In this document: one piece after another, positions 1-64,000 of the stretch
How positions within the stretch are numbered: the stretch's first letter is position 1
How the letters are laid out: the number at the start of each line of letters is the position of its first letter
Source: Candidatus Mycobacterium wuenschmannii
GTDB lineage: Bacteria > Actinomycetota > Actinomycetes > Mycobacteriales > Mycobacteriaceae
Assembly: GCF_030252325.1 (NCBI RefSeq)
Contig: NZ_CP126981.1
Location: 620,001 to 684,000, forward strand
Direction of reading: 5' to 3'
Length of the DNA: 64,000 bases
Notes under the pieces: model-generated
What the model was told of the DNA's origin: nothing
What the model saw: only the letters and a program-made list of their open reading frames with translations
Database searches by the model: none
Position numbers and translations under genes: made by a program

Positions 1-3000
1 GATCGCCTCGGCGATGAATTCGACTGGCAGACCGTCATAGTGCGCGCGTTGCCGATTGCCCTCCGCATCGAGTTCGTAGAACGATCCGGGCGCGATACCG
101 GTGGCGACCACGCTGAGCATCAGTCGGGTGAACATGTCGGGCAGGTTCAACTGGCCCGCGTAGGTGGTGTCGGCCAGGATCATGTCGCAGCGGAACACCG
201 CGACCGGCAGACCGCACAGATCGTTGGCCTCGCGCAGTAGTACCTCACCGGCCCACTTGCTGTTGCCGTAGCCGTTGGCGTACCCGTCGTGAATCTGCCG
301 CGTAGCGCTGATGTCACGAATATCGGCTTCCTCGACGAACTTTCCGGGCTGGATCTGATCGCCCACGCCGATCGTCGACACGTAGGTGAATGCCTTCAGC
401 TTTGTAGTCAGCGCTATCCGCAGCAGTTCGGCGGTTCCCAACGCGTTGGGGCCGAACAGCTCGCTGTAGGGCAGCACATGGTTGACCAGGGCGGCCGGGT
501 CGACGATCAGGTCGACGGTGTCGGCAAGTCGCTGCCAGGTCTCGGCATCCAGGCCGAGGTTGGCCTCGCCCTTGTCGCCGGCGATGACCTCCAGGTGGTC
601 GGCCGCCAATTTCTGGTAGTGCGCCAACAGCTTTGGATCACCGCTGTCGAATGTCTTGTCCAGGCGCGCTCGCGCGTCGTCGTCCGACTTCGCGCGCACC
701 AGGGCGATCACCTTGCCGTCGACCAGGCTCATCCGCTCGAGCCAGTCCAGCGCCAGGTAGCGACCGAGGAACCCGGTCGCGCCGGTCAGCAGCACCGTCC
801 GCACCTCGCTGCCGGCCTGCGGCAGGCCGGGCGCCGCGGCCAGCGTCGCTTCGTCGATGAATTTGTCCAACGTCAGGTCGGCGGCGTGCACCTCGGTGGC
901 GTCGCGGCCGTGCACCGACGCGAAGCTGGGTCGCTTGCTGCCCTGGCGCTCACCCTCGATGTAGTCGGCGATGGCCTGCAGGTCGTTGGCCGGGCTCACG
1001 ATCACCCCGACCGGCACATCGACCTCGAAGATCTCGTGCAGCAGGTTGCCGAATGTCAACGCGGACAATGAGTCTCCACCGAGGTCGGTGAAGTGGGCAT
1101 CCGGTGTCAGGTCGGACTTCGCCGCGCCCAGCAACGCCGCGGCGGCCCGGCTGACGGTCTCCAGCACCGGCACGTCCGCGCCCGTGCGTCGCAACTCGGA
1201 CAGCTCGTTGGCCTGACCCTGGGCGAGGTCGGCGTAGAGCTGTTCCAGGCGCTCGCCGTAGTGCTGCTTGAGCTTCGGCCAGGCCAGCTTGCGGATCCCG
1301 GTCAGCAGGCCGTTCTCCAGGCTGAACGGCGTGGTCTCGACGATGAAGTCACGCGGCACCTCGTAGGACTGCAGCCCAACGGTTTTCGCGACGTTCTGCA
1401 GCGACTCGGCGATCGCGGACTTCGATACGTTCTCGTCGGTCGGAACGACGACCGCGAGCAGGTACGGCTGGGCGCTGTTGCCGTAGATGTAGATCTGGCG
1501 GACCAGCGGGCTGTTGCCGAACTCCGCCTCGAGCTTGGCCAGCGTGACGAACTCGCCCTGCGCCAGCTTGAGCACGTTGTTGCGGCGGTCGACGTAGACC
1601 AAGTGGTCCGGGGAGATCTCGGCGAAGACGTCGCCGGTCCGGTAATAGCCGTGCTCGTCGAACACACCGGCCGTGGTCTCGGCCCGCTTGTAGTAGCCGG
1701 GGAACATGTTCGGCGTCTTGAGCAGCAACTCGCCCCGGGGATACGGCCGGTCCGTGGCGTAGTACCCCAGATCCGGAACGTCGACCAGCTTGTAGTCGTC
1801 GACTGGGGGGCGCTGAATCTCGCCGTCCAGCAACACCATTCCCGCTTCGGTGGAGCCGTAGCCGTCCACCAGGTGGATCTCCAGCAGGGCCTCGACCCAG
1901 CGCCGGAGCTCGGGGGAGATCGGGGCGGACCCGGTCATCGCGAAGATGAAGCGACCGCCGAGGAGGTCCTGGCGCAACTCGGTCAGCACCTGTGATTCGG
2001 CGGTCTCCTGGTCGACGCCCTCGGCGGTGCGTCGGCCGGTCTCGCTCTGGTACTCGCTGAACAGCATCTCCCAGATGCGCGGAACGAAGTTCAGTTCGGT
2101 GGGCCGCACCAGGCGCAGATCCTCGAGCAGTGTCGACAGATCGCTCTTGGCGGCGAAGTACACCGTGCCACCGTTGCCGAGCGTGCCGTACAGGGTTCCG
2201 CGACCCATCACGTGGCTCATCGGCATGAAGTTGAGGCTGATCGACGCGGCGCTCGGCCCGAACCAGTTCTTGGTCGACCGGTTCCACATCTTGGCCACGT
2301 TGCTCTGCGGGTACATCGCGCCTTTGGGGGCGCCGGTGCTACCCGAGGTGTAGATCAGCAACGCCAACGGATCGTCGTCGTTCTGAACAGCCTGTACCAC
2401 AGGCGATTTCGCTCCGCGCTCGCGCAGTTCGTCCAGCGTCTCGACGGTCACGTCGAGGCTGGCCAGCCGTTCGCGGGCGGCTTGGAGGGCGTCGCGATTG
2501 TCGTCGAGTTCGGTGCGGTAGTCGAAGACCACCAGTCGGTCTGGGGTGTGGCCGGCCTCGGTGCCGGCGAGGATAACGTCGACGGCGTCGGAGAGGTAGT
2601 CAACGCTGGCGGCGAACACGGTCGGCTCGGTCTCGATCACGATCGGCTGCAGCTGCGCGATCGCCGCGCTGGTCTGCAGTGGGACCGAGACAGCGCCGAC
2701 GGTGCCCAGGGCCACGTCGATGGTGGTGTAGTCGACGCTGGTGAAACCCAGCACGCAGACCCGGTCGCCGTGTTCGACTACGCCGTCTGCCAGGGCGCGC
2801 GACACCTGGCCCACGCGGTCGGCGAGTTCGGCGTAGGTGATCTTGTCGAACCAGGGGAGCAGTGCGGCGGTCGTCCGGCCGGTCTGCGGATCCTTGACCA
2901 ATTCAAATGCGCGCTGCGCCAGTGCGGGCCGGTCCGCGTAACCGTCGAGCACGGCCTCGACGACGGCGGGGAACCGGGTGCCGGCCGCTTCGATGGCTGC

Positions 3001-3099
3001 GCTGACGTTCTCGTCGGGCCGTGCGGCGGCGAACTCGGGGTCGTTGACGGCGAACTCTGCTGCGCGACGTTCCTGGTCTTCCTGGGTCTCGATCGACAT
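1..3099 (-). CDS. car: Carboxylic acid reductase / fatty-acyl-AMP ligase-reductase (3' end cut by window)
   Basis: Enzyme that adenylates a carboxylic or fatty acid, loads it on a phosphopantetheine arm and releases it as an aldehyde with NADPH. The 1033 visible residues show, in order, an AMP-binding domain with the signature [11 protein letters not shown] (about residue 275), the YRTGD-like adenylation core, a carrier domain with GGDSLSAL (about residue 690) holding the phosphopantetheine Ser, and a thioester-reductase Rossmann domain starting at [10 protein letters not shown]. Family members are about 1170 residues, so roughly 140 C-terminal residues lie outside the window. The ATG at 3097-3099 is the first Met and opens with [10 protein letters not shown]. 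It matches M. tuberculosis fadD9 (Rv2590) in content and in standing next to gabT. It reads away from a 550-bp region shared with the divergent HTH gene. Confidence 0.95.
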
Positions 3100-3649
3100 A
3101 TCAGAACCTCACAACTTTACGAACGGGGAAATCTATCGGTGCGACGCTGCACGTATTGAGTACTACGTTAGCAAAGGTAACGATATTCCACGAGTAGCCG
3201 ATCCAGCGTTATGTGTGACGTGTTGCACGGGGTCGCGGGGTGGTGATCCGTCCGCGTGGAATCCGGAGCTGCCGGGTATTCGTGGAGAACGGTCGTTCCA
3301 CGCACATAAAGCCCTTTCGGCATGGGCTTCGAGGTGTGACTCGCCCGCAGGAACGCGCGAAGCGTGTTCCACGCGCCGTGTCGATTGGGCGCGTCGACCC
3401 GCTAGCCATGTTCGGGTTACCTCAGCCCAGGCCGGACCGTCTCGAAGTCCCGGTCTGTCGCGCAGCTGCACTTTCGCAACTCTGGAGGTGGGTGCAAATG
3501 TGTACTGCCCGCATAGTTTTGAGATTTCCTGCCACGGCAGCCGTTGGCAGACAACGATTTTACCGCCGAATAAGTTCTGGAAACCGGACGGATTTTAGGG
3601 AAATAGCAGCTCATTTGCCGGTTCCCGGCGTGAAATACGGTGTCCGGTT
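3100..3649. other. 550-bp divergent intergenic region between car and the HTH gene
   Basis: No convincing gene is seen here; the short open frames overlap each other on both strands and resemble no protein I know. It separates divergently transcribed car and the small HTH gene, so it should hold both promoters. An inverted repeat, CGTTA-N7-TAACG, sits at 3166-3182, about 67 bp before the car start. The part from about 3480 to 3640 is less GC-rich than the surroundings, as expected of a promoter for the rightward gene. Confidence 0.6.
3166..3182. promoter_or_regulatory. Inverted repeat upstream of car, possible operator
   Basis: CGTTA and TAACG arms are separated by GCAAAGG. It lies 67 bp upstream of the car start. 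Arm length is modest (5 bp), so chance occurrence is possible. No regulator is identified. Confidence 0.3.
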
Positions 3650-4144
3650 ATGACCCGCACAGACAGGCGTGGCCGGCCGCTCAAAGCCTTCCTGCAGGCC
3701 GAGATCGCCGGCGCCGACGTGACCATCGAGGAGATGCGCAGGGCGTGTGGCCTGACGCGGGCGAGTTACTACGGCGAGCCGAGCGGCACCGGTCGCGGCT
3801 TCGACGACAGCTTTCCTAACTCCGAAGAGCTTCGCCAGGTCGCCGAGTATTACAAGCTCGGCGACAACGGCTGGGTCAGTCTGCTGGTCGAATTCGGTTG
3901 GCTGGAGCCATTACCCGGCACGCTACGGATGCCGTTCACCGCGGATATGCCCGAGAAGCTGATCGCGCCGCCGATCGCGCTGGTCACGGTGCGTGACGCC
4001 ATCGATCGTTATCAGAACGCATCGGTTCTCGTCGTCTCAACAGACCGGACCGACGTGTCGATGGTTTCGATTCACCAAGCGCTGCAAGATAACCCAGAAG
4101 CGCTGCTGATGGTGTTCGGGGCGGTGCCGACCGACCAGCCGTAG
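3650..4144 (+). CDS. Small HTH-like putative regulatory protein
   Basis: 164 residues. The N-terminal 60 residues (basic MTRTDRRGRP start, then EEMRRACGLTRASYYG) resemble a helix-turn-helix, and the following segment (FPNSEELRQVAEYYKLGDNG) looks like the second half of the XRE-like domain found in small mycobacterial regulators. Residues about 85-160 form a second mixed alpha/beta region with no motif I recognise. Start is the ATG at 3650, the first Met of the frame. The gene is divergent from car and convergent with gabT, the stop codons being 5 bp apart. A role in regulating car or itself is inferred from position only. Confidence 0.6.
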   Translation: MTRTDRRGRPLKAFLQAEIAGADVTIEEMRRACGLTRASYYGEPSGTGRGFDDSFPNSEELRQVAEYYKLGDNGWVSLLVEFGWLEPLPGTLRMPFTADMPEKLIAPPIALVTVRDAIDRYQNASVLVVSTDRTDVSMVSIHQALQDNPEALLMVFGAVPTDQP

Positions 4145-4148
4145 GCCG

Positions 4149-5495
4149 CTACAGCTTCGCCAGCAGGTCGGTCAACACGTCGAGGCCCTCATTGAGTAAC
4201 TCGTCGCTGATCGTCAGGGGCGGCAGGAAGCGGATCACATTGCCGAATGTGCCTGCGGTGAGCACGATTACGCCGGCCGCATGCGCGCCGGCCGCGAGCG
4301 CGTTGGTCAGTTTGGCGTCGGGCTCGGCGGTGTCGGGGTCGACGAACTCGACGGCGATCATCGCGCCGCGGCCGCGCACGTCGCCGATGCGATCGTCGGA
4401 CGCCTGTAAAGCCTGCAACCGGTCTTTCATGAGTCGTTCGATCTCGCGGGCGCGTTCGACCAGCCCATCGGCCTCGATGGTGGCCAGCGTCGCCAGCGCC
4501 GCCGCGCAGGCCACCGGGTTGCCGCCGTAAGTGCCGCCCAGGCCGCTGGTGTGTGGGGCATCCATGATTTCCGCGCGGCCTGTGACCGCGGACAGCGGAA
4601 GCCCGTCCGCGACGCCCTTCGCGATGCAGATGAGGTCGGGCTCGATGCCCTCGTGCTCACAGGCGAACATCGCGCCGGTGCGGGCGATCCCGGTCTGCAC
4701 CTCGTCGGCGATGAAGACGACGTTGTTCTCGCGACACCACCGCAGCAGGGTCGGCAAGAAGCCGTCGGCCGGCACGATGAATCCGCCCTCGCCCTGGATG
4801 GGTTCGATGATGATCGCGGCGAGGTTGTCGGCGCCCACTTGCTTGGCGATGATGTCGATCGCCCGGCGGGCGGCCAATTCACCGTCGGTGGCGATCTCCT
4901 TGTCGATCAGCCCATCGCGGAACGGATACGACATCGGAGCCCGGTAGATCTCCGGAGCGAAAGGGCCGAAACCGCTCTTGTACGGCATCGACTTCGCAGT
5001 CAGCGCCATGGTCATGTTGGTGCGCCCGTGGTAGGCGTGGTCGAAGGCCACCACCGCGGATTTCTTGGTGTGCGAGCGGGCGATCTTGACGGCGTTTTCC
5101 ACCGCCTCGGACCCGGAGTTGAAGAGCACCGAACGCTTTTCGCCCGACCCGGGTGCGAGCTGGTTCAGGCGTTCGGCGACGGCCACGTACTCCTCGTACG
5201 GCGTCACCATGAAGCAGGTGTGGGTGAAGTCGGCGACCTGCGCGCTCACCGCGTCGACCACCCGAGGAGAGGAATTGCCGATGGTGGTGACGGCGATACC
5301 TGAACCCAGGTCGATCAGCCGGTTGCCGTCGACATCCTCGACGATGCCGCCCGCAGCACGCGCAGCGAACACCGGCATGGTCTGACCGACGCCGGCCGAC
5401 ACCGCTGCGGCGCGGCGTTTGGCTAGTTCGAGCGAAGCCGGACCGGGGATTTCGGTGACCAGATGGCGGCTCTGTTCGATGGCAGACACGCCCAA
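4149..5495 (-). CDS. gabT: 4-aminobutyrate (GABA) aminotransferase
   Basis: PLP-dependent class III aminotransferase that converts GABA plus 2-oxoglutarate to succinic semialdehyde plus glutamate; cytosolic. 448 residues, the normal length for mycobacterial GabT. Visible hallmarks: NSGSEAVENAVKIAR (about 126-140) for cofactor phosphate binding, AYHGRT at 154-159, EPIQGEGG at 231-238, ADEVQTG at 263-269 with the Asp that contacts the pyridine nitrogen, and IAKGVADGLPLSAV with the Schiff-base Lys at about 293. Start ATG at 5495 gives MGVSAIEQSRH; other starts nearby cannot be excluded. It is on the same strand as car, as in M. tuberculosis Rv2589/Rv2590, but the HTH gene lies between them. Confidence 0.95.
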   Translation of the reverse strand: MGVSAIEQSRHLVTEIPGPASLELAKRRAAAVSAGVGQTMPVFAARAAGGIVEDVDGNRLIDLGSGIAVTTIGNSSPRVVDAVSAQVADFTHTCFMVTPYEEYVAVAERLNQLAPGSGEKRSVLFNSGSEAVENAVKIARSHTKKSAVVAFDHAYHGRTNMTMALTAKSMPYKSGFGPFAPEIYRAPMSYPFRDGLIDKEIATDGELAARRAIDIIAKQVGADNLAAIIIEPIQGEGGFIVPADGFLPTLLRWCRENNVVFIADEVQTGIARTGAMFACEHEGIEPDLICIAKGVADGLPLSAVTGRAEIMDAPHTSGLGGTYGGNPVACAAALATLATIEADGLVERAREIERLMKDRLQALQASDDRIGDVRGRGAMIAVEFVDPDTAEPDAKLTNALAAGAHAAGVIVLTAGTFGNVIRFLPPLTISDELLNEGLDVLTDLLAKL

Positions 5496-5623
5496 AGACT
5501 AGCCCGGCGACGACGCGGGCCGCGAGGCTCGACGTGGGGGCACCTCCCAGCCGCACCGCGGCGAGGGGGCATGTCGAGCGGGTGAACCCGCGGCCGCGCC
5601 GAACGCCGGTGACGAGGGGTGGA

Positions 5624-5860
5624 TCAGCCGGCCGCGGTGTGTCCGAGCTCGCGGCAGACGTCGCCGTTGGGGTCCCACCACTGCCCCGGAGGACAGTTCT
5701 TCGCCGGACCCACGCCGATCGGCTGACATGTGTTTCGGTAGCCGTCAAAGTACTGACCGGCCTCGCAATTCGGCGGGTCAGCCACGGCCGGTGCTGCGAA
5801 CGCCACGGCCGCCCCGACAAGCGCGACCGCGCTCGCCAACCGCCCAATAAGGTTCTTCAC
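5624..5860 (-). CDS. Small secreted Cys-containing protein
   Basis: 78 residues from the GTG at 5858-5860. This start is chosen because a strong Shine-Dalgarno, GAGGAGGTCC, ends about 3-4 nt upstream, whereas the ATG farther up (5893) has none and would precede the signal peptide with unrelated residues. The protein begins VKNLIGRLASAVALVGAAVAFAAPAVA, a typical Sec signal peptide cut after AVA. The mature part, about 50 residues, has four Cys in two similar units of the type C-x2-GQ-(Y/W)-(F/W)-D-x-n-C, suggesting a compact disulfide-bonded exported protein. I do not recognise a function. Similar short proteins ending in WWDPNGDVCR-like motifs are common in mycobacteria (recollection, not searched). 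Confidence 0.75.
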   Translation of the reverse strand: MKNLIGRLASAVALVGAAVAFAAPAVADPPNCEAGQYFDGYRNTCQPIGVGPAKNCPPGQWWDPNGDVCRELGHTAAG

Positions 5861-5932
5861 TTCGGACCTCCTCGATAGCCACTGTGAATGCACTGAAAAC
5901 AGTCCAACACTCTTGCCACGTTCCGACTCGGT

Positions 5933-6604
5933 CTAAACCTCGAAGACCGGGCCGTCGATCGAATCGACCGTAACAAAGGAGGTCACGGGTTCGCGGCGAA
6001 GTCGGCGAGGCTGCCGGACCGGATAGCCCAGCGCAATGATCGCGGCGAGCGCCAACGGGTCCGCCGCTCCCAGAATGTCTTTCACCTGAGCCTCCCGCCG
6101 AATCGCGATCGTGGTGATCACCCCGCCCAGACCCTCTTCCCGCGCCGCCAGCAGAACGTTCCAGGCGAACGGATAGATCGACGCCCCCGCGGCGAACGTA
6201 TAGCGATCGGCGTCGCGGTCGATGGCGGCCAGCATCGACAGGTCGGCGAACAGCGCCAGTAGCACCGGTGTCTCGTCGAATTGCTGCGCGAAACCCTGTG
6301 GCGCGGCGGTGTTTTCGGTGGCCAATGCGCGCGCCTCCGCCTCGCGGTCGTTGGTCGGCGACCAAGGTCGCAGGCCGGCCGCCGCGAGCGCCAGGTATTC
6401 CCGCGAGCCCTGCAGGTAGCACTCCCGCAGCCGGCGGCGGTTGTCCGGGTCTTTGACCACCACCACACGCCACGCTTGTGCGTTACTTCCGCTTGGCGCG
6501 AAGCGTGCGTTGTCCAGCACCCGCGCCAGCACGGCGTCGTCGACCGATCGATCGGTGAAGTCGCGCACAGCCCCGGTCGTGCGCAACGCTTCAGTGAGGT
6601 CCAT
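5933..6604 (-). CDS. Nitroreductase-family flavoprotein
   Basis: 223 residues of the FMN-dependent nitroreductase fold. The N-terminus (LTEALRTTGAVRDFTDRSV) holds the Arg-rich FMN phosphate motif, followed by FAPSGSNAQAWRVVVV, the usual SG/SNxQPW-like FMN-binding element around residues 36-51. The C-terminal IIALGYPVRQPRRLRREPV is the family's typical 'alGyP' ending. Such enzymes reduce nitro groups, quinones or related acceptors with NAD(P)H; the physiological substrate cannot be told. The start ATG at 6604 faces the yajC promoter region, so the gene is divergent from the sec operon and probably unrelated to it. Confidence 0.88.
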   Translation of the reverse strand: MDLTEALRTTGAVRDFTDRSVDDAVLARVLDNARFAPSGSNAQAWRVVVVKDPDNRRRLRECYLQGSREYLALAAAGLRPWSPTNDREAEARALATENTAAPQGFAQQFDETPVLLALFADLSMLAAIDRDADRYTFAAGASIYPFAWNVLLAAREEGLGGVITTIAIRREAQVKDILGAADPLALAAIIALGYPVRQPRRLRREPVTSFVTVDSIDGPVFEV

Positions 6605-6686
6605 CGGTCAATGATCGAGTATCGAGTCGGCCTGATGGCACACTGGTGACCGTCATCCGACCTCGACGAAAGAGATCTCTGCCCTC

Positions 6687-7007
6687 ATGAATCAAACGGT
6701 TGTCTTCCTGCCGATGCTGATCGTCTTGGGGGCGTTCATGTTCTTCGCGTCGCGCCGCCAGAAGCGCGCGCTGCAAGCCACCATCGACCTGCACGAATCG
6801 CTGACGATCGGCGACCGGGTGCAGACCACCTCGGGTTTGCACGGCACCATCGCCCTCATCACCGACGACACGGTCGACCTCGAAATCGCCCCCGGCATCA
6901 TCACGACCTGGGTCAAGCTCGCGATTGCGAGTCGCGTCGAACCCGAAATCCTCGACGCCGACGCCGACGATCTGGCCGACGACCCGGGCCGACTGCCCAA
7001 CGACTGA
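6687..7007 (+). CDS. yajC: Preprotein translocase accessory subunit YajC
   Basis: 106 residues. One N-terminal membrane helix (VVFLPMLIVLGAFMFFASRRQKR) is followed by the conserved cytoplasmic YajC domain with LTIGDRVQTTSGLHGTIALITDDTVDLEIAPGI, the family hallmark. YajC associates with SecD and SecF and aids SecYEG-dependent export. It opens a tight + strand operon with secD and secF directly downstream, the same arrangement as Rv2588c-Rv2586c. Confidence 0.95.
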   Translation: MNQTVVFLPMLIVLGAFMFFASRRQKRALQATIDLHESLTIGDRVQTTSGLHGTIALITDDTVDLEIAPGIITTWVKLAIASRVEPEILDADADDLADDPGRLPND

Positions 7008-7126
7008 GGTCGACCGCCCGCCACGTACCCTTTTCGGTGCAGTCGAACTGATCGGGGCGCGAAAGCGAACGGCGGGGGACGATCTGCACACGAGCGCATC
7101 GCGCATGAGCGGAGGAGACTCAACAC

Positions 7127-9118
7127 GTGGCATCGCCATCGACGCCGGTGCACCCTAGCCGCTATCTCGCGGTCTTCTTGGTCCTGCTCATCGGCGCCTA
7201 CCTCCTGGTGTTCCTCACCGGCAACAAGCTGGCCGACCCGAAGCTCGGCATCGATCTGCAGGGCGGCACCCGGGTCACGCTGACCGCACGTACGCCGGAC
7301 GGCTCTCGGCCGACCCGCGAAGCGCTCTCGCAGGCGCAGCAGATCATCGGCGCCCGCGTCAATGGCCTGGGGGTATCTGGTTCCGAGGTCATTGTCGACG
7401 GCGACAACCTCGTCATCACCGTTCCCGGCACCGATGGCAACGAGGCGCGCAACCTCGGCCAGACGGCCCGCCTCTATATCCGTCCCGTCATCAACGCCCT
7501 GCCCGTGGAGAGCGTCGCCCAGCAGGGTGGTCCCCGGCTGCCCCAGCCGCCGCGCGGTCCGATGGGGCCACGCGGTCAGGTACCCGGTGCACCGGGTGGA
7601 CCGCCGCCCGGCGCGATCCCCGGCGCGCCCGCACCCGGGGCCCGGCCCGGTGTTCCCGGCGGCCAGCCGGGTCTGATTCCGCCCGGTGCCCCCGCACCCG
7701 GCGCTCCCGGGCCCGGTGGAGTTCCGGCACCCGGGCCCGCGCTGGACCCCGGCTTCGGCTCGGGCTTCCCGGGCGATCTGCCGCTGCTGCCCGACACCGG
7801 CGGCGTCCCGGCGCAGCCCCGGCCCTACCCGGTGGACGCGCCCTCCACGCCTACTCCGACGCCGCCCACGCCCGCGGTCTCACCGACCGGACAGCAGTCT
7901 CCGGCATCGGGACCGGCGCCCGCGCCGCCCGCAGAGCCCGCGCCGCCGCTGCTGCCGCCGATTCAGCCGGGTCCGCCGGACCCGCGCAAGGACCTCGCCG
8001 AACGCATCGCCAAGGAGCGGGAGTGGCGGCAGAGCTCGAACAAGGGCGTGCAGTTCCTGGCGCTGCAGTTCGAGGCCACCCGGTGCTTCCAGGAAGACAT
8101 CCTGGCCGGCAATGACGACCCGAACCTGCCCCTGGTGACCTGCGACAAGGAGCACAAGCAGGCCTATCTGCTGGCGCCGTCGATCATCAGCGGCGACCAG
8201 ATCGACAACGCCAGTTCGGGGATGGATCAGCGCAGCGGCGGTTACATCGTCGACGTGCAGTTCAAGAGCGGAGCGGCCAACACCTGGGCCGACTTCACCG
8301 CCGCGCACATCGGCACGCAAACCGCGTTCACGCTGGACTCGCAGGTGGTCAGCGCGCCGCAGATCCGGGAGGCCATCCCAGGTGGACGCACCCAGATCAA
8401 CGGGGGTGACCCGCCGTTCACGGCGAGCTCGGCCAAGGAGCTGGCCAACGTCCTCAAGTACGGCTCGCTGCCGCTGTCGTTCGAGGCATCGGAAGCCCAA
8501 ACCGTTTCGGCGACACTGGGATTGACGTCGTTGCGGGCGGGTCTGATCGCCGGTGCGATCGGCCTCGCGCTGGTGTTGCTGTACTCGCTGCTGTACTACC
8601 GGGCCCTCGGAGTGCTGACCGCGGTGTCGCTGTTGGCTTCTGGCGCAATGATTTTCGCCATACTCGTGCTGCTCGGCAGATACATCAACTACACACTCGA
8701 CCTGGCCGGCATCGCGGGTCTGATCATCGGTATCGGGACGACGGCCGACTCGTTCGTGGTGTTCTTCGAGCGCATCAAAGACGAGATGCGCGAAGGCAAG
8801 TCGTTCCGGTCGGCGATCCCGCGCGGCTGGGGGCGGGCCCGCAAGACGATTCTGTCGGGCAACGCCGTCACCTTCCTCGCCGCCGCAGTGCTGTACTTCC
8901 TGGCGATCGGTCAGGTCAAGGGCTTCGCGTTCACACTCGGGCTCACCACCGCACTCGACACCGTCGTGGTGTTCCTGGTGACCTGGCCGCTGGTCTCGCT
9001 GGCCGGCAATTCCAAGACGCTGGCGAAGCCGGCATTCAACGGCCTGGGCGCGGTCCAGCAGATCGCGCGGGAGCGGCGTGCCGCGACCGCCGGGGCCAAC
9101 GCGACGGGGCGGGGGTAG
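7127..9118 (+). CDS. secD: Protein translocase subunit SecD with a large Pro/Gly-rich insertion
   Basis: RND-type membrane protein that with SecF uses the proton motive force to pull exported proteins out of SecYEG. The GTG start at 7127 has GGAGGAG at 7111-7117. 663 residues: TM1 at about 13-31, [11 protein letters not shown] at 40-50 (SecD signature), the P1 domain, and a C-terminal block of five helices with [28 protein letters not shown], the conserved SecD TM4 motif. Unusual is a low-complexity segment at about residues 133-287, some 155 residues of Pro, Gly and Ala inside the periplasmic P1 domain. The M. tuberculosis protein, as I recall, is near 573 residues, so most of the extra length is this insert. 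The reading frame stays open with no sign of a frameshift. Confidence 0.96.
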
Positions 9119-9122
9119 CGAG

Positions 9123-10421
9123 ATGGCGTCGAACGCGGACACCACCGGCACTGACGACACGACGGCCGTCGAGCTCAGCAAAGAGACCGCGCGGCCGGTC
9201 CGGGCGAGCGGCAGCGACGCCGCAACCTTGCCGCACCACAGCTTCCTGTCTCGCCTCTACACCGGTACCGGTGCGTTCGAGGTCGTCGGGCGGCGGAAGC
9301 TCTGGTACGCGGTCAGCGGGGCGATCGTCGCCGTCGCGATTCTGAGCATTCTGGTGCGCGGCTTCACCTTCGGGATCGACTTCAAGGGTGGTACCACGGT
9401 GTCGTTCCCGCGCGGGACCGCGACCGTGAGCCAGGTCGAGGAGGTGTTCCGCGAGGCGCTGGGCCACGACCCGGAGACCGTGGTGGTCGTGGGCAGCGGG
9501 TCGGCGGCGACCGTGCAGATTCGGTCGGAGGCGCTGTCCAACGACAAGACCGAGAAGCTGCGCAACGCGCTGTTCGACAAGTACCACCCCAAGGGTTCTG
9601 ACGGGCAGCCGAGCAAGAAGGCCATTTCGGATTCGGCGGTGTCGTCGACATGGGGCGGGCAGATCACCAAGAAGGCGGTCATCGCGCTGGTGGTGTTCCT
9701 GGCGCTGGTCAGCCTCTACATCACCGTGCGCTACGAGCGTTTCATGGCGATCTCAGCCCTGATAACGATGGTGTTCGACCTGGCCGTCACCGCCGGCATC
9801 TATTCGCTGGTCGGATTCGAAGTCACGCCGGCCACGGTGATCGGTCTGCTGACGATCCTGGGCTTCTCGCTGTACGACACGGTCATTGTGTTCGACAAGG
9901 TCGAGGAGAACACCCACGGTTTCCAGCACACGACTCGGCGCACCTTCGCCGAGGAGGCCAACCTCGCCGTCAACCAGACGTTCATGCGATCGATCAACAC
10001 CAGCCTGATCTCGACGCTGCCGGTGTTGGCGCTGATGGTGGTCGCGGTCTGGCTGCTGGGCGTCGGCACGCTGAAGGACCTGGCCCTGGTGCAGCTGGTC
10101 GGCATCATCGTCGGTACCTACTCGTCGATCTTCTTCGCGACGCCGCTGCTGGTCACGTTGCGTGAGCGCACCGAACTGGTACAGACGCACACGCGGCGGG
10201 TACTGCGGCGACGCGGACCGGATTCGGGCGGCAAGGCCGCCGACAAGGGAGCGAAGGCTCCGGAGCGGGTCCGGGTGCGCGCCGAGTCGGGCGACGACGA
10301 TCGCGCGTCCGCGGTCGACAGCGGCACGCCGGCGCCGAGCAAGCCTGTTCCCGGCGCGCGTCCGGCACGGCATTCCGCGGGCCGTCATTCGCGCCCGACC
10401 GGCAAGCAGAACAAGCGCTGA
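9123..10421 (+). CDS. secF: Protein translocase subunit SecF
   Basis: 432 residues; partner of SecD in the SecDF export motor. The ATG at 9123 is 4 bp past the secD stop; a farther upstream in-frame Met would overlap secD and is less likely. After a hydrophilic 40-residue N-terminus come TM1, FGIDFKGGTTVSF (SecF signature), a periplasmic domain, then five more helices including VTPATVIGLLTILGFSLYDTVIVFDKVEEN, the conserved TM4 motif. The C-terminal 80 residues are basic, low-complexity and probably cytoplasmic. It is cotranscribed with yajC and secD and nearly abuts the next gene. Confidence 0.96.
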   Translation: MASNADTTGTDDTTAVELSKETARPVRASGSDAATLPHHSFLSRLYTGTGAFEVVGRRKLWYAVSGAIVAVAILSILVRGFTFGIDFKGGTTVSFPRGTATVSQVEEVFREALGHDPETVVVVGSGSAATVQIRSEALSNDKTEKLRNALFDKYHPKGSDGQPSKKAISDSAVSSTWGGQITKKAVIALVVFLALVSLYITVRYERFMAISALITMVFDLAVTAGIYSLVGFEVTPATVIGLLTILGFSLYDTVIVFDKVEENTHGFQHTTRRTFAEEANLAVNQTFMRSINTSLISTLPVLALMVVAVWLLGVGTLKDLALVQLVGIIVGTYSSIFFATPLLVTLRERTELVQTHTRRVLRRRGPDSGGKAADKGAKAPERVRVRAESGDDDRASAVDSGTPAPSKPVPGARPARHSAGRHSRPTGKQNKR

Positions 10422-10425
10422 CCCG

Positions 10426-12090
10426 ATGAAGGCCTGGCGTCGGCGGGCGGCCGCCAGCTGTCTGGTGGTCGTGTTTGCCGCCGCCGCGCCGGGATTGTTG
10501 ACGGCGTGCTCGGGAAGCGCCGCGGGACAGGTCGACTACATCGTCGACGGCGCGCTGGACTCCTACAACACCAACACCGTCGGCGGCGCGGCGTCCGCGG
10601 GCGCGCAGGCCTTTGCCCGCACGCTGACCGGGTTCGGCTACCACGGGCCCGACGGTCAGGTCGTCGCCGACCACGACTTCGGCTCGATCTCGATGGTCGG
10701 CGGCTCGCCGTTGGTGCTGGATTATCAAATCGCCGACAACGCCGTGTATTCCGACGGCAAGCCGGTCACCTGCGACGACCTGGTGCTGACGTGGGCCGCA
10801 CAGTCGGGCCGGTTTCCCGGCTTCGACGCGGCCAGCCAGGCCGGCTACGTCGACGTCACCTCGATCGACTGCCAACCGGGGCAGAAGAAGGCGCGGGTGT
10901 CGTTCGCGCCCGACCGCAACATCGTCGACTACAACCAGCTGTTCACTGCGACCTCGATCCTGCCGTCGCACGTCATCGCCGAGGAGCTCGGCGTTGACGT
11001 CACCGCCGCGCTGCTGGGCAACAACCAGCCGGTCGTTGCGCGTATCGCGCAGACGTGGAACACCACCTGGAACCTGAAGTCGGGCATCGAATCCGGCATC
11101 ATCGCCAAACACTTCCCGTCATCGGGGCCGTACAAGGTCGAATCGGTGCTGGACGGTGGCGCGGTGGTTCTGGTCGCCAACGACAAATGGTGGGGCGCAA
11201 AGCCGATGACCAAGCGGGTCACGGTGTGGCCGCAGAAGGCCGACATCCAGGACCGGGTGAACGCCAAGAGCGCCGACGTGGTCGACGTCGCCGCCGGATC
11301 CTCGGGGGCCCTCGCGACCCCCGACACCTTTCGGCGCACCGACGCCGCGTCCGACGGCATCGAGCAATTGATCTTCGCGCCGAGCGGCCCGCTTGCCGAC
11401 ATCGCGGCCCGCCGGGCGGTCGCACTGTGCACGCCGCGCGACGTGATCGCCCGCGACGCGCAGGCGCCGATCGCCAACGCGCGGCTGCACACCGCCGCCG
11501 ACGACGCCATCGGCCAGGCCGAGAACGTCCCGCAGGCAGCCCCTTTCGTGAAGGCCGACCCGGTGGCGGCGCGCGCCGAACTGAAGAACAAGCCGCTGCC
11601 CGTGCGCATCGGCTACCGGGGCCCCAACGCGCGGCTGGCGGCCATCGTCGGCGCGATCGCCAAGGCCTGCGGTCCGGCCGGCATCACGGTCTCCGACGTC
11701 ACGTCCGACTCGGTCGGCCCGCAGGCGCTCAAGGAGGGCAAGATCGATGTGCTGCTGGCCAGCACCGGCGGCGCCACCGGTAGCGGATCGACCGGTTCGT
11801 CGGCCATGGACGCCTACGACCTGCACACCGGCAACGGCAACAACGCATCCGGCTACACCAACGGACAGATCGACGGGATCATTGCTTCGCTCGCGGTCTC
11901 GGCCGACCCCGCCGACCTCGTCCGGCTGTTGAGCGAGAGCGCGCCCGTGCTGTGGGCCGGCATGCCGACGCTGCCGCTGTACCGCCAGCAGCGCACCCTG
12001 CTGACGTCGAAGAAGATGTACGCCGTCGGCGCCAACCCGAGCCGCTGGGGCGCCGGCTGGAACATGGACCGATGGGTCCTGGTGCGGTGA
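10426..12090 (+). CDS. Extracellular solute-binding lipoprotein (family 5), Rv2585c-like
   Basis: 554 residues starting at the ATG 10426, 4 bp after the secF stop; earlier in-frame codons would run into secF. The N-terminus [12 protein letters not shown], a hydrophobic stretch and the lipobox LLTAC (lipidated Cys about residue 28) mark a membrane-anchored lipoprotein. The body ([52 protein letters not shown]) fits the DppA/OppA substrate-binding family, although no ABC permease genes are nearby. Its fixed place inside the sec-apt-relA operon matches M. tuberculosis Rv2585c. Ligand unknown. Confidence 0.88.
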
Positions 12091-12608
12091 CGGCAGCCGA
12101 CCTGGTCGCCGCGCTCACCCGGCAGGTCGCCGACTTCCCTTCGGCGGGAATCCAATTCAAGGACCTGACGCCGGTGCTCGCCGATGCGCGCAGCCTGGCC
12201 GCGATCACCGACGAATTTGCCGAGGTCGCCGCCGGCGCCGACCTGGTTGCCGGTATCGACGCGCGTGGATTTCTGCTGGGCGGGGCGTTGGCCATCCGGC
12301 TCGGCACCGGCGTGCTGGCGATTCGTAAGGGCGGCAAGCTGCCACCGCCAGTGCTCGCCGAGAGCTATCAGCTCGAGTACGGCAGCGCGAACCTCGAGCT
12401 GCCGGCCGACGGGATCGAGTTGACCGGTCGCACGGTGGTGCTCGTGGACGACGTGCTGGCCACCGGCGGCACCGTGGTCGCGGCCCATCGGCTGCTCGAA
12501 AAGGCGGGTGCGCGGGTGACGACGGCCGTGGTGGTGATCGAACTCGCCGGTCTGGGCGGCCGCGACCGGGTCGCCCCGTTGCCCGTGCACAGCGTCGCGA
12601 TTCTCTAG
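12087..12608 (+). CDS. apt: Adenine phosphoribosyltransferase
   Basis: Purine-salvage enzyme making AMP from adenine and PRPP. 173 residues from the GTG at 12087, which overlaps the stop of the lipoprotein gene (GTGA), a usual translational-coupling arrangement; an ATG at 12072 would add five residues and is an alternative. Motifs: [15 protein letters not shown] near the N-terminus, [15 protein letters not shown] for base binding, IRKGGKLP, and the PRPP loop [14 protein letters not shown] at about residues 118-131. Length is normal for APRT. It lies directly upstream of relA, as in M. tuberculosis, pairing purine salvage with (p)ppGpp turnover. Confidence 0.95.
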
Positions 12609-12627
12609 CGACCTCCGCGACGGACGT

Positions 12628-12633
12628 TATCCT
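12628..12633 (+). promoter_or_regulatory. Possible -10 element (TATCCT) of a relA promoter
   Basis: TATCCT 22 bp before the preferred relA start fits the mycobacterial sigma-A -10 pattern TAnnnT. No clear -35 is seen, which is common for this class. relA may also be transcribed from the sec operon upstream. Confidence 0.25.
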
Positions 12634-12654
12634 GGAGCCTCGGAGGTGAGCAGC

Positions 12655-15027
12655 GTGGCAGAGGACAAGGGAACGGCGATACAGCCGCCCACCGAACCGC
12701 TGAAGCTTGCCGATCTTCCGTCCGCCGCGCCTGCGGCGAACGAGCAGGGCATCGGTCTCAAGGCCCCCAGCAGCGCGTCCCGCCGGGTCCGTGCCCGGCT
12801 GGCGCGTCGCATGACCGCACAGCGCAGCGCGGTCAGCCCCGTCCTCGAACCGCTCGTCGCGGTCCACCGCGAGATCTACCCCAAGGCCGACCTGGCGTTG
12901 TTGCAGCGGGCCTTCGAGGTGGCCGAACGGCGACACGCCGACCAGTTGCGGCACTCCGGCGATCCCTACATCACCCACCCGCTGGCGGTCGCCAACATCC
13001 TCGCCGAATTGGGCATGGATACCACCACATTGGTGGCCGCCCTGCTGCACGACACCGTCGAAGACACCGGCTACACCCTGGAGGCGCTGTCGACGGACTT
13101 CGGCGACGAGGTCGGCCACCTCGTTGACGGGGTGACCAAGCTGGACAAGGTCGTGCTGGGCAGCGCCGCGGAGGGCGAGACCATCCGCAAGATGATCACC
13201 GCGATGGCCCGCGACCCGCGGGTGCTGGTGATCAAGGTGGCCGACCGGCTGCACAACATGCGGACCATGCGTTTCCTGCCGCCGGAGAAGCAGGCCCGTA
13301 AGGCGCGCGAGACGCTGGAAGTCATTGCGCCGCTGGCACATCGGCTCGGGATGGCCACGGTGAAGTGGGAGTTGGAGGATCTGTCCTTCGCAATCCTGCA
13401 CCCGAAGAAGTACGAGGAGATCGTGCGACTCGTCGCCGGCCGGGCGCCGTCGCGCGACACATACCTGGCCAAGGTCCGCGCCGAGATCATCGCCACGCTC
13501 ACCGGATCCAAGATCAACGCGGTGGTCGAGGGCCGGCCCAAGCATTACTGGTCGATTTACCAGAAGATGATCGTCAAAGGCCGCGACTTCGACGACATCC
13601 ACGACCTGGTCGGCCTACGCATCCTGTGCGAGGAGATCCGCGACTGCTATGCCGCTGTCGGCGTGGTGCATTCGCTGTGGCAGCCGATGGCCGGCCGGTT
13701 CAAGGACTACATCGCCCAGCCGCGCTACGGGGTCTACCAGTCGTTGCACACCACTGTCGTCGGGCCCGAGGGTAAGCCGCTAGAGGTGCAGATCCGCACC
13801 CGCGACATGCACCGCACCGCGGAGTACGGCATCGCTGCGCACTGGCGCTACAAGGAAACCAAGGGCCGCAACGGGGTTCCGCACCTGACGGCGTCGGCCG
13901 AGATCGACGACATGGCCTGGATGCGCCAGCTGCTCGACTGGCAGCGGGAAGCCGCCGACCCCGGCGAATTCCTCGAGTCGCTGCGTTACGACCTTGCGGT
14001 GCAGGAGATCTTCGTCTTCACCCCCAAGGGTGACGTCATCACGCTGCCCGCCGGATCCACGCCGGTGGACTTCGCCTACGCGGTGCACACCGAGGTGGGC
14101 CACCGTTGTATCGGCGCCCGCGTCAACGGCCGCTTGGTGGCGCTGGAACGTCAGCTCGAAAACGGCGAAGTGGTCGAGGTATTCACCTCCAAGGCGGCCA
14201 GCGCCGGCCCGTCGCGTGACTGGCAGCAGTTCGTGGTCTCGCCGCGCGCCAAGACCAAGATCCGGCAGTGGTTCGCCAAGGAGCGTCGCGAAGAGGCGCT
14301 CGAGACCGGCAAGGACGCGATCACCCGGGAAGTGCGCCGCGGCGGACTTCCGTTGCAGCGCTTGGTCAGCGGTGGATCGATGTCCGCGGTGGCCAACGAG
14401 TTGCACTACGCGGATGTCTCGGCGCTCTACACGGCGGTGGGCGAGGGTCATATCTCGGCCAAGCATGTTGTGCAGCGCCTGCTCGTCGAACTCGGCGGCA
14501 TCGACCAGGCCGAGGAGGATCTGGCCGAGCGCTCGACGCTGACGACCATCCCGCGCCGGCCGCGCAGTGACGATGTCGGGGTGTCGGTGCCCGGCGCCCC
14601 GGGAGTGCTGACGAAGCTGGCAAAGTGCTGCACACCGGTGCCCGGCGACGAGATCCTCGGATTCGTCACGCGCGGAGGGGGAGTCAGCGTGCACCGGACC
14701 GACTGCACCAATGCCACCTCGTTGCAGCAGCAGTCCGAGCGCATCATCGAGGTGCACTGGGCGCCGTCGCCCTCGTCGGTGTTCCTGGTGGCCATACAGG
14801 TCGAGGCGCTCGACCGGCACCGACTGCTGTCCGACGTCACTCGTGTGCTGGCCGACGAACGGGTCAACATTCTGTCGGCGTCGGTGACCACTTCCGCGGG
14901 TGACCGAGTCGCGATCAGCCGCTTCACTTTTGAGATGGGCGACCCCAAACACCTGGGGCATCTGCTCGACGTCGTCCGCAATGTAGAAGGCGTGTACGAC
15001 GTCTACCGCGTGACGTCAGCGGCCTGA
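12655..15027 (+). CDS. relA: Bifunctional (p)ppGpp synthetase/hydrolase Rel
   Basis: Makes and degrades the stringent-response alarmone (p)ppGpp. 790 residues from the GTG at 12655, chosen because GGAGGTGA (12642-12649) sits at normal spacing and the product then begins AEDKGT, as in the M. tuberculosis Rel; a GTG at 12646 would overlap that Shine-Dalgarno. Domains in order: HD hydrolase with HDTVED, synthetase with [13 protein letters not shown] and RFKD (about residues 348-351), TGS ([29 protein letters not shown]), the Cys-containing CCTPVPGD region and a C-terminal ACT domain. RFKD, rather than the EFDD of monofunctional RelA, is the pattern of bifunctional enzymes. Confidence 0.97.
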
Positions 15028-15030
15028 CAC

Positions 15031-16035
15031 GTGACGGTAGCCGGGCAGCGGGCGCTGGTCATGGGTGCCAGCGGCAACGTCGGTGCCTGCGTGACCCGCC
15101 ACCTCGCCGCCGGCGGAGCCGACGTCCGGGTGCTGCTGCGAAAATCGAGTTCCACCACAGGGATCGACGGCCTCGACATCGAACGCCATTACGGCGACCT
15201 GGTCGACGCCGCGGCCGTTGCCGCCGCGATGGCGGACCGCGAGGTGGTCTACTACTGCGTCGTCGACACCCGTGCGGAGTTGCGCGATCCCGCACCGCTG
15301 TTCGCGACCAATGTCGAGGCGCTGCGCCATGTGCTCGACGTCGCGGTGCGGGCGAAGCTGCAGCGCTTTGTGTTTCTGAGCACCATCGGCACCATCGCCG
15401 TCGGACTCAACGGCGAAACCGTCGACGAGGACACGCCATTCAACTGGGCCGACAAAGCCGGCAGTTATGTCGAATCACGCCGTGCCGCCGAGCATTTGGT
15501 GCTGTCCTACGCCACCGAGCACGGGTTGCCCGCCGTGGTGACCAACGTCTCCAACCCCTACGGACCGCCGGATTTGCAACCGCGACAGGGGATGTTCGTC
15601 AAGCTGGCGGCGCAGGGCAAGCTGCCGTTCTACGTGCGCGACGTCGGATCAGAGGTGGTCGGCATCGACGACGCGGCCGAGGGGATGCTGCTGGCCGGCC
15701 AGCGCGGCCGGATCGGTGAACGCTACATCCTCTCCGAGCGCTACATGTCGCAGCGCGAACTGGTGACGGTCGCCGCGCGGGCGGTCGGCGCCCGCCCGCC
15801 GCGCCTGGGCGTCCCGATGGCGCTGATGTACGGCCTCGGCTGGGTCAACGACGCGCTGGGGGCGTTGCTGCGCAAGGACTTTCCGATGAGCCGGCAAAGC
15901 GCCCGGCTGGTGGAGCTGACCTCGCCGGCCAGTCACGCCAAGGCGACCCGCGAACTCGGCTGGCATCCGGCGCCGACCGAGGACTCGATCCGGCGCGCGG
16001 CGCACCACTACGTGGGATCAGTCCCGGCGGGCTGA
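15031..16035 (+). CDS. NAD-dependent epimerase / 3-beta-HSD-like short-chain dehydrogenase
   Basis: 334 residues, GTG start at 15031, 3 bp past the relA stop. The N-terminal Rossmann motif GASGNVGACVTRHL (about 12-25) and the following acidic/basic switch mark an extended SDR. The body keeps FVFLSTIGT for the catalytic Ser/Thr strand. The expected YxxxK active site reads Y-V-E-S-R, that is Arg in place of the catalytic Lys, which casts some doubt on standard dehydrogenase chemistry. The C-terminus resembles sugar epimerases and steroid dehydrogenases; substrate unknown. Its 3' end overlaps the convergent cyclophilin gene by 18 bp. Confidence 0.82.
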   Translation: MTVAGQRALVMGASGNVGACVTRHLAAGGADVRVLLRKSSSTTGIDGLDIERHYGDLVDAAAVAAAMADREVVYYCVVDTRAELRDPAPLFATNVEALRHVLDVAVRAKLQRFVFLSTIGTIAVGLNGETVDEDTPFNWADKAGSYVESRRAAEHLVLSYATEHGLPAVVTNVSNPYGPPDLQPRQGMFVKLAAQGKLPFYVRDVGSEVVGIDDAAEGMLLAGQRGRIGERYILSERYMSQRELVTVAARAVGARPPRLGVPMALMYGLGWVNDALGALLRKDFPMSRQSARLVELTSPASHAKATRELGWHPAPTEDSIRRAAHHYVGSVPAG

Positions 16036-16821
16036 GGTGATCGCGACCTCGGTGGCCGGCTTGCCGTCGTCGCCGCCGCCGGCCACACCGTCCGCCGCGA
16101 CCTTGTCGATGATGGCCAGCCCGGCCGGGGTGATGGTGCCGAAAATCGTGTAGTTGGGCGGCAGCAGCGAATCCCGATAGACCATGAAGAACTGGCTGCC
16201 GTTGGTCCCGGGTCCGGCGTTGGCCATCGCCAAGGTGCCCCGCGGATACACGACGGGCTGCTGCAGCGCCGGTTCGCCCGGGGGGTACTGGATGGTCGGG
16301 TATTCGTTGGCGAATTCGTAGCCCGGGGCTCCGGTACCGTCGCCCTTGGGGTCGCCGCACTGCAGCACCGACAACGCCCTCGCCGTGGTGAGTCGATGGC
16401 ATTCGGTGTTGTCGAAGTAGGCCTGCTGTGCCAGGCTCACGAAACTACTGACCGTGCAGGGTGATTCGTTGTTGGCGAGCTGCAATCCGATCCGGCCGCG
16501 GTCGGTGACGATGGTCAGGCCGATCTGCGCCGGTTCGGTCGACGCCTTGCCGGCGGGTGGCGGCGCAGCCTGCTTGCCGGCGGGCTCGCTGGTCCGCGGG
16601 TACTGACAGTTCGCTCCCACGGCAGGACCGGGGTAGAACGGCGGCAGCTTCGGACCCGTCACCGGCGCGGCCGGCGGCAACGACTTGGTCGAGGTCGCCG
16701 CGGTGCTGGCCGAACTGGCGGCGGGCGCGGACCCGGACTTGTGGTGGGTGCACGATGCGAGCGTCACGGCGACGGCGACGATGCCGAACGTCGCGGCGAT
16801 GCGGTTCAGGGTCATCGTCAT
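16018..16821 (-). CDS. Cyclophilin-type peptidyl-prolyl isomerase, lipoprotein form (second of a tandem pair)
   Basis: 267 residues. The N-terminus MTMTLNRIAATFGIVAVAVTLASC has a lipobox-like LASC (Cys about 24), so it is probably an exported lipoprotein. The cyclophilin domain shows FVSLAQQAYFDNTECHRLT, LQCGDPKGDGTGAPGYEFANE, YPRGTLAMANAGPGTNGSQFF and NYTIFGTI, the usual core with FxMxN-like and GSQFF elements. It lies directly downstream of a second cyclophilin gene; start and stop codons touch (16821). The two products share most of the domain, so this is a tandem duplication in which one copy has become a lipoprotein. Substrate unknown. Confidence 0.92.
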   Translation of the reverse strand: MTMTLNRIAATFGIVAVAVTLASCTHHKSGSAPAASSASTAATSTKSLPPAAPVTGPKLPPFYPGPAVGANCQYPRTSEPAGKQAAPPPAGKASTEPAQIGLTIVTDRGRIGLQLANNESPCTVSSFVSLAQQAYFDNTECHRLTTARALSVLQCGDPKGDGTGAPGYEFANEYPTIQYPPGEPALQQPVVYPRGTLAMANAGPGTNGSQFFMVYRDSLLPPNYTIFGTITPAGLAIIDKVAADGVAGGGDDGKPATEVAITSARRD

Positions 16822-17687
16822 CAGTCCAGCAGCACCGACTTGATGGTGACTTCGGTGGCCGGCGGTCCGTCCGACCCGCCGCCGGCGACGCCGCCCTTGG
16901 CGATCTTGTCCAGGGTGGACAGTCCGTCCTGCTGGATCTTGCCGAACACTGTGTAGTTCGGCGGCAGCTGAGAGTCCTTGTACACCAAGAAGAATTGGCT
17001 GCCGTTGGTGTTCGGGCCGCTGTTCGCCATCGCGATGGTTCCCCGCGGGTAGATGACCGGCTGCTGCAACGCCGGATCGCCCGGTGGGTACTGGTCGGTC
17101 GGGTATTCGTTGGCGAATTGGTAACCGGGCCCGCCGGTGCCGTCGGCGCTGGGGTCACCGCACTGCAGCACCCCGAGTGACGGTGCCGTGGTCAGCCGGT
17201 GGCACTTGGTGTCGTCGAAGAACTTCTGCTGCGCCAGGCTCGCGAAACTGTTGACGGTGCATGGTGATTCGTTGTTCGCGAGCAGCAGTCCGATGTGGCC
17301 CTCGCTGGTCACCATGCTGACACTGACCTGGGCGGGATCGGTAGGAACCTTGCCGGTCCGCGGCGGCTTGACCTCCTTGGCCGCCTGCTGGGCCGCCGGG
17401 TACTGGCAGTTGGCGCCGATGTCGGGGTTCGCCTTGAAGGGCGGCAGCGGCGGACCTGTCACGCTCGGTGCGGAGGTGGCCGAAGTGTCGGCGCCGGCCG
17501 AGGCCTTCTTGTCGTCATTGCTCGACTTGAAGACGACGACACCGACCGCGGCGGCCACGATCACCACGGCGACCGATCCTCCGATGATGGCCAGGGTCCG
17601 GCGGCGACGGGCTTGCTGGGCGCGGCGTTCGAGCTGCCGTTCCAATTTGCGCTTGGCTGACGCTCGTCGCTGTTCGTTGCTCGGCAC
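16821..17687 (-). CDS. ppiB: Peptidyl-prolyl cis-trans isomerase B, membrane-anchored cyclophilin
   Basis: 288 residues, counterpart of M. tuberculosis PpiB (Rv2582). Basic N-terminus (residues 1-35, RRASAKRKLERQLERRAQQARRRR) is followed by one membrane helix (TLAIIGGSVAVVIVAAAVGVVVF), a low-complexity linker and the cyclophilin domain with SLAQQKFFDDTKCHRLTT, LQCGDPSADGTGGPGYQFANE, YPRGTIAMANSGPNTNGSQFF and NYTVFGKI. It catalyses prolyl isomerisation, probably outside the membrane. First gene of a two-gene minus-strand unit with the lipoprotein copy; divergent from the metallo-beta-lactamase-fold gene. Confidence 0.95.
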   Translation of the reverse strand: MPSNEQRRASAKRKLERQLERRAQQARRRRTLAIIGGSVAVVIVAAAVGVVVFKSSNDDKKASAGADTSATSAPSVTGPPLPPFKANPDIGANCQYPAAQQAAKEVKPPRTGKVPTDPAQVSVSMVTSEGHIGLLLANNESPCTVNSFASLAQQKFFDDTKCHRLTTAPSLGVLQCGDPSADGTGGPGYQFANEYPTDQYPPGDPALQQPVIYPRGTIAMANSGPNTNGSQFFLVYKDSQLPPNYTVFGKIQQDGLSTLDKIAKGGVAGGGSDGPPATEVTIKSVLLD

Positions 17688-17853
17688 CGACTGTCCCTCC
17701 GTGATCTCGGGCTTGGGTCACGACGAGTGTGCCAGTTCACGCTCTATCAGGGTGGCGCGACCCGTCGTCGGGTTCGACGGCCCGACTTCGCAGCGCCCCG
17801 CTCTCCGCAGGCCGCATCGTCGTCGGGCGCGCCTGGATGGGAAACTGGACAGC

Positions 17854-18513
17854 GTGTTGATCACCGGATTCCCCGCCGGGTTGCTGCAGTGCAACTGCTA
17901 CGTGCTGGCACCGCACCCCGGGGCGGACGCCATCGTCGTTGACCCCGGCCAACGGGCCATGGGTCAATTGCGGCGCGTCCTGGACACGAATCGGCTGACA
18001 CCTGCCGCCGTGCTGCTCACCCACGGCCACATCGACCACATCTGGTCGGCGCAGAAAGTCTCCGACACATTCGGCTGCCCGACCTACATCCATCCCGAAG
18101 ACCGCTTCATGCTGACCGACCCGATCAAGGACTTCGGGCCCAAGCTGGCGCAACTCTTCATGTCCGCGATCTTCCGCGAGCCCAAGCAGGTCGTCGAACT
18201 CGACCGCGACGGCGACAAGATCGACCTGGCCGGGATCGGCGTCACCGTGGACCACACGCCGGGCCACACCCGCGGCTCGGTGACGTTCCGGGTCAGTGGC
18301 GACAAAGAAATGGTGTTCACCGGCGACACGCTGTTCCAGCGGTCGGTCGGGCGCACCGACCTGTTCGGCGGCAGCGGCCGCGACCTGCTGCGCTCGATCG
18401 TCGACAAGCTGCTGGTGCTCGATGACGCCACCGTGGTGCTGCCGGGCCACGGCAATGCCACCACCATCGGCGATGAGCGACGCTTCAACCCGTTCATCGA
18501 GGGGCTTGGATGA
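17854..18513 (+). CDS. Metallo-beta-lactamase-fold hydrolase (glyoxalase II-like)
   Basis: 219 residues from the GTG at 17854 ([22 protein letters not shown]). Earlier in-frame codons belong to sequence opposite ppiB and do not look coding. Metal ligands are visible in THGHIDHIW (HxHxDH, about residues 57-62), [18 protein letters not shown] and [12 protein letters not shown]. The layout is that of GloB-like thioesterases/hydrolases and matches Rv2581c in size and position upstream of hisS. Reaction uncertain: glyoxalase II or another thioester hydrolase. Its stop overlaps the hisS start (ATGA), so the two are cotranscribed and probably translationally coupled. Confidence 0.9.
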
Positions 18514-19772
18514 GTGAATTCAGCGCACCCAAGGGCGTCCCGGATTATGTTCCGCCGGAGTCGGCGCAGTTCGTCGCCGTCCGGTCCGGCCTGCTGAACG
18601 CCGCACGTCTGGCCGGCTACAGCGACATCGAGCTGCCGATCTTCGAGGACACCGCGCTGTTCGCCCGTGGCGTGGGGGAGTCGACGGATGTGGTGTCGAA
18701 GGAGATGTACACCTTCGCCGACCGCGGCGACCGTTCGGTGACGCTGCGGCCGGAGGGCACCGCCGGCGTGGTGCGAGCGGTGATCGAGCACGGCCTCGAC
18801 CGCGGCGCGCTGCCGGTCAAGCTCTGTTACTCCGGCCCGTTCTTCCGCTACGAACGTCCGCAGGCGGGCCGCTACCGCCAGTTGCAGCAGGTCGGCGTAG
18901 AGGCCATCGGCGTCGACGACCCCGCGCTCGACGCGGAGGTGATCGCCGTCGCCGACGCCGGGTTCCGCTCGCTGGGCCTCGACGGGTTCCGCCTCGAGAT
19001 CACGTCGCTGGGAGACGACACCTGCCGGCCGCAATACCGGGAACTGTTGCAGGACTTCCTCTTTCATCTCGATCTCGACGAAGAGACGCGTAAGCGCGCC
19101 GAGATCAATCCGCTGCGGGTGCTCGACGACAAGCGGCCCGAGGTCAAGGCGATGACAGCCGATGCACCCGTGATGCTCGACCACCTCTCCGACGCGGCCA
19201 AGCAACACTTCGACACCGTGCTGGCCCACCTCGACGGGCTCGGCGTGCCGTATGTCATCAACCCGCGGATGGTTCGCGGGCTTGACTACTACACCAAGAC
19301 CACCTTCGAGTTCGTCCATGACGGGCTGGGCGCGCAGTCCGGTATCGGCGGCGGCGGTCGCTACGACGGATTGATGCGGCAACTCGGCGGACAAGACTTG
19401 TCCGGCATCGGGTTTGGGCTCGGGGTCGACCGGGCGCTGCTGGCGCTGCGCGCCGAAGGCAAGGACGTCGGTCCGACGGCGCGGTGTGACGTCTTCGGGG
19501 CTCCGCTCGGTGAATTGGCGAAGTTGCGGCTGGCGGTGCTGGCCGGGCAACTGCGCGCGGCCGGGGTGCGGGTCGACCTGGCCTACGGCGACCGTGGCCT
19601 CAAAGGCGCGATGCGCGCGGCGGACCGGTCCGGCGCCCGGGTGGCGCTGGTGGCGGGCGACCGCGACATCGAGGCGGGGACGATCGGCATCAAGGACCTG
19701 ACGACCGGGGAGCAGGTCGACGTGGCGGCCGATGCCGTTGTGGCCGAGGTGTTGTCGCGGCTCGACCGTTAG
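18510..19772 (+). CDS. hisS: Histidyl-tRNA synthetase
   Basis: Class II aminoacyl-tRNA synthetase charging tRNA-His. 420 residues, standard length. Motifs: [13 protein letters not shown] at the N-terminus, [12 protein letters not shown], motif 2 [18 protein letters not shown], the His-specific [22 protein letters not shown] and motif 3 [15 protein letters not shown]; the C-terminal anticodon-binding domain carries [24 protein letters not shown]. Starts within the stop of the upstream hydrolase gene. Confidence 0.97.
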
Positions 19773-19788
19773 AACGCCCGGTTCGTGA

Positions 19789-21018
19789 TCAGGATCGGCC
19801 GTGTTTGACCTGATTGAACGGCACCCCGCGGTCGGCGGCGAATTCACGGGGGAAGCCGAGGATGCGCTCGCCAATCACGTTGCGCGCCATCTCCGTTGTG
19901 CCGCCCCCGAGCGCCGCGGTCTGTCGCGACAGGTAGCGTTCGCCGATCGACATCAGATCGGCCGGCTCGTCGACGACGCCGGCGCTGCCGGCGATGCCCA
20001 ATGCGGTGTCGATCTCGAGCTGTACCTCCTCGGCCTGGAACAGCCGGATCAGCGAGCCCCCGGTCGCGGGCAGTGACCCGTCCAGCACGCCGTGGTAGAC
20101 GTGGTCGATCAGCTGCTCCCACACCGCCCGTCGGGTGAGCGCGCGACCGGCCAGCTCGCGGACCCGCTCGTTGTCGGCGAGACCGGACGCCCGAATCATC
20201 GCGTGGTAATCGGGCGCCTGTTCCTGGTTGTTCTCGGCGCCGCTGCCACTGGCGAATTCCGAGCCGCCGCCCACCGCACGGCGCTCGTGGTAGAGCTGAC
20301 GCGAGGCCACCTCCCAGCCCTTGTCGACCTCACCGACCACCGCGTCGTCGCCGAGTTCGAGGTCGTCGAAGAACTCCTCGCAGAATTCGGTGGAGCCGTT
20401 GACCTGTGTGATGCGGCGCAGCGTGATGCCCGGGCTGTCCAGCGGTGCCAGGAACATCGTCAGGCCCTCGTGCTTGGGCACGTCCCAGTTGGTCCGGGCG
20501 AGCAACAGGCCGTAGTCGGCGGCGAAGGCGCCGGTGCTCCAGGTCTTAGCGCCGTTGATGATCCACTTGTCGCCGCGGCGCTCGGCGCGGGTGATCACCC
20601 CAGCGAGGTCCGAGCCGCCGCTGGGTTCGGAGAGCAACTGGACCAGCACCTCGTCACCGCGTAGGGCCCCCGAAATGTGTTGCCGCTTCTGCTCTTCGCT
20701 GCCGGTGTCGAGAATCGTTGCGCAACAGATGGTGAAGGTCGGCGTGTTGAGGATCAGCGGCATCTCGTAGTCGATGCTCTCGTCGTCGAACGCCTTCTGG
20801 TAGGCGATGTCGAGACCGAGGCCGCCGTATTCGGTCGGGAAACAGATCCCGGCGAACCCGCCGTCGTGCAGGCGTCGCTGCAATCGGCGGACGTGTTCCC
20901 AGGAGTCGGCCTCGCCGCGATCGGCGTAGGGCGGGTTGCCCGGGTCGGCGATGCGCGGCATGTTGTCGGCAAGCCACACCCGGGCCCGCTGGGCGAACTC
21001 CGCCACCGACTCCGTCAT
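19789..21018 (-). CDS. Acyl-CoA dehydrogenase
   Basis: 409 residues of the FAD-dependent acyl-CoA dehydrogenase family, which introduces an alpha,beta double bond into acyl-CoA and passes electrons to ETF. Visible: the helical N-terminal domain with GFAGICFPTEYGGLG, the flavin-binding LLSEPSGGSDLAGVITRAER and NGAKTWSTGAFAADYGLLLART, and the C-terminal QTAALGGGTTEMARNVIGERILGFPRE, where the TTEMxRN motif is typical. ATG at 21018 has GGAGGCAGCTC upstream. The catalytic Glu cannot be assigned with confidence by eye. It stands between hisS (convergent) and the phosphatase gene rather than in a fatty-acid operon. In M. tuberculosis, as I recall, the haloalkane dehalogenase gene follows hisS, so this is a locus difference. 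Confidence 0.92.
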   Translation of the reverse strand: MTESVAEFAQRARVWLADNMPRIADPGNPPYADRGEADSWEHVRRLQRRLHDGGFAGICFPTEYGGLGLDIAYQKAFDDESIDYEMPLILNTPTFTICCATILDTGSEEQKRQHISGALRGDEVLVQLLSEPSGGSDLAGVITRAERRGDKWIINGAKTWSTGAFAADYGLLLARTNWDVPKHEGLTMFLAPLDSPGITLRRITQVNGSTEFCEEFFDDLELGDDAVVGEVDKGWEVASRQLYHERRAVGGGSEFASGSGAENNQEQAPDYHAMIRASGLADNERVRELAGRALTRRAVWEQLIDHVYHGVLDGSLPATGGSLIRLFQAEEVQLEIDTALGIAGSAGVVDEPADLMSIGERYLSRQTAALGGGTTEMARNVIGERILGFPREFAADRGVPFNQVKHGRS

Positions 21019-21097
21019 GAGCTGCCTCCGAGAGTTTCATTAACCAAAAGCGGTAATGACATTATCAGCAGGTCGGGGGCCTTTGCTCGGGTACCGC

Positions 21098-22681
21098 TCA
21101 GCCGCCGCGGGGCCGTGTCAGGGTGAAGTGCTCGACCTCGCTGATCGCGCCGTAGGGCCCGGTGACGGCGTAGTGGGTGGCCTTGATCGTCGTATTGCCA
21201 CCCGGCGATCCGGGGTCGACGTCGAACGCGACGAAGCCGTAGGGGTGCTCGCCGTCCCTGAATGCCGACCAGGGCGCGTCTTCGACCACGTAAACGGGCT
21301 TCTTGCGCCCGATCGAGTCGAGGTCGGAGCCCAGCCCGGTGACCACCCGACAGCGCGGTTCCGGGAAGAACAGGCCGTTCGACGGTGACGATGTGCCGCC
21401 TCCACCGATGACCACGTGAACGGTCCCTTTGGTCGTGTCGATGACATCGCCGTGGTCGGACACCGGAATCGGCGTCCTGGCCTCGGTGTCCTGGGTGCCG
21501 CGCAGTGGATGGGTGCGCTCGTAATGGTGCTCGTGACCGCAGACCACGAGGTCGACCTGATAGCGGTCGAACAGCGGCAGCCATTCCTGCCGGATGCCCA
21601 GGTCGGCGCCGTTGGTGTGATCGGCCGTCGACACCGCGGTCTGGTGCATGCACACGATCACCCAGTCGACCCGCTTGTCGGCACGCGCGCTCGCGAGTTC
21701 GGTTTCCAGCCAACGCTTTTGCGCGCCCCCGGAATAGCCGTGCACGTAGGTGTTGCCGCCGTCCTGATAGCAGATGTCGTCGTTGTTGAGGCTGATGATG
21801 CGTACCGAGCCGGCCGTGAAGGAGTACCACAGACCGCGAAGCTCGCCGTCGGAGCGCGAGTCGGGCAGGGCGAAATAGGTCTGGTAGGCGGCGAATCCGA
21901 TGGGGCCGTTACCCAATTCGTTCTCGTGGTTGCCCGCCGCGGGCATCCACGGGCGATAGCGCGCGGAGCGAGTGTTGTTGTCGAACCAGTCCGACCAGGT
22001 GCGGATGCGGTCGTGTGCGAGGTTGGCGTAGCAGAGGTCGCCGTTGACCAGGTTGAACAGCGGGCCGAGCTTCTCGATTGCGGTAGTGATATCGCCGGCC
22101 GCCGGCGAGCCCAGGTTGTCGCTGACGTAGCTCTTCTTGTTCAGCCGGCCCAGCGTCGGGGTGGCCTGATCGCCAAAGCTCGTGAATCGCAACGGACTTC
22201 GCCCGGACGGGGCGGTCCGTACGGTGCCGAGCTCAGGGTTGGTGCCGTCGTGCACCGCGGCGTACACATAGTCGGTGTCCGGGGCGAGGTTGTCGAGCCT
22301 GGCGTGATGCACCCGGACCTCGGTTTTCGATTTCGCGTCCCGGTAGGTGCGCGTTTCGGCGGTCACCGTGCGGCCGAATCCGCCCGTCGAGGTCCCGGCC
22401 ATGACGCGCGGATTGCTGACGGCGTCGGTCGTGTGCCACGAGACGACGACCTCCGAGGACGCATCGCGGCCGAATTGCAGATGCAGGCCGCCCACCGGCT
22501 GGGCGCCGCTGCGAGTCGGCTGGGACCACAGGCTCGGAGCGCGACCGGGCGTCCCGAGCAGCGCGACGCCGCCGGCGCCGAGGCCGGCGCCGAGGAGCGT
22601 CGTCGCCGCGCCCGTCGTCAACAGTGTGCGGCGGGTGATGCGCGGCGGCGAGGTGTCCTGCCGTGGGGACTCGTCGACCAT
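21098..22681 (-). CDS. Tat-exported purple acid phosphatase-type metallophosphatase
   Basis: 527 residues, similar to M. tuberculosis Rv2577. The N-terminus carries a Tat-type signal (ITRRTLLTTGAATTLLGAGLGAGGVALLG, residues about 15-43). An N-terminal fibronectin-like purple-acid-phosphatase domain (LQFGRDASSEVVVSWHTTD) precedes the catalytic domain with FTSFGDQAT, LVNGDLCYAN, PAAGNHENE, VIVCMHQ and VCGHEHHYERTHP, which supply the metal ligands (GDx, GDxxYx, GNH, H, GHxH). Expected to hydrolyse phosphomonoesters in the cell envelope. ATG at 22681. Monocistronic by spacing. Confidence 0.93.
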   Translation of the reverse strand: MVDESPRQDTSPPRITRRTLLTTGAATTLLGAGLGAGGVALLGTPGRAPSLWSQPTRSGAQPVGGLHLQFGRDASSEVVVSWHTTDAVSNPRVMAGTSTGGFGRTVTAETRTYRDAKSKTEVRVHHARLDNLAPDTDYVYAAVHDGTNPELGTVRTAPSGRSPLRFTSFGDQATPTLGRLNKKSYVSDNLGSPAAGDITTAIEKLGPLFNLVNGDLCYANLAHDRIRTWSDWFDNNTRSARYRPWMPAAGNHENELGNGPIGFAAYQTYFALPDSRSDGELRGLWYSFTAGSVRIISLNNDDICYQDGGNTYVHGYSGGAQKRWLETELASARADKRVDWVIVCMHQTAVSTADHTNGADLGIRQEWLPLFDRYQVDLVVCGHEHHYERTHPLRGTQDTEARTPIPVSDHGDVIDTTKGTVHVVIGGGGTSSPSNGLFFPEPRCRVVTGLGSDLDSIGRKKPVYVVEDAPWSAFRDGEHPYGFVAFDVDPGSPGGNTTIKATHYAVTGPYGAISEVEHFTLTRPRGG

Positions 22682-22722
22682 GCTTCTTTCTTACCTTTCG
22701 CTGTGCTGAGGGCCGATGAACG

Positions 22723-23061
22723 CTAGACCGCGAATACGTAAACCCACGCCTGCGGACCCGACCGCAGCGGGACCGAAATCCGGCGGTAGTCGTCGACCTC
22801 GTAGGCGTCGGCCGCGGCCAAATCCGCGCCAGTGATCGTGAAGACGGTTCCGTCGATATGGGCGTCCGGCCGGCTGGACGGCCGCAGGATCGGATGCCGA
22901 TCGCTGCCGCTCGCGGCGATGACCTGCGGGTCTGTGATTGTCAGGTGCCGGAGTTCGTAGCCGACGACCGCGTCGGGGTAGCCGGCCAATTCGCGGCCGA
23001 ATATGGCACGTTGGACGTCGTGTTGGCGGAGCGTTCCATAGGAGAACAGCAGCTGGGTCAC
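22723..23061 (-). CDS. AIG2-like / gamma-glutamylcyclotransferase-fold protein
   Basis: 112 residues. The start MTQLLFSYGTLRQHDVQRAIFG contains the family signature YGTLR with flanking hydrophobics, which forms the substrate pocket of gamma-glutamylcyclotransferase-fold proteins. The later D-G-T-V-F-T-I and LAAADAYEVDDYRRISVPL carry the 'D-x-x-E-x-x-x-Y-R' ending that holds the catalytic Glu in the family. A substrate such as a gamma-glutamylamine is a family-based guess. Reads in the same direction as the phosphatase, 41 bp apart. Confidence 0.85.
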   Translation of the reverse strand: MTQLLFSYGTLRQHDVQRAIFGRELAGYPDAVVGYELRHLTITDPQVIAASGSDRHPILRPSSRPDAHIDGTVFTITGADLAAADAYEVDDYRRISVPLRSGPQAWVYVFAV

Positions 23062-23122
23062 TGACGGTACCTAACATCCCGTGCCGCGGTTCGCCACCGC
23101 AGCGACACCGAACGGCACGCGG

Positions 23123-23148
23123 AAAGCGCGGTAAAGGCCGCTTTTTTT
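23123..23148 (+). terminator. Hairpin plus T7 on the + strand, no gene directly upstream
   Basis: GCGG and CCGC (or the alternative AAAGCG and CGCTTT) flank a short loop and are followed directly by seven T. This looks like an intrinsic terminator reading rightward. The nearest upstream gene is on the other strand, so its client transcript is unknown. Confidence 0.4.
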
Positions 23149-23778
23149 CAGCTATTTCTCAGCTTTGAGATGCGCCCGAGATTCCAATCATGATCACTGT
23201 CAGTTGCCTAATAACGACGCGAACTGTTTGCAATCCTCGACATCCGCACAATAGTCGGCGCGCCTTTCTCTGACGGCCGCGAACTGCCGGTGCGCGGGGC
23301 TTCGGGACGGCGTCGTCGGCGGTGACGGGGGACGGGTGCGAAGGGGTGGAACGGAGCGCGCCCACGCGCCGCGCCGAGGTGGCGGCCAGTCCGGGGCGCG
23401 GACCCTCGGGTCTGACTCGGGTAGCTCAATTATGAAGATGGCGAGGCCATTACGGCCGGTCCGGCAGGCCCGACGGTTAGCCGGAGCCGCGCGACGTGCT
23501 TTGCCGGCGTGCGGGGGAATTCGCATCCGAGGACGATCGCGATGCGGTTCGCGCGCGGTCGGGGCCAGTGCGGAAAACAAGCTACTGGTCGACGCCCAAT
23601 AGCCACCTCGGGCCCGGGTGGTTTCCTAGCCACCGATCGTCCCTGGGAACCCGCTGTATGCAGGCCCGGAAAAATTGTCGCCCGCGCAATGTCTCTTTGG
23701 CTTTTCTCAGCACAAGATGCGCTTTTGTGATTTAAGATTGCGCAACTGTCAGACCTCTCACACGCCCGCTTCACGTTT

Positions 23779-23795
23779 AGTTAATTGCATTAACT
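23779..23795. promoter_or_regulatory. 17-bp palindrome upstream of the PE gene, possible operator
   Basis: AGTTAAT-TGC-ATTAACT, two perfect 7-bp arms around a 3-bp centre, 47 bp before the PE start. Its AT content stands out against the GC-rich surroundings. A dimeric repressor site or Lsr2-nucleation site is possible; no regulator is identified. Confidence 0.4.
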
Positions 23796-23841
23796 CATCG
23801 CCGGCCGGCCAAGGGTCTGACATCAGTCTGAAGGAGGATCG

Positions 23842-24141
23842 GTGTCGTTTGTCACTGCGCAACCGGAAGATCTGTCCGGTGCCGCGGGCGGTCTGGCGGG
23901 GATCGGCGATGCGATGGCGGCGCGAAACGCCGCTGCGGCTACGCCAACTACCGGTCTGGCACCGGCCGCTTCGGATATTGTTTCCGCGATGACCGCGGCG
24001 CAGTTCGGTAAGCACGGCGCCGCCTATCAGCAGATTGCCGCGCAAGCGGCGCTGGTGCACGAGCAAGTAGTAGCCGCGTTGCGTTCCGGGGCGGGAGCGT
24101 ATGCGCTGACCGAGGCGGCGAATGCAGCTGCTGCCGACTAA
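23842..24141 (+). CDS. PE family protein
   Basis: 99 residues, GTG start at 23842 with AAGGAGGATC just upstream. Sequence begins SFVTAQPEDLSGAAGGLAGIGDAM with Pro-Glu at residues 8-9, the defining feature of the family; the whole protein is the PE helical hairpin with no C-terminal extension. Near the C-terminus Y-A-L-T-E fits the type VII export motif YxxxD/E. PE proteins pair with a PPE partner and are secreted by ESX systems; the PPE gene follows 15 bp later. Probably an ESX-5-type substrate, judged from the cassette composition. Confidence 0.93.
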   Translation: MSFVTAQPEDLSGAAGGLAGIGDAMAARNAAAATPTTGLAPAASDIVSAMTAAQFGKHGAAYQQIAAQAALVHEQVVAALRSGAGAYALTEAANAAAAD

Positions 24142-24156
24142 GGGGGGCCTGGGTCG

Positions 24157-25389
24157 ATGAGTTTCATGGTGTTTCCGCCGGAGTTCAACTCGGCGTTGAT
24201 GTACAGCGGCGCGGGGTCGGGGCCGCTGATGGCGGCCGCCTCGGCGTGGAGTGAGCTGGCCGCGGATCTAGAGTCCACCGCCGCCTCCTATCAGGCGGTG
24301 CTGGGACAGCTGACCGGTGCCAGCTGGTTGGGCCCGTCCTCGGCTCGGATGGCCGCGGCGACGGCGCCGTACGTCGACTGGCTGGCGCTCACCGCCGGCC
24401 AGGCCGCGCAGACTTCGGCTCAGGCCTCGTTTGCCGCCGCGGCGTACGAGGGCGCGTTTGCCGCCACGGTCCCGCCGGCGGTGATCGCGGCCAACCGTGC
24501 ACTGCTGGCGGCGCTGGTCGCGACGAACTTCCTGGGGATCAACACGCCGGCGATCATGGCCACCGAAGCGCACTACATGGAGATGTGGTTCCAGGACGGC
24601 CTGACGATGGACACCTACGCGACGACCGCGCAGCAGGCCGTCGTGCTGCCGCAGCAGAGTCCGGCACCCTCGCCCAGCGACGGCGGCACTTCGGCCAACG
24701 CGGCCGCGGCCGCGCAGTCGACCGCACAGTCGTTGACCAATTCGAGCACCAACCTGGTGACCGCGCTGCAGAACATGTTCCCGTCGCTGACCAGCAACAC
24801 CGCGTCGTCGAACGGTCTTCTCAGCACGGCGGCCGCCCCGGCCGGCGCCCAGAGCGCGGGCACGGCCGGCACCGCGGCGGCGGGCGCGCCGGTCGCTACC
24901 TCGACCGCCGGTGCACTGCTGCCCATCCAGGGCGTGTATTACCTGACCACGTTCGCGAGCATGCCCGTCAAGATGTTGATGAGCCTGGCCAACTCGATGA
25001 GCGCCAGCGAGGCCATGCAGGCGGGCCAGCAGGCGATGCTTGCCGAGGTCCAGACGCTGATGGACACCAAGTTGAAGGCGATGCTGGCGAGCATCTCGGG
25101 TCAGATGCGCGGCTTCGGGTCGCAGATCACCGCGCAGCTGGCGGGTGCCAGCAAGCTCGGTGGGCTGTCGGTCCCGAACGGTTGGGCGCAGTCCGCCCCG
25201 GAGATGGTGCGCGCCGCACCGATCCTGCCGGCCAACAGCGTCGCCGCGCCGGTGGCGTCGTTGGCGCAAACGCCGACCAGTCCGTACACCCAAGCGCTCA
25301 TGGGTGCCCTCAACGGGCGCGGCATGGGCACGCAGGCCGCCAAGACGGCGTCCGTGAAAGTTGAGACTCGCACGCCGGCCGGCGGATGA
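24157..25389 (+). CDS. PPE family protein, SVP subfamily
   Basis: 410 residues. The N-terminal 180 residues form the PPE domain: FPPEFNSALMYSG (Pro-Pro-Glu at 7-9), W-L-G at about 60, then the long helices that pack on PE and EspG. A Ser/Ala/Thr-rich linker follows (about 170-260), and near residue 337 the motif GGLSVPNGW identifies the PPE-SVP subfamily (GxxSVPxxW). Exported as a heterodimer with the PE protein encoded just upstream; role at the cell surface unknown. The cassette continues with two Esx genes. Confidence 0.94.
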   Translation: MSFMVFPPEFNSALMYSGAGSGPLMAAASAWSELAADLESTAASYQAVLGQLTGASWLGPSSARMAAATAPYVDWLALTAGQAAQTSAQASFAAAAYEGAFAATVPPAVIAANRALLAALVATNFLGINTPAIMATEAHYMEMWFQDGLTMDTYATTAQQAVVLPQQSPAPSPSDGGTSANAAAAAQSTAQSLTNSSTNLVTALQNMFPSLTSNTASSNGLLSTAAAPAGAQSAGTAGTAAAGAPVATSTAGALLPIQGVYYLTTFASMPVKMLMSLANSMSASEAMQAGQQAMLAEVQTLMDTKLKAMLASISGQMRGFGSQITAQLAGASKLGGLSVPNGWAQSAPEMVRAAPILPANSVAAPVASLAQTPTSPYTQALMGALNGRGMGTQAAKTASVKVETRTPAGG

Positions 25390-25457
25390 GAAGTGGGGGA
25401 TGCCTTTGCTGCAGGACGCACTAACCCAAGACATGTCAGCTAACTAAGGAGATAGAT

Positions 25458-25754
25458 ATGCCTACGCGTTTTATGACTGACCCGCACGAGATGCGGGCAA
25501 TGGCGGGCCGTTTCGACGTGCACGCGCAGACCGTTGAGGACGAGGCCCGCAAGATGTGGGCGTCGAGCACCAACATCGCCGGCGCCGGCTGGAGCGGTAC
25601 CGCTCAGGCCACGTCCTACGACACCATGGGCCAGATGAACACGGCCTTCCGCAACATCGTGAACATGTTGCACGGGGTCCGTGACGGACTGATCCGCGAC
25701 GCCAACCACTACGAGAGCCAAGAGCAGGCCTCGCAGCAGATCCTGTCAAGCTAG
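25458..25754 (+). CDS. WXG100 protein of the EsxJ/K/M/P/W (QILSS) subfamily
   Basis: 98 residues. [32 protein letters not shown] at the start, W-S-G at about 43-45 in the turn, and the C-terminus ASQQILSS, which is the subfamily's signature. Y-E-S-Q-E near the C-terminus fits the YxxxD/E secretion motif. In M. tuberculosis the equivalent proteins form heterodimers with the Mtb9.9-type partner and are ESX-5-associated. Preceded by AAGGAGATAGAT, a good Shine-Dalgarno. Confidence 0.95.
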
Positions 25755-25785
25755 TCGATCACCGAAACTACTTAGGAGAACAGTC

Positions 25786-26070
25786 ATGTCGATCAGTTAC
25801 CAGTTCGGTGACGTGGATGCCCACGGCGCGCTGATCCGCGCCCAGGCCGCTTCCCTGGAGGCCGAGCACCAGGCCATCGTCCGCGATGTGCTGGCTGCCG
25901 GTGACTTCTGGGGCGGCTCGGGTTCCGTAGCGTGCCAGGAGTTCATCACCCAGTTGGGTCGCAACTTCCAGGTCATCTACGAGCAGGCGAACAGCCACGG
26001 CCAGAAGGTGCAGAGCGCCGGCAACAACATGTCGAGCACCGACTCGGCTGTTGGGTCCAGCTGGGCCTGA
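25786..26070 (+). CDS. WXG100 protein of the EsxI/L/N/O/V (Mtb9.9) subfamily
   Basis: 94 residues: SYQFGDVDAHGALIRAQA, FWGG at about 43-46 (the WxG turn), QEFITQLGRNFQVIYEQAN and the C-terminus TDSAVGSSWA. It is nearly identical in pattern to the Mtb9.9 family of T-cell antigens. Expected to dimerise with the preceding Esx protein and leave the cell through a type VII system. Last gene of the PE-PPE-Esx-Esx cassette; a strong terminator follows at 26095. Confidence 0.95.
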   Translation: MSISYQFGDVDAHGALIRAQAASLEAEHQAIVRDVLAAGDFWGGSGSVACQEFITQLGRNFQVIYEQANSHGQKVQSAGNNMSSTDSAVGSSWA

Positions 26071-26094
26071 CGCTCTTCACCCCTTCGGGGTCGG

Positions 26095-26128
26095 AACGCA
26101 CCGGACATCGAATGTCCGGTGCGTTTTG
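26095..26128 (+). terminator. Rho-independent terminator of the PE-PPE-Esx cassette
   Basis: A perfect 13-bp stem, ACGCACCGGACAT and ATGTCCGGTGCGT, flanks a 3-nt CGA loop and ends in TTTT. It starts 25 bp after the last esx stop. A smaller hairpin, ACCCC-TTC-GGGGT, lies at 26079-26091. Such a long perfect stem is rare in mycobacteria and marks a clear end of the secretion operon. Confidence 0.85.
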
Positions 26129-26357
26129 TTATGGGTGCTGAATTCTGCTGTGGTCGTTGAGTACTCAGTCGTAGGGTGCTGCGGCCCACGCGTGTTCGAA
26201 TCTGGGGCGCGCGGCCGCGTATCGGACCTCCAAACCTCGGATCGGGGATCCGGTTGCCCGGGAATTAGGTCGCGCATTTCGCGTACTTTTCAGGCTGCTC
26301 TCAGTTGGCGTTCGAGAACAGAGTCGACGCCTTCGACGGTGCTGAGTCGTGGAGCGG

Positions 26358-27380
26358 CTACTCCGCCACCGCTGCACAACCACCGAGGATCGTGGTCGAC
26401 GCGAAATTGGCCGCATTCGCAAGGTGGTTATCCGTCGGGGTGTAGGTCGGCAGCGCGGTGACGAAAGCGCGGCGGTACTGAGCCGAGAGATCGGCCAGGT
26501 CCTGCCAGATGGCGTTATCGCTCTGCTTGCCAAGTGATTCCAGCTTGCCGGCGAATGAATTCATCACGGGACCGACCGCGTAGTTGACGGCCTTCTGCTC
26601 CTTGTTCCAGTAGATCGACGGAACGTTGGGATCCATCTGCTGCCACTCCGCGGTCTGCTGACCGAATGCGTCGAGCGCCGACTTCCACTCCGGGCACACA
26701 TTGTTGTCCGAGGTTAGAAATGGGGCCGGGCTGGCGAGATTGCCCACCGGGGCGATGTCGGATGGCGGCGCCGACGGTGTCACCAACGGTCCCCGTGCGG
26801 CGGCCGGACCGTCGGCGATGGCCGCGCATATCGCCCCAAGTGCGGACGATGCGCTGTTCGCCGCGCCGGCCAGATTGTTGTCTGCCGGTGTGTATTTCGG
26901 GATCCGTTCCGCGTACGCGCGCGCGTAGGCGATGAACTGTTGATAAAGCTCGCGCATCACGCGGTGCGGCGTCAACTTGACCAGACCCACTGCCTGTGCG
27001 GCCGCGCTGCGCATCGACTGCGCGGCAGCGATGAACTGCGCACGCTGCTTCGGGTTCCACGCCGACGCCGGCACGGAGCGGTCGCGGTCGTTCCACAGCC
27101 CCTGTCCGCTGTTCGCGAGTTCGTTGTTGATCGATGCCCACGCCGTGCAACTCGGGTCGTCGGTAATCACTGCCACCGGCCCGGTGTCTTTCGCGCTGGC
27201 GACGGCGGCGGTCTCCTGGCCCGGCCCGTTATCGGACCCGTCTTTCGGTCCTCCGGAACCCCCGTCCCCGAATAGCAATACGGCCGCGACGATCGTTGCC
27301 AACACGGCAACCGCGGCCACCCCACCCATGGCCCATTTCAGATTTTTGTTGTCTTTTGGGCCGTCAGTATTAGACGTCAC
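26358..27380 (-). CDS. Single-pass membrane protein with an internally duplicated extracytoplasmic domain
   Basis: 340 residues; not a family I can name. Basic/polar residues 1-15, one membrane helix at about 18-38, a Gly/Asp/Pro-rich linker to about 70, then two homologous domains at about 76-188 and 227-338. Each begins with a Cys-plus-Trp element (C78-TAWASI, C229-PEWKSAL), has a middle W-N-(P/K)-(K/E)-Q element and ends with P-x-YTP-x-DN-x-LA-x-AAN and a second Cys (C185, C335), so each repeat probably carries one disulfide. A Pro-rich linker (about 198-222) joins them. Probably displayed on the outer face of the membrane. Divergent from the SOS-controlled radical SAM gene. Confidence 0.75.
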   Translation of the reverse strand: MTSNTDGPKDNKNLKWAMGGVAAVAVLATIVAAVLLFGDGGSGGPKDGSDNGPGQETAAVASAKDTGPVAVITDDPSCTAWASINNELANSGQGLWNDRDRSVPASAWNPKQRAQFIAAAQSMRSAAAQAVGLVKLTPHRVMRELYQQFIAYARAYAERIPKYTPADNNLAGAANSASSALGAICAAIADGPAAARGPLVTPSAPPSDIAPVGNLASPAPFLTSDNNVCPEWKSALDAFGQQTAEWQQMDPNVPSIYWNKEQKAVNYAVGPVMNSFAGKLESLGKQSDNAIWQDLADLSAQYRRAFVTALPTYTPTDNHLANAANFASTTILGGCAAVAE

Positions 27381-27472
27381 GGTGGATTAGCTTAAATGAC
27401 AAGCCCGTTACCGCAGTGGTTTTGGCATCCGGCGCGACCGCGAACGCATCCTTTCTCAGGACGCTAACAGGG

Positions 27473-27478
27473 TTGACG
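27473..27478 (+). promoter_or_regulatory. Possible -35 element (TTGACG) of the radical SAM gene
   Basis: TTGACG lies just upstream of the SOS box and 34 bp before the start codon. Candidate -10 sequences (GAATAT at 27498, TATGGT at 27501) overlap or adjoin the box at non-ideal spacing, so the exact promoter is uncertain. LexA bound at the box would block it. Confidence 0.4.
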
Positions 27479-27483
27479 TATCG

Positions 27484-27499
27484 TCGAACATGCGTTCGA
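27484..27499. promoter_or_regulatory. SOS box (LexA operator), perfect mycobacterial consensus
   Basis: TCGAACATGCGTTCGA matches the mycobacterial/Gram-positive LexA consensus TCGAAC-N4-GTTCGA at all 12 fixed positions. It ends 7 bp before the ATG of the radical SAM gene and overlaps its likely promoter, so the gene should be induced by DNA damage. As I recall, M. tuberculosis Rv2578c is listed among LexA-controlled genes, which agrees. Confidence 0.85.
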
Positions 27500-27506
27500 A
27501 TATGGT

Positions 27507-28517
27507 ATGCGATGGGACGACCAGAACGTGCGTGTCGACGACGGCGCGCTACCCGGGTTGGAGCGCATCGGATTCGTTCGCAGTGTGCGGACGCCGCAGT
27601 TCGACGGCATCACCTTTCACGAGGTGCTGTGCAAGTCGGCGTTGAACAAGGTCCCGCACGCCACCGCGTTGCCGTTCCAGTACACCGTCAACGGATACCG
27701 CGGCTGTTCGCACGCCTGTCGCTACTGCTTCGCTCGGCCCACGCACGAGTATCTGGACTTGGACTGCGGCAACGACTTTGACACTCAGGTGATCGTGAAG
27801 ACCAACATCGTCGATGTGCTGCGCCGTGAACTCGGCCGCCGGTCATGGTCTCGCGAGACGGTCGCACTGGGCACCAACACCGATCCCTACCAACGCGCCG
27901 AGGGCCGCTACGCATTGATGCCGGGCATCATCGGCGCCCTCGCCGAGTCGGGCACTCCGCTGTCGATCCTGACCAAAGGGACGTTGCTGCACCGGGATCT
28001 GCCGCTGATCGCCACGGCCGCCGAGCAGGTGCCGGTCGGTGTCTCGGTGTCGCTGGCCGTCGGCGACCCGGAGATGCACCGTCGAGTCGAACCGGGCACG
28101 CCGACGCCGCAGGCGCGACTGGGCCTCATCGCCGCGATCCGCGCGGCCGGTCTGGACTGCCACGTGATGGTCGCACCGGTGCTGCCGCATCTGACGGACT
28201 CGACCGAGCACCTCGACTACCTACTGCGCGAGATCGCAGCGGCCGGGGCCACTGGTGTCACGGTGTTCGGCCTGCATCTACGGGGATCGACGCGCGGCTG
28301 GTTCATGTCATGGCTGGCACAGTCGTACCCGCACCTGGTGCGGCGCTATCGCGAATTGTACGGGCGCGGAGCGTATCTGCCCCCGGCGTACCGCGAGGAG
28401 TTGCGGGCCAGGGCGGCGCCGCTGATCGCCAGGTACGGGCTGGCCCGCGATCAGCGTCGGACCGAACCGGCGCCGCCGCGGCCGGCTGCCGCGGCGGTCC
28501 AGCCGACGCTGTTCTGA
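27507..28517 (+). CDS. Radical SAM protein, Rv2578c family
   Basis: 336 residues. The iron-sulfur motif GCSHACRYCFAR (C-x3-C-x2-C, about residues 71-78) in the sequence NGYRGCSHACRYCFARPTHEYL defines the radical SAM fold; later segments (VALGTNTDPYQRAEG, LSILTKGTLLHRDLPL, VSVSLAVGDPEMHRRVEPGTPTPQARL) match the Rv2578c/SPL-like subgroup. The overall resemblance to spore photoproduct lyase-type proteins and the SOS box suggest a DNA-damage role, but no activity is established to my knowledge. Start ATG at 27507 gives MRWDDQ, comparable to the MRW start of the M. tuberculosis protein. The start is so close to the candidate promoter that a leaderless transcript or a later GTG start is possible. 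Confidence 0.92.
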   Translation: MRWDDQNVRVDDGALPGLERIGFVRSVRTPQFDGITFHEVLCKSALNKVPHATALPFQYTVNGYRGCSHACRYCFARPTHEYLDLDCGNDFDTQVIVKTNIVDVLRRELGRRSWSRETVALGTNTDPYQRAEGRYALMPGIIGALAESGTPLSILTKGTLLHRDLPLIATAAEQVPVGVSVSLAVGDPEMHRRVEPGTPTPQARLGLIAAIRAAGLDCHVMVAPVLPHLTDSTEHLDYLLREIAAAGATGVTVFGLHLRGSTRGWFMSWLAQSYPHLVRRYRELYGRGAYLPPAYREELRARAAPLIARYGLARDQRRTEPAPPRPAAAAVQPTLF

Positions 28518-28518
28518 C

Positions 28519-29403
28519 CTAATTCAGGTCGGGCGCGTGGTAGGTGTCGCACTGGTTGGGGTCACCGCTTTGGTAGCCGACGGTGAACCAGTGCTGGCGT
28601 TGCTCCGAGGAGCCGTGCGTCCACGACTCCGGGTTGACGCGGCCCGTCGACGCCTTCTGGATGCGGTCGTCGCCGACCGATGACGCCGCGGACAATGCGT
28701 CGCGAATGTCATTGTCGCTCAACGGCTCGAGGAAGGGAACGCCGGTGCTCTCCTGCTTCGTGGTGGATGCGTAGTGCGCCCACACCCCGGCGTAGCAATC
28801 GGCCTGCAACTCGGTACGCACGCCGTTGCCGCCGGCGCCCTGGGCGCCCTGCTGGGCGCGACCGAGTGAACCCTGTAGATCCTGGACGTGGTGCCCGAAC
28901 TCGTGGGCCACCACATACTCCTGCGCCAACGGCCCACCGCTGGAACCGAATTGCGTGCGCAGCACGTCGAAGAATCCGGTGTCGAAGTAGGCGGTCTTGT
29001 CGACCGGGCAGTAGAACGGACCGACCTCCGTGGTGGCCGCGCCGCAACCGGTGTCGACCTGACCGCTGAAAAGCCGGACCCTCGGCCGGGTGTAGCCGCG
29101 CATCAACTGCTTCCACACCGCGTCGACGGAGTTACCGGTCGCGACGACCCGGCATTGCACGTACTGATTGGCGTCGGCTCCGGTCTTGCACTTGCTCAGG
29201 TCGAAGCCGGGGGCGACGTCCTGGCTTGCGCTCGGCTGCGGCAGCTGGGTTGCGACCTTGCCGGGGTCGACACCGAGGAGCAATGCGACCACGAGGAACA
29301 ACAGCCCGCCCAAACCGCCGCCGATCGCAATGCCGCGCCCTCCGCCGCCACCGGATGACGCCGTCGTGCTGGTGTCGATCTGCATACCCTCGTTGAAGGT
29401 CAT
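28519..29403 (-). CDS. Neutral zinc metallopeptidase, YpfJ family (membrane anchored)
   Basis: 294 residues, like M. tuberculosis Rv2575. A Gly-rich cytoplasmic N-terminus precedes one membrane helix (GIAIGGGLGGLLFLVVALLLGVDPG, about 25-48). The catalytic domain has the zincin motif VVAHEFGHHVQ (HExxH, about residue 165), an upstream FYCPVDKTAYFDTGFF block and a downstream ADCYAGVWAHYA with the third-ligand Glu/Asp region, the typical YpfJ/PF04228 layout. Substrate unknown. Ends 1 bp from the radical SAM stop (convergent) and starts 20 bp from the divergent carboxylesterase. Confidence 0.93.
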   Translation of the reverse strand: MTFNEGMQIDTSTTASSGGGGGRGIAIGGGLGGLLFLVVALLLGVDPGKVATQLPQPSASQDVAPGFDLSKCKTGADANQYVQCRVVATGNSVDAVWKQLMRGYTRPRVRLFSGQVDTGCGAATTEVGPFYCPVDKTAYFDTGFFDVLRTQFGSSGGPLAQEYVVAHEFGHHVQDLQGSLGRAQQGAQGAGGNGVRTELQADCYAGVWAHYASTTKQESTGVPFLEPLSDNDIRDALSAASSVGDDRIQKASTGRVNPESWTHGSSEQRQHWFTVGYQSGDPNQCDTYHAPDLN

Positions 29404-29422
29404 CGCATTCTCCGTTGCGGTT

Positions 29423-30961
29423 ATGGCCTGGCCCGACGAGATCAGCTTTGCACACTACGATTCGGGCGTGCCCGGGGTTGCCGAAGTTCTCACCCTCGCG
29501 CGTACCGCACTCGGCGATCTGCGCGGCACGGTGGAGGGCGGTGTCGCGGTGTGGCGCGGGGTGCCATACGCGGAACAACCCGTCGGCGACCGGCGATTCG
29601 CCGCGCCCGCGACGGTGCGGCCGTGGACCGGTGTGCGCGAGGCCGTCACGCACGCCCCCCTCCCGCCGCAGAGCCGATCGATGGTCGCAGGCGACCGGAA
29701 CGACCCGAAGATTCGCGACGAGGCCTGCCTGACGGTGACGATCTGGTCGCCGGACCCATCGGCTTCGCTGCCGGTGATGGTGTGGATTCCCGGCGGCGCA
29801 TTCCTCAACGGCGCCGGACAACTTCAGCTCTACAACGGCTCACGGCTGTCCGCCAACGGCAACGTCGTCGTCGTCAACGTCACGTACCGGGTGGGGGTTT
29901 TCGGTGGTTTCGAACTCGGCTCCCTCGGTGACGGGTTCGACGACAACCTGTGCCTGCGTGATCAGATCGCGGCACTGAACTGGGTCCGCGACCACATCGC
30001 GGCATTCGGCGGCGACGCCGACCGGGTCACCGTTTTCAGCGAATCCGCAGGTGCCACTTCGGTTTTGGCTCTGATGGCCAGCCCGGCCGCCACGGGCCTG
30101 TTTGCCCGCGCGATAGCCCAGAGCCCGGCGCTGCCGTTGATGGCCGACCGCAACGCCAGGGCCGAGCAGGCGGCCCGCTTTCTCGATCATCTCGGGACGA
30201 CGCCGGCTGAGGTGAAGGCCCTGCCGCAGCGTGAATTGCGCCGCGCCGCAGGACAATTGCAGCTTGCCAGTGTGGTGTCGTCGCCCACCCTGGCGCATGG
30301 TCTGACCTACGGAGTTGATCTGCTGCCACGCCACCCGGTCGAGGCGGCGAGAGCCGGTGCGACGGCCCGGATCCCGCTGATCATCGGAAGCAACCGGCGG
30401 GAGGCGGCACTGTTCGCGCGCGACAAGCCGCCGATGCTGCCAACCACGCCGGACACCGTCGATCGCTATTTGAGCCGGTATGGCCCCCAGGCGCGCGCGA
30501 GGCTGCTGGCCGCGTACCCGGGATATCCGCGCCGCCGCACGCTGGAGACGATCGGCGCCGACGCGATGTTCGTCGCCGACACGTGGGCGTTCGCCGACGC
30601 CCACAGCGCAGTGGCCCCGACCTACGCTTACCGCTTCGACCACGCGCCTGCCACCCTGCGGATGACCGGGCTGGGCGCGGTGCACGGTAGCGAAATCGTC
30701 CACATACTGCGAACTTACGATTCACACCTGGTCAGACGGTTGCACCCGCTGGGCGCATGGCTGACGCCCCCGGTGGGGCGTCGGATGCAGCGGGCCTGGC
30801 TCGAGTTCGCGACGGCCGGGGGAGAGGTGCCCCTGTGGTCGGGCGACTGGCCACGGTATGACCCCGGCAGGCGGGCAACTCGAGTCTTTCGCACGACGGC
30901 GGACGCCGTGGTCGACGACCCGGACGGGCCGCGCCGCGCCGCGTGGCAGGGCATCGGCTGA
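29423..30961 (+). CDS. Type B carboxylesterase
   Basis: 512 residues of the cholinesterase/carboxylesterase fold. Family landmarks: LGDLRGTVEGGVAVWRGVPYAEQPVGDRRF, DEACLTVTIWSP, VWIPGGAFLNG (oxyanion hole), DQIAALNWVRDHIAAFGGDADRVTVFSESAGA with the catalytic Ser, and VHGSEIVHI with the catalytic His. The nucleophile pentapeptide reads S-E-S-A-G instead of the usual G-E-S-A-G. Hydrolyses esters; natural substrate unknown. Start is taken at the ATG 29423, the nearest Met to the conserved region; a GTG at 29468 would give 497 residues. No clear Shine-Dalgarno is seen for either. Confidence 0.9.
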   Translation: MAWPDEISFAHYDSGVPGVAEVLTLARTALGDLRGTVEGGVAVWRGVPYAEQPVGDRRFAAPATVRPWTGVREAVTHAPLPPQSRSMVAGDRNDPKIRDEACLTVTIWSPDPSASLPVMVWIPGGAFLNGAGQLQLYNGSRLSANGNVVVVNVTYRVGVFGGFELGSLGDGFDDNLCLRDQIAALNWVRDHIAAFGGDADRVTVFSESAGATSVLALMASPAATGLFARAIAQSPALPLMADRNARAEQAARFLDHLGTTPAEVKALPQRELRRAAGQLQLASVVSSPTLAHGLTYGVDLLPRHPVEAARAGATARIPLIIGSNRREAALFARDKPPMLPTTPDTVDRYLSRYGPQARARLLAAYPGYPRRRTLETIGADAMFVADTWAFADAHSAVAPTYAYRFDHAPATLRMTGLGAVHGSEIVHILRTYDSHLVRRLHPLGAWLTPPVGRRMQRAWLEFATAGGEVPLWSGDWPRYDPGRRATRVFRTTADAVVDDPDGPRRAAWQGIG

Positions 30962-30984
30962 CCTCGCCGTCGGCCTCTGGCCGA

Positions 30985-31866
30985 TCAGCCCGGGCCGTCG
31001 CTGGTCGCGGCCAGCAGCGGCACCAGGATGTCGCTGATCGGTGTCGCGATGCCGTGGACCCGGGCCTTGCGGACGATCACGCCGTTGCGGATGTCCCATT
31101 CCTGCGGACGGCCGGCCTCGCGGTCGGCGAGCATCGAGGTGCCCATGTCGGTCGGCGCCTGCTGGAACATCTCGACCGTCCCGTCCGCGACGTCGTCGCC
31201 CAGTTGCGCACCCTCGGCGCGTGCGACGGCAAGGCACTCGCGCGCGTAGCGGGTGGCGAAGTCGGCCAGGTCGTTGCGACGAAACATCCCGGCTCGCCGG
31301 CCGGTCAGCACCATCAGCCCGGCGACGGCGTTCACCAACAGCTTGCGCCACGCGGCGGTGACGAAGTCGGGATCGCAGTCGGCCTCACCGCCGGCGGCCC
31401 GCCACAGGTCGGCGAAGGTGGTCGCGGCCGTCCCGGTCGGCAGCGTCAGCCGCGCGGCGGTGCGCAGCCGGACCCAGCCGTCGGGCTGCGTTTCGGCCGA
31501 GAACCAGACGATGCCGGGAATGACGGCCGCCATCGCGCAGAGCGGCTGCACCTGCTCGACCTGCTCGACGCCGTTCTGCAGCACCACGACGATCGTGTTC
31601 TCGTCGCACAACGGCCCGAGCCACCGTCCTGCCGCCGGATTCTGCGTCGCCTTGACCGCCAGCAGCACGACGCCGGCCGGGCCGGTGATGTCGGCCGGAT
31701 CGGTGCAGACCGGGCCCGGCACCGTGATCGGCTCGGCCCCGTCGGGTCGCACCTCGATCCGCGATCGCGGGGTCCGGCCGCATACCTGCACCGCGTGCCC
31801 GGCGGCGGACAGGTAGGCGGCGACCGTCGTGCCAACAGCGCCGGGGCCGACCACTGCAATATCCAT
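30985..31866 (-). CDS. 2-dehydropantoate 2-reductase-like protein (PanE/ApbA family)
   Basis: 293 residues. N-terminal Rossmann motif VVGPGAVGTTVAAYL (about 5-19), the NADP-ribose loop CGRTPRS, and VLLAVKATQNPA, where the Lys is part of the family active site; the C-terminal helical domain has WRKLLVNAVAGLMVLTGRRAG (Lys-x-x-x-Asn pattern). Such enzymes reduce ketopantoate to pantoate for CoA synthesis, but mycobacteria carry several paralogues and this locus (like Rv2573) may act on another 2-keto acid. Divergent from aspS. Confidence 0.87.
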   Translation of the reverse strand: MDIAVVGPGAVGTTVAAYLSAAGHAVQVCGRTPRSRIEVRPDGAEPITVPGPVCTDPADITGPAGVVLLAVKATQNPAAGRWLGPLCDENTIVVVLQNGVEQVEQVQPLCAMAAVIPGIVWFSAETQPDGWVRLRTAARLTLPTGTAATTFADLWRAAGGEADCDPDFVTAAWRKLLVNAVAGLMVLTGRRAGMFRRNDLADFATRYARECLAVARAEGAQLGDDVADGTVEMFQQAPTDMGTSMLADREAGRPQEWDIRNGVIVRKARVHGIATPISDILVPLLAATSDGPG

Positions 31867-31891
31867 AGCAGTCCCCGAAATTACCCGCCTC

Positions 31892-31897
31892 TAGACT
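31892..31897 (+). promoter_or_regulatory. Possible -10 element (TAGACT) of aspS
   Basis: TAGACT fits the mycobacterial -10 pattern TAnnnT and lies 35 bp before the aspS GTG in the short divergent gap. No convincing -35 is seen. Confidence 0.3.
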
Positions 31898-31931
31898 GGG
31901 CTGTCGTTCCCACCGTTCGCGAGGAGTATTT

Positions 31932-33716
31932 GTGCTGCGCAGTCACGCCGCTGGTTCATTGCGGGCCACCGACGCCGGTCAACGGGTGACCCTGGCCGGT
32001 TGGGTCGCGCGCCGGCGCGACCACGGCGGGGTGATCTTCATCGACCTGCGCGACGCCACCGGGGTCTCGCAGGTGGTGTTCCGTGCCGACGATGTGCTCG
32101 AGCAGGCCCACCGGCTGCGCGCCGAGTTCTGTGTCGCCGTCGAAGGCGTGGTCGAAATCCGCCCAGAGGGCAACGCCAACACCGACATCGCGACCGGCGA
32201 GATCGAGGTCAACGCGACCACCCTGACGGTGCTCAACGAGAGCGCGCCGCTGCCGTTCCAGCTCGACGAGACGGCCGGCGAGGAAGCCCGCCTGAAGTAC
32301 CGCTACCTGGATCTACGCCGCGAGGGTCCGGGTAACGCAATTCGGTTGCGCTCGAAGGTGAATGCCGCTGCCCGCGCGGTGCTGGACCGGCACGACTTCG
32401 TCGAGATCGAGACGCCGACGATGACGCGGTCGACGCCCGAGGGCGCGCGTGACTTCCTGATACCCGCCCGCCTGCGGCCCGGCACGTTCTACGCCCTGCC
32501 ACAGAGCCCGCAGCTGTTCAAGCAGCTGCTGATGGTGGCCGGCATGGAGAGGTACTACCAAATCGCCCGCTGTTACCGGGACGAGGACTTCCGCGCGGAC
32601 CGTCAGCCGGAATTCACCCAGCTCGACCTGGAGATGAGCTTCGTCGATCAGGACGACGTCATCGCGCTAACTGAGGAACTCCTGACCGCGATCTGGAAGC
32701 TGATCGGCTACGACGTGCCGACGCCGCTGCCACGCATCAGCTATGACGAGGCGCTGCGCCGCTTCGGCTCGGACAAGCCGGACCTGCGGTTCGGAGTCGA
32801 GCTCGTCGAGTGCACGGAGCTGTTCTCCGACACCACATTTCGCGTGTTCCAGGCGCCCTATGTCGGGGCCGTGGTGATGTCCGGCGGTGCGTCGCAGCCG
32901 CGTCGCACCCTGGATGGCTGGCAGGAGTTCGCGAAGCAACGCGGCCACAAGGGCCTGGCCTATGTCCTGGTCGGTGAGGACGGCACGCTGGGCGGGCCGG
33001 TCGCCAAGAATCTCTCCGATGCCGAACGCGACGGCCTGACCGCGCACGTCGGCGCGCAACCCGGCGACTGCATCTTCTTCGCGGCGGGTCCGGCGAAGCA
33101 GGCGCGCGCCCTTCTCGGTGCCACGCGCATCGAGATCGCCAAGCGTCTCGACCTGATCGACCCGACCACCTGGGCCTTCACCTGGGTCGTCGACTTTCCG
33201 CTGTTCGAACCGGCCGACGACGCCACCGCCGCGGGCGACGTCGCGGTGGGCAGCGGCGCGTGGACCGCGGTGCACCACGCCTTCACCTCGCCCAAGGCCG
33301 AGTCGGAGGCGACCTTCGACACCGACCCCGGTCGCGCGCTGGCCGACGCCTACGACATCGTCTGCAACGGCAACGAGATCGGCGGGGGCTCGATTCGTAT
33401 TCACCGCCGCGATGTCCAGGAGCGCGTCTTCGCGATGATGGGCATCGGCGCCGCCGAGGCTCAGGAGAAGTTCGGATTCCTGTTGGACGCGTTCGCTTTC
33501 GGCGCACCGCCGCACGGTGGGCTCGCGCTCGGCTGGGACCGCATCGTCGCGCTGCTCGCCGGGCTGGACTCCATCCGCGAGGTGATCGCGTTCCCGAAGT
33601 CCGGCGGCGGCGTCGACCCGCTGACCGACGCTCCGGCGCCGATCACCGCTCAGCAGCGCAAGGAATCGGGCATCGACGCCAAACCCGAGGCCGCGAAACC
33701 GCAACCAGGGCAGTGA
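31932..33716 (+). CDS. aspS: Aspartyl-tRNA synthetase (probably non-discriminating type)
   Basis: 594 residues, class II synthetase; GTG start at 31932 with GAGGAG upstream. N-terminal OB-fold anticodon domain ([26 protein letters not shown]), motif 2 [29 protein letters not shown], a bacterial GAD insertion domain, and motif 3 [16 protein letters not shown]. Size is that of bacterial-type AspRS. In mycobacteria, which lack AsnRS, AspRS also charges tRNA-Asn and GatCAB amidates the product; that dual role is from general knowledge, not visible here. Confidence 0.97.
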
Positions 33717-33766
33717 TTCTGCGCGCCGCGACGATGCAAGCGAAGCGATGAGGAGGAGCGGCGCAA

Positions 33767-34204
33767 ATGCCTGAGGGATTTCCTGACAACGAGTCGATCA
33801 AGACGTTCAACCAGAGCATCGCCGACGAGTTCCGCGCCAACGACGGCAAGGTCGGCGGCCAGTTCGAGGGCGCCAACCTGCTGCTGCTGACCACGACGGG
33901 CGCCAAGTCCGGTCAGCCGCGGGTGTCACCCCTGGCGTACTTCCGCATCGACGGAAAGCTGGTCGTCATCGGCTCGTTCGCCGGCGCCGACGTCGACCCC
34001 GCGTGGGTACACAACCTGCGCGCCAACCCGTCGGCCCGCATCGAGGTCGGAGCCGAAACCAGCGACGTCGTCGCCCGCGAGTTGCCGGCCGCCGAGCGAG
34101 ACGAGCTGTTTCCGAAGATCACAGCCGTTGCCTCCGGGTTCGCCGAGTACCAGGCGAAGACATCCCGGGTCATCCCACTCTTCGAGCTGCAACCGACCGG
34201 TTAG
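33767..34204 (+). CDS. Deazaflavin (F420)-dependent nitroreductase family protein (Ddn-like)
   Basis: 145 residues, split beta-barrel fold of the Ddn/F420H(2)-dependent reductase family: NLLLLTTTGAKSGQPRVSPLAYF (the TTG-x-KSG phosphate-binding element), VVIGSFAGADVDPAWVHNLRANPSARIEVG (the P-x-W-x-x-NL-x-A-NP signature) and a C-terminal FAEYQAKTSRVIPLFEL. ATG at 33767 follows AGGAGGAGCGG. Members reduce quinones, nitroimidazoles or other acceptors with F420H2; the substrate here is unknown. Lies downstream of aspS with a 50-bp gap, perhaps cotranscribed. Confidence 0.92.
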   Translation: MPEGFPDNESIKTFNQSIADEFRANDGKVGGQFEGANLLLLTTTGAKSGQPRVSPLAYFRIDGKLVVIGSFAGADVDPAWVHNLRANPSARIEVGAETSDVVARELPAAERDELFPKITAVASGFAEYQAKTSRVIPLFELQPTG

Positions 34205-34303
34205 CCCCACCGGATAGTTAGCCCGTCAACCGACCCCTCGAAACACACGGTCACGGGGCTATCACGGCACCGATCACAGGCCGGTCACGCCGCCGGCGGT
34301 GAC

Positions 34304-34732
34304 CTAGTGCGGAACCAACGACATGATCGTCTGCAGCGTGCCCCGCACCGGGTGCAGGAAGATGTTCACGATCTGGATCGGGAACAGCTGACCGTTGCCG
34401 CCGCACTTGGGCCACGCGCCGGGCCCCTGCGTGGCCAGCACGCGATTGGCCACCGCGATCTGTTGCTCGCGCGAGGCCATCGCCGGATCGCCGATGCCAC
34501 CGTTCGCGGCCCAGGTAGACGGCTTGAATTGCAGACCGCCGTAGAAGCCGTTGCCGGTATTGGCGTGCCAGTTGCCACCCGATTCGCACTGCGCGACGGC
34601 GTCCCAGTTCATCCCGTCCGCGTAGGCCACGCCGGTGGTCGGATTGACCAGCAGCGTCATACCCAGGACGACCAGTGCGGCTATCACCAGGTGCTTGCAC
34701 ATCGTGCTCAGAAGCCCACCTAAATGACTCAT
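34304..34732 (-). CDS. Resuscitation-promoting factor (Rpf family)
   Basis: 142 residues. Signal peptide or N-terminal helix KHLVIAALVVLGMTLLVNPTTGVAYA, then the compact Rpf domain MNWDAVAQCESGGNWHANTGNGFYGGLQFKPSTWAANGG, in which the Glu after C is the catalytic residue of this lysozyme-like transglycosylase fold, and two Cys make the family disulfide. The domain ends with KCGGNGQLF, followed by a 25-residue tail. Cleaves peptidoglycan during regrowth from dormancy. The closest size class is RpfC/RpfE-like; paralogue identity is not certain. Start at 34732 is the first Met; Met11 (34702) is an alternative. Confidence 0.93.
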   Translation of the reverse strand: MSHLGGLLSTMCKHLVIAALVVLGMTLLVNPTTGVAYADGMNWDAVAQCESGGNWHANTGNGFYGGLQFKPSTWAANGGIGDPAMASREQQIAVANRVLATQGPGAWPKCGGNGQLFPIQIVNIFLHPVRGTLQTIMSLVPH

Positions 34733-34866
34733 TTAACAGGTCTAACAAGCAGGCGTTAAAGGAGTCAATGAGTGGGGCTTTAGTAATTAATGAGATTAAA
34801 GTTTAATAACGCTATTTGTGTTGCTATTGGGAATTGGTGTCAATCAGTGAGCATATTGGTGCACTT

Positions 34867-34884
34867 TATAACTACTGAGTTATA
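34867..34884. promoter_or_regulatory. Inverted repeat upstream of rpf, possible operator
   Basis: TATAACT-ACTG-AGTTATA, perfect 7-bp arms with a 4-bp centre, 135 bp before the rpf start inside the AT-rich island. AT-richness raises the chance of random palindromes. Confidence 0.35.
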
Positions 34885-34936
34885 TGAGTAACAAGTTATC
34901 TTGCCGTGATGGAGTAAATTAGAGTGACGTGTGATG

Positions 34937-34960
34937 CTTCTGTTACTCAAGTGACAGAAG
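34937..34960 (-). terminator. Hairpin after the YjbR-like gene
   Basis: Eleven-base arms CTTCTGTTACT and AGTGACAGAAG pair with one G:T wobble, 16 bp beyond the stop of the minus-strand YjbR-like gene. No T-run follows, so it would be a tail-less mycobacterial-type terminator or a structured element. Confidence 0.45.
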
Positions 34961-34975
34961 GTGCCACCACGAGGG

Positions 34976-35365
34976 CTATCGGGCTTGCCCCAAAAACTCC
35001 TGGACCAGGCGTTTTGGCGCTTGCGTGAGCCAGGCGTCCACGATCAGCTCCCGCAGGCCGCGCCGGTCGATCGTCGCCAACCGGACCAACACCGCCGGAT
35101 AGCCGTCGAAGTGCGGCGTTGTGAAGTACACCGCGGGTTCGTCGGCGATCAACGCGAACTTGACGCCCTCGTCGGCCACCCGCACACCGAGGATGTCGCC
35201 ATCCGGCGCCTCGACACCACGCGCGGACAGGGCCTCCCGATCCGAAGCGCGCAGCGGGCGTTCCCACGCGATCAGCTTCTTGCCGACCCGCCATTCGTGC
35301 GGGGAGCGCTCCTCGGTGAGTTGCAACTCGCCGACGACCCCGGCGACGTCGTCCCAGGTGGCCAT
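34976..35365 (-). CDS. YjbR/MmcQ-family protein
   Basis: 129 residues from the ATG at 35365 (MATWDDVAGVVGEL), the length I recall for M. tuberculosis Rv2570; an upstream Met at 35386 would add seven residues with no better signal. The fold elements are visible: W-x-V-G-K-K-L-I-A-W-E (beta strand with basic residues), VKFALIADEPAVYFTTPHFDGYPAVLVRL and the C-terminal LIVDAWLTQAPKRLVQEF, all typical of the CyaY-like YjbR family. These proteins were described as double-wing DNA-binding-like, but no function is established. Divergent from the transglutaminase gene. Confidence 0.85.
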   Translation of the reverse strand: MATWDDVAGVVGELQLTEERSPHEWRVGKKLIAWERPLRASDREALSARGVEAPDGDILGVRVADEGVKFALIADEPAVYFTTPHFDGYPAVLVRLATIDRRGLRELIVDAWLTQAPKRLVQEFLGQAR

Positions 35366-35451
35366 GACCCATTGTGCTCCCGACACGGCTGCCAGGGGGC
35401 GGATCAGGCTGCGCCGCTGCGAGCGGCGGTGGGCGTCACTAGTGTTGCAGC

Positions 35452-36396
35452 GTGACGTCGTTGAGCCCGGCCGGCGACTCGCCGGGTGTCGGGGCGCGGT
35501 ACCGGATCACCCATCGCACCGAATACAGCTACTCCGATGTGGTGACCAGTTCCTACGGCCGCGGCTTCCTCACCCCACGCGACCTGCTGCGGCAGCGCTG
35601 CTTGTTCCATGAGCTGCAGATCTCGCCGACGCCCGCGGACAGCTCGACGAGCCCGGACACCTTCGGCAACATCAGTTCGTATTTCCATGTCACCGAGCCG
35701 CACCAGACGCTGACCGTCACTAGCGAGTCGGTCGTGGAGGTCTACCCGTCGCCGCCGGAACGCTGGGGCGGTGGACCGGCGCTGGCGCCGTGGGAGCAGG
35801 CCCGCCCCGTCGGCGTTCGCGGCGCGCTGGCGACCGAGTTCGCACTCGACCTCAATCCACCCGAGATCACCGACAGTGTCCGCGAATACGCCGCACCGAG
35901 CTTTGCGCCGGGACGACCACTCGGTGAGGTGCTGCGCGACCTCACGACACGCATCTACACCGATTTCACCTATCGCTCCGGCTCGACAACGGTATCCACC
36001 GGAGTCAACGAGGTTCTGAAGGCGCGCGAGGGGGTATGTCAGGACTTCGCGCGGCTCGCAATCGCCTGTCTGCGCGCCAACGGTTTGGCTGCCAGCTACG
36101 TGTCCGGCTACTTGGCCACCAACCCCCCGCCAGGGAAGGAACGCATGATCGGAATCGACGCGACCCACGCCTGGGCCGCGGTCTGGACGCCGCAGCCGCC
36201 CGGCCAATTCGAGTGGCTGGGGCTGGATCCCACCAACGACCAGATGGTCGACGAGCGTTACGTGATCGTCGGGCGGGGTCGCGATTACGCCGACGTGCCG
36301 CCGTTGCGCGGCATCATCTACACCAATTCCAAGACCAGCGTCATAGACGTCGCGGTCGACGTTGCACCGTACGAAGGTGACGAGCTTTATGCGTGA
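35452..36396 (+). CDS. Transglutaminase-like protein, Rv2569c family
   Basis: 314 residues; GTG start at 35452. Begins with YRITHRTEYSYSDVVTSSYGRGFLTPRD, the N-terminal beta domain typical of bacterial transglutaminase-like proteins. The catalytic triad region is GVCQDFARLAIACLRANGLAASYVSGYL (Cys), DATHAWAAVWTP (His) and GLDPTNDQ (Asp). No signal peptide, so likely cytosolic. Probable amide-bond hydrolase or peptidase rather than a cross-linker. Its stop overlaps the start of the zinc-peptidase gene. Paralogous to the N-terminal part of the large protein at 40120-43458, and faces the ATP-grasp/alpha-E genes. Confidence 0.92.
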   Translation: MTSLSPAGDSPGVGARYRITHRTEYSYSDVVTSSYGRGFLTPRDLLRQRCLFHELQISPTPADSSTSPDTFGNISSYFHVTEPHQTLTVTSESVVEVYPSPPERWGGGPALAPWEQARPVGVRGALATEFALDLNPPEITDSVREYAAPSFAPGRPLGEVLRDLTTRIYTDFTYRSGSTTVSTGVNEVLKAREGVCQDFARLAIACLRANGLAASYVSGYLATNPPPGKERMIGIDATHAWAAVWTPQPPGQFEWLGLDPTNDQMVDERYVIVGRGRDYADVPPLRGIIYTNSKTSVIDVAVDVAPYEGDELYA

Positions 36397-37444
36397 CTTC
36401 CACTGCCCCAACTGCGGGCAGCGCCTGACCTTCGAGAACTCCGCCTGCCTGGCCTGTGGCAGCGCGCTGGGATTCTCGCTCGACGAGATGGCGTTGCTGG
36501 TGATCACCACCGGTGACGACGCCGATCGTGCGGGCTTCGTGAGCGCCAGCGAGTACGAGTTATGCGCCAATCGTCATCTCGCGAAGTGCAATTGGCTCGT
36601 CCCGATCCGGACGCCGACGTGGTTGTGCCCGTCGTGCGTGCTCACCATCGAGCGGCCCAACGACACGGACAGCGCGGGCCTGGTCGAGTTCGCCCGGGCC
36701 GAGGCGGCCAAGCGCAGGCTGGTCGCCGAGTTGCAGGAGTTGAAGCTGCCGATCATCGGCCGCGACCAAGATGCCGACTACGGGCTGGCCTACCGGCTGC
36801 TGTCCAGCGCACACGAGAAGGTGATGACCGGACATCAAAACGGCGTCATCACACTGGATTTGGCCGAGGGTAACGATGTGCATCGCGAGCAGTTGAGGGT
36901 CGAGATGGACGAGCCGTACCGGACCCTGCTCGGGCACTTTCGCCATGAGGTCGGCCATTACTACTACTACCGGCTGATCGCTCCTTCCGCTGACTACCTG
37001 GCGCGGTTCAACGAGCTGTTCGGTGACCCAGACGCTGATTACCAGGCGGCGCTGGACCGGCACTACAACGAGGGTGCCCCCGCGGGGTGGGAAGCCACCT
37101 ACGTCTCGTCGTACGCGACCATGCATCCGGCCGAGGACTGGGCCGAGACGTTCGCGCACTACCTGCACATCCGCGACACCCTTGACACCGCGGCGTGGTC
37201 GGGCTTCGCCCCGGCGACAGCGACTTTCGACCGGCCGGTGCTGGGTCCGAGCGCGTTCATGACCATTATCGACATGTGGTTGCCGGTGTCGTGGTCGCTG
37301 AACATGGTCAACCGCTCGATGGGTCACGACGACCTGTATCCGTTCGTGTTACCGATCGCGGTGCTGGAGAAGATGAAGTTCATTCACAACGTGATCGACG
37401 AGATCACCGCGGTCTCGGGAAGGCGTGACCCGGTCAGCGCCTGA
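36389..37444 (+). CDS. Zinc-ribbon / putative zinc metallopeptidase, Rv2568c family
   Basis: 351 residues from the ATG at 36389, which overlaps the transglutaminase stop by 8 bp and puts the conserved RDFHCPNCG at the N-terminus. Residues 5-24 form a zinc ribbon (CPNCG...CLACG), and a third Cys pair, CPSC, follows at about 75. The catalytic domain has HFRHEVGHYYYYRL, an HExGH metallopeptidase motif, and downstream HPAEDWAETFAHYLHI with a candidate third ligand. Translational coupling with the transglutaminase suggests that both act on the same peptide or amide substrate. Convergent with the ATP-grasp/alpha-E gene. Confidence 0.9.
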   Translation: MRDFHCPNCGQRLTFENSACLACGSALGFSLDEMALLVITTGDDADRAGFVSASEYELCANRHLAKCNWLVPIRTPTWLCPSCVLTIERPNDTDSAGLVEFARAEAAKRRLVAELQELKLPIIGRDQDADYGLAYRLLSSAHEKVMTGHQNGVITLDLAEGNDVHREQLRVEMDEPYRTLLGHFRHEVGHYYYYRLIAPSADYLARFNELFGDPDADYQAALDRHYNEGAPAGWEATYVSSYATMHPAEDWAETFAHYLHIRDTLDTAAWSGFAPATATFDRPVLGPSAFMTIIDMWLPVSWSLNMVNRSMGHDDLYPFVLPIAVLEKMKFIHNVIDEITAVSGRRDPVSA

Positions 37445-37447
37445 GAG

Positions 37448-40120
37448 TCACGGCATCGTCCGCCGCTCGTCACCGCCCCACAGCGGTTGCGTGCCGCCCG
37501 GCAGCGCCAACTGTGTCGCGGTGATGAGCTCGGCCAGGTCGCGCAACGCGGCGTGGATCGCGGTGAGCAGTTCGCTGAGGCGCTCGCGGCGCCCATCGGC
37601 GGAGACCGATTCCAGTTCGGCGGGATGCGAGCGTCGCAGTAGCGTGCTGATCTCGGCGACCATCCGTTGCGGCCGCGACGATCCCGACGCGCCGGGCAGG
37701 TCGCCGAGGTCGACGCGCACCCGCTCGAGCTGATAGATCAGCGAGCGCGGGTTGGTCGTATCGAACAGCATCAGTTCGGCGAGGGCGGCGACACTGACCT
37801 GGCCCGCGGTTCGGCGGCGGTAGATCACCGCGGATTCCATTGCGATGAGCGCTGATTCGATGACGGTGCGCTCAGCGGCCGGGGCCAGCACGGTGGTCAG
37901 AGTGGCGTTCAACAAAGCGGTGAGGCCCAGTGCTCGTTCGATGCGCTTGCCGATGTCCATCATCGTCCAGCCGACGTCCTGGACCATCGACTCCGAGGCG
38001 ACGCCGGCCAGCGTCAGCATGCCGATCAGGGTCTGCGATTGGGCCGTCTCCAGCACGGCATCGCCCTCGGCCAGTGAGTCTGGCGGTTCGGCGTCGTGGG
38101 CCAGGGCGCGCTCGACGCCGGCCAGCACCGCCCATGTGTCGCTGGACAATTGGTCGCGGACCGCCCTGGCGGCCAGCGCCAGTCGGTCGACCGAGTGCAC
38201 CAGCGAGCCCGGCCGGTCGCGGTCCATGGTCAGTGACCACAGCGTTGATGGGGCGATCGCGATCGTTTCGGCCTGGTCGTCCGGTCCGGGGTCGGTTCCG
38301 GTGATGCGGCCCAGCGCGGCCATCAGGACTGGCACGCACTGACTTTCGGAGATCTCCTGACGATGCCGGAACTCGTAGTAGCGACGGCGGGCGGCGATCA
38401 GCAGCCGCGCCATGTTCTCGGCGCGCTCGCCGTAGCGTCCCATCCAGAACAGGTCGGACAGCACGCGCGGCGAGCTGACGCCCAGTGTTCCCGCGCCCGC
38501 CTTCGACGGGGTCTCCGGGGCCGGCAGGGTGACCGTCTCGGCTCGTGACCGGTCGGTGGGCTGAACCCAGACATCCTTCGCCGCAAGCATTTTCAGCGTG
38601 TAGGCGGACGGGCCCTGGCTCAGCACATAGCCGAGCCCACCGAGCATCGGCGCGTAGCCGCCGCGCTGGGCCACGGTGAACAGTCGCATTCCCACGCCGC
38701 CTGCCGACAATTCATTGGCGTAACTGGTCGGTGCCGACGAGAACTGCGGCAACTCCTGGCCGACCCACTGCCAGGGCATCGCGGTGATGGCGGCGGCCAG
38801 GTCGGCCAGCCGCTCCGACGACAGGGTCGGGCCGACCAGTGTCTGGCCGCCGATGGTGGGCCGGATCAACAGCGACGAGAGGTTGGCCAGTAGATGGGAG
38901 AGTTCGCTGTCGATGCCGCCCCAGTAGCTGGGCGCGCTGGCAAGCAGCGGGGACTCGCCCAGCAATCGTGTTGCCAGCTGCGGCAGGAACCGTTGCAGCC
39001 CAGCGCTTTCCAGTATGCCGCTGCCGACGGTGTTGACCACCGTCACTGTGCCGCGGCGCTGCGCCTCCACCAGGCCGGCGACACCGAGTCGCGAGTCCGC
39101 GCGCAGATCGAGGGGATCGGTATAGGTGGCGTCGACGCGCCGGAACACCACGTCGACACGTTTGAGCGTGCCCAGAGATCGCATCCACAGCTTGCCGTCA
39201 CGCACCACCAGATCGGCGCTCTCGACCAACGGAAAGCCCAGCAGCGTCGCGAGATACGCCTGATCGAACGACGTCTCGGAGTAGATACCCGGGCTGAGGA
39301 CGACCACCACCGGATCCTGGACGCCGTCGGGTGCCGCGTCGATCAGGGCAAGCCGCAGCGCCTGCGCGAACGGCGTGGTCGGCCGCGGCCCGACCTTCTC
39401 GTAGAGATCGGGCAGCGCCTGCGCCAGCACCCGACGGTCGGCCAGCGCGTAACCGGCGCCGGAGGGAGCCTGAGTCCAGTCGGCGTTGACCTGAAAAGCG
39501 CCGTCCGCGAGTCGGCTGACGTCGCAGGCGTGCATGAAGAGCTGGTGGTGTCCCGGCACCTCGATTCCGTTGGCGGCGCGGACGTAACCGGGATGAGCGA
39601 ACAGCAGTTCCGGCGGCAGGACGCCGTCGGTGAGCGAGCGCCTGTTGCCGTACAGGTCGGCCAGGACGGCGTTCAGCACCCGCGACCGTTGCACCAGCCC
39701 GGTCTCCAGGACCTCCCAGTCGGGTGCTGACACGACGAGTGGCAGCGGATCCAGTCGCCACGGCCGCGGCTCACCGGGTCCGCCGTCGACGGTCCCCTTG
39801 TCGGGATCGACGACGGTGTAGGTGATGTCGTCGTTGTCCACGAGTTGCCGCACCGCCGAGCGCAGGCGGCTCACGCCCGCCCGGCCGCGGTCACCGACCG
39901 CGTCGGCGAGATCGGCCCATGCCGGGCGCACGTTGCCGGTCTCGTCGAGGAATTCGTCGTAGCCGATCACCGGCCCCTGCATGCCGGGCGGACGCGGGTC
40001 GAACAGCGTCTCCTGCGCACGCGCGGCCCGGTACCCGGCCAGCAGCCGGTCGACATCGGGTCGATCTCGGAAAGCGGTCGCCGAGTCGTCGGGGTGCAAT
40101 GCCATGTCTGCCGAAGCCAT
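37448..40120 (-). CDS. Circularly permuted ATP-grasp plus alpha-E domain protein, Rv2567 family
   Basis: 890 residues. Start ATG at 40120 overlaps the stop of the upstream gene (TAATG); the open frame extends farther but only through the neighbour's coding sequence. N-terminal two-thirds (about 1-540) is a circularly permuted ATP-grasp (YDEFLDETGNVRPAWADL, VVNTVGSGILESAGLQRFLPQLATRLLGESPLL). The C-terminal third (about 560-890) is the all-helical alpha-E domain (RVLSDLFWMGRYGERAENMARLLIAARRRY). ATP-grasp enzymes form peptide-like bonds, so a ligase working with the neighbouring transglutaminase-type proteins is likely. In M. tuberculosis Rv2567 stands in the same cluster. Confidence 0.92.
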   Translation of the reverse strand: MASADMALHPDDSATAFRDRPDVDRLLAGYRAARAQETLFDPRPPGMQGPVIGYDEFLDETGNVRPAWADLADAVGDRGRAGVSRLRSAVRQLVDNDDITYTVVDPDKGTVDGGPGEPRPWRLDPLPLVVSAPDWEVLETGLVQRSRVLNAVLADLYGNRRSLTDGVLPPELLFAHPGYVRAANGIEVPGHHQLFMHACDVSRLADGAFQVNADWTQAPSGAGYALADRRVLAQALPDLYEKVGPRPTTPFAQALRLALIDAAPDGVQDPVVVVLSPGIYSETSFDQAYLATLLGFPLVESADLVVRDGKLWMRSLGTLKRVDVVFRRVDATYTDPLDLRADSRLGVAGLVEAQRRGTVTVVNTVGSGILESAGLQRFLPQLATRLLGESPLLASAPSYWGGIDSELSHLLANLSSLLIRPTIGGQTLVGPTLSSERLADLAAAITAMPWQWVGQELPQFSSAPTSYANELSAGGVGMRLFTVAQRGGYAPMLGGLGYVLSQGPSAYTLKMLAAKDVWVQPTDRSRAETVTLPAPETPSKAGAGTLGVSSPRVLSDLFWMGRYGERAENMARLLIAARRRYYEFRHRQEISESQCVPVLMAALGRITGTDPGPDDQAETIAIAPSTLWSLTMDRDRPGSLVHSVDRLALAARAVRDQLSSDTWAVLAGVERALAHDAEPPDSLAEGDAVLETAQSQTLIGMLTLAGVASESMVQDVGWTMMDIGKRIERALGLTALLNATLTTVLAPAAERTVIESALIAMESAVIYRRRTAGQVSVAALAELMLFDTTNPRSLIYQLERVRVDLGDLPGASGSSRPQRMVAEISTLLRRSHPAELESVSADGRRERLSELLTAIHAALRDLAELITATQLALPGGTQPLWGGDERRTMP

Positions 40121-43100
40121 TACCTCAGGACGGTACGCACGCGCCGCAGATCGAGGATGCCCGGCGCGCCGATGTCGGTGGCAATTCGCGCCTGCATCTC
40201 CTTGATCTCGGAGAGATTCAACTTGCCCGGGGTGAACCCGGTGGCCTCGAATCGACGGGCACGCCGCGACTCGGCTTCGACGGCGTTGACGGGCGGTTCG
40301 TCGTACGCACGACCGCCCGGGTGGGCGACGTGGTATGTGCAGCCACCGCGGGACGTCGAGGTGGTCAGGTCGATCAGTTCGAACTGCAGCGGCCCGTCGA
40401 CGGTGATGCTCGGGTGCAGCGCGCTGGGCGGCTGCCAGGCCCGGAAACGCACGCCACCGACATGCACGTCGGGGTTGTCGGTGGCCAGCAGCGGAACCGG
40501 ATAGCCGTTGCAGGTCACCAGATACCGGTGTCGGTCGGCGCCGATGATGCGGACCTGCAGGCGCTCTACTGACGAGTCGACGTAGCGGGCGGTGCCGGTG
40601 GCCGTCGACTCCTCGCCGAGGGTGTTCCACGGCTCGATCGCGCCGCGCAACTCGATCTCGACACCGTCGAACACCGCCGTACCGATGCGCGGGAACCGGA
40701 ATTCGGTGAACGGGTCCAGCCAGCTCGTCTCGAACGCGATGCCCTGCGCCCGCAAGTCCGCGGCGACGTCGGCAATGTCGTGAATTAGGAAGTGCGGCAA
40801 CAGGTATCGACCATGCAGGTTCTCACCATGCCGGATCAGCGGTGCCCGCAGCGGTTCGTCCCAGAACCAGGACACCAGCGATCGCACCAGCAGCGACTGC
40901 ACCATCGCCATCCGCAGATGCGGCGGCATCTCGAAGCCGCGCAGCTCTAGCAGGCCGAGTCGACCACGGAGGCTGTACGGGTTGTACAACTTGTCGATGC
41001 AGAATTCGGCGCGGTGGGTGTTGCCGGTGATGTCGGTGAGCAGATGCCGCAGAGCGCGGTCGATGATCCACGGCCGAGGCGCGTGGTCACCGGAAGCCGA
41101 AGTGAGCCGGTCGATTTCGGCGAACGCGATCTCGAGTTCGTACAGCGCCTCGCTGCGGCCCTCGTCCACCCGTGGCGCCTGCGAGGTGGTGCCGACAAAC
41201 CGGCCGGCGAACAGATAGGACAACGATGGGTGTCGTTGCCAGTAGGTCAGCAGCGATACCAACAGGTCGGGCCGACGCAGCAGCGGCGAGTTCTTCGGCG
41301 TGACGCCGCCCAGGGTGATGTGATTGCCACCGCCGGTACCGCCGTGGCTGCCGTCGACGTCGAACGACTCCGTGGAAAGACGAGCCAAACGCGCCTGCTC
41401 GTACAGGGTTTCGAGCTGGCGGGTCTGTTCGGCGAAGCTGGCAGTCGGTGCGACGTTGACCTCGATCACGCCGGGGTCGGGCGTGATCGTCGTGGAGGTC
41501 AGTCGCGGGTCTGCCGGCGGGGCATAGCCTTCGATGACCACCCGTTGGCCGAGCGTGGCCGCGGCGGCGTGCACCCGGCCGATCAGATCGACGAAGTGAT
41601 CGAGGGCTTCGGCAGGCGGCAGGAAGACGTACAGCAAGCCGTCGCGTGCCTCGGCCACCATCGCGGTCGTCGGGGCGTCTTCGTCGTCGTCCACCACAGC
41701 AGTGCCGTCCGTGGCCGTCAATTGGTCGTCGACGGTTGTCGGGTCGCTGGCGAACGATGGACGTGGCGGCTTCCAGCTGATCGAGTCCAGCGGCAATCGC
41801 AGACCAGCCGGCGAGTCGCCCGCGACCAGTACCACGCGTCCGCGGCGCAGCCGCCAGTTGGCGCTGGCCCAGCCCAGGTCGTCCTCCCGCCAATGCAGCG
41901 GAAGTACGAATGCTGTTGGCGTGGCGGTGGACTCGTCGAGTCGGGTGACCAGTTCGGCCCGCTCGGCCGGCGTATCGCGGCCGCTCTCCGGGTCCAGGTC
42001 GTCACCTGATGGCACCGGATCGCCCTGGGGTAACCGCGTTTTTGCGGACAGCTGGGACAGCGGGTCTTCGTATGCCGGTCGCACTTGGGATTCGGGCAGG
42101 CCCAGTTCGCCGGCGACGGCGGTCAGCAGGTCCCGCGCCGTCGAGGAGTTCGCCGGCGGATCGGTCGACGCGGGAGCCCAGGGGTCGGCAAGCAAGGTCT
42201 CGTCGGGCCACAGCGGTTCACCGTCGGTGCGCCAGTGCAGCCCAATCTGCCAGCGGGGCAACGGTTCACCGGGATACCACCGGCCCTGCCCGCGGTGCAC
42301 CAGCCCGTGTGGCGCCCACTGCGCCTTGAGCCGGGCGGTCAGTTCCGAGGCGAGCCGGCGCTTGTGCGGACCGTCGGCGTCGGTGGTCCACTCGTCGTCG
42401 ACCTGGTTGTCGACGGAGACGAAGGTGGGCTCGCCGCCCATCGTCAGCCGGACGTCACCGGCCGCCAACCGGTCATCGACGCCGCGGGCTACGTCCTGGA
42501 TGGTCGCCCACGCCTGGTCGCTGTAGGGGAGTGTGACGCGTGGGTCCTCGTGAATACGGGTGACGGTGTTGGTGAATTCCAGCGTCGACTCGCATGGCTC
42601 GACACCGCCGGTGATCGGCGCCGCGCTGGCCGGGCTCGGTGTGGCGGCCAGCGGGATGTGGCCCTCGCCGGCGAACAGCCCCGATGTGGGGTCTAGTCCA
42701 ATCCAGCCTGCTCCGGGGATGAAGACCTCGGCCCAGGCGTGCAGATCGGTGAAGTCGGCCGCCGGTCCGGACGGGCCGTCGAGCGCCTTGACGTCGGAGG
42801 TCAGCTGCACGAGGTAGCCGGAGACGAATCGCGCGGCCAGACCCATCTGCCGCGCGATCGACACCAGCAGCCAGGCGAAGTCGCGGCACGAACCCACCTT
42901 GGTGCGGAGCGTGAAATCCGGTGTCTGAACGCCATGTTCCATGCGCACGCTGTAGCCGAGGTCGGCGTTGATGCGCCGGTTGAGTTCGACGAGGTAATTG
43001 ATCGTGCGGGTGCCCGGCGGCATCGCGAAGCCGTCCGCCCAGGCCCGCGCCAGCTCGCCGGGACCGGCGCCGGTGCCGTCCTCGTCGACGGGCTGCAGGT

Positions 43101-43458
43101 AGGGCTTCAGTTCGTCGGCCAGCGGCTCCGGGTAGCGGAAACCGCCGTCGGGCCAGGTCTCGGCCCAGTCTTCGATGAAGAAGTCGAACGGGTTGATCAC
43201 CTTGAGGTCGGCGATGAGGCCGACGGTGATCCGCAGGTGGCTGGTCGGATTCGGGAAGGTCAGCCGATAGATGAAATTGCCGACCGCGTCCTGCTGCCAA
43301 TTGACGAAGTGGTCGGACGGTTCGACGCGCAACGAGTAGGCCTCGATCGGCGTGCGCGAATGCGGGGCCGGGCGCAGCCGGACGACGTGGGGGAACACCC
43401 GGACCGGCCGGTCAAAGGTGTAGCTGGTGCGGTGCTCCAGCGCCACTTTGATGGTCAT
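40120..43458 (-). CDS. Large transglutaminase / DUF2126 protein, Rv2566 family
   Basis: 1112 residues from the ATG at 43458 (MTIKVALEHRTSYTFDRPVRVFPHVVRLRPAP). Residues about 1-300 form a bacterial transglutaminase-like module with VGSCRDFAWLLVSIARQMGLAARFVSGYL (Cys), FTDLHAWAEVFIPGAGWIGLDPTSG (His, Asp). Residues about 380-1100 are a DUF2126-type domain with GGEPTFVSVDNQ, HGGTGGGNHITLGG, RHPSLSYLFAGRFVGTTSQAPR and PHFLIHDIADV, of glutamine-synthetase-like/COOH-NH2 ligase character according to published family analyses. Overlaps the start of the ATP-grasp/alpha-E gene, so the two are cotranscribed. Function unknown; probably peptide tagging or peptide synthesis with hydrolysis by the transglutaminase part. 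Confidence 0.92.
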   Translation of the reverse strand: MTIKVALEHRTSYTFDRPVRVFPHVVRLRPAPHSRTPIEAYSLRVEPSDHFVNWQQDAVGNFIYRLTFPNPTSHLRITVGLIADLKVINPFDFFIEDWAETWPDGGFRYPEPLADELKPYLQPVDEDGTGAGPGELARAWADGFAMPPGTRTINYLVELNRRINADLGYSVRMEHGVQTPDFTLRTKVGSCRDFAWLLVSIARQMGLAARFVSGYLVQLTSDVKALDGPSGPAADFTDLHAWAEVFIPGAGWIGLDPTSGLFAGEGHIPLAATPSPASAAPITGGVEPCESTLEFTNTVTRIHEDPRVTLPYSDQAWATIQDVARGVDDRLAAGDVRLTMGGEPTFVSVDNQVDDEWTTDADGPHKRRLASELTARLKAQWAPHGLVHRGQGRWYPGEPLPRWQIGLHWRTDGEPLWPDETLLADPWAPASTDPPANSSTARDLLTAVAGELGLPESQVRPAYEDPLSQLSAKTRLPQGDPVPSGDDLDPESGRDTPAERAELVTRLDESTATPTAFVLPLHWREDDLGWASANWRLRRGRVVLVAGDSPAGLRLPLDSISWKPPRPSFASDPTTVDDQLTATDGTAVVDDDEDAPTTAMVAEARDGLLYVFLPPAEALDHFVDLIGRVHAAAATLGQRVVIEGYAPPADPRLTSTTITPDPGVIEVNVAPTASFAEQTRQLETLYEQARLARLSTESFDVDGSHGGTGGGNHITLGGVTPKNSPLLRRPDLLVSLLTYWQRHPSLSYLFAGRFVGTTSQAPRVDEGRSEALYELEIAFAEIDRLTSASGDHAPRPWIIDRALRHLLTDITGNTHRAEFCIDKLYNPYSLRGRLGLLELRGFEMPPHLRMAMVQSLLVRSLVSWFWDEPLRAPLIRHGENLHGRYLLPHFLIHDIADVAADLRAQGIAFETSWLDPFTEFRFPRIGTAVFDGVEIELRGAIEPWNTLGEESTATGTARYVDSSVERLQVRIIGADRHRYLVTCNGYPVPLLATDNPDVHVGGVRFRAWQPPSALHPSITVDGPLQFELIDLTTSTSRGGCTYHVAHPGGRAYDEPPVNAVEAESRRARRFEATGFTPGKLNLSEIKEMQARIATDIGAPGILDLRRVRTVLR

Positions 43459-43563
43459 AACCGAAAATCTCATCACACCGGCCACCGGAGCGCAGTGCAG
43501 GTAGCTTGGGAAAGCCGTCGCGCGACGGTCACGACAGCCGCCACACAGAGAGCGAACGAAGCG

Positions 43564-43953
43564 ATGTCTCAACAACCCGCCGCAGGGTGGTATCCGGATC
43601 CGAGCGGGGCACCGGGACAGAAGTATTGGGACGGGCGGCAGTGGCTCGAGTTACCCCCTGCCCCGCCCGCGCCCCCGGCGCCGTACGGCGTTGGTGCCGG
43701 CTACTTCGGTGTTGATCCCTACGGTCGGCCGTTGTCGGACAAGAGCAAGCTGGTGGCCGGGCTCCTGCAGTTGTTCCTCGGCGGCATCGGGGTCGGGCGC
43801 TTCTACCTCGGCTACATCGGTATCGGTTTCGCGCAAATCGCGATCACCGTCTTCACGTTGGGCTTTGCCGGCTGGATCTGGCCGCTGATCGACGCGATCC
43901 TGATTCTCACCGGCAAAGTGACCGATGCCGAGGGTCGAACGCTGCGCGATTGA
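43564..43953 (+). CDS. TM2-domain membrane protein with N-terminal DUF2510
   Basis: 129 residues from the ATG at 43564. Residues 1-35 hold the DUF2510 motif AAGWYPDPSGAPGQKYWDGRQW, common at the N-terminus of actinobacterial membrane proteins, then a Pro-rich linker. Residues about 57-120 are a TM2 domain: KSKLVAGLLQLFLGGIGVGRFYLGYIGIGFAQIAI and WIWPLIDAILILTG, two membrane helices with the conserved 'GxGRFYLG' turn and Asp in the second. Function unknown. Upstream 105 bp separate it from the divergent Rv2566-like gene. Confidence 0.88.
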   Translation: MSQQPAAGWYPDPSGAPGQKYWDGRQWLELPPAPPAPPAPYGVGAGYFGVDPYGRPLSDKSKLVAGLLQLFLGGIGVGRFYLGYIGIGFAQIAITVFTLGFAGWIWPLIDAILILTGKVTDAEGRTLRD

Positions 43954-44019
43954 CACGGCTTCGTCTCGGCGGAGTGGCGTAACCCGAAATCCGCCTCGAC
44001 CGTTCCTAGGATCGCTCGG

Positions 44020-44856
44020 GTGGATGATCGTTACGGTTCAGATGTTCTCGCGCGAGACCCGCACAACGCGCGCAAACCCCGGTCCACCGACCTGCCCATC
44101 GAACTCGGCATGGTCGTGGAAGACGCGCAGACGGGCTACGTCGGCGCCGTGGTCGGCGTCGAATACGGCCGGATGCAACTCGAGGACCGGCACGGTCGGC
44201 GCAAGCCGTTCCCGGTCGGCCCGGGATATCTGGTCGACGGCAAGCCGGTGATCCTGACCGCGCCGCGTGGCCCGGCGCCCACGACCGCATCCCGCACGGC
44301 ATCTGGATCGGTGGCGGTGACCGGCGCGCGGGCCCGCGTGGCGCGGACCGGCCGCATCTATGTGGAGGGTCGGCACGACGCCGAACTCGTCGAGCAGGTG
44401 TGGGGCGACGACCTGCGGATCGAGGGTGTGGTGGTCGAATACCTTGGCGGCGTCGACGATCTCGTCGACATCGTCGGGAAGTTCCGGCCGGGCCCGCAGC
44501 GCCGACTCGGGGTGCTCGTCGACCATCTGGTGGCCGGCTCGAAGGAATCCCGGCTTGCCGACGCCGTGCACCGCGGTCCCGGCGGCGCGCACACGCTGGT
44601 CGTCGGTCACCCGTTCGTCGACATCTGGCAGGCGGTCAAGCCGGGGCGGCTCGGGTTGTCGCAGTGGCCGGTGATCCCGCGCGGAACCGAATGGAAGCAC
44701 GGGATCTGCGAAGCGCTGGGCTGGCCGCACGCCGACCAGGCCGACATCGCCACCGCGTGGCGCCGCATCCGCGGCACGGTTCGCGACTGGACCGACCTCG
44801 ATGCGGCACTGATCGGCCGGGTGGAAGAGCTGATCGACTTCGTCACCCAGCCGTAG
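44020..44856 (+). CDS. DUF3097 family protein
   Basis: 278 residues from the GTG at 44020. N-terminal half has GMVVEDAQTGYVGAVVGVEYGRMQLEDRHGRRKPFPVGPGYLVDGKPVIL, a small beta-barrel-like domain; the C-terminal half (RIYVEGRHDAELVEQVWGDDLRIEGVVVEYLGGVDDLVDIV, LVDHLVAGSKESRLADAV, GHPFVDIWQAVKPGRLGL) has the EG-x-x-D and acidic loops of a Toprim-like fold, suggesting nucleotide or nucleic-acid chemistry. The family is actinobacterial and uncharacterised to my knowledge. Convergent with the Pro/Gly-rich membrane gene, 3 bp between stops. Confidence 0.88.
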   Translation: MDDRYGSDVLARDPHNARKPRSTDLPIELGMVVEDAQTGYVGAVVGVEYGRMQLEDRHGRRKPFPVGPGYLVDGKPVILTAPRGPAPTTASRTASGSVAVTGARARVARTGRIYVEGRHDAELVEQVWGDDLRIEGVVVEYLGGVDDLVDIVGKFRPGPQRRLGVLVDHLVAGSKESRLADAVHRGPGGAHTLVVGHPFVDIWQAVKPGRLGLSQWPVIPRGTEWKHGICEALGWPHADQADIATAWRRIRGTVRDWTDLDAALIGRVEELIDFVTQP

Positions 44857-44859
44857 CGG

Positions 44860-45873
44860 CTACGGAGCGGGTTGGGCGATCGGACCGCCGGACAGTTGCC
44901 GATAGGTGTAGGTCAAGATCAGGCCGGCCACCGGGAAGGCCACCAAAAGTCCTACGCCGCAAGCGAGTATGCCGACCACGTACACCAGACCCTGTACCAC
45001 CAACGACAGCAGCGTTTCGCCGATGTGCGCGCGGACGGTGTCGATACTGGCCTTGAGCGCGTCGATCGGCGGCAGCGCCCGATCGAGGGCGAATGCGATG
45101 GTGAACACCGAGAGAAAGCCGAACACCAGGAGCGCCACAAAAGACAACAGCGCGCCGAGCAAGCCGGCCAACGAGATCAGGTTCAGCGCGGCATCGATCG
45201 CGCCGATCAGTGCGCCGGCCAGCACCACGTTGCCGAAGTTGCGGGGCTTGAGAAATGACGCGACGTTGACCGGCCGGCCGTCGGCCAGGTCGAGTCCGCC
45301 GGACAGGAACGCGGCCTGCACGAAGACGAACACGACGACCGACACGATGGAAAAGACCAGCGAGCCAACGGGTCCCAAGCCGACCGCGAACGACCCGCCG
45401 AAATCACTGCCGACGGCGGGGCCCTCGGCGGTGGCGCCACCCGCCACCGCGAAGATCAGGACGTCGAAGATCGCGATGACCGCGAAGTACACCACCGAGG
45501 CGAGCAGCATCGGGCCGATGTTTTTTGCGAAGTTCGCCCAGGCCCAGCTGAACGCGTCGCCGATGTTGAACCCGGACCCCGGCGTCGGACCGTAACCCGG
45601 CACACCGGAGTACCCCGGCGGCGGTCCGTACCCGGGCGGCGGCGGCGGATAACCCGGCGGCGGACCGTAACCCTGTTGCGGCGGCGGACCGTAGCCGGGA
45701 GGTGGTGGGGGAGCGCCATATCCGGGCGGCGGTCCGTATCCCGGCGGTGGTCCGTACCCGGGCGGCGGCCCAGGAGGCGGTCCGTAGCCCGGAGGCGGCG
45801 GATAGGCACCCGGGTTGGGGTTACCTCCGTACGGCTCGCTGGGATTGCCAGGGTGCTCCGGAGGTTGGCTCAT
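44860..45873 (-). CDS. Pro/Gly-rich multi-pass membrane protein, Rv2560-like
   Basis: 337 residues. Residues 1-105 are cytoplasmic low complexity built from short GYGPPP and GYPPPP repeats. The rest has about five to six hydrophobic helices: MLLASVVYFAVIAIFDVLIFAVAGG, LVFSIVSVVVFVFVQAAFLSGGLDLADGRPV, LISLAGLLGALLSFVALLVFGFLSVFTIAFAL, GLVYVVGILACGVGLLVAFPVAGLILTYTYRQL. The LADGRPV and final TYRQLSG motifs match a large uncharacterised integral-membrane family in actinobacteria. M. tuberculosis Rv2560 has the same make-up and place. Function unknown. Confidence 0.88.
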   Translation of the reverse strand: MSQPPEHPGNPSEPYGGNPNPGAYPPPPGYGPPPGPPPGYGPPPGYGPPPGYGAPPPPPGYGPPPQQGYGPPPGYPPPPPGYGPPPGYSGVPGYGPTPGSGFNIGDAFSWAWANFAKNIGPMLLASVVYFAVIAIFDVLIFAVAGGATAEGPAVGSDFGGSFAVGLGPVGSLVFSIVSVVVFVFVQAAFLSGGLDLADGRPVNVASFLKPRNFGNVVLAGALIGAIDAALNLISLAGLLGALLSFVALLVFGFLSVFTIAFALDRALPPIDALKASIDTVRAHIGETLLSLVVQGLVYVVGILACGVGLLVAFPVAGLILTYTYRQLSGGPIAQPAP

Positions 45874-46056
45874 TGCCGCTCCTGCCTTGTCGTCGGAAGT
45901 TATCAGGCGTGCGCTGTCGAGAACTTAGCAAGTATTCGCTCCCGCGGGCGCGACCGCCATACCCCGTCAATCAGGATCCATGCTGGTGCTTCGCGCAAAC
46001 ATCCAGCTGGTCAGAATGTGTCGGGCCGGCCGGAACTTCGGTGAAATACTGGCGCG

Positions 46057-46365
46057 ATGAAGATCTTGCTGAGCCTTGCATGTGCCGCCACCGCGGCACT
46101 GGTGGCCGGGACCCCCGCCGCAACTGCGGACCCCAACGACGATCAGGACTTCCTCGGCATTCTGCATGTCACGGCGGTGCCGATCACGGACAGCGCGGCC
46201 AAGACCGAAGCACAGCAGGTATGCGCCGAGGAGTCGCAACCGGACGCTGCCTCCAATCAGGTTCGCACCAACCACCCTGACTGGAACCCCGGCGAGGTAG
46301 CCGATTTCGTCACCGCTGCGACAACCGCGTTGTGCCCTCCCGTGGCGTTGAAGGTCGGTAACTGA
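46057..46365 (+). CDS. DUF732 small secreted protein
   Basis: 102 residues. Signal peptide MKILLSLACAATAALVAGTPAATA, then a short helical domain with DQDFLGILHVTAV, a Cys in QQVCAEES, HPDWNPGEVADFVTAATTALCPP with the second Cys. The DxxFL...C...A...FC-like spacing is typical of mycobacterial DUF732 proteins. Exported; function unknown. Stands alone upstream of rarA. Confidence 0.9.
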   Translation: MKILLSLACAATAALVAGTPAATADPNDDQDFLGILHVTAVPITDSAAKTEAQQVCAEESQPDAASNQVRTNHPDWNPGEVADFVTAATTALCPPVALKVGN

Positions 46366-46449
46366 TCGATTAGGGGCCGCGCGTCGGCTCGGGTTTGGCG
46401 ACCGGTCGCGGCTGTCCGGACCCGCCCCGCCCCGTGCCGCCGGCGTGGT

Positions 46450-47796
46450 ATGCCTGGAAACGTGCCAGAGAGTCTGTTCGACGTGCCCGACGGGGACGAT
46501 CTCGGCGGGCCGACACTCGGCGGTTCGGCGGGTGCGCCACTCGCGGTGCGAATGCGGCCCGCCAGTCTCGAAGAGGTCGTGGGCCAAGATCACCTGCTGC
46601 AACCCGGATCGCCCTTGCGACGGCTCGTCGAGGGCTCGGGGATGGCATCGGCCATCCTCTACGGCCCGCCCGGCAGTGGGAAGACGACCTTGGCATCGCT
46701 GGTGTCCCAGGCCACTGGGCGCCGCTTCGAGGCACTGTCTGCGCTGTCGGCCGGCGTCAAGGAGGTCCGCGCCGTCATCGACACCGCGCGGCGCGCGGCC
46801 GCGCACGGCGAACAGACGGTCCTGTTCATCGACGAGGTGCACCGGTTCTCCAAGACCCAGCAGGACGCGTTGCTCGCCGCCGTCGAGAATCGGGTCGTGC
46901 TGTTGGTCGCGGCGACCACTGAGAATCCGTCGTTTTCCGTTGTGGCGCCGCTGTTGTCGCGATCGCTGATCCTGCAGCTGCATCCGTTGACCTCCGATGC
47001 GGTGCGCGTGGTTGTCCAGCGCGCGATCGACGATCCGCGCGGGCTCGGCGGTCGGGTGCAGGTGACGCCCGAGGCCGTCGATCTACTGGTTCGGCTGGCG
47101 GCGGGGGACGCCCGGCGGGCGCTGACCGCGTTGGAGGTCGCGGCCGAGGCGGGGGAGCACGTCACCGTCGACGTCATCGAACAGTCGCTGGACAAGGCCG
47201 CGGTTCGCTACGACCGCGATGGCGATCAGCACTACGACGTGATCAGTGCGTTCATCAAATCCGTACGAGGCAGCGACGTGGACGCCGCCCTGCATTACCT
47301 GGCCCGCATGCTGGTCGCCGGCGAAGATCCGCGCTTCGTCGCGCGCCGGCTGATGATCCTGGCCAGTGAGGACATCGGCATGGCCGATCCGCTGGCGTTG
47401 CAGACCGCGGTTGCCGCGGCGCAGACGGTCGCGCTGATCGGGATGCCCGAAGCCAAGCTGACGCTGGCGCATGCCACCATCTATCTCGCGACGGCGCCGA
47501 AGTCGAACGCCGTTACGTCGGCTATTGGGGCGGCGATGGGGGACATCAGTGCGGGTAAGGCGGGCCTGGTGCCACCGCACCTGCGCGACGGGCATTATTC
47601 GGGTGCGGCGACCCTGGGCAACGCCCAAGGCTACAAGTACTCCCATGACGACCCCGATGGGGTTGTGCCACAACAGTATCCGCCCGACGAGCTGGTCGGT
47701 GTCGACTATTATCGCCCGACCGGACGGGGCGCCGAGCGCGACATTGGAACGCGACTGGAGAAGCTACGGGCGATCATCCGCCGCGAACGCCGTTGA
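46450..47796 (+). CDS. rarA: Replication-associated recombination protein RarA/MgsA (AAA+ ATPase)
   Basis: 448 residues, similar in size and place to Rv2559c. Walker [10 protein letters not shown] at about 72-80, Walker [20 protein letters not shown], sensor-1 [10 protein letters not shown], arginine-finger region LLSRSLI, then the RarA/WRNIP1 tetramerisation domain ([41 protein letters not shown]) and the C-terminal YKYSHD...QQYPPDEL...YYRPT. Clamp-loader-related protein acting at stalled replication forks. The ATG at 46450 is used; a GTG at 46462 ([10 protein letters not shown]) is equally plausible. Confidence 0.95.
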
Positions 47797-47817
47797 CCAG
47801 CAGGCGATTCCGCTTAC

Positions 47818-48351
47818 TCAGTCCGGCCTTCCGGGGTACTGGTGATGCTCAGCCACCAGCATTGTTGACGACCATTGTGGGAAACCGGCGATGATGTCGG
47901 CCACCGAGTCGGTCGTGAAGTCCGGAATAGGGCCATCGCCGAGTGCGTCGACGTTGCCCAGATACAGCTCGGCTCGGGCCGCGACGATCGTGGCAGCGTG
48001 GGTACCGCCGGCGGTCCGCAATGTGTAGGCGCCGTCGCTGAATCGTGGCTCCCAGTCTCCCCATCGGGCTTTCCAATCGGTCGAGCCGAGTTGACGGCCG
48101 CCGTCGTCCGACCAGTCGACACTGGCCACGCCGGTGAGAACGGCCAGAGCTGTGTTGTACTCGGGAAAACCGAGCGCGCCGCGCAGGTCTAGCAGCAGGC
48201 CGACGCGACCTCGCTGGGCAGACAGGCGGATGTCGACCAGCTCGGCCTCGTTCAAGGAATCCGATTCGATCAGCGGATTCGCTTGGTCCGTCTGTCGCGA
48301 TGCGACGTCGGGCGTGAAGTGGTAGAGCTGGTCGATCGAGTAGGAACCCAC
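47818..48351 (-). CDS. Hypothetical cytosolic protein
   Basis: 177 residues, no signal peptide, no membrane helix. Acidic, with EAELVDIRLSAQRGRVGLLLDLRGAL in the first third and ELYLGNVDALGDGPIPDFTTDSVADIIAGFPQWSSTMLV near the end; a Trp-rich middle (DWKARWGDWEPRFSDGAYTL). I do not recognise the family; the fold reads as mainly beta. It lies in the same relative position as the Rv2557/Rv2558 pair downstream of the rarA homologue, but I cannot confirm relatedness. Convergent with rarA. Confidence 0.6.
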   Translation of the reverse strand: MGSYSIDQLYHFTPDVASRQTDQANPLIESDSLNEAELVDIRLSAQRGRVGLLLDLRGALGFPEYNTALAVLTGVASVDWSDDGGRQLGSTDWKARWGDWEPRFSDGAYTLRTAGGTHAATIVAARAELYLGNVDALGDGPIPDFTTDSVADIIAGFPQWSSTMLVAEHHQYPGRPD

Positions 48352-48394
48352 GTCCCAATCCTTTCAGCGGCCATGACGATCGCGAGATCTGACG

Positions 48395-48997
48395 TCACAA
48401 CGGGATGTGCCAATACGGGTCGCTCGGCTTAACAGTCTGCCCGGTATGGGGATTCACGGCCTGGCCCGAAATATTTTGGTAGCTCGCATAGCCGGTGGGT
48501 TGCGGATAGGGGCCGCCGGTAACCGGCTCCATGACCCGAATGGTCTCCACGCGTGGGTCCAGGCCTGGCGCGCCCTGGATCGGGTAATTCCATCCCTTGC
48601 CGCTTTTTGCCCGCGTCCCCGGTGCGCCGGGTGGCACGCCCGGAAGATCCTCACCGGTCACCGGGTCTCGCACCGTGACCGGGCGGATTTCGGGCGGTCC
48701 CTTCTGACATGACTTCAGATTGGCGATGATCGTCGCCTTCTCGGCGTTCTGCGCCTCGGCTTCAGCGTTGTAGGCGTTGACCGCAGCCACGTCAGATGCG
48801 TTGGGCGGGTTGGCATTATGCTGATCCACCCGCGCCTTCCAGTCATTGGCGTTTGCCAGCGCCTGCTCGCACGACATCGCCGACGCCACGGGTGCGGCGA
48901 GGACCGGTCCACTCAACATCGAGACAGCAGCGACAATTGCGAGGATCAGCCTTGGCCGCCAGCTAAGCCGAAAGCGCTCTGCCGTAGTCAGATTCAT
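48395..48997 (-). CDS. Hypothetical exported protein
   Basis: 200 residues from the ATG at 48997, chosen because it places a normal basic N-terminus (MNLTTAERFRLSWRPR) before the signal helix LILAIVAAVSMLSGPVLAAPVASA; a Met eight codons earlier would be unusual. The mature part has a short helical region with two Cys (SCEQALANANDWKARVDQHNANPPNA and ANLKSCQKGPPE) that probably pair, followed by a Pro/Gly-rich C-terminus of about 110 residues (VRDPVTGEDLPGVPPGAPG, VNPHTGQTVKPSDPYWHIPL). No known domain. Reads in the same direction as the preceding hypothetical gene. Confidence 0.7.
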   Translation of the reverse strand: MNLTTAERFRLSWRPRLILAIVAAVSMLSGPVLAAPVASAMSCEQALANANDWKARVDQHNANPPNASDVAAVNAYNAEAEAQNAEKATIIANLKSCQKGPPEIRPVTVRDPVTGEDLPGVPPGAPGTRAKSGKGWNYPIQGAPGLDPRVETIRVMEPVTGGPYPQPTGYASYQNISGQAVNPHTGQTVKPSDPYWHIPL

Positions 48998-49200
48998 ATC
49001 GGATACGACGATAGGGCACACGCAGCCGGGGCTAGAACGCTATTTTTCGGGTCTCGCCGCAGGCTCGCCTGTCGTAAGCATCGCCGAGACTTCACGCATG
49101 GCGAGGCATGTTGGCGGCTGAGTTGCCGGCACGCCGAACGTCGTCACCGTTATTGGAAGCCATGCGTCGACATCAGGCAACTCGGGTCGGTGGGCTTGAA

Positions 49201-49216
49201 ATCTGATATATCAGAT
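49201..49216. promoter_or_regulatory. Perfect 16-bp palindrome, candidate operator of the monooxygenase operon
   Basis: ATCTGATATATCAGAT is exactly self-complementary and lies 12 bp before the ATG of the monooxygenase gene, in an AT-rich patch. A symmetric site of this size and position suits a dimeric repressor of the GntR/MarR/TetR type (inference); no regulator gene lies next to the operon. It would block the ribosome-binding or promoter region. Confidence 0.6.
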
Positions 49217-49227
49217 GTTAGACATCA

Positions 49228-50580
49228 ATGATGACTTCCCGAAAGATGGCGCTCGTCGCCTTCATGCAAGCTGGCAGCACGTCGGTGTACGCAGGCTCCT
49301 GGCGGCACCCGGCAACCGAACACGGCTACCTCGACGCCTCGTACTACGCCAAGATCGGCCGGACCCTCGAAGAGGGCTGCTTCGACCTGATGTTCTTCGA
49401 CGACCGGCTGGCCATGCCCGGCATCTACGGCGGCTCGGTCGCCGACGCCGTCAAGTACGGCGCGCGGCCGGTCAAGCTGGACCTGTCCATTGTGTTGGGC
49501 GTGCTCGCGCAGGCCACCTCGCACATCGGGCTGGGCGCGACCGGGTCGACTACCTACTACACGCCGTTCCACATCGCCCGGACCTTCGCCACCCTCGACC
49601 ACCTCTCTCGCGGCCGCGCGGCCTGGAACATCGTCACGTCGGTCAACGACAGCGAGGCGCAAAACTTCGGCCTGGAAACGCATTTGGGCCACGACGCCCG
49701 CTACGACCGCGCCGAGGAATTCCTCGAGGCCACCGTCGGATTGTGGGAGACCTGGGAGGACGACGCGATCCTGCACGACCGGGTCAACGGCATCTACGCC
49801 GACCCGGACAAGGTGCACGAGCTACACCACAACGGCGAGTACTTCTCCGTTCGCGGGCCACTCACCGTGCCGCGTACGCCACAGGGCCGCCCGGTGCTGA
49901 TCCAGGCCGGCTCGTCGGGCCGCGGACGTGAATTCGCTTCGCGCTGGGCTGATTTGATCTTCACCGGCGACCCGGGCATCGAGGTTGCCCGTGATCACTA
50001 CGCCGACCAGAAGGCGCGCATCGGCGCCGCGGGTCGCGACCCGGAGTCGGTTAAGCTCTGTCCGATGGCTTATGCAGTGGTCGGTGAGACCGAGGATCAC
50101 GCCAAGGAACGCGAACAGGTGTTCCTCAATGAGCTGGTGCACCCGATGGCCTCGCTGACCCTGCTGTCGGAGTTGATGAACTACGACTTCGCCCAGCACG
50201 ACCTCGACGACCCGATCACCGACGAGCTGATCGCGAACGTGTCCGGAATCCGCGGTCTGGTGCAGAACCTGCGCGCCCATATCGGCGACACGATCACCCT
50301 GCGTGACCTGGCCGGCCACCGCGCGACCCTGTTGCAGGGCCCGCGCTTCGTCGGCACCGGCAAGCAGGTCGCCGACCAGATGGAGGAGTGGTTCCACGGC
50401 GGAGCCTGCGACGGATTCGTCTTGGCCGCAACGCATCTGCCGGGTGCATTCGAAGACGTGGTGCGCATGGTGGTGCCGGAACTGCAGCGCCGCGGGTTGT
50501 TCCGCGATTCCTATGAAGGGTCGACGCTGCGCGACCATCTCGGACTGCCACGGCCGGTCGGCGCGCCCGCCTACGCATGA
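49228..50580 (+). CDS. LLM-class flavin-dependent monooxygenase (NtaA/SnaA/DszA group)
   Basis: 450 residues. TIM-barrel of the bacterial luciferase superfamily, with the NtaA/SnaA/DszA subgroup pattern: ALVAFMQAGSTSVYAGSWRHP at the N-terminus, GLGATGSTTYYTPFHIARTFATLDHLSRGRAAWNIVTSVNDSEAQNFG, RAEEFLEATVGLWETWEDDAI, HNGEYFSVRGPL and QAGSSGRGREFASRWADLIFTG. Uses FMNH2 (or F420) and O2 to oxidise small S-, N- or polycyclic substrates in related enzymes; the substrate here is unknown. First of three genes, tightly linked (its stop overlaps the CoA-transferase start). Starts at the ATG 49228; an adjacent ATG at 49231 is equivalent. Confidence 0.92.
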   Translation: MMTSRKMALVAFMQAGSTSVYAGSWRHPATEHGYLDASYYAKIGRTLEEGCFDLMFFDDRLAMPGIYGGSVADAVKYGARPVKLDLSIVLGVLAQATSHIGLGATGSTTYYTPFHIARTFATLDHLSRGRAAWNIVTSVNDSEAQNFGLETHLGHDARYDRAEEFLEATVGLWETWEDDAILHDRVNGIYADPDKVHELHHNGEYFSVRGPLTVPRTPQGRPVLIQAGSSGRGREFASRWADLIFTGDPGIEVARDHYADQKARIGAAGRDPESVKLCPMAYAVVGETEDHAKEREQVFLNELVHPMASLTLLSELMNYDFAQHDLDDPITDELIANVSGIRGLVQNLRAHIGDTITLRDLAGHRATLLQGPRFVGTGKQVADQMEEWFHGGACDGFVLAATHLPGAFEDVVRMVVPELQRRGLFRDSYEGSTLRDHLGLPRPVGAPAYA

Positions 50581-51764
50581 TGCTCGAGGGGATCCGGGTT
50601 CTCGACGTCGCGACGCTCGCCGCCGCGCCCCTGGCCGCCACCTACCTCGGCGAATTCGGCGCCGAGGTCATCAAGGTCGAGCAACCGGACGGCGGCGACC
50701 CCATCCGCACCTGGGGCAATCAGGTCGACGGTGTCGGCCTGATGTGGAAGTCGTTGTCGCGCAACAAGAGTTCGATAACCCTCAACCTACGGGTTCCGGA
50801 GGGTCAGGCGCTGCTGCGCCGGTTGGCCGCACACGCCGACGTGGTGATCGTCAACACCCGGCCGGCGACCCTGCGCAAGTGGGGTGTGGACTACGAGGCG
50901 CTGCGGGCGGTCAACGACAAGATCGTGATGCTGCACATCACCGGCTACGGGCTGTCCGGGCCGAAAAGTGAACGGCCGGGCTTCGGCACGCTCGGTGAGG
51001 CGATGAGTGGGTTCGCCAACATCACCGGTGCGGAGGGCGGCCCGCCGACGTTGCCGCCGTTCATGCTTGCCGACGGGGTGGCGTCGCTGAACGCCGCGTA
51101 CGCGGTGATGATGGCGCTGTATCACCGCGACGTGCACGGCGCATCGGGCCAACTGATCGACATCAACCTGATCGACCCGCTGGCTCGACTGCTCGAGCAG
51201 ACACTTCTCGGCTACGACCAACTCGGGCTGGTACCGACCAGGGCGGGCAACCGCTGGGACATCTCTGCGCCGCGCAACACCTACCAGACCTCCGACGGCA
51301 AATGGCTGGCAATGTCGGGCAGCTCACCGGCGTTGGCGCTGAGGGTGTTTCGTGCGATCGGGCGCGCCGACCTGGTCGACGACGCCGACTTCTCCGACCC
51401 GCAGCGTCGTCTCGCGCGGGCCCGCGAGGTCGACCAGGTGGTCGCCGACTGGGTGGCCACCAAGACCCTCGACGAGGCGATGGCCGTGCTCGACGCCGCC
51501 GAAGTTGCCGCCGCGCCGGTATACGACATCACTCAGCTGGTCGCCGACGAGCAGCTCACGCACCGGGAGGTTTTCGTCAAGGTCGCCGATGACGAACTCG
51601 GTGCGATGACGGTGCAGGCCCCGGTGCCGCGGTTCTCCGGCGCGACCGGTCGGGTCGGCCATCTCGGCCCGCGGATCGGTGCGAACAACGTCGAGGTGTA
51701 CGGCGAGCTACTGGGCCTGAGCGCCAACGACATTGACGACCTGCGCGCCCGCGGCGTGCTGTGA
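50577..51764 (+). CDS. Family III CoA-transferase (CaiB/BaiF)
   Basis: 395 residues. LEGIRVLDVATLAAAPLAATYLGEFGAEVIKVEQPDGGDPIRTWG is the family N-terminus; KSSITLNLRVPEGQALLRRLAAHADVVI, GYGLSGPKSERPGFG and HGASGQLIDINLIDPLARLL follow, with the Asp of the LIDINLID block corresponding to the conserved catalytic region. Transfers CoA between carboxylic acids. Translationally coupled to the monooxygenase gene (ATGA overlap) and 14 bp before the lyase gene, which implies a shared pathway in which an oxidised acid is activated as a CoA ester. Confidence 0.93.
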   Translation: MMLEGIRVLDVATLAAAPLAATYLGEFGAEVIKVEQPDGGDPIRTWGNQVDGVGLMWKSLSRNKSSITLNLRVPEGQALLRRLAAHADVVIVNTRPATLRKWGVDYEALRAVNDKIVMLHITGYGLSGPKSERPGFGTLGEAMSGFANITGAEGGPPTLPPFMLADGVASLNAAYAVMMALYHRDVHGASGQLIDINLIDPLARLLEQTLLGYDQLGLVPTRAGNRWDISAPRNTYQTSDGKWLAMSGSSPALALRVFRAIGRADLVDDADFSDPQRRLARAREVDQVVADWVATKTLDEAMAVLDAAEVAAAPVYDITQLVADEQLTHREVFVKVADDELGAMTVQAPVPRFSGATGRVGHLGPRIGANNVEVYGELLGLSANDIDDLRARGVL

Positions 51765-51778
51765 AAGGAATTCAGTAG

Positions 51779-52687
51779 ATGACGTCACTGCTGCGCCGCT
51801 CGGAACTCGCGGTGCCCGCGGCCAACGACAACATGTTCGCCAAGGCCGCCGCATCCGAAGCCGATCTGGTCTTCCTGGACCTCGAGGACGCCACCGCACC
51901 CGCGCACAAGGAGGCGGCGCGCGGCAAGGCCATCGCCGCGCTCAACGACCTCGACTGGGGGCGCACCGCGCGGGCAATCCGGATCAACGGCCTGGACACC
52001 CCGTGGTGCCACGACGACATCGTCGAGGTCGTGACCGGCGCCCGGAACAACCTCGACACCATCATCATCCCGAAAGCGCTTCGCGCACGCGATGTTTGGT
52101 GGGTGGACGTGTTGCTCTCCCAGCTGGAGGCCAAACTCGGCCTCGACCGGCAGATCCGCCTCGAGGTGTTGATCGAGGAGGTCGAGGGCCTGGCCAACGC
52201 CGAGGAGATCGCCGCCGCCAGCCCGCGCCTGGACGCGGTCATCTTCGGCGTCGGCGACTTCTCGCTGTCGCAGGGTGCCCGGGTGGATACTAACTTCGAT
52301 CCACTCGGCGAGTATCCCGGCGACTTCTGGGCCTACGCCCGCAACAAGGTGATCGTCGCCGCCCGGATCGCCGGCATCGACGCCATCGACGCGCCCTACC
52401 CGGACTACGGGAATCTGGAGGGCTACGAGCGCGACGCGCGACGGGCCGCGCTGATGGGCTACACCGGAAAGTGGTGCATCCACCCGAGCCAGATCGAGGT
52501 GGCCAACGGGGTGTACGCGCCGACCGAGGAGGAGATCGCGCTGGCCGAGCGCAACGTCGCGGCCTACCGCGAAGGTGAGCAAAAAGGCCTCGGCGCGGTC
52601 GGAGTCAACGGTGTGCTGGTCGACGCGGCGCACGTGAAGATGGCGCAAGCCACGCTGGCGCGTGCCGCACTGATCGCCAAAGGCTAA
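51779..52687 (+). CDS. CitE/HpcH-type CoA-ester lyase (aldolase family)
   Basis: 302 residues with TIM-barrel aldolase motifs: RRSELAVPAANDNMFAKAAASEADLVFLDLEDATAP (metal-binding LDLEDA), IRINGLDTPW, DTIIIPKAL, LEVLIEEVEGLANAEEIAAASPRL, VIFGVGDFSLSQGA, and GKWCIHPSQIEVANGVY near the C-terminus. Related enzymes cleave citryl-, malyl- or methylmalyl-type CoA esters. As the third gene of the operon it probably splits the CoA ester produced by the CoA-transferase. Convergent with the TIR gene, 11 bp between stops. Confidence 0.93.
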   Translation: MTSLLRRSELAVPAANDNMFAKAAASEADLVFLDLEDATAPAHKEAARGKAIAALNDLDWGRTARAIRINGLDTPWCHDDIVEVVTGARNNLDTIIIPKALRARDVWWVDVLLSQLEAKLGLDRQIRLEVLIEEVEGLANAEEIAAASPRLDAVIFGVGDFSLSQGARVDTNFDPLGEYPGDFWAYARNKVIVAARIAGIDAIDAPYPDYGNLEGYERDARRAALMGYTGKWCIHPSQIEVANGVYAPTEEEIALAERNVAAYREGEQKGLGAVGVNGVLVDAAHVKMAQATLARAALIAKG

Positions 52688-52697
52688 CTGGCCGGGG

Positions 52698-54281
52698 CTA
52701 TTTCGTCCCATTCGGGTCTTTGACCGCGCCGACGATCTGGTCGACGATCCGGTTTGCCTGGTCGGTGATCTCGAAACCACACGCCTTGACGTCGACCACG
52801 TAGTTGGACACCGTGCTCAGCGCCCGCTGGCAGGTGTAGCCGGGATCGCCGACCTTGGTGTAGGTCAGCAGGACCTTCGGTGCCTCACCGGTGGGCGAGT
52901 TGATCGTCCAGGTGTATTTGCGGCGATCGGTGTAGGTGACGGTTGCGGTCTTGCCGCTGCACGCCTTCCACTGATCGGCGGCCTTGGCAACGAAGTTGAA
53001 CGGCTGGTCGGAGTTCGCCGGGAAGATCGCGACGTCCTGATCGACGAACTGGTTCTTGCTCTCGCCGGCCCGCGGCAGCCCGCCGGGCTTCTGCAGCGTC
53101 CGCCAGGCCAGACCCAGTTCACCGCTGTCCTGGTAGGTGCTTGTCAGCCCGGGGTACAGCGCGCCCATGCAGTCCGCCGCCGAGACGTCGATCGTGCTGC
53201 TCTGCTTCATCGCCTGGTTGCCGCGCTCGACGGTCTTCATGTCCGAGGCGCCCATCACCGCATTGATCTCGGTGTCGTTGAGCAGCATCGCGTCCAGCGG
53301 GTTGGCCGCCGGTTTGGTCAGGACCACCTTGAGCGCCACCCCGGCCACGACGGCGACGACGACGCCGGCGATCGCGGCGAAGATCCAGCGGCGCCGCGAC
53401 GGTGGCCGAGTCATACCACTCGGCGGTGGCGGCACCGGCGCGGGCGGTAGGGGAGCGGGCGGCCCCGGCGGCATCGGCTGGGCGGGGAACGACGGCAGCG
53501 ATGGAACCGATTGCAGCGCAGCCGGATCGGCCGTCGCCATCGCCTGCGGAGCCGACATGGTCGGCACGGTCATCGGACCGGAAGTGTGCGCGGTGTTGAA
53601 CGGGACCGTGACCGACGACGTGGCCGGGCCCGCCTCCATGGCGGCCAGGGTGGCATCGATCTCGGTTCGGATCCGCCATGTCACGTCGGGCCGGTCCCGC
53701 AGTTGGCACAGCAGTTGGGTGATGTCCCGGAAGGCGGTCGGATCGTGACGGTCGTCGTCCAGCCGGTCTTTGAGCTCGGTGATCAGCTCGGTCTGCTGAT
53801 GCCGGCTGAGTTCGGGCCGCGAGAGCGCGGCGGCCAGGCGCATCAGGTAGGCGAACGGCACGGGCGGCTCGGGGGGTTGCGGCCAGGGCAGCGGCGGGAT
53901 CTGCGACTGGCGCTGCTGCACCGAGGACAGCAGCCGAAGGGTGCTCTGCTTGTCGGGTTGGCGGAAGTCGAGGATCTGGCGCGCCGCGAGCGGCGTGACG
54001 CGCAGGCTGTCGACCGGACCGATCTGGACCGGCAGGATGGGCCGGCGCAGTGCCTCGGCGTAGTTCAACTCGGCTTGGCACGGCTTGGATGCCAGGGAGT
54101 TGTTGGAGACCGCGACGATGAACACCTCGGAGCGGCGGATCTGCTCGAGGATGGCGTGCCACCACGCCTCGCCGCCGCCCAGCTTGTCGTCCCACCACAC
54201 CTGCTGGCGCGCGCGACGCAGCGATGTCAGGAGTGGCTCGATGAGCGCCCTGTCCTGACTGGCGTAGCTGACGAAGAGCAT
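52698..54281 (-). CDS. TIR-domain protein with membrane helix and PknH-like extracytoplasmic sensor
   Basis: 527 residues. Residues 1-115: TIR domain (LFVSYASQDRALIEPLLTSL box 1; VWWDDKLGGGEAWWHAI; CQAELNYAEAL, with Glu71 at the position of the NADase catalytic Glu). Residues about 145-220: helical linker (RHQQTELITELKDRLDDD). Residues about 225-298: Pro/Ala-rich spacer. Residues about 299-321: one membrane helix. Residues about 326-520: extracytoplasmic domain with Cys371, Cys441, Cys484 and Cys501, matching the PknH-type sensor domain with two disulfides. The TIR is thus cytoplasmic at the N-terminus. It could consume NAD or produce a nucleotide signal in response to an external cue. No Tat or Sec cleavage site; the ATG at 54281 is the first Met. 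Codirectional with, and 66 bp downstream of, the RyR gene. Confidence 0.88.
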   Translation of the reverse strand: MLFVSYASQDRALIEPLLTSLRRARQQVWWDDKLGGGEAWWHAILEQIRRSEVFIVAVSNNSLASKPCQAELNYAEALRRPILPVQIGPVDSLRVTPLAARQILDFRQPDKQSTLRLLSSVQQRQSQIPPLPWPQPPEPPVPFAYLMRLAAALSRPELSRHQQTELITELKDRLDDDRHDPTAFRDITQLLCQLRDRPDVTWRIRTEIDATLAAMEAGPATSSVTVPFNTAHTSGPMTVPTMSAPQAMATADPAALQSVPSLPSFPAQPMPPGPPAPLPPAPVPPPPSGMTRPPSRRRWIFAAIAGVVVAVVAGVALKVVLTKPAANPLDAMLLNDTEINAVMGASDMKTVERGNQAMKQSSTIDVSAADCMGALYPGLTSTYQDSGELGLAWRTLQKPGGLPRAGESKNQFVDQDVAIFPANSDQPFNFVAKAADQWKACSGKTATVTYTDRRKYTWTINSPTGEAPKVLLTYTKVGDPGYTCQRALSTVSNYVVDVKACGFEITDQANRIVDQIVGAVKDPNGTK

Positions 54282-54347
54282 GAATTTTTCCCTGGGGCGT
54301 ACCTAAAATTTTCCGAAGTATAAGGTCCGGTAACGCTGATCACCTGG

Positions 54348-56108
54348 TTAAAGCACGGAATGTGGTGTGTTCGACGTCACTGGGTAGCGCGGCGCGGTCT
54401 CGTCGATGTCGACAATCTGCAGACCGACCGCGGCCAGCATCGCCGGGATCGCGCGGACGAAGTTGGTGTCCCATTCGGCGATATCGCCGGGCAACTCGTG
54501 CCACGGGACGAAATGCGGGTCGGTCTTGACCCCGGCGTCCATCTTCTCCTGCGCCCAGCGGTCGTGCTCCATGATGCTCAGCCTGGTGAGTTCCTCGTCG
54601 GTGAAGGTGAATTCCTTTGCCTGCCAATCACGTAGCGGCGTGATCTCGCAGCCGATGCTGCGCAGCTTGACCGCGATGTGGCGGGCCTGGGCGCGGTTGG
54701 ACTTCTTCAGCGACTCGCTCAGCGCCGACCACAACGGCACCGACGCGCCGCCGTCGGGCTGCATCAGTCGGTAGCGGCGGTGGATCTCGTGCGCGATCGC
54801 TTCGAAGGAACCGCCCTCGACCAGTTCCACGGTGCAGGTCTCCTGCAGCATCTTGACGACGGCGAGGTTGGCGCTGGGCGGCGTCGTCGAGTGCTGGAAC
54901 AGGTCGGCGACACCGTAGGCCCGCCACAGCGCGGCCACCACCGGCACGGCCGGGTCGAGCGCGTGCCGCAGTTTCAGGGCCGTCTCGACCGACCGCTCGT
55001 CGTGTTGCGCGGTCACGTAGGCGTGGGTGACGGGCTCGCCGCCGAGGCGCGCGAGGTCGCGGACCGACAGCGAATGGCTGGTGAAGGTGCAGACCTGCTC
55101 GAGGGCCGGGTGGTCGTCGAGCAGCGCGGCAATCCGCTCGCCGGCGTGCTCGCCGACGACGGTGACCGGCAGCGGCGTCGAGGTATCGGTGCGCTTGTCG
55201 TTCCAGATCCGGGCCGCGTGCAGGATCAGCTCGGACCCGAGGGTGTCGAGGTGGGCGACCAGGATGTGCGGCCGGGCGCTGGTGGTGAAGGGGTAGCGGT
55301 CCAGCAGCAGGCGGGCGCCGATCTCGTCGGTGTTGAAGAAGTCCAGGGCCGTCTGGTCGTCGCCGTGGTTGGACTCCTCGATGCGCAGGAAGACGCACAG
55401 GCTCGGGTCGCTCACCCGTGCCAGGCATTGCAACCGTCGCTTGTTGTTCACCAGTCGCCGAGCCCGCGTGATGATTTCGGTGTTCACCACGCTGTCGGGG
55501 GTGACGGCCAACAGTCGGGAGGCGCGCTGGACACCGGCCGCCTCCAGCGTCGACTTCAATTGCGCGTCACCGACGATCACCGGATAGCCCCAATCGCGGC
55601 AGGCCTCGATGCGCGGGTTGTCCGGGTCCGCCTCGATCACGATCGCCTTATAGCCGGCCAGTCGTAGTTGGCGCAGGAACTCGAAGCCGACGTAACCCAG
55701 CCCGCACAGCACGACGTGGTTGCGCCGCAACGGGATGAGCATCTGCTGTACCCGGTCGTGCAGCAGCGAGATCAGCGCGATCAGCGCCGCCCACCCCGCG
55801 ACGATCGGCGCGAGGTAGCGGGCGATGTCCAACGCGTAGCCGACGTGCGTCTCGGGTTGCGGGGCGGCGTGCAGCAGGAACAGCTTGGCGGCGCCGTAGA
55901 TCGCGTCCGACAGCGAATGGTGGCCGCCGCCCTCCGGCACGTAGGAGAAGTAACCCCACATTCCCAGCAGGAAAGCCAGGATGCCGGCCGGTGCGAGGAC
56001 CCAGTACCAGCGAGGGTTGGTCAGGAAGGCCAAGATCTTCTGTTGAAACGTGCGGGGCGGCGCGTCCTGGCCGCTCGTGCTCGATGCGCTCAACGCGTCT
56101 CCACCCAT
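54348..56108 (-). CDS. Two-helix membrane protein with TrkA-N and C-terminal RyR domains
   Basis: 586 residues from the ATG at 56108; more upstream codons are open but overlap the divergent yjbQ promoter side. Residues about 30-55 and 95-125 are membrane helices, joined by a loop (SLSDAIYGAAKLFLLHAAP). The loop sits where an ion-channel pore helix would be but has no T-x-G-Y-G filter. About 140-235 is a Rossmann TrkA-N domain (VVLCGLGYVGFEFLRQL, GxGxxG; IEADP). A second, degenerate NAD-type region follows (VVGEHAGERIAALL). The C-terminal segment IMEHDRWAQEKMDAGVKTDPHFVPWHELPGDIAEWDTNFVRAIPAML is a prokaryotic RyR domain. In published comparative work RyR domains occur with TIR and other nucleotide-signalling domains in conflict systems (recollection). 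Probably a sensor or effector partner of the TIR protein. Confidence 0.88.
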   Translation of the reverse strand: MGGDALSASSTSGQDAPPRTFQQKILAFLTNPRWYWVLAPAGILAFLLGMWGYFSYVPEGGGHHSLSDAIYGAAKLFLLHAAPQPETHVGYALDIARYLAPIVAGWAALIALISLLHDRVQQMLIPLRRNHVVLCGLGYVGFEFLRQLRLAGYKAIVIEADPDNPRIEACRDWGYPVIVGDAQLKSTLEAAGVQRASRLLAVTPDSVVNTEIITRARRLVNNKRRLQCLARVSDPSLCVFLRIEESNHGDDQTALDFFNTDEIGARLLLDRYPFTTSARPHILVAHLDTLGSELILHAARIWNDKRTDTSTPLPVTVVGEHAGERIAALLDDHPALEQVCTFTSHSLSVRDLARLGGEPVTHAYVTAQHDERSVETALKLRHALDPAVPVVAALWRAYGVADLFQHSTTPPSANLAVVKMLQETCTVELVEGGSFEAIAHEIHRRYRLMQPDGGASVPLWSALSESLKKSNRAQARHIAVKLRSIGCEITPLRDWQAKEFTFTDEELTRLSIMEHDRWAQEKMDAGVKTDPHFVPWHELPGDIAEWDTNFVRAIPAMLAAVGLQIVDIDETAPRYPVTSNTPHSVL

Positions 56109-56210
56109 TCCACCCCGGGACTCGAAGTCACCCCGCCTGTTTCGCCGAGGATCGTACCTTGACCTTTGCTGGACTCGGCACGTCAAACCGCAGATCCGTA
56201 GGCTGGTCGA

Positions 56211-56612
56211 ATGAATTCGGATGTGCTGGATGTGGACACCGCGCGTCGCCGCATCGTCGACGTGACCGACTCCGTGCGGGCCTTCTGTTCTCCACGCGGC
56301 GACGGGCTGTGCAACATCTTCGTCCCGCACGCGACGGCCGGGGTCGCGATCATCGAGACGGGCGCGGGATCCGACGACGACCTGATCGACACCCTGGAGC
56401 GATTACTGCCCCGCGACGACCGCTACCGGCACGCACACGGGTCGTTCGGCCACGGCGCCGACCATGTGATGCCCGCTATCGTCGCGCCGTCGATCACGGT
56501 GCCGGTGCAGGCGGGCGAGCCGTTGCTGGGCACCTGGCAGAGCGTCGTGTTGGTCGACCTGAACCGCGACAACCCGCGGCGTTCGGTCCGGCTGTCGTTC
56601 GTACAGGGCTAG
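56211..56612 (+). CDS. YjbQ/UPF0047 family protein
   Basis: 133 residues, the family's normal length (Rv2556c counterpart). Key pattern: CNIFVPHATAGVAIIETGAGSDDDLIDTLERLLPRDDRYRHAHGSFGHGADHVMPAIVAPSITVPVQAGEPLLGTWQSVVLVDLN; the His cluster (PHATAGV, HAHGSFGHGADH) probably binds metal. Family members were reported to act in thiamine phosphate synthesis from HMP-PP in some bacteria, but the native role here is not clear. Stands upstream of alaS with a 96-bp gap and divergent from the TrkA-N/RyR gene. Confidence 0.92.
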   Translation: MNSDVLDVDTARRRIVDVTDSVRAFCSPRGDGLCNIFVPHATAGVAIIETGAGSDDDLIDTLERLLPRDDRYRHAHGSFGHGADHVMPAIVAPSITVPVQAGEPLLGTWQSVVLVDLNRDNPRRSVRLSFVQG

Positions 56613-56708
56613 GCGCACTCGTCGGATGTCCGAGGCGGTGAACCGGCCCGGTACTGTGGTGCGGTCGAAAGAGGCTGGTGACAGCCAGGCTGAACAGGAA
56701 GTTGGGAA

Positions 56709-59411
56709 GTGCAGACACACGAGATCAGGAAGAGGTTCCTCGATCATTTCGTGACGGCGGGCCACACCGAGGTGCCGAGCGCGTCGGTGATCCTCGACGA
56801 CCCCAACCTGCTATTCGTCAACGCCGGCATGGTGCAGTTCGTCCCGTTCTTCCTCGGCCAGCGCACGCCGCCGTACGCGACCGCGACCAGCATCCAGAAA
56901 TGCATCCGCACGCCCGACATCGACGAGGTCGGGATCACCACCCGGCACAACACCTTCTTCCAGATGGCCGGCAACTTCTCGTTCGGCGATTACTTCAAGC
57001 GCGAAGCCATCCAGCTGGCCTGGAGCCTGCTGACCAATCCGGTCGACGACGGCGGCTACGGCTTCGACCCGGAAAGACTCTGGGCCACCGTCTATTTCGA
57101 CGATGACGAGGCCATCGAGCTGTGGCGTGAGATCGCCGGCCTGCCGGTCGAGCGCATCCAGCGGCGCGGGATGGCCGACAACTACTGGTCGATGGGGATC
57201 CCCGGGCCGTGTGGACCGTCGTCGGAGATTTACTACGACCGGGGTCCGGATTTCGGCGTCGACGGCGGCCCCGAGGCCAACGAGGACCGCTACATCGAGA
57301 TCTGGAATCTCGTGTTCATGCAGAACGAGCGCGGCGAGGGAACCAGCAAGGACGACTTCGAGATCCTGGGGCCGTTGCCGCGCAAGAACATTGACACCGG
57401 CATGGGCATCGAGCGGGTCGCGTTTCTGCTGCAGGACGTGGCCAACGTCTACGAGACCGATCTGCTGCGCCCGGTCATCGACGTGGTTGTCAGCCGATCT
57501 CCCCGCGGCTACAACGTCGGCAATCACGCCGACGACGTGCGCTACCGCATCATCGCCGACCACAGCCGCACCGCGGCCATCCTGATTGCCGACGGCGTCA
57601 CCCCCGGCAACGACGGACGCGGCTACGTGCTGCGCCGGTTGCTGCGGCGCGTCATCCGGTCGGCCAAACTGCTCGAGATCGACGGCCCGATCGTCAGCGA
57701 GCTGATGGCCACGGTCCGCGACGCGATGGGCCCGTCCTACCCCGAGCTGGTCGCCGACTTCGACCGGATCAAACGCATCGCGGTCGCCGAGGAGACGGCG
57801 TTCAACCGGACGCTGCAATCAGGCTCGCGGCTCTTCGAAGAGGCGGCCGGCGCCACCAAGGCCGCCGGCGCGAGCGTGCTGTCCGGGTCGGACGCCTTCA
57901 CGTTGCACGACACCTACGGGTTCCCGATCGAGCTCACCCTCGAGATGGCCGCCGAGGCGGATCTGAAGGTCGATGAGCTCGGCTTCCGCGAGCTGATGTC
58001 CGAGCAGCGCCGCCGCGCGAAGGCCGATGCGGCGGCCCGCAAGCATGCCCATGCCGACCTGACCGCCTACCGCGAACTGGTAGACGCCGGGCCGACCGAA
58101 TTCACCGGTTTCGACGAATTGATCTCGCAGGCAAAGATTCTGGGGATCTTCGTCGACGGTAAACGGGTGCCCGTCGTGTCGCACGGTACCGAAGAGGCGG
58201 CTGGGTCCGATCGCGTCGAACTCGTGCTGGACCGCACCCCTCTCTACGCCGAGTCCGGTGGGCAGGTGGCCGACGCGGGAACCATCAACGGCACCGGATC
58301 CAGCGAGACCGCCCGCGCCGCCGTCACCGACGTGCAGAAGATCGCGAAAACCCTGTGGGTGCATCGCGTCAACGTGGAGTCGGGGGAGTTCGTCGAGGGT
58401 GACACGGTCGTCGCGGCCGTGGACCCCGACTGGCGCAAAGGTGCCACACAGGGCCACTCCGGCACCCACATGGTGCACGCTGCGCTGCGACAGGTGTTGG
58501 GCCCCAATGCCGTTCAGGCCGGGTCGTTGAACCGGCCGGGTTATCTGCGATTCGACTTCAACAGCCAGGGCGCGCTGAGCCCCGAGCAACTCAGCCAGGT
58601 CGAGGAAGTCACCAACGAGGCGGTGCAGGCCGACCACGAGGTACACACCTTCACCGAAAAGCTGGAAAAGGCCAAAGCGATGGGCGCGATGGCCATGTTC
58701 GGCGAGTCCTACCCGGACGAGGTGCGCGTCGTCGAGATCGGCGGGCCGTTCTCGCTCGAACTGTGTGGTGGCACCCACGTGCACAACTCGGCGCAGATCG
58801 GGCCGGTGACGATTCTCGGCGAGTCATCGGTGGGTTCCGGCGTGCGCCGGGTGGAGGCCTACGTCGGACTGGAGTCGTACAAGCACCTGGCCAAGGAGCG
58901 TGCGCTGATGGCGGGCCTGGCGTCGTCGCTCAAGGTGCCCTCCGACGAGGTGCCGGCCCGGGTCGCGAATCTTGTCGAGCGACTGAAGGTCGCGGAAAAG
59001 GAAATCGAACGCAACCGGCTGGCGAACGCTCGGGCAGCTGCGGCAAACGCCGCCGCCGGGGCTCAGCACGTCGGTAACGTCCGTCTGGTGGCGCAGCGAA
59101 TGTCGGCCGGCATGACGGCCGCCGATCTGCGGACGCTGGTGGGTGACATCCGGGGCAAGCTCGGCAACGACCCCGCCGTCGTCGCGCTGATCGCGGAGGC
59201 CGAAGGCGGCAGCGTCCCCTACGCCGTCGCCGCCAATGCGGCAGCCCAGGATCTCGGCCTGCGCGCCAACGACTTGGTCAAGCAACTCGCGGCAGCCGTC
59301 GACGGAAGAGGTGGCGGCAAGGCCGATCTCGCGCAGGGCTCGGGCAAGGACGCCGCGGGCATCGATGCCGCGCTCGACGCGCTGCGGGCCGAGATCTCCA
59401 GGGCCGGCTGA
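56709..59411 (+). CDS. alaS: Alanyl-tRNA synthetase
   Basis: 900 residues, GTG start at 56709. Class II catalytic core with [59 protein letters not shown] and [11 protein letters not shown]; the editing domain has [12 protein letters not shown] and [13 protein letters not shown], whose HxxxH and Cys/His residues bind zinc; the C-terminal oligomerisation domain ends in a Gly-rich [22 protein letters not shown]. Cotranscribed with ruvX, whose GTG follows the alaS stop directly. Confidence 0.97.
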
Positions 59412-59909
59412 GTGGACTCGTCGCATCGCCTGCCGGACCGGCCCGGTGGGGACGACCCCGGACCGGGACGACGACTCGGCATCGACGTGGGCAGCGTGCG
59501 GATCGGCGTCGCTGCCAGCGACCCCGACGGCATTCTCGCCACGCCGGTTGAGACGGTGCGCCGCGACCGGACCACAAGACACCTGCGCCGGCTGGTCGAG
59601 CTGGTGACGGAGAACCAGGCCGTCGAGGTCGTGGTCGGGCTGCCCCGAACCCTGGCCGACCGCACCGGCCCGGCGGCGCTGGACGCCATCGAGGTGGCGG
59701 ACGCGCTGGCCGGCAAGATCGCGCCGGTCCCGGTGCGGATGGCCGACGAGCGATTGACGACGGTCAGTGCCCAGCGCTCCCTGCGCCAAGCCGGGGTGCG
59801 GGCGAAGGGTCAGCGTAGGGTCATCGACCAGGTGGCGGCCGTGGCGATCCTGCAGGGTTGGCTCGATGAACGCCGCGCCATGCTGCCCGGGGAGGTCAAC
59901 GGTGTCTGA
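59412..59909 (+). CDS. ruvX: Holliday junction resolvase-like protein RuvX/YqgF
   Basis: 165 residues. RNase H-like fold: [27 protein letters not shown] (first Asp, metal ligand), [19 protein letters not shown], and [17 protein letters not shown] with the second-ligand DER. Conserved roles are Holliday-junction or rRNA processing. The GTG start at 59412 abuts the alaS stop. Its stop overlaps the mltG start. Confidence 0.94.
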
Positions 59910-61254
59910 CAGCCCGGAGCGGCCTCGTCTCCGCGGCGTTCGCAAGCGCGGCGAAGCCGGGCGCAGCGGGGCGCCGTTAGACACGGGCGGCGTTCGCAAG
60001 CGCGGCGAAGCCGGTGTTCGCCCGCGCGCGGCAGGCGAGCGACCCGGACCGGTGGCGGTGGGCTCGTCACGTCGTGGACGGTCACGCGCCGACCGGATCC
60101 GCGCCGAGCGGGACCGTCGGCGCCGCAACACGACTCGCGGCATCCTGGTCAGCCTGACCATCGGGGTGATCATCGCGGCGGCGTTCGTCGGCTCGAAACT
60201 GTGGCGTGGTGGATCGGCCAACGACTTCGCCGGCGACGGGAAGCAGGACCTGGTGGTCGAGGTGCACGCCGGTGATTCGACGACCGTGATCGGCGAGACG
60301 CTGCACACGCAGCACGTTGTCAAGACCGTCAAGGCGTTTCTCGAAGCGGCACAAGGCAATCAGGCGATCACGGCGATCCAGCCCGGCTACTACCGGCTGC
60401 GCTCCGAGCTGCCGGCGGCCACGGCGTTGCAACGCCTGGTTGCCCCCGGCAGCCGGGTCGGCAAGCTGGTGATCCCCGAGGGTCAGCAACTCGACGACAC
60501 CGCAGATGTCAAGACCAACGAGACCACGCCCGGCATCTTCACGATGATCGAGAAGGCCACTTGCGTCGAGTTGGACGGCAACAAGCACTGCGTCAGCTCG
60601 GCCGATCTTCGTGCGGCCGCCGAAAAGACCTCGATACCATCGCTTTTGGTGCCGCCCTGGGCCGTGCCATCGGTGACGGCGATGGGCAACGACCACCGCC
60701 GGGTCGAGGGTCTGATCGCCCCCGGCACGTGGAACGTCAACCCGTCGGCGTCGCCGGAGGAGATCCTGTCGACGCTGATCAACTCCAGCGCCGAGCTCTA
60801 CATGAAGTCGGGCCTGCAGGACACCGCCACCGCGATGAACACGTCGCCGTACAACATTCTGGTGGTGGCATCGCTGGTGCAGCGCGAGTCCAAGCCGCAG
60901 GACTTCGCGAAAGTGGCTCGGGTGATTTACAACCGGCTCACCGAGCACCGCAAGTTGGAATTCGACTCGACCGTGAACTATCCGCTGGACCGTCGCGAGG
61001 TCGCCACCACCGACGGCGACCGCGCGCAGCCCACGCCGTGGAACACCTATGCCTCCGAGGCGATGCCTGCGACGCCGATCTGCTCGCCCGGTGTCGACGC
61101 CCTCAAGGCCGCCGAGCATCCGGAAGAGGGCGACTGGCTGTACTTCGTCACCATCGACACCCAGGGCACGACGTTGTTCACCCGGGACTATCAACAGCAT
61201 CTGGCCAATATCGAGCTGGCCAAGCGCAACGGTGTCCTCGACAGTGCACGGTAG
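59902..61254 (+). CDS. mltG: Endolytic murein transglycosylase MltG (YceG-like)
   Basis: 450 residues from the GTG at 59902, which overlaps the ruvX stop and has GGGGAGGTC upstream; more distal Met codons lie within ruvX. A basic cytoplasmic N-terminus (about 1-80) contains two copies of GVRKRGEAG encoded by a perfect 28-bp direct repeat, followed by one membrane helix ([22 protein letters not shown]). The extracytoplasmic part has a LysM-like subdomain and the YceG catalytic region [28 protein letters not shown] with the catalytic Glu, then a terminal [15 protein letters not shown]. Cleaves nascent glycan strands and ends their elongation. Confidence 0.94.
59933..60014 (+). repeat. 28-bp perfect direct repeat in the mltG 5' end
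   Basis: Identical 28-bp copies at 59933-59960 and 59987-60014, 54 bp apart (18 codons), so the frame is kept and the peptide GVRKRGEAG is repeated. The spacer is low-complexity. It resembles a small tandem duplication that could vary in copy number between strains. Confidence 0.85.
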
Positions 61255-62050
61255 CCGGGCTCCCCGGAAAGCTGCGGTTCTCGGCTCGCCGATCGCCCAT
61301 TCGCGCTCCCCGCAGTTGCATCTGGCCGCTTATCGCGCGCTGGGCCTGGATGGCTGGACGTACGACCGCATCGAGTGCAATGCCGACCAATTACCCGGTG
61401 TGGTAAGCGAATTCGGGCCCGAATGGGTGGGCGTCTCGGTGACGATGCCCGGCAAGTTCGCGGCGCTGCGCTTCGCCGACGAGCGAACCGAACGGGCCGA
61501 ACTCGTCGGGTCGGCCAATACGCTGCTGCGCACCCCGCACGGTTGGCGGGCCGACAACACTGACGTCGACGGCGTCAAGGGAGCCTTGGGCGAGGCGACG
61601 GGCGCGGCGGTGGTGGTCGGTTCCGGTGGTACCGCCCCGGCGGCGGTAGTGGCCTTGGCCGAACTCGGCGTCACCGACATCACCGTGGCTGCCCGCAATC
61701 CCGACAAGGCGGCGGGTCTCGTCGAATTGGCCGGCCGCGTCGGCGCGACGGCCCGGTTCTGCGACCTCAACGGCGGGTCGCTTGCCGATGCGGTCGCCGG
61801 CGCCGGGGTTGTGGTGAGCACGTTGCCCGCCGACGTCGCGGCCGGCTATTCCGGCGAGTTCACCGGCACGCCAGTGCTGCTCGACGCGATCTACAACCCG
61901 TGGCCGACGCCGCTGGCCGAGGCGGTGAGCGCCGCGGGCGGGCGCGTTATCGGCGGTCTGCAGATGCTGCTGCACCAGGCCTTCGCGCAAGTCGAACAAT
62001 TCACAGGTATGCCCGCTCCGCGAGCGGCGATGGAGTCGGCGTTGGATTAG
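61244..62050 (+). CDS. aroE: Shikimate dehydrogenase
   Basis: 268 residues from the GTG at 61244, overlapping the mltG stop by 11 bp; this gives the length I recall for Rv2552c. Substrate domain AVLGSPIAHSRSPQLHLAAYRALGL (S-x-S shikimate motif), VGVSVTMPGKFAAL with the catalytic Lys in MPGK and downstream ADNTDVDGV with the Asp; NADP domain VVVGSGGTAPAAVVALAELG; closing GGLQMLLHQAFAQVEQFTG. Reduces 3-dehydroshikimate in aromatic amino-acid synthesis. An IS110 element starts just downstream and cuts the operon. Confidence 0.95.
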   Translation: MHGSRAPRKAAVLGSPIAHSRSPQLHLAAYRALGLDGWTYDRIECNADQLPGVVSEFGPEWVGVSVTMPGKFAALRFADERTERAELVGSANTLLRTPHGWRADNTDVDGVKGALGEATGAAVVVGSGGTAPAAVVALAELGVTDITVAARNPDKAAGLVELAGRVGATARFCDLNGGSLADAVAGAGVVVSTLPADVAAGYSGEFTGTPVLLDAIYNPWPTPLAEAVSAAGGRVIGGLQMLLHQAFAQVEQFTGMPAPRAAMESALD

Positions 62051-62086
62051 CCTGCCGCTCAGTGTCAGGGTGAGGTGCCGCAGGAG

Positions 62087-62286
62087 GTTGCGGTGGTTGG
62101 ATCCTGATCACCCGGTGTCTGGCTCATAGCCTGCCTGCCGCCTTTGGGTTGGCGTTCATGCGTTTTGTCGACGCCGGGTGTGAAGGACCGGCCGGCGTGA
62201 CTTGATAGGAGCGTGGCACCGCCCCCACTGAGATGTGTCCGCCGACCGGCCCAACCGTCACCTCACAGTGAATGGAGGCAATCACC
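62087..62286 (+). ncRNA. IS110 left non-coding end, candidate bridge-RNA region
   Basis: 200 nt without a coding frame between the inferred left end and the transposase. IS110-type elements characterised recently encode a bridge RNA in the non-coding end next to the transposase that guides target choice. Stem candidates here: ACGCCGG (about 62171) with CCGGCGT (about 62192), and GGCCGG with CCGGCC farther right. Assignment as bridge RNA is inference from family knowledge. Confidence 0.4.
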
Positions 62287-63339
62287 ATGGTTGTTGTTGG
62301 AGCCGACGTACACAAGCACACGCACACGTTCGTCGCCGTCGATGAGGTGGGGCGCAAGCTTGGCGAGAAGACTGTTAGGGCTGTCACCGCCGGTCATGCC
62401 GAGGCAGTGATGTGGGTCCGCGAGCGCTTTGGCACCAAGGTGGTGTGGGCGATCGAGGATTGTCGGCATTTGTCGGCGCGGTTGGAACGGGATCTGCTCA
62501 CCGCTGGCCAGCAGGTGGTGCGGGTACCGCCGAAGTTGATGGCTCAAGCCCGGGCCTCAGCGCGTACTCGTGGTAAGTCTGACCCGATTGATGCGCTGGC
62601 GGTTGCGCGGGCGTTTCTTCGCGAACCCGACCTACCTGTCGCATCTCACGATGAGGTGTCGCGCGAGTTGAAGCTGTTGGTGGATCGCCGGGAAGTCCTT
62701 GTGGCACAACGGACTGCGATGATCAACCGGTTGCGCTGGCGGGTTCACGAACTCGATCCCGAGCGTGCCCCGGTTCCGGCTTCGTTGGACCGCTCCAAAC
62801 ATCGCGTGCTGTTGGGCGCTTGGTTGGTGACGGTGCCCGGTCTGGTTGCCGAGTTGGCCCGCGATGAGCTCGCCGACATTACCCGGCTGACCGAAGCAAT
62901 CGAGGCACTGGCTAACCGGATCGGTTCGCGAGTACGCGCGGTTGCGCCTGCGCTGCTGGCGATGCCCGGGTGCGGGGAATTGACCGCGGCCAAGCTGGTC
63001 GGTGAAACAGCCGGGGTAACTCGTTTCAAAAGTGAGGCCGCCTTCGCCCGCCATTCCGGGGTGGCGCCCATTCCGGTGTGGTCGGGCAATACCGCGGGGC
63101 GGGTTCGGATGACCCGTTCGGGCAACCGGCAACTCAACGCCGCCCTGCATCGCATAGCCGTCACTCAGATCCGCCTCGAGGGCTTGGGCCGCACTTACTA
63201 CCGACACCGCCTTGCTATAGGCGACTCCAACTCCGAAGCCCTGCGTTGCCTCAAACGCCGCCTGGCCCGCGTCGTTTTCAGCCACCTCCACACCGACCAG
63301 CAACACCGAACTAAGCCCTGCCAACCGGCAGCGGCTTGA
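62287..63339 (+). CDS. IS110-family transposase (DEDD recombinase)
   Basis: 350 residues from the ATG at 62287, preceded by TGGAGG at normal spacing; an upstream ATG (62272) overlaps that Shine-Dalgarno. N-terminal RuvC-like domain with Asp7 (GADVHKHTHTF), Glu57 (WAIEDCRH), Asp99 and Asp102 (KSDPIDALAVARA), the family DEDD set. C-terminal Tnp20 domain with LLAMPGCGELTAAKLVGETAGVTRFKSEAAFARHSGVAPIPVWSGN, a candidate Ser nucleophile among Ser257 and Ser266, and NRQLNAALHRIAV. Intact, so probably active. Catalyses transposition without terminal inverted repeats. Confidence 0.95.
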   Translation: MVVVGADVHKHTHTFVAVDEVGRKLGEKTVRAVTAGHAEAVMWVRERFGTKVVWAIEDCRHLSARLERDLLTAGQQVVRVPPKLMAQARASARTRGKSDPIDALAVARAFLREPDLPVASHDEVSRELKLLVDRREVLVAQRTAMINRLRWRVHELDPERAPVPASLDRSKHRVLLGAWLVTVPGLVAELARDELADITRLTEAIEALANRIGSRVRAVAPALLAMPGCGELTAAKLVGETAGVTRFKSEAAFARHSGVAPIPVWSGNTAGRVRMTRSGNRQLNAALHRIAVTQIRLEGLGRTYYRHRLAIGDSNSEALRCLKRRLARVVFSHLHTDQQHRTKPCQPAAA

Positions 63340-63353
63340 CATAGGAGAAACGC

Positions 63354-63767
63354 ATGCTGATTGCACTGGCATTGCTGTGGATGGCCGCGCTGAGTTGGTT
63401 CGACGTCCGAGAGCGGCGGCTGCCCAACTGGCTGACCATGCCCGGGTTTGCGGCGATCGTCGTGGCGGCAGGGGTCACCGGACGCGGCGCCGCGGCGCTC
63501 ACCGGGGCGGGCCTGTTGGCCGTCGTCTACCTGGCAGTACACCTGCTGTCGCCCGCAGCGATGGGTGCTGGCGATGTCAAGCTGGCGCTCGGATTGGGTT
63601 CGCTGACAGCATGTTTCGGACCCGAGGTGTGGGTGCTCGCCGCGGTCGGGGCGACGCTGTTGACGGCGGTCATCGGGACCGTGGCGCGGGTGGGCTGGTC
63701 TGTGGCGACGGTGCCGCACGGCCCGTCGATGTGTGCGGCCAGCGCGGCGGCGGTGCTTCTAGGGTGA
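63354..63767 (+). CDS. Prepilin peptidase, A24 family (PilD-like)
   Basis: 137 residues, short A24-type membrane aspartyl peptidase without the N-terminal methylase domain, as in Rv2551c. The catalytic Asp residues are Asp17 (SWFDVRERRLPNWLT) and Asp74 (MGAGDVKLALGLG, GxGD). About four membrane helices. Cleaves type IV prepilin/TadA-type leader peptides or related secretion substrates. The ATG at 63354 is preceded by AGGAG at 63343-63347, inside the inferred end of the IS element, so translation can continue although the element now separates the gene from aroE. Its 3' end overlaps the convergent alpha/beta hydrolase by 9 bp. Confidence 0.92.
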   Translation: MLIALALLWMAALSWFDVRERRLPNWLTMPGFAAIVVAAGVTGRGAAALTGAGLLAVVYLAVHLLSPAAMGAGDVKLALGLGSLTACFGPEVWVLAAVGATLLTAVIGTVARVGWSVATVPHGPSMCAASAAAVLLG

Positions 63768-64000
63768 CCGCCAGAAGTCGGCGACGGTGTTGGCGATCAG
63801 GTCGGTGTCGAGCAGCAGCGGGCTGACATGGCCCGCGCCGCGCAGCCGGACCACCCGGGCGTCGGGCATCGTTGCCGCCGCGGCCTCGGCCTCCGCGGGC
63901 GACCACTGCTGGCCGTCGACGTCTCCGGTGAGGAACAGCGTGGGCGCGGTGATCGCGGGCAGCTTGTCGGTCAACGGCTGCCAGCGGTGCATGAATCGGA
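63759..64000 (-). CDS. Alpha/beta hydrolase, C-terminal part (5' end cut by window)
   Basis: About 80 C-terminal residues are visible: SDRFMHRWQPLTDKLPAITAPTLFLTGDVDG-like region, then QQWSPAEAEAAAATMPDARVVRLRGAGHVSPLLLDTDLIANTVADFWRSP. The pattern 'PTLFLTGD-D' plus 'GAGHVSPL' is the C-terminal half of an alpha/beta hydrolase, where the His of GAGH is the catalytic residue and the Asp of TGDVDG the likely acid. The nucleophile Ser lies outside the window. Substrate unknown. Overlaps the prepilin peptidase stop. Confidence 0.75.
   Translation of the reverse strand, partial: RFMHRWQPLTDKLPAITAPTLFLTGDVDGQQWSPAEAEAAAATMPDARVVRLRGAGHVSPLLLDTDLIANTVADFWRSP

Follow-up and report, generated by a model that had tools for sequence, protein, structure and literature searches.

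A TIR protein with a catalytic-type glutamate is recurrently tied to a membrane protein that combines two transmembrane (TM) helices, tandem RCK domains and a RyR domain, known from animal ryanodine receptors as a nucleotide-binding tail, and the association is frequent enough to suggest a signalling or defence system not described before. One such pair resides in the window, i.e. the complete stretch of 64,000 nucleotides analyzed here, and probably constitutes a two-component TIR/RyR signalling system. Open reading frames and Pfam searches agree with the sequence-only reading in that two minus-strand genes are present with a spacing of 66 bp:

54348..56108, minus strand: membrane protein gene, 586 aa (ATG 56108, stop 54348), encoding two TM helices, tandem RCK (TrkA-N) and a C-terminal RyR domain
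52698..54281, minus strand: TIR–TM–PknH_C protein gene, 527 aa (ATG 54281, stop 52698)

Judged from sequence, co-transcription of the TIR-PknH and TrkA-RyR genes is possible; neither a sigma-70-type promoter nor a terminator was found in 54200-54450, the gap region of the gene pair. In relatives, the two genes can also be arranged divergently or convergently. Among the window genes scanned, the neighbours encode an MgsA/RarA-like AAA ATPase, a luciferase-like protein, a CoA-transferase, HpcH/HpaI and UPF0047 proteins, a class-II (Ala-type) tRNA synthetase and RuvX. The pair thus sits amid housekeeping genes and the genes scanned lend no support to a defence island around it.

Linkage and co-occurrence of TIR and RyR genes

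The linkage on which the sequence-only reading hinged is conserved. Of the 86 places matching PF02026 in 198 genomes, 72 lie no more than 10 kb from a listed TIR_2 domain and the remaining 14 do not, whereas none of 130 TrkA_N control places does, nor any of the 74 control places within genomes with a listed TIR. Three of the 86 places are weak and doubtful (G172, G063, G081:C29), and that of the window itself is excluded. The control consists of 130 places from the best-scoring matches listed; 20 listed TrkA_N matches were omitted, all of them from genomes without a TIR_2 match and thus unable to count. TIR_2 positions are those of the best 150 matches listed, and the distances are conservative because weaker TIR_2 matches fall outside this set. 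Two RyR places in G043, for example, are 62-65 kb away from the nearest TIR among the matches listed, whereas the TIR gene of L030 is located two genes from TrkA-RyR. On the level of whole genomes, TIR is present in 74 of the 77 that carry an RyR membrane or solo RyR gene versus 26 of the 121 that do not, related species being treated without correction for kinship in the Fisher test of this co-occurrence. Seen from the other side, 26 of 100 TIR-bearing genomes are devoid of an RyR gene of the membrane or solo kind.

The fetched stretch contains a TIR for 24 of 27 genomes with TrkA-RyR. The three genes without a TIR nearby are L029, L081 and L026, the latter located at a contig end; TIR genes are present elsewhere in G121, the genome of L029. 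Overall, no TIR was found near L029/L092, L081, L026/L094, L122, L129 and L033 or in L097-L102, L104, L105 and L107-L119.

A chance neighbourhood of TIR and RyR genes is rejected, mainly because of the TrkA_N control (0/130 versus 72/86). The wider explanation that the genes are chance neighbours or follow an inherited gene order, with no functional link, gains from the relatedness of the species, uncorrected for in the Fisher test, and from the gene tree. TIR-PknH/TrkA-RyR pairs show two orientation changes among the TrkA-RyR genomes, and the TIR partner changes twice on the tree when PknH is set against other TIR or four times when three partner states are distinguished. The TIR–PknH pairing falls into two clades in the best tree; we do not claim two separate origins because the AU test leaves a single clade unrejected (p 0.137), and this unrejected single origin fits inheritance. 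Against it stand not only the control but also three orientations, differing TIR partners and slots and occurrence in other phyla, which render this explanation extremely improbable.

The TIR protein and its varied relatives

The TIR protein of the window comprises:

53946..54275, minus strand: TIR domain, residues 3-112 (TIR_2, E 2.4e-20), with candidate catalytic Glu71
53301..53393, minus strand: transmembrane helix, residues 297-327, from hydropathy; Arg-rich toward the TIR side
52731..53309, minus strand: PknH_C extracytoplasmic sensor-like domain, residues 325-517 (Pfam E 4.6e-37), with four Cys

The earlier description as a TIR protein with one membrane helix and a four-Cys PknH-like sensor holds, as TIR_2, PknH_C and the hydropathy helix were all found. 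Cys 371, 441, 484 and 501 are located in the part following the helix and align with their counterparts in 4esq, a solved PknH sensor (match E 3.7e-34). The PknH_C domain with its four aligned Cys is thus shared with PknH family sensors, which differ in having a Ser/Thr kinase attached in place of the TIR domain. TIR domains in other bacteria convert NAD into signal molecules. An alignment with Cat1 puts the candidate catalytic Glu71 within CQAEL of the TIR domain. A missing catalytic Glu had been named as an observation that would speak against the idea; the catalytic-type residue is kept in 83 of 83 TIR hits, some of which represent one genome under two locus ids. This conservation argues against a non-enzymatic scaffold, in which TIR would touch the membrane protein directly and no signal would be made. 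TIR domains can generally serve as adaptors and TIR-PknH is itself membrane bound, yet the combination of several TIR architectures with one partner family is more easily reconciled with a signal that diffuses than with a single fixed interface, and we consider a scaffold improbable.

The architectures are indeed diverse. Near TrkA-RyR, TIR_2–nSTAND1 with WD40 is encoded in L027, L028 and L030 and, split over two frames, in L025; TIR_2–nSTAND1 is also present in L089, where the WD40 part lies outside the scan, TIR_2 with WD40 in L088 and TIR_2 in L031. A second RyR membrane family, termed c2, adjoins TIR-PknH in 17 of the 20 fetched TIR-PknH loci without TrkA-RyR and is missing in L058, L059 and L066, the last of which is situated beside a Ser/Thr kinase. 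Flanking gene families are partly common to L020-L022 (TIR-PknH and TrkA-RyR) and L054-L057 (TIR-PknH and c2). Fetched c2 loci without TIR-PknH contain another TIR in 18 of 20 cases according to our own profile, 17 of these above the Pfam cut-off. Seeds of this profile included L031, L088, L103 and L106, and these four were therefore verified with Pfam. TIR_2–nSTAND1 occurs near c2 in 12 of 20 fetched loci (first 650 residues scanned), TIR_2 with WD40 in L134 and L135, WD40 with TIR in L131, TIR_2–DeoRC in L138 and TIR_2 in L140. In L139, the fetched stretch holds a sub-cut-off TIR only and a strong TIR is listed just beyond it. Our profile also picked up a short TIR-like stretch beside a partial c2 (L163) in G068, one of three c2 genomes in which Pfam detects no TIR.

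The proposal that a PknH-like sensor provides the TIR input may therefore apply to the window, where the domain is present, but does not hold in general: TIR-nSTAND1(-WD40) and other TIR proteins near RyR partners rule out the PknH sensor as an essential input. Such varied TIR proteins next to the same kind of RyR partner point at TIR plus RyR membrane protein as the constant part.

Matches were obtained for 9 of 296 genomes when the whole phylum was considered. Outside the genus, TIR_2 genes reside within about 6 kb of RyR proteins in L103, L106, L151 and L157, and further neighbours of RyR proteins are SIR2-like (L102, L106) or DUF4062 genes (L101, L155). For the three full-length matches outside the genus, a TIR is in reach for L151 only; L152 and L153 lie on short contigs. 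Many distant RyR relatives have no TIR-type neighbour in the fetched stretches. L099 features two TrkA-RyR-type genes and a neighbour gene without a Pfam family at E 0.01. Solo RyR genes occur next to TIR/RyR membrane genes.

The RCK–RyR membrane protein

The following parts were assigned to the membrane protein:

55941..56012, minus strand: first TM helix, residues 33-56, hydropathy and model (pLDDT 58-67, low confidence)
55749..55826, minus strand: second TM helix, residues 95-120, hydropathy and model
55398..55715, minus strand: first RCK/TrkA_N Rossmann domain, residues 132-237 (TrkA_N E 1.4e-17, structure matches), with GLGYVG motif
54837..55271, minus strand: second Rossmann (RCK2-like) part, residues 280-424, structure model
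54399..54821, minus strand: RyR (Repeat12) domain, residues 430-570, fold match and weak Pfam and phmmer matches

The structure model, in which the TM part is of low confidence, has two TM helices and a tandem RCK gating-ring fold. This is common to GsuK, Foldseek's top match, other 2TM-RCK K+ channels and CASTOR/DMI1 gating rings, and VIA matches to TrkA and GsuK extend to residue 433. Unlike these K+ channels, the mycobacterial members carry an RyR tail, have a TIR partner and lack the K+ selectivity filter T-x-G-Y-G between the TM helices in all 13 mycobacterial rows aligned, so that ion conduction is putative. The filter was found in the distant relative L096.

The claimed RyR homology needs a distinction. 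Taken alone, the window copy stays below the Pfam gathering cut-off of PF02026 (14.9 bits, E 0.033; cut-off 27.4) and was not reported in genome-wide PF02026 searches at E 0.001 or at E 0.01; the low score accompanies an in-frame deletion that shortens one loop by about 10 residues. The RyR domains of L021, L024 and L030, which are 42-64% identical to the window protein across this domain, pass the cut-off with 34.0, 45.8 and 41.4 bits, phmmer matches the window copy weakly to an RyR1 chimera (E 0.006) and a structure match confirms the Repeat12 fold. On the basis of these relatives' scores, the phmmer hit and the fold, the C-terminal domain is an RyR domain despite its sub-cut-off score.

RyDEP, i.e. 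gp78 of mycobacteriophage DyoEdafos, shares the RyR/Repeat12 domain. Four of its five ligand-site residues, Q54, H75, W78 and D117, are matched in the window by the candidate ligand-site residues Q474, H515, W518 and D547, and one loop is shortened. The position of the phosphate-binding H100 is occupied by D in the window, L020 and L021 and by T or S in the remaining mycobacterial TrkA-RyR and solo RyR rows. Among five distant rows aligned, L102 is devoid of H and W and L096 of D. RyDEP differs in that it is a phage protein, occurs free and eliminates signals of the host, while the window RyR is the C-terminal part of a membrane protein belonging to the host itself.

A possible signalling route and its relation to known systems

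TIR enzyme activity, ligand and gating are the steps that we infer. An envelope cue (PknH_C version) or a cytoplasmic cue (nSTAND-WD40 version) would activate TIR, which would convert NAD+ into an ADP-ribose-type signal such as a cADPR isomer or a relative. Binding of this signal by the RyR domain would shift the state of the gating ring, whereupon the membrane helices would open or perturb the membrane, and the outcome could be a growth stop or a halted infection. Such a route would parallel Thoeris, where a TIR signal acts on an effector, with the RyR-tailed RCK protein substituting for ThsA. Burroughs et al. reportedly linked prokaryotic RyR domains to nucleotide-centric conflict systems in 2015.

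According to a 2026 preprint, RyDEP cleaves 2'/3'cADPR and six of eight tested phage homologues bind these molecules; the text examined names no host receptor for such signals (PMC13232231). Phage RyR proteins with these activities make the idea of a TIR product read by RyR more concrete. It is conceivable, albeit tentative, that a TIR-made cADPR isomer directly gates the RyR-tailed channel. The pathway would then add to the Thoeris-like forms of immunity, provide RyDEP with a native target in mycobacteria and be the prokaryotic equivalent of animal cADPR-ryanodine receptor signalling, perhaps even its ancestor. Alternatively, the RyR domain might hydrolyse the TIR signal in the manner of RyDEP and thereby limit or end signalling. 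RyDEP is a glycosidase and the window protein retains its catalytic pair H75/D117, but the other phage homologues tested showed no cleavage (PMC13232231). That RyR is fused with gating-ring and TM parts likewise suggests a receptor, and such an off-switch is hardly probable.

RyR and RCK domains of other proteins also bind ATP/ADP or NAD, so by analogy the ligand may not be the TIR product. RyR3 Repeat12 structures have been solved with ADP, AMP-PCP and ATP. One could thus envisage a switch by NAD status, with TIR lowering NAD+ (or raising ADPR/ADP), the RCK domains sensing the change and RyR, like its animal counterpart, binding common adenine nucleotides. Precedent is provided by GsuK, a channel activated by ADP and NAD+ (PMC3510474), and the GLGYVG Rossmann motif is intact. 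Such a switch is nevertheless unlikely: TIR tracks RyR (72/86) and not TrkA_N as such (0/130), and the solo RyR genes beside TIR/RyR membrane genes also speak against it.

Under the reading as a two-component TIR/RyR system, mycobacterial TIR signals gain a specific candidate receptor in the TrkA-RyR protein, and a small bacterial system of two genes makes the long-debated relation between cADPR and ryanodine receptors testable. An RyR–RCK output module with several TIR sensors would also aid in finding and classifying related systems in other phyla.

Thoeris resembles the pair in that a ThsB-type TIR protein, with the catalytic Glu also found here, is encoded beside an effector with what by analogy may be an ADPR-type ligand domain, and TM-macro ThsA is likewise membrane-bound, with two TM helices (PMC11204291). 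ThsA is, however, of the SIR2-SLOG or TM-macro type and the window effector is an RCK-RyR protein with TrkA_N; none of the PADLOC families matches the membrane protein. The TIR proteins differ by their PknH_C or nSTAND-WD40 input, and the PADLOC ThsB models match that of the window weakly (best 8e-6). Animal ryanodine receptors have another pore and architecture, and the window protein is very much smaller.

A TIR gene paired with an RyR membrane protein gene

The sequence-only reading had proposed a two-gene module, and both genes were recovered at the coordinates it gave, on the minus strand and 66 bp apart:

52698-54281, minus strand: TIR–TM–PknH_C protein, hereafter TIR–PknH (Pfam TIR_2 E 2.4e-20, PknH_C E 4.6e-37)
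54348-56108, minus strand: TrkA-N membrane protein, hereafter TrkA-RyR (Pfam TrkA_N E 1.4e-17)

Between 46450 and 59909 the pair is surrounded by housekeeping-type genes (AAA ATPase, CoA-transferase, HpcH/HpaI, UPF0047, tRNA synthetase, RuvX).

Long TrkA-RyR proteins were found in 13 of the 198 genomes searched within the genus. A second RyR membrane family, c2 (~780 aa, RyR plus PGDYG, identity ~25% over the RCK part), has matches in 71, partial ones included. In the c2 example L069:8865-11183, PGDYG lies at the C-terminus and hydrophobic helices at the N-terminus. When two genomes with a solo RyR match are included, 74 of the 77 RyR-bearing genomes contain TIR_2, as against 26 of the 121 others (Fisher 7e-28, a statistic that ignores kinship). 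The three genomes lacking a TIR match (G068, G089, G115) have partial c2 matches only, two of them with stops. Conserved neighbourhood is likewise borne out: 72 of 86 RyR places lie within 10 kb of a TIR place among the TIR matches listed, versus none of 130 TrkA_N control places among the matches listed. The Glu predicted to be catalytic is not missing from the TIR domains, all 83 hits having it.

Some c2 matches are irregular. The PGDYG part is a separate match ~6 kb away in genomes G081 and G043 and the only c2 portion found in G121. Several in-frame stops interrupt the c2 matches of G075 and G115, both 3.3-Mb genomes; the TIR match is marginal in the former and absent from the latter.

Partners of the TIR and RyR genes

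In a set of 27 TrkA-RyR genomes, two of which have identical proteins, a TIR was present within the fetched stretch in 24, namely TIR–PknH in 17 and another TIR in seven. TIR–PknH and TrkA-RyR genes are arranged on the same strand, divergently or convergently. On the best tree the TIR–PknH pairs fall into two clades, with 12 and 5 members; a single clade was not rejected by the AU test (p 0.137). Where TIR–PknH occurs without TrkA-RyR, c2 adjoins it in 17 of 20 fetched loci, and where c2 occurs without TIR–PknH, 18 of 20 fetched stretches contain a different TIR according to our own profile. Seventeen of these 18 pass the Pfam cut-off, 12 of them being TIR_2–nSTAND1 proteins. Loci L020-L022 and L054-L057 have different RyR partners but some flanking gene families in common.

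Further arrangements were seen in single loci. At L066:7476-10490 the neighbour of a TIR–PknH gene is a Ser/Thr protein kinase gene and not an RyR gene. At L138:10689-12125, a DeoR C-terminal sensor domain, a further input type, is fused to TIR close to c2, and at L030:7110-9884 a gene for an AAA + M41 (FtsH-like) protease lies between a TIR-nSTAND1-WD40 gene and RyR genes.

The RyR domain and its possible role

The RyR domain of the TrkA-N protein falls below the Pfam cut-off in the window copy (E 0.033). This low score goes together with an in-frame loss that shortens one loop by ~10 residues in the alignment. Three scanned relatives score 34-46 bits with Pfam, and for a solo RyR gene of this type the best matches to animal RyR1, RyR2 and RyR3 chains each have E <=1.2e-12.

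For the phage protein RyDEP, PMC13232231 gives H75, W78, H100 and D117 as ligand contacts and Q54 as one of the mutated residues. We aligned the RyDEP sequence from its phage record with the bacterial RyR proteins. The window protein retains Q, H, W and D (residues 474, 515, 518 and 547) and has D at the position of H100. H, W and D are retained in all eight mycobacterial TrkA-RyR and both solo RyR rows; the four c2 rows all have H75, W78 and H100, and three have D117. Among the five distant proteins aligned, L102 has neither H nor W, and D is missing from L096.

Parts, folds, residues and linkage of the pair are observed; catalysis, ligand, gating and outcome are inferred. In our best reading, the sensor-TIR protein would form an NAD-derived nucleotide, the RyR tail would bind it, and gating ring and TM helices would respond. 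One precedent is the RCK channel GsuK, described in PMC3510474 as gated by ADP and NAD+. One main rival is NAD sensing by the RCK part. The other main rival takes RyR as a hydrolase of the signal. Solo RyR genes (~130-200 aa; L032:4351-4833, L033:8358-8816, also in L030 and L031), which adjoin c2 or TrkA-RyR genes, may possibly encode a signal sponge or a hydrolase subunit. Another precedent for the best reading is Thoeris with a TM-macro effector (PMC11204291). The pair would work in a similar way; however, its RyR membrane protein failed the ThsA effector test and the pair is therefore not classed as Thoeris. A literature search, beyond whose reach one key comparative paper lay, found no published description of the pair. 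A bolder reading would see in it a bacterial TIR–ryanodine-receptor pathway.

RyR proteins beyond the genus

Distant RyR proteins were collected by a contig scan and a phylum search. A TIR_2 gene adjoins the RyR protein gene in L103 (Phycisphaeraceae) and L106 (unclassified bacterium), the latter with a SIR2-like neighbour as well, and lies within ~6 kb in L151 and L157 from other actinobacteria. A SIR2-like gene is found beside the RyR protein in L102 and DUF4062 genes in L101 and L155; many other distant matches have no TIR_2, SIR2-like or DUF4062 neighbour in the fetched stretches. In three actinobacterial genomes (L155, L158, L159) a 581-aa protein, its RyR domain confirmed in L159, adjoins a ~1,400-aa protein with DUF4062, NACHT-like and WD40 domains in L155, the one scanned. 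The RCK-RyR protein encoded at L096:9761-11485 has a TVGYGD filter; it comes from a MAG whose label, Bifidobacterium breve, looks doubtful.
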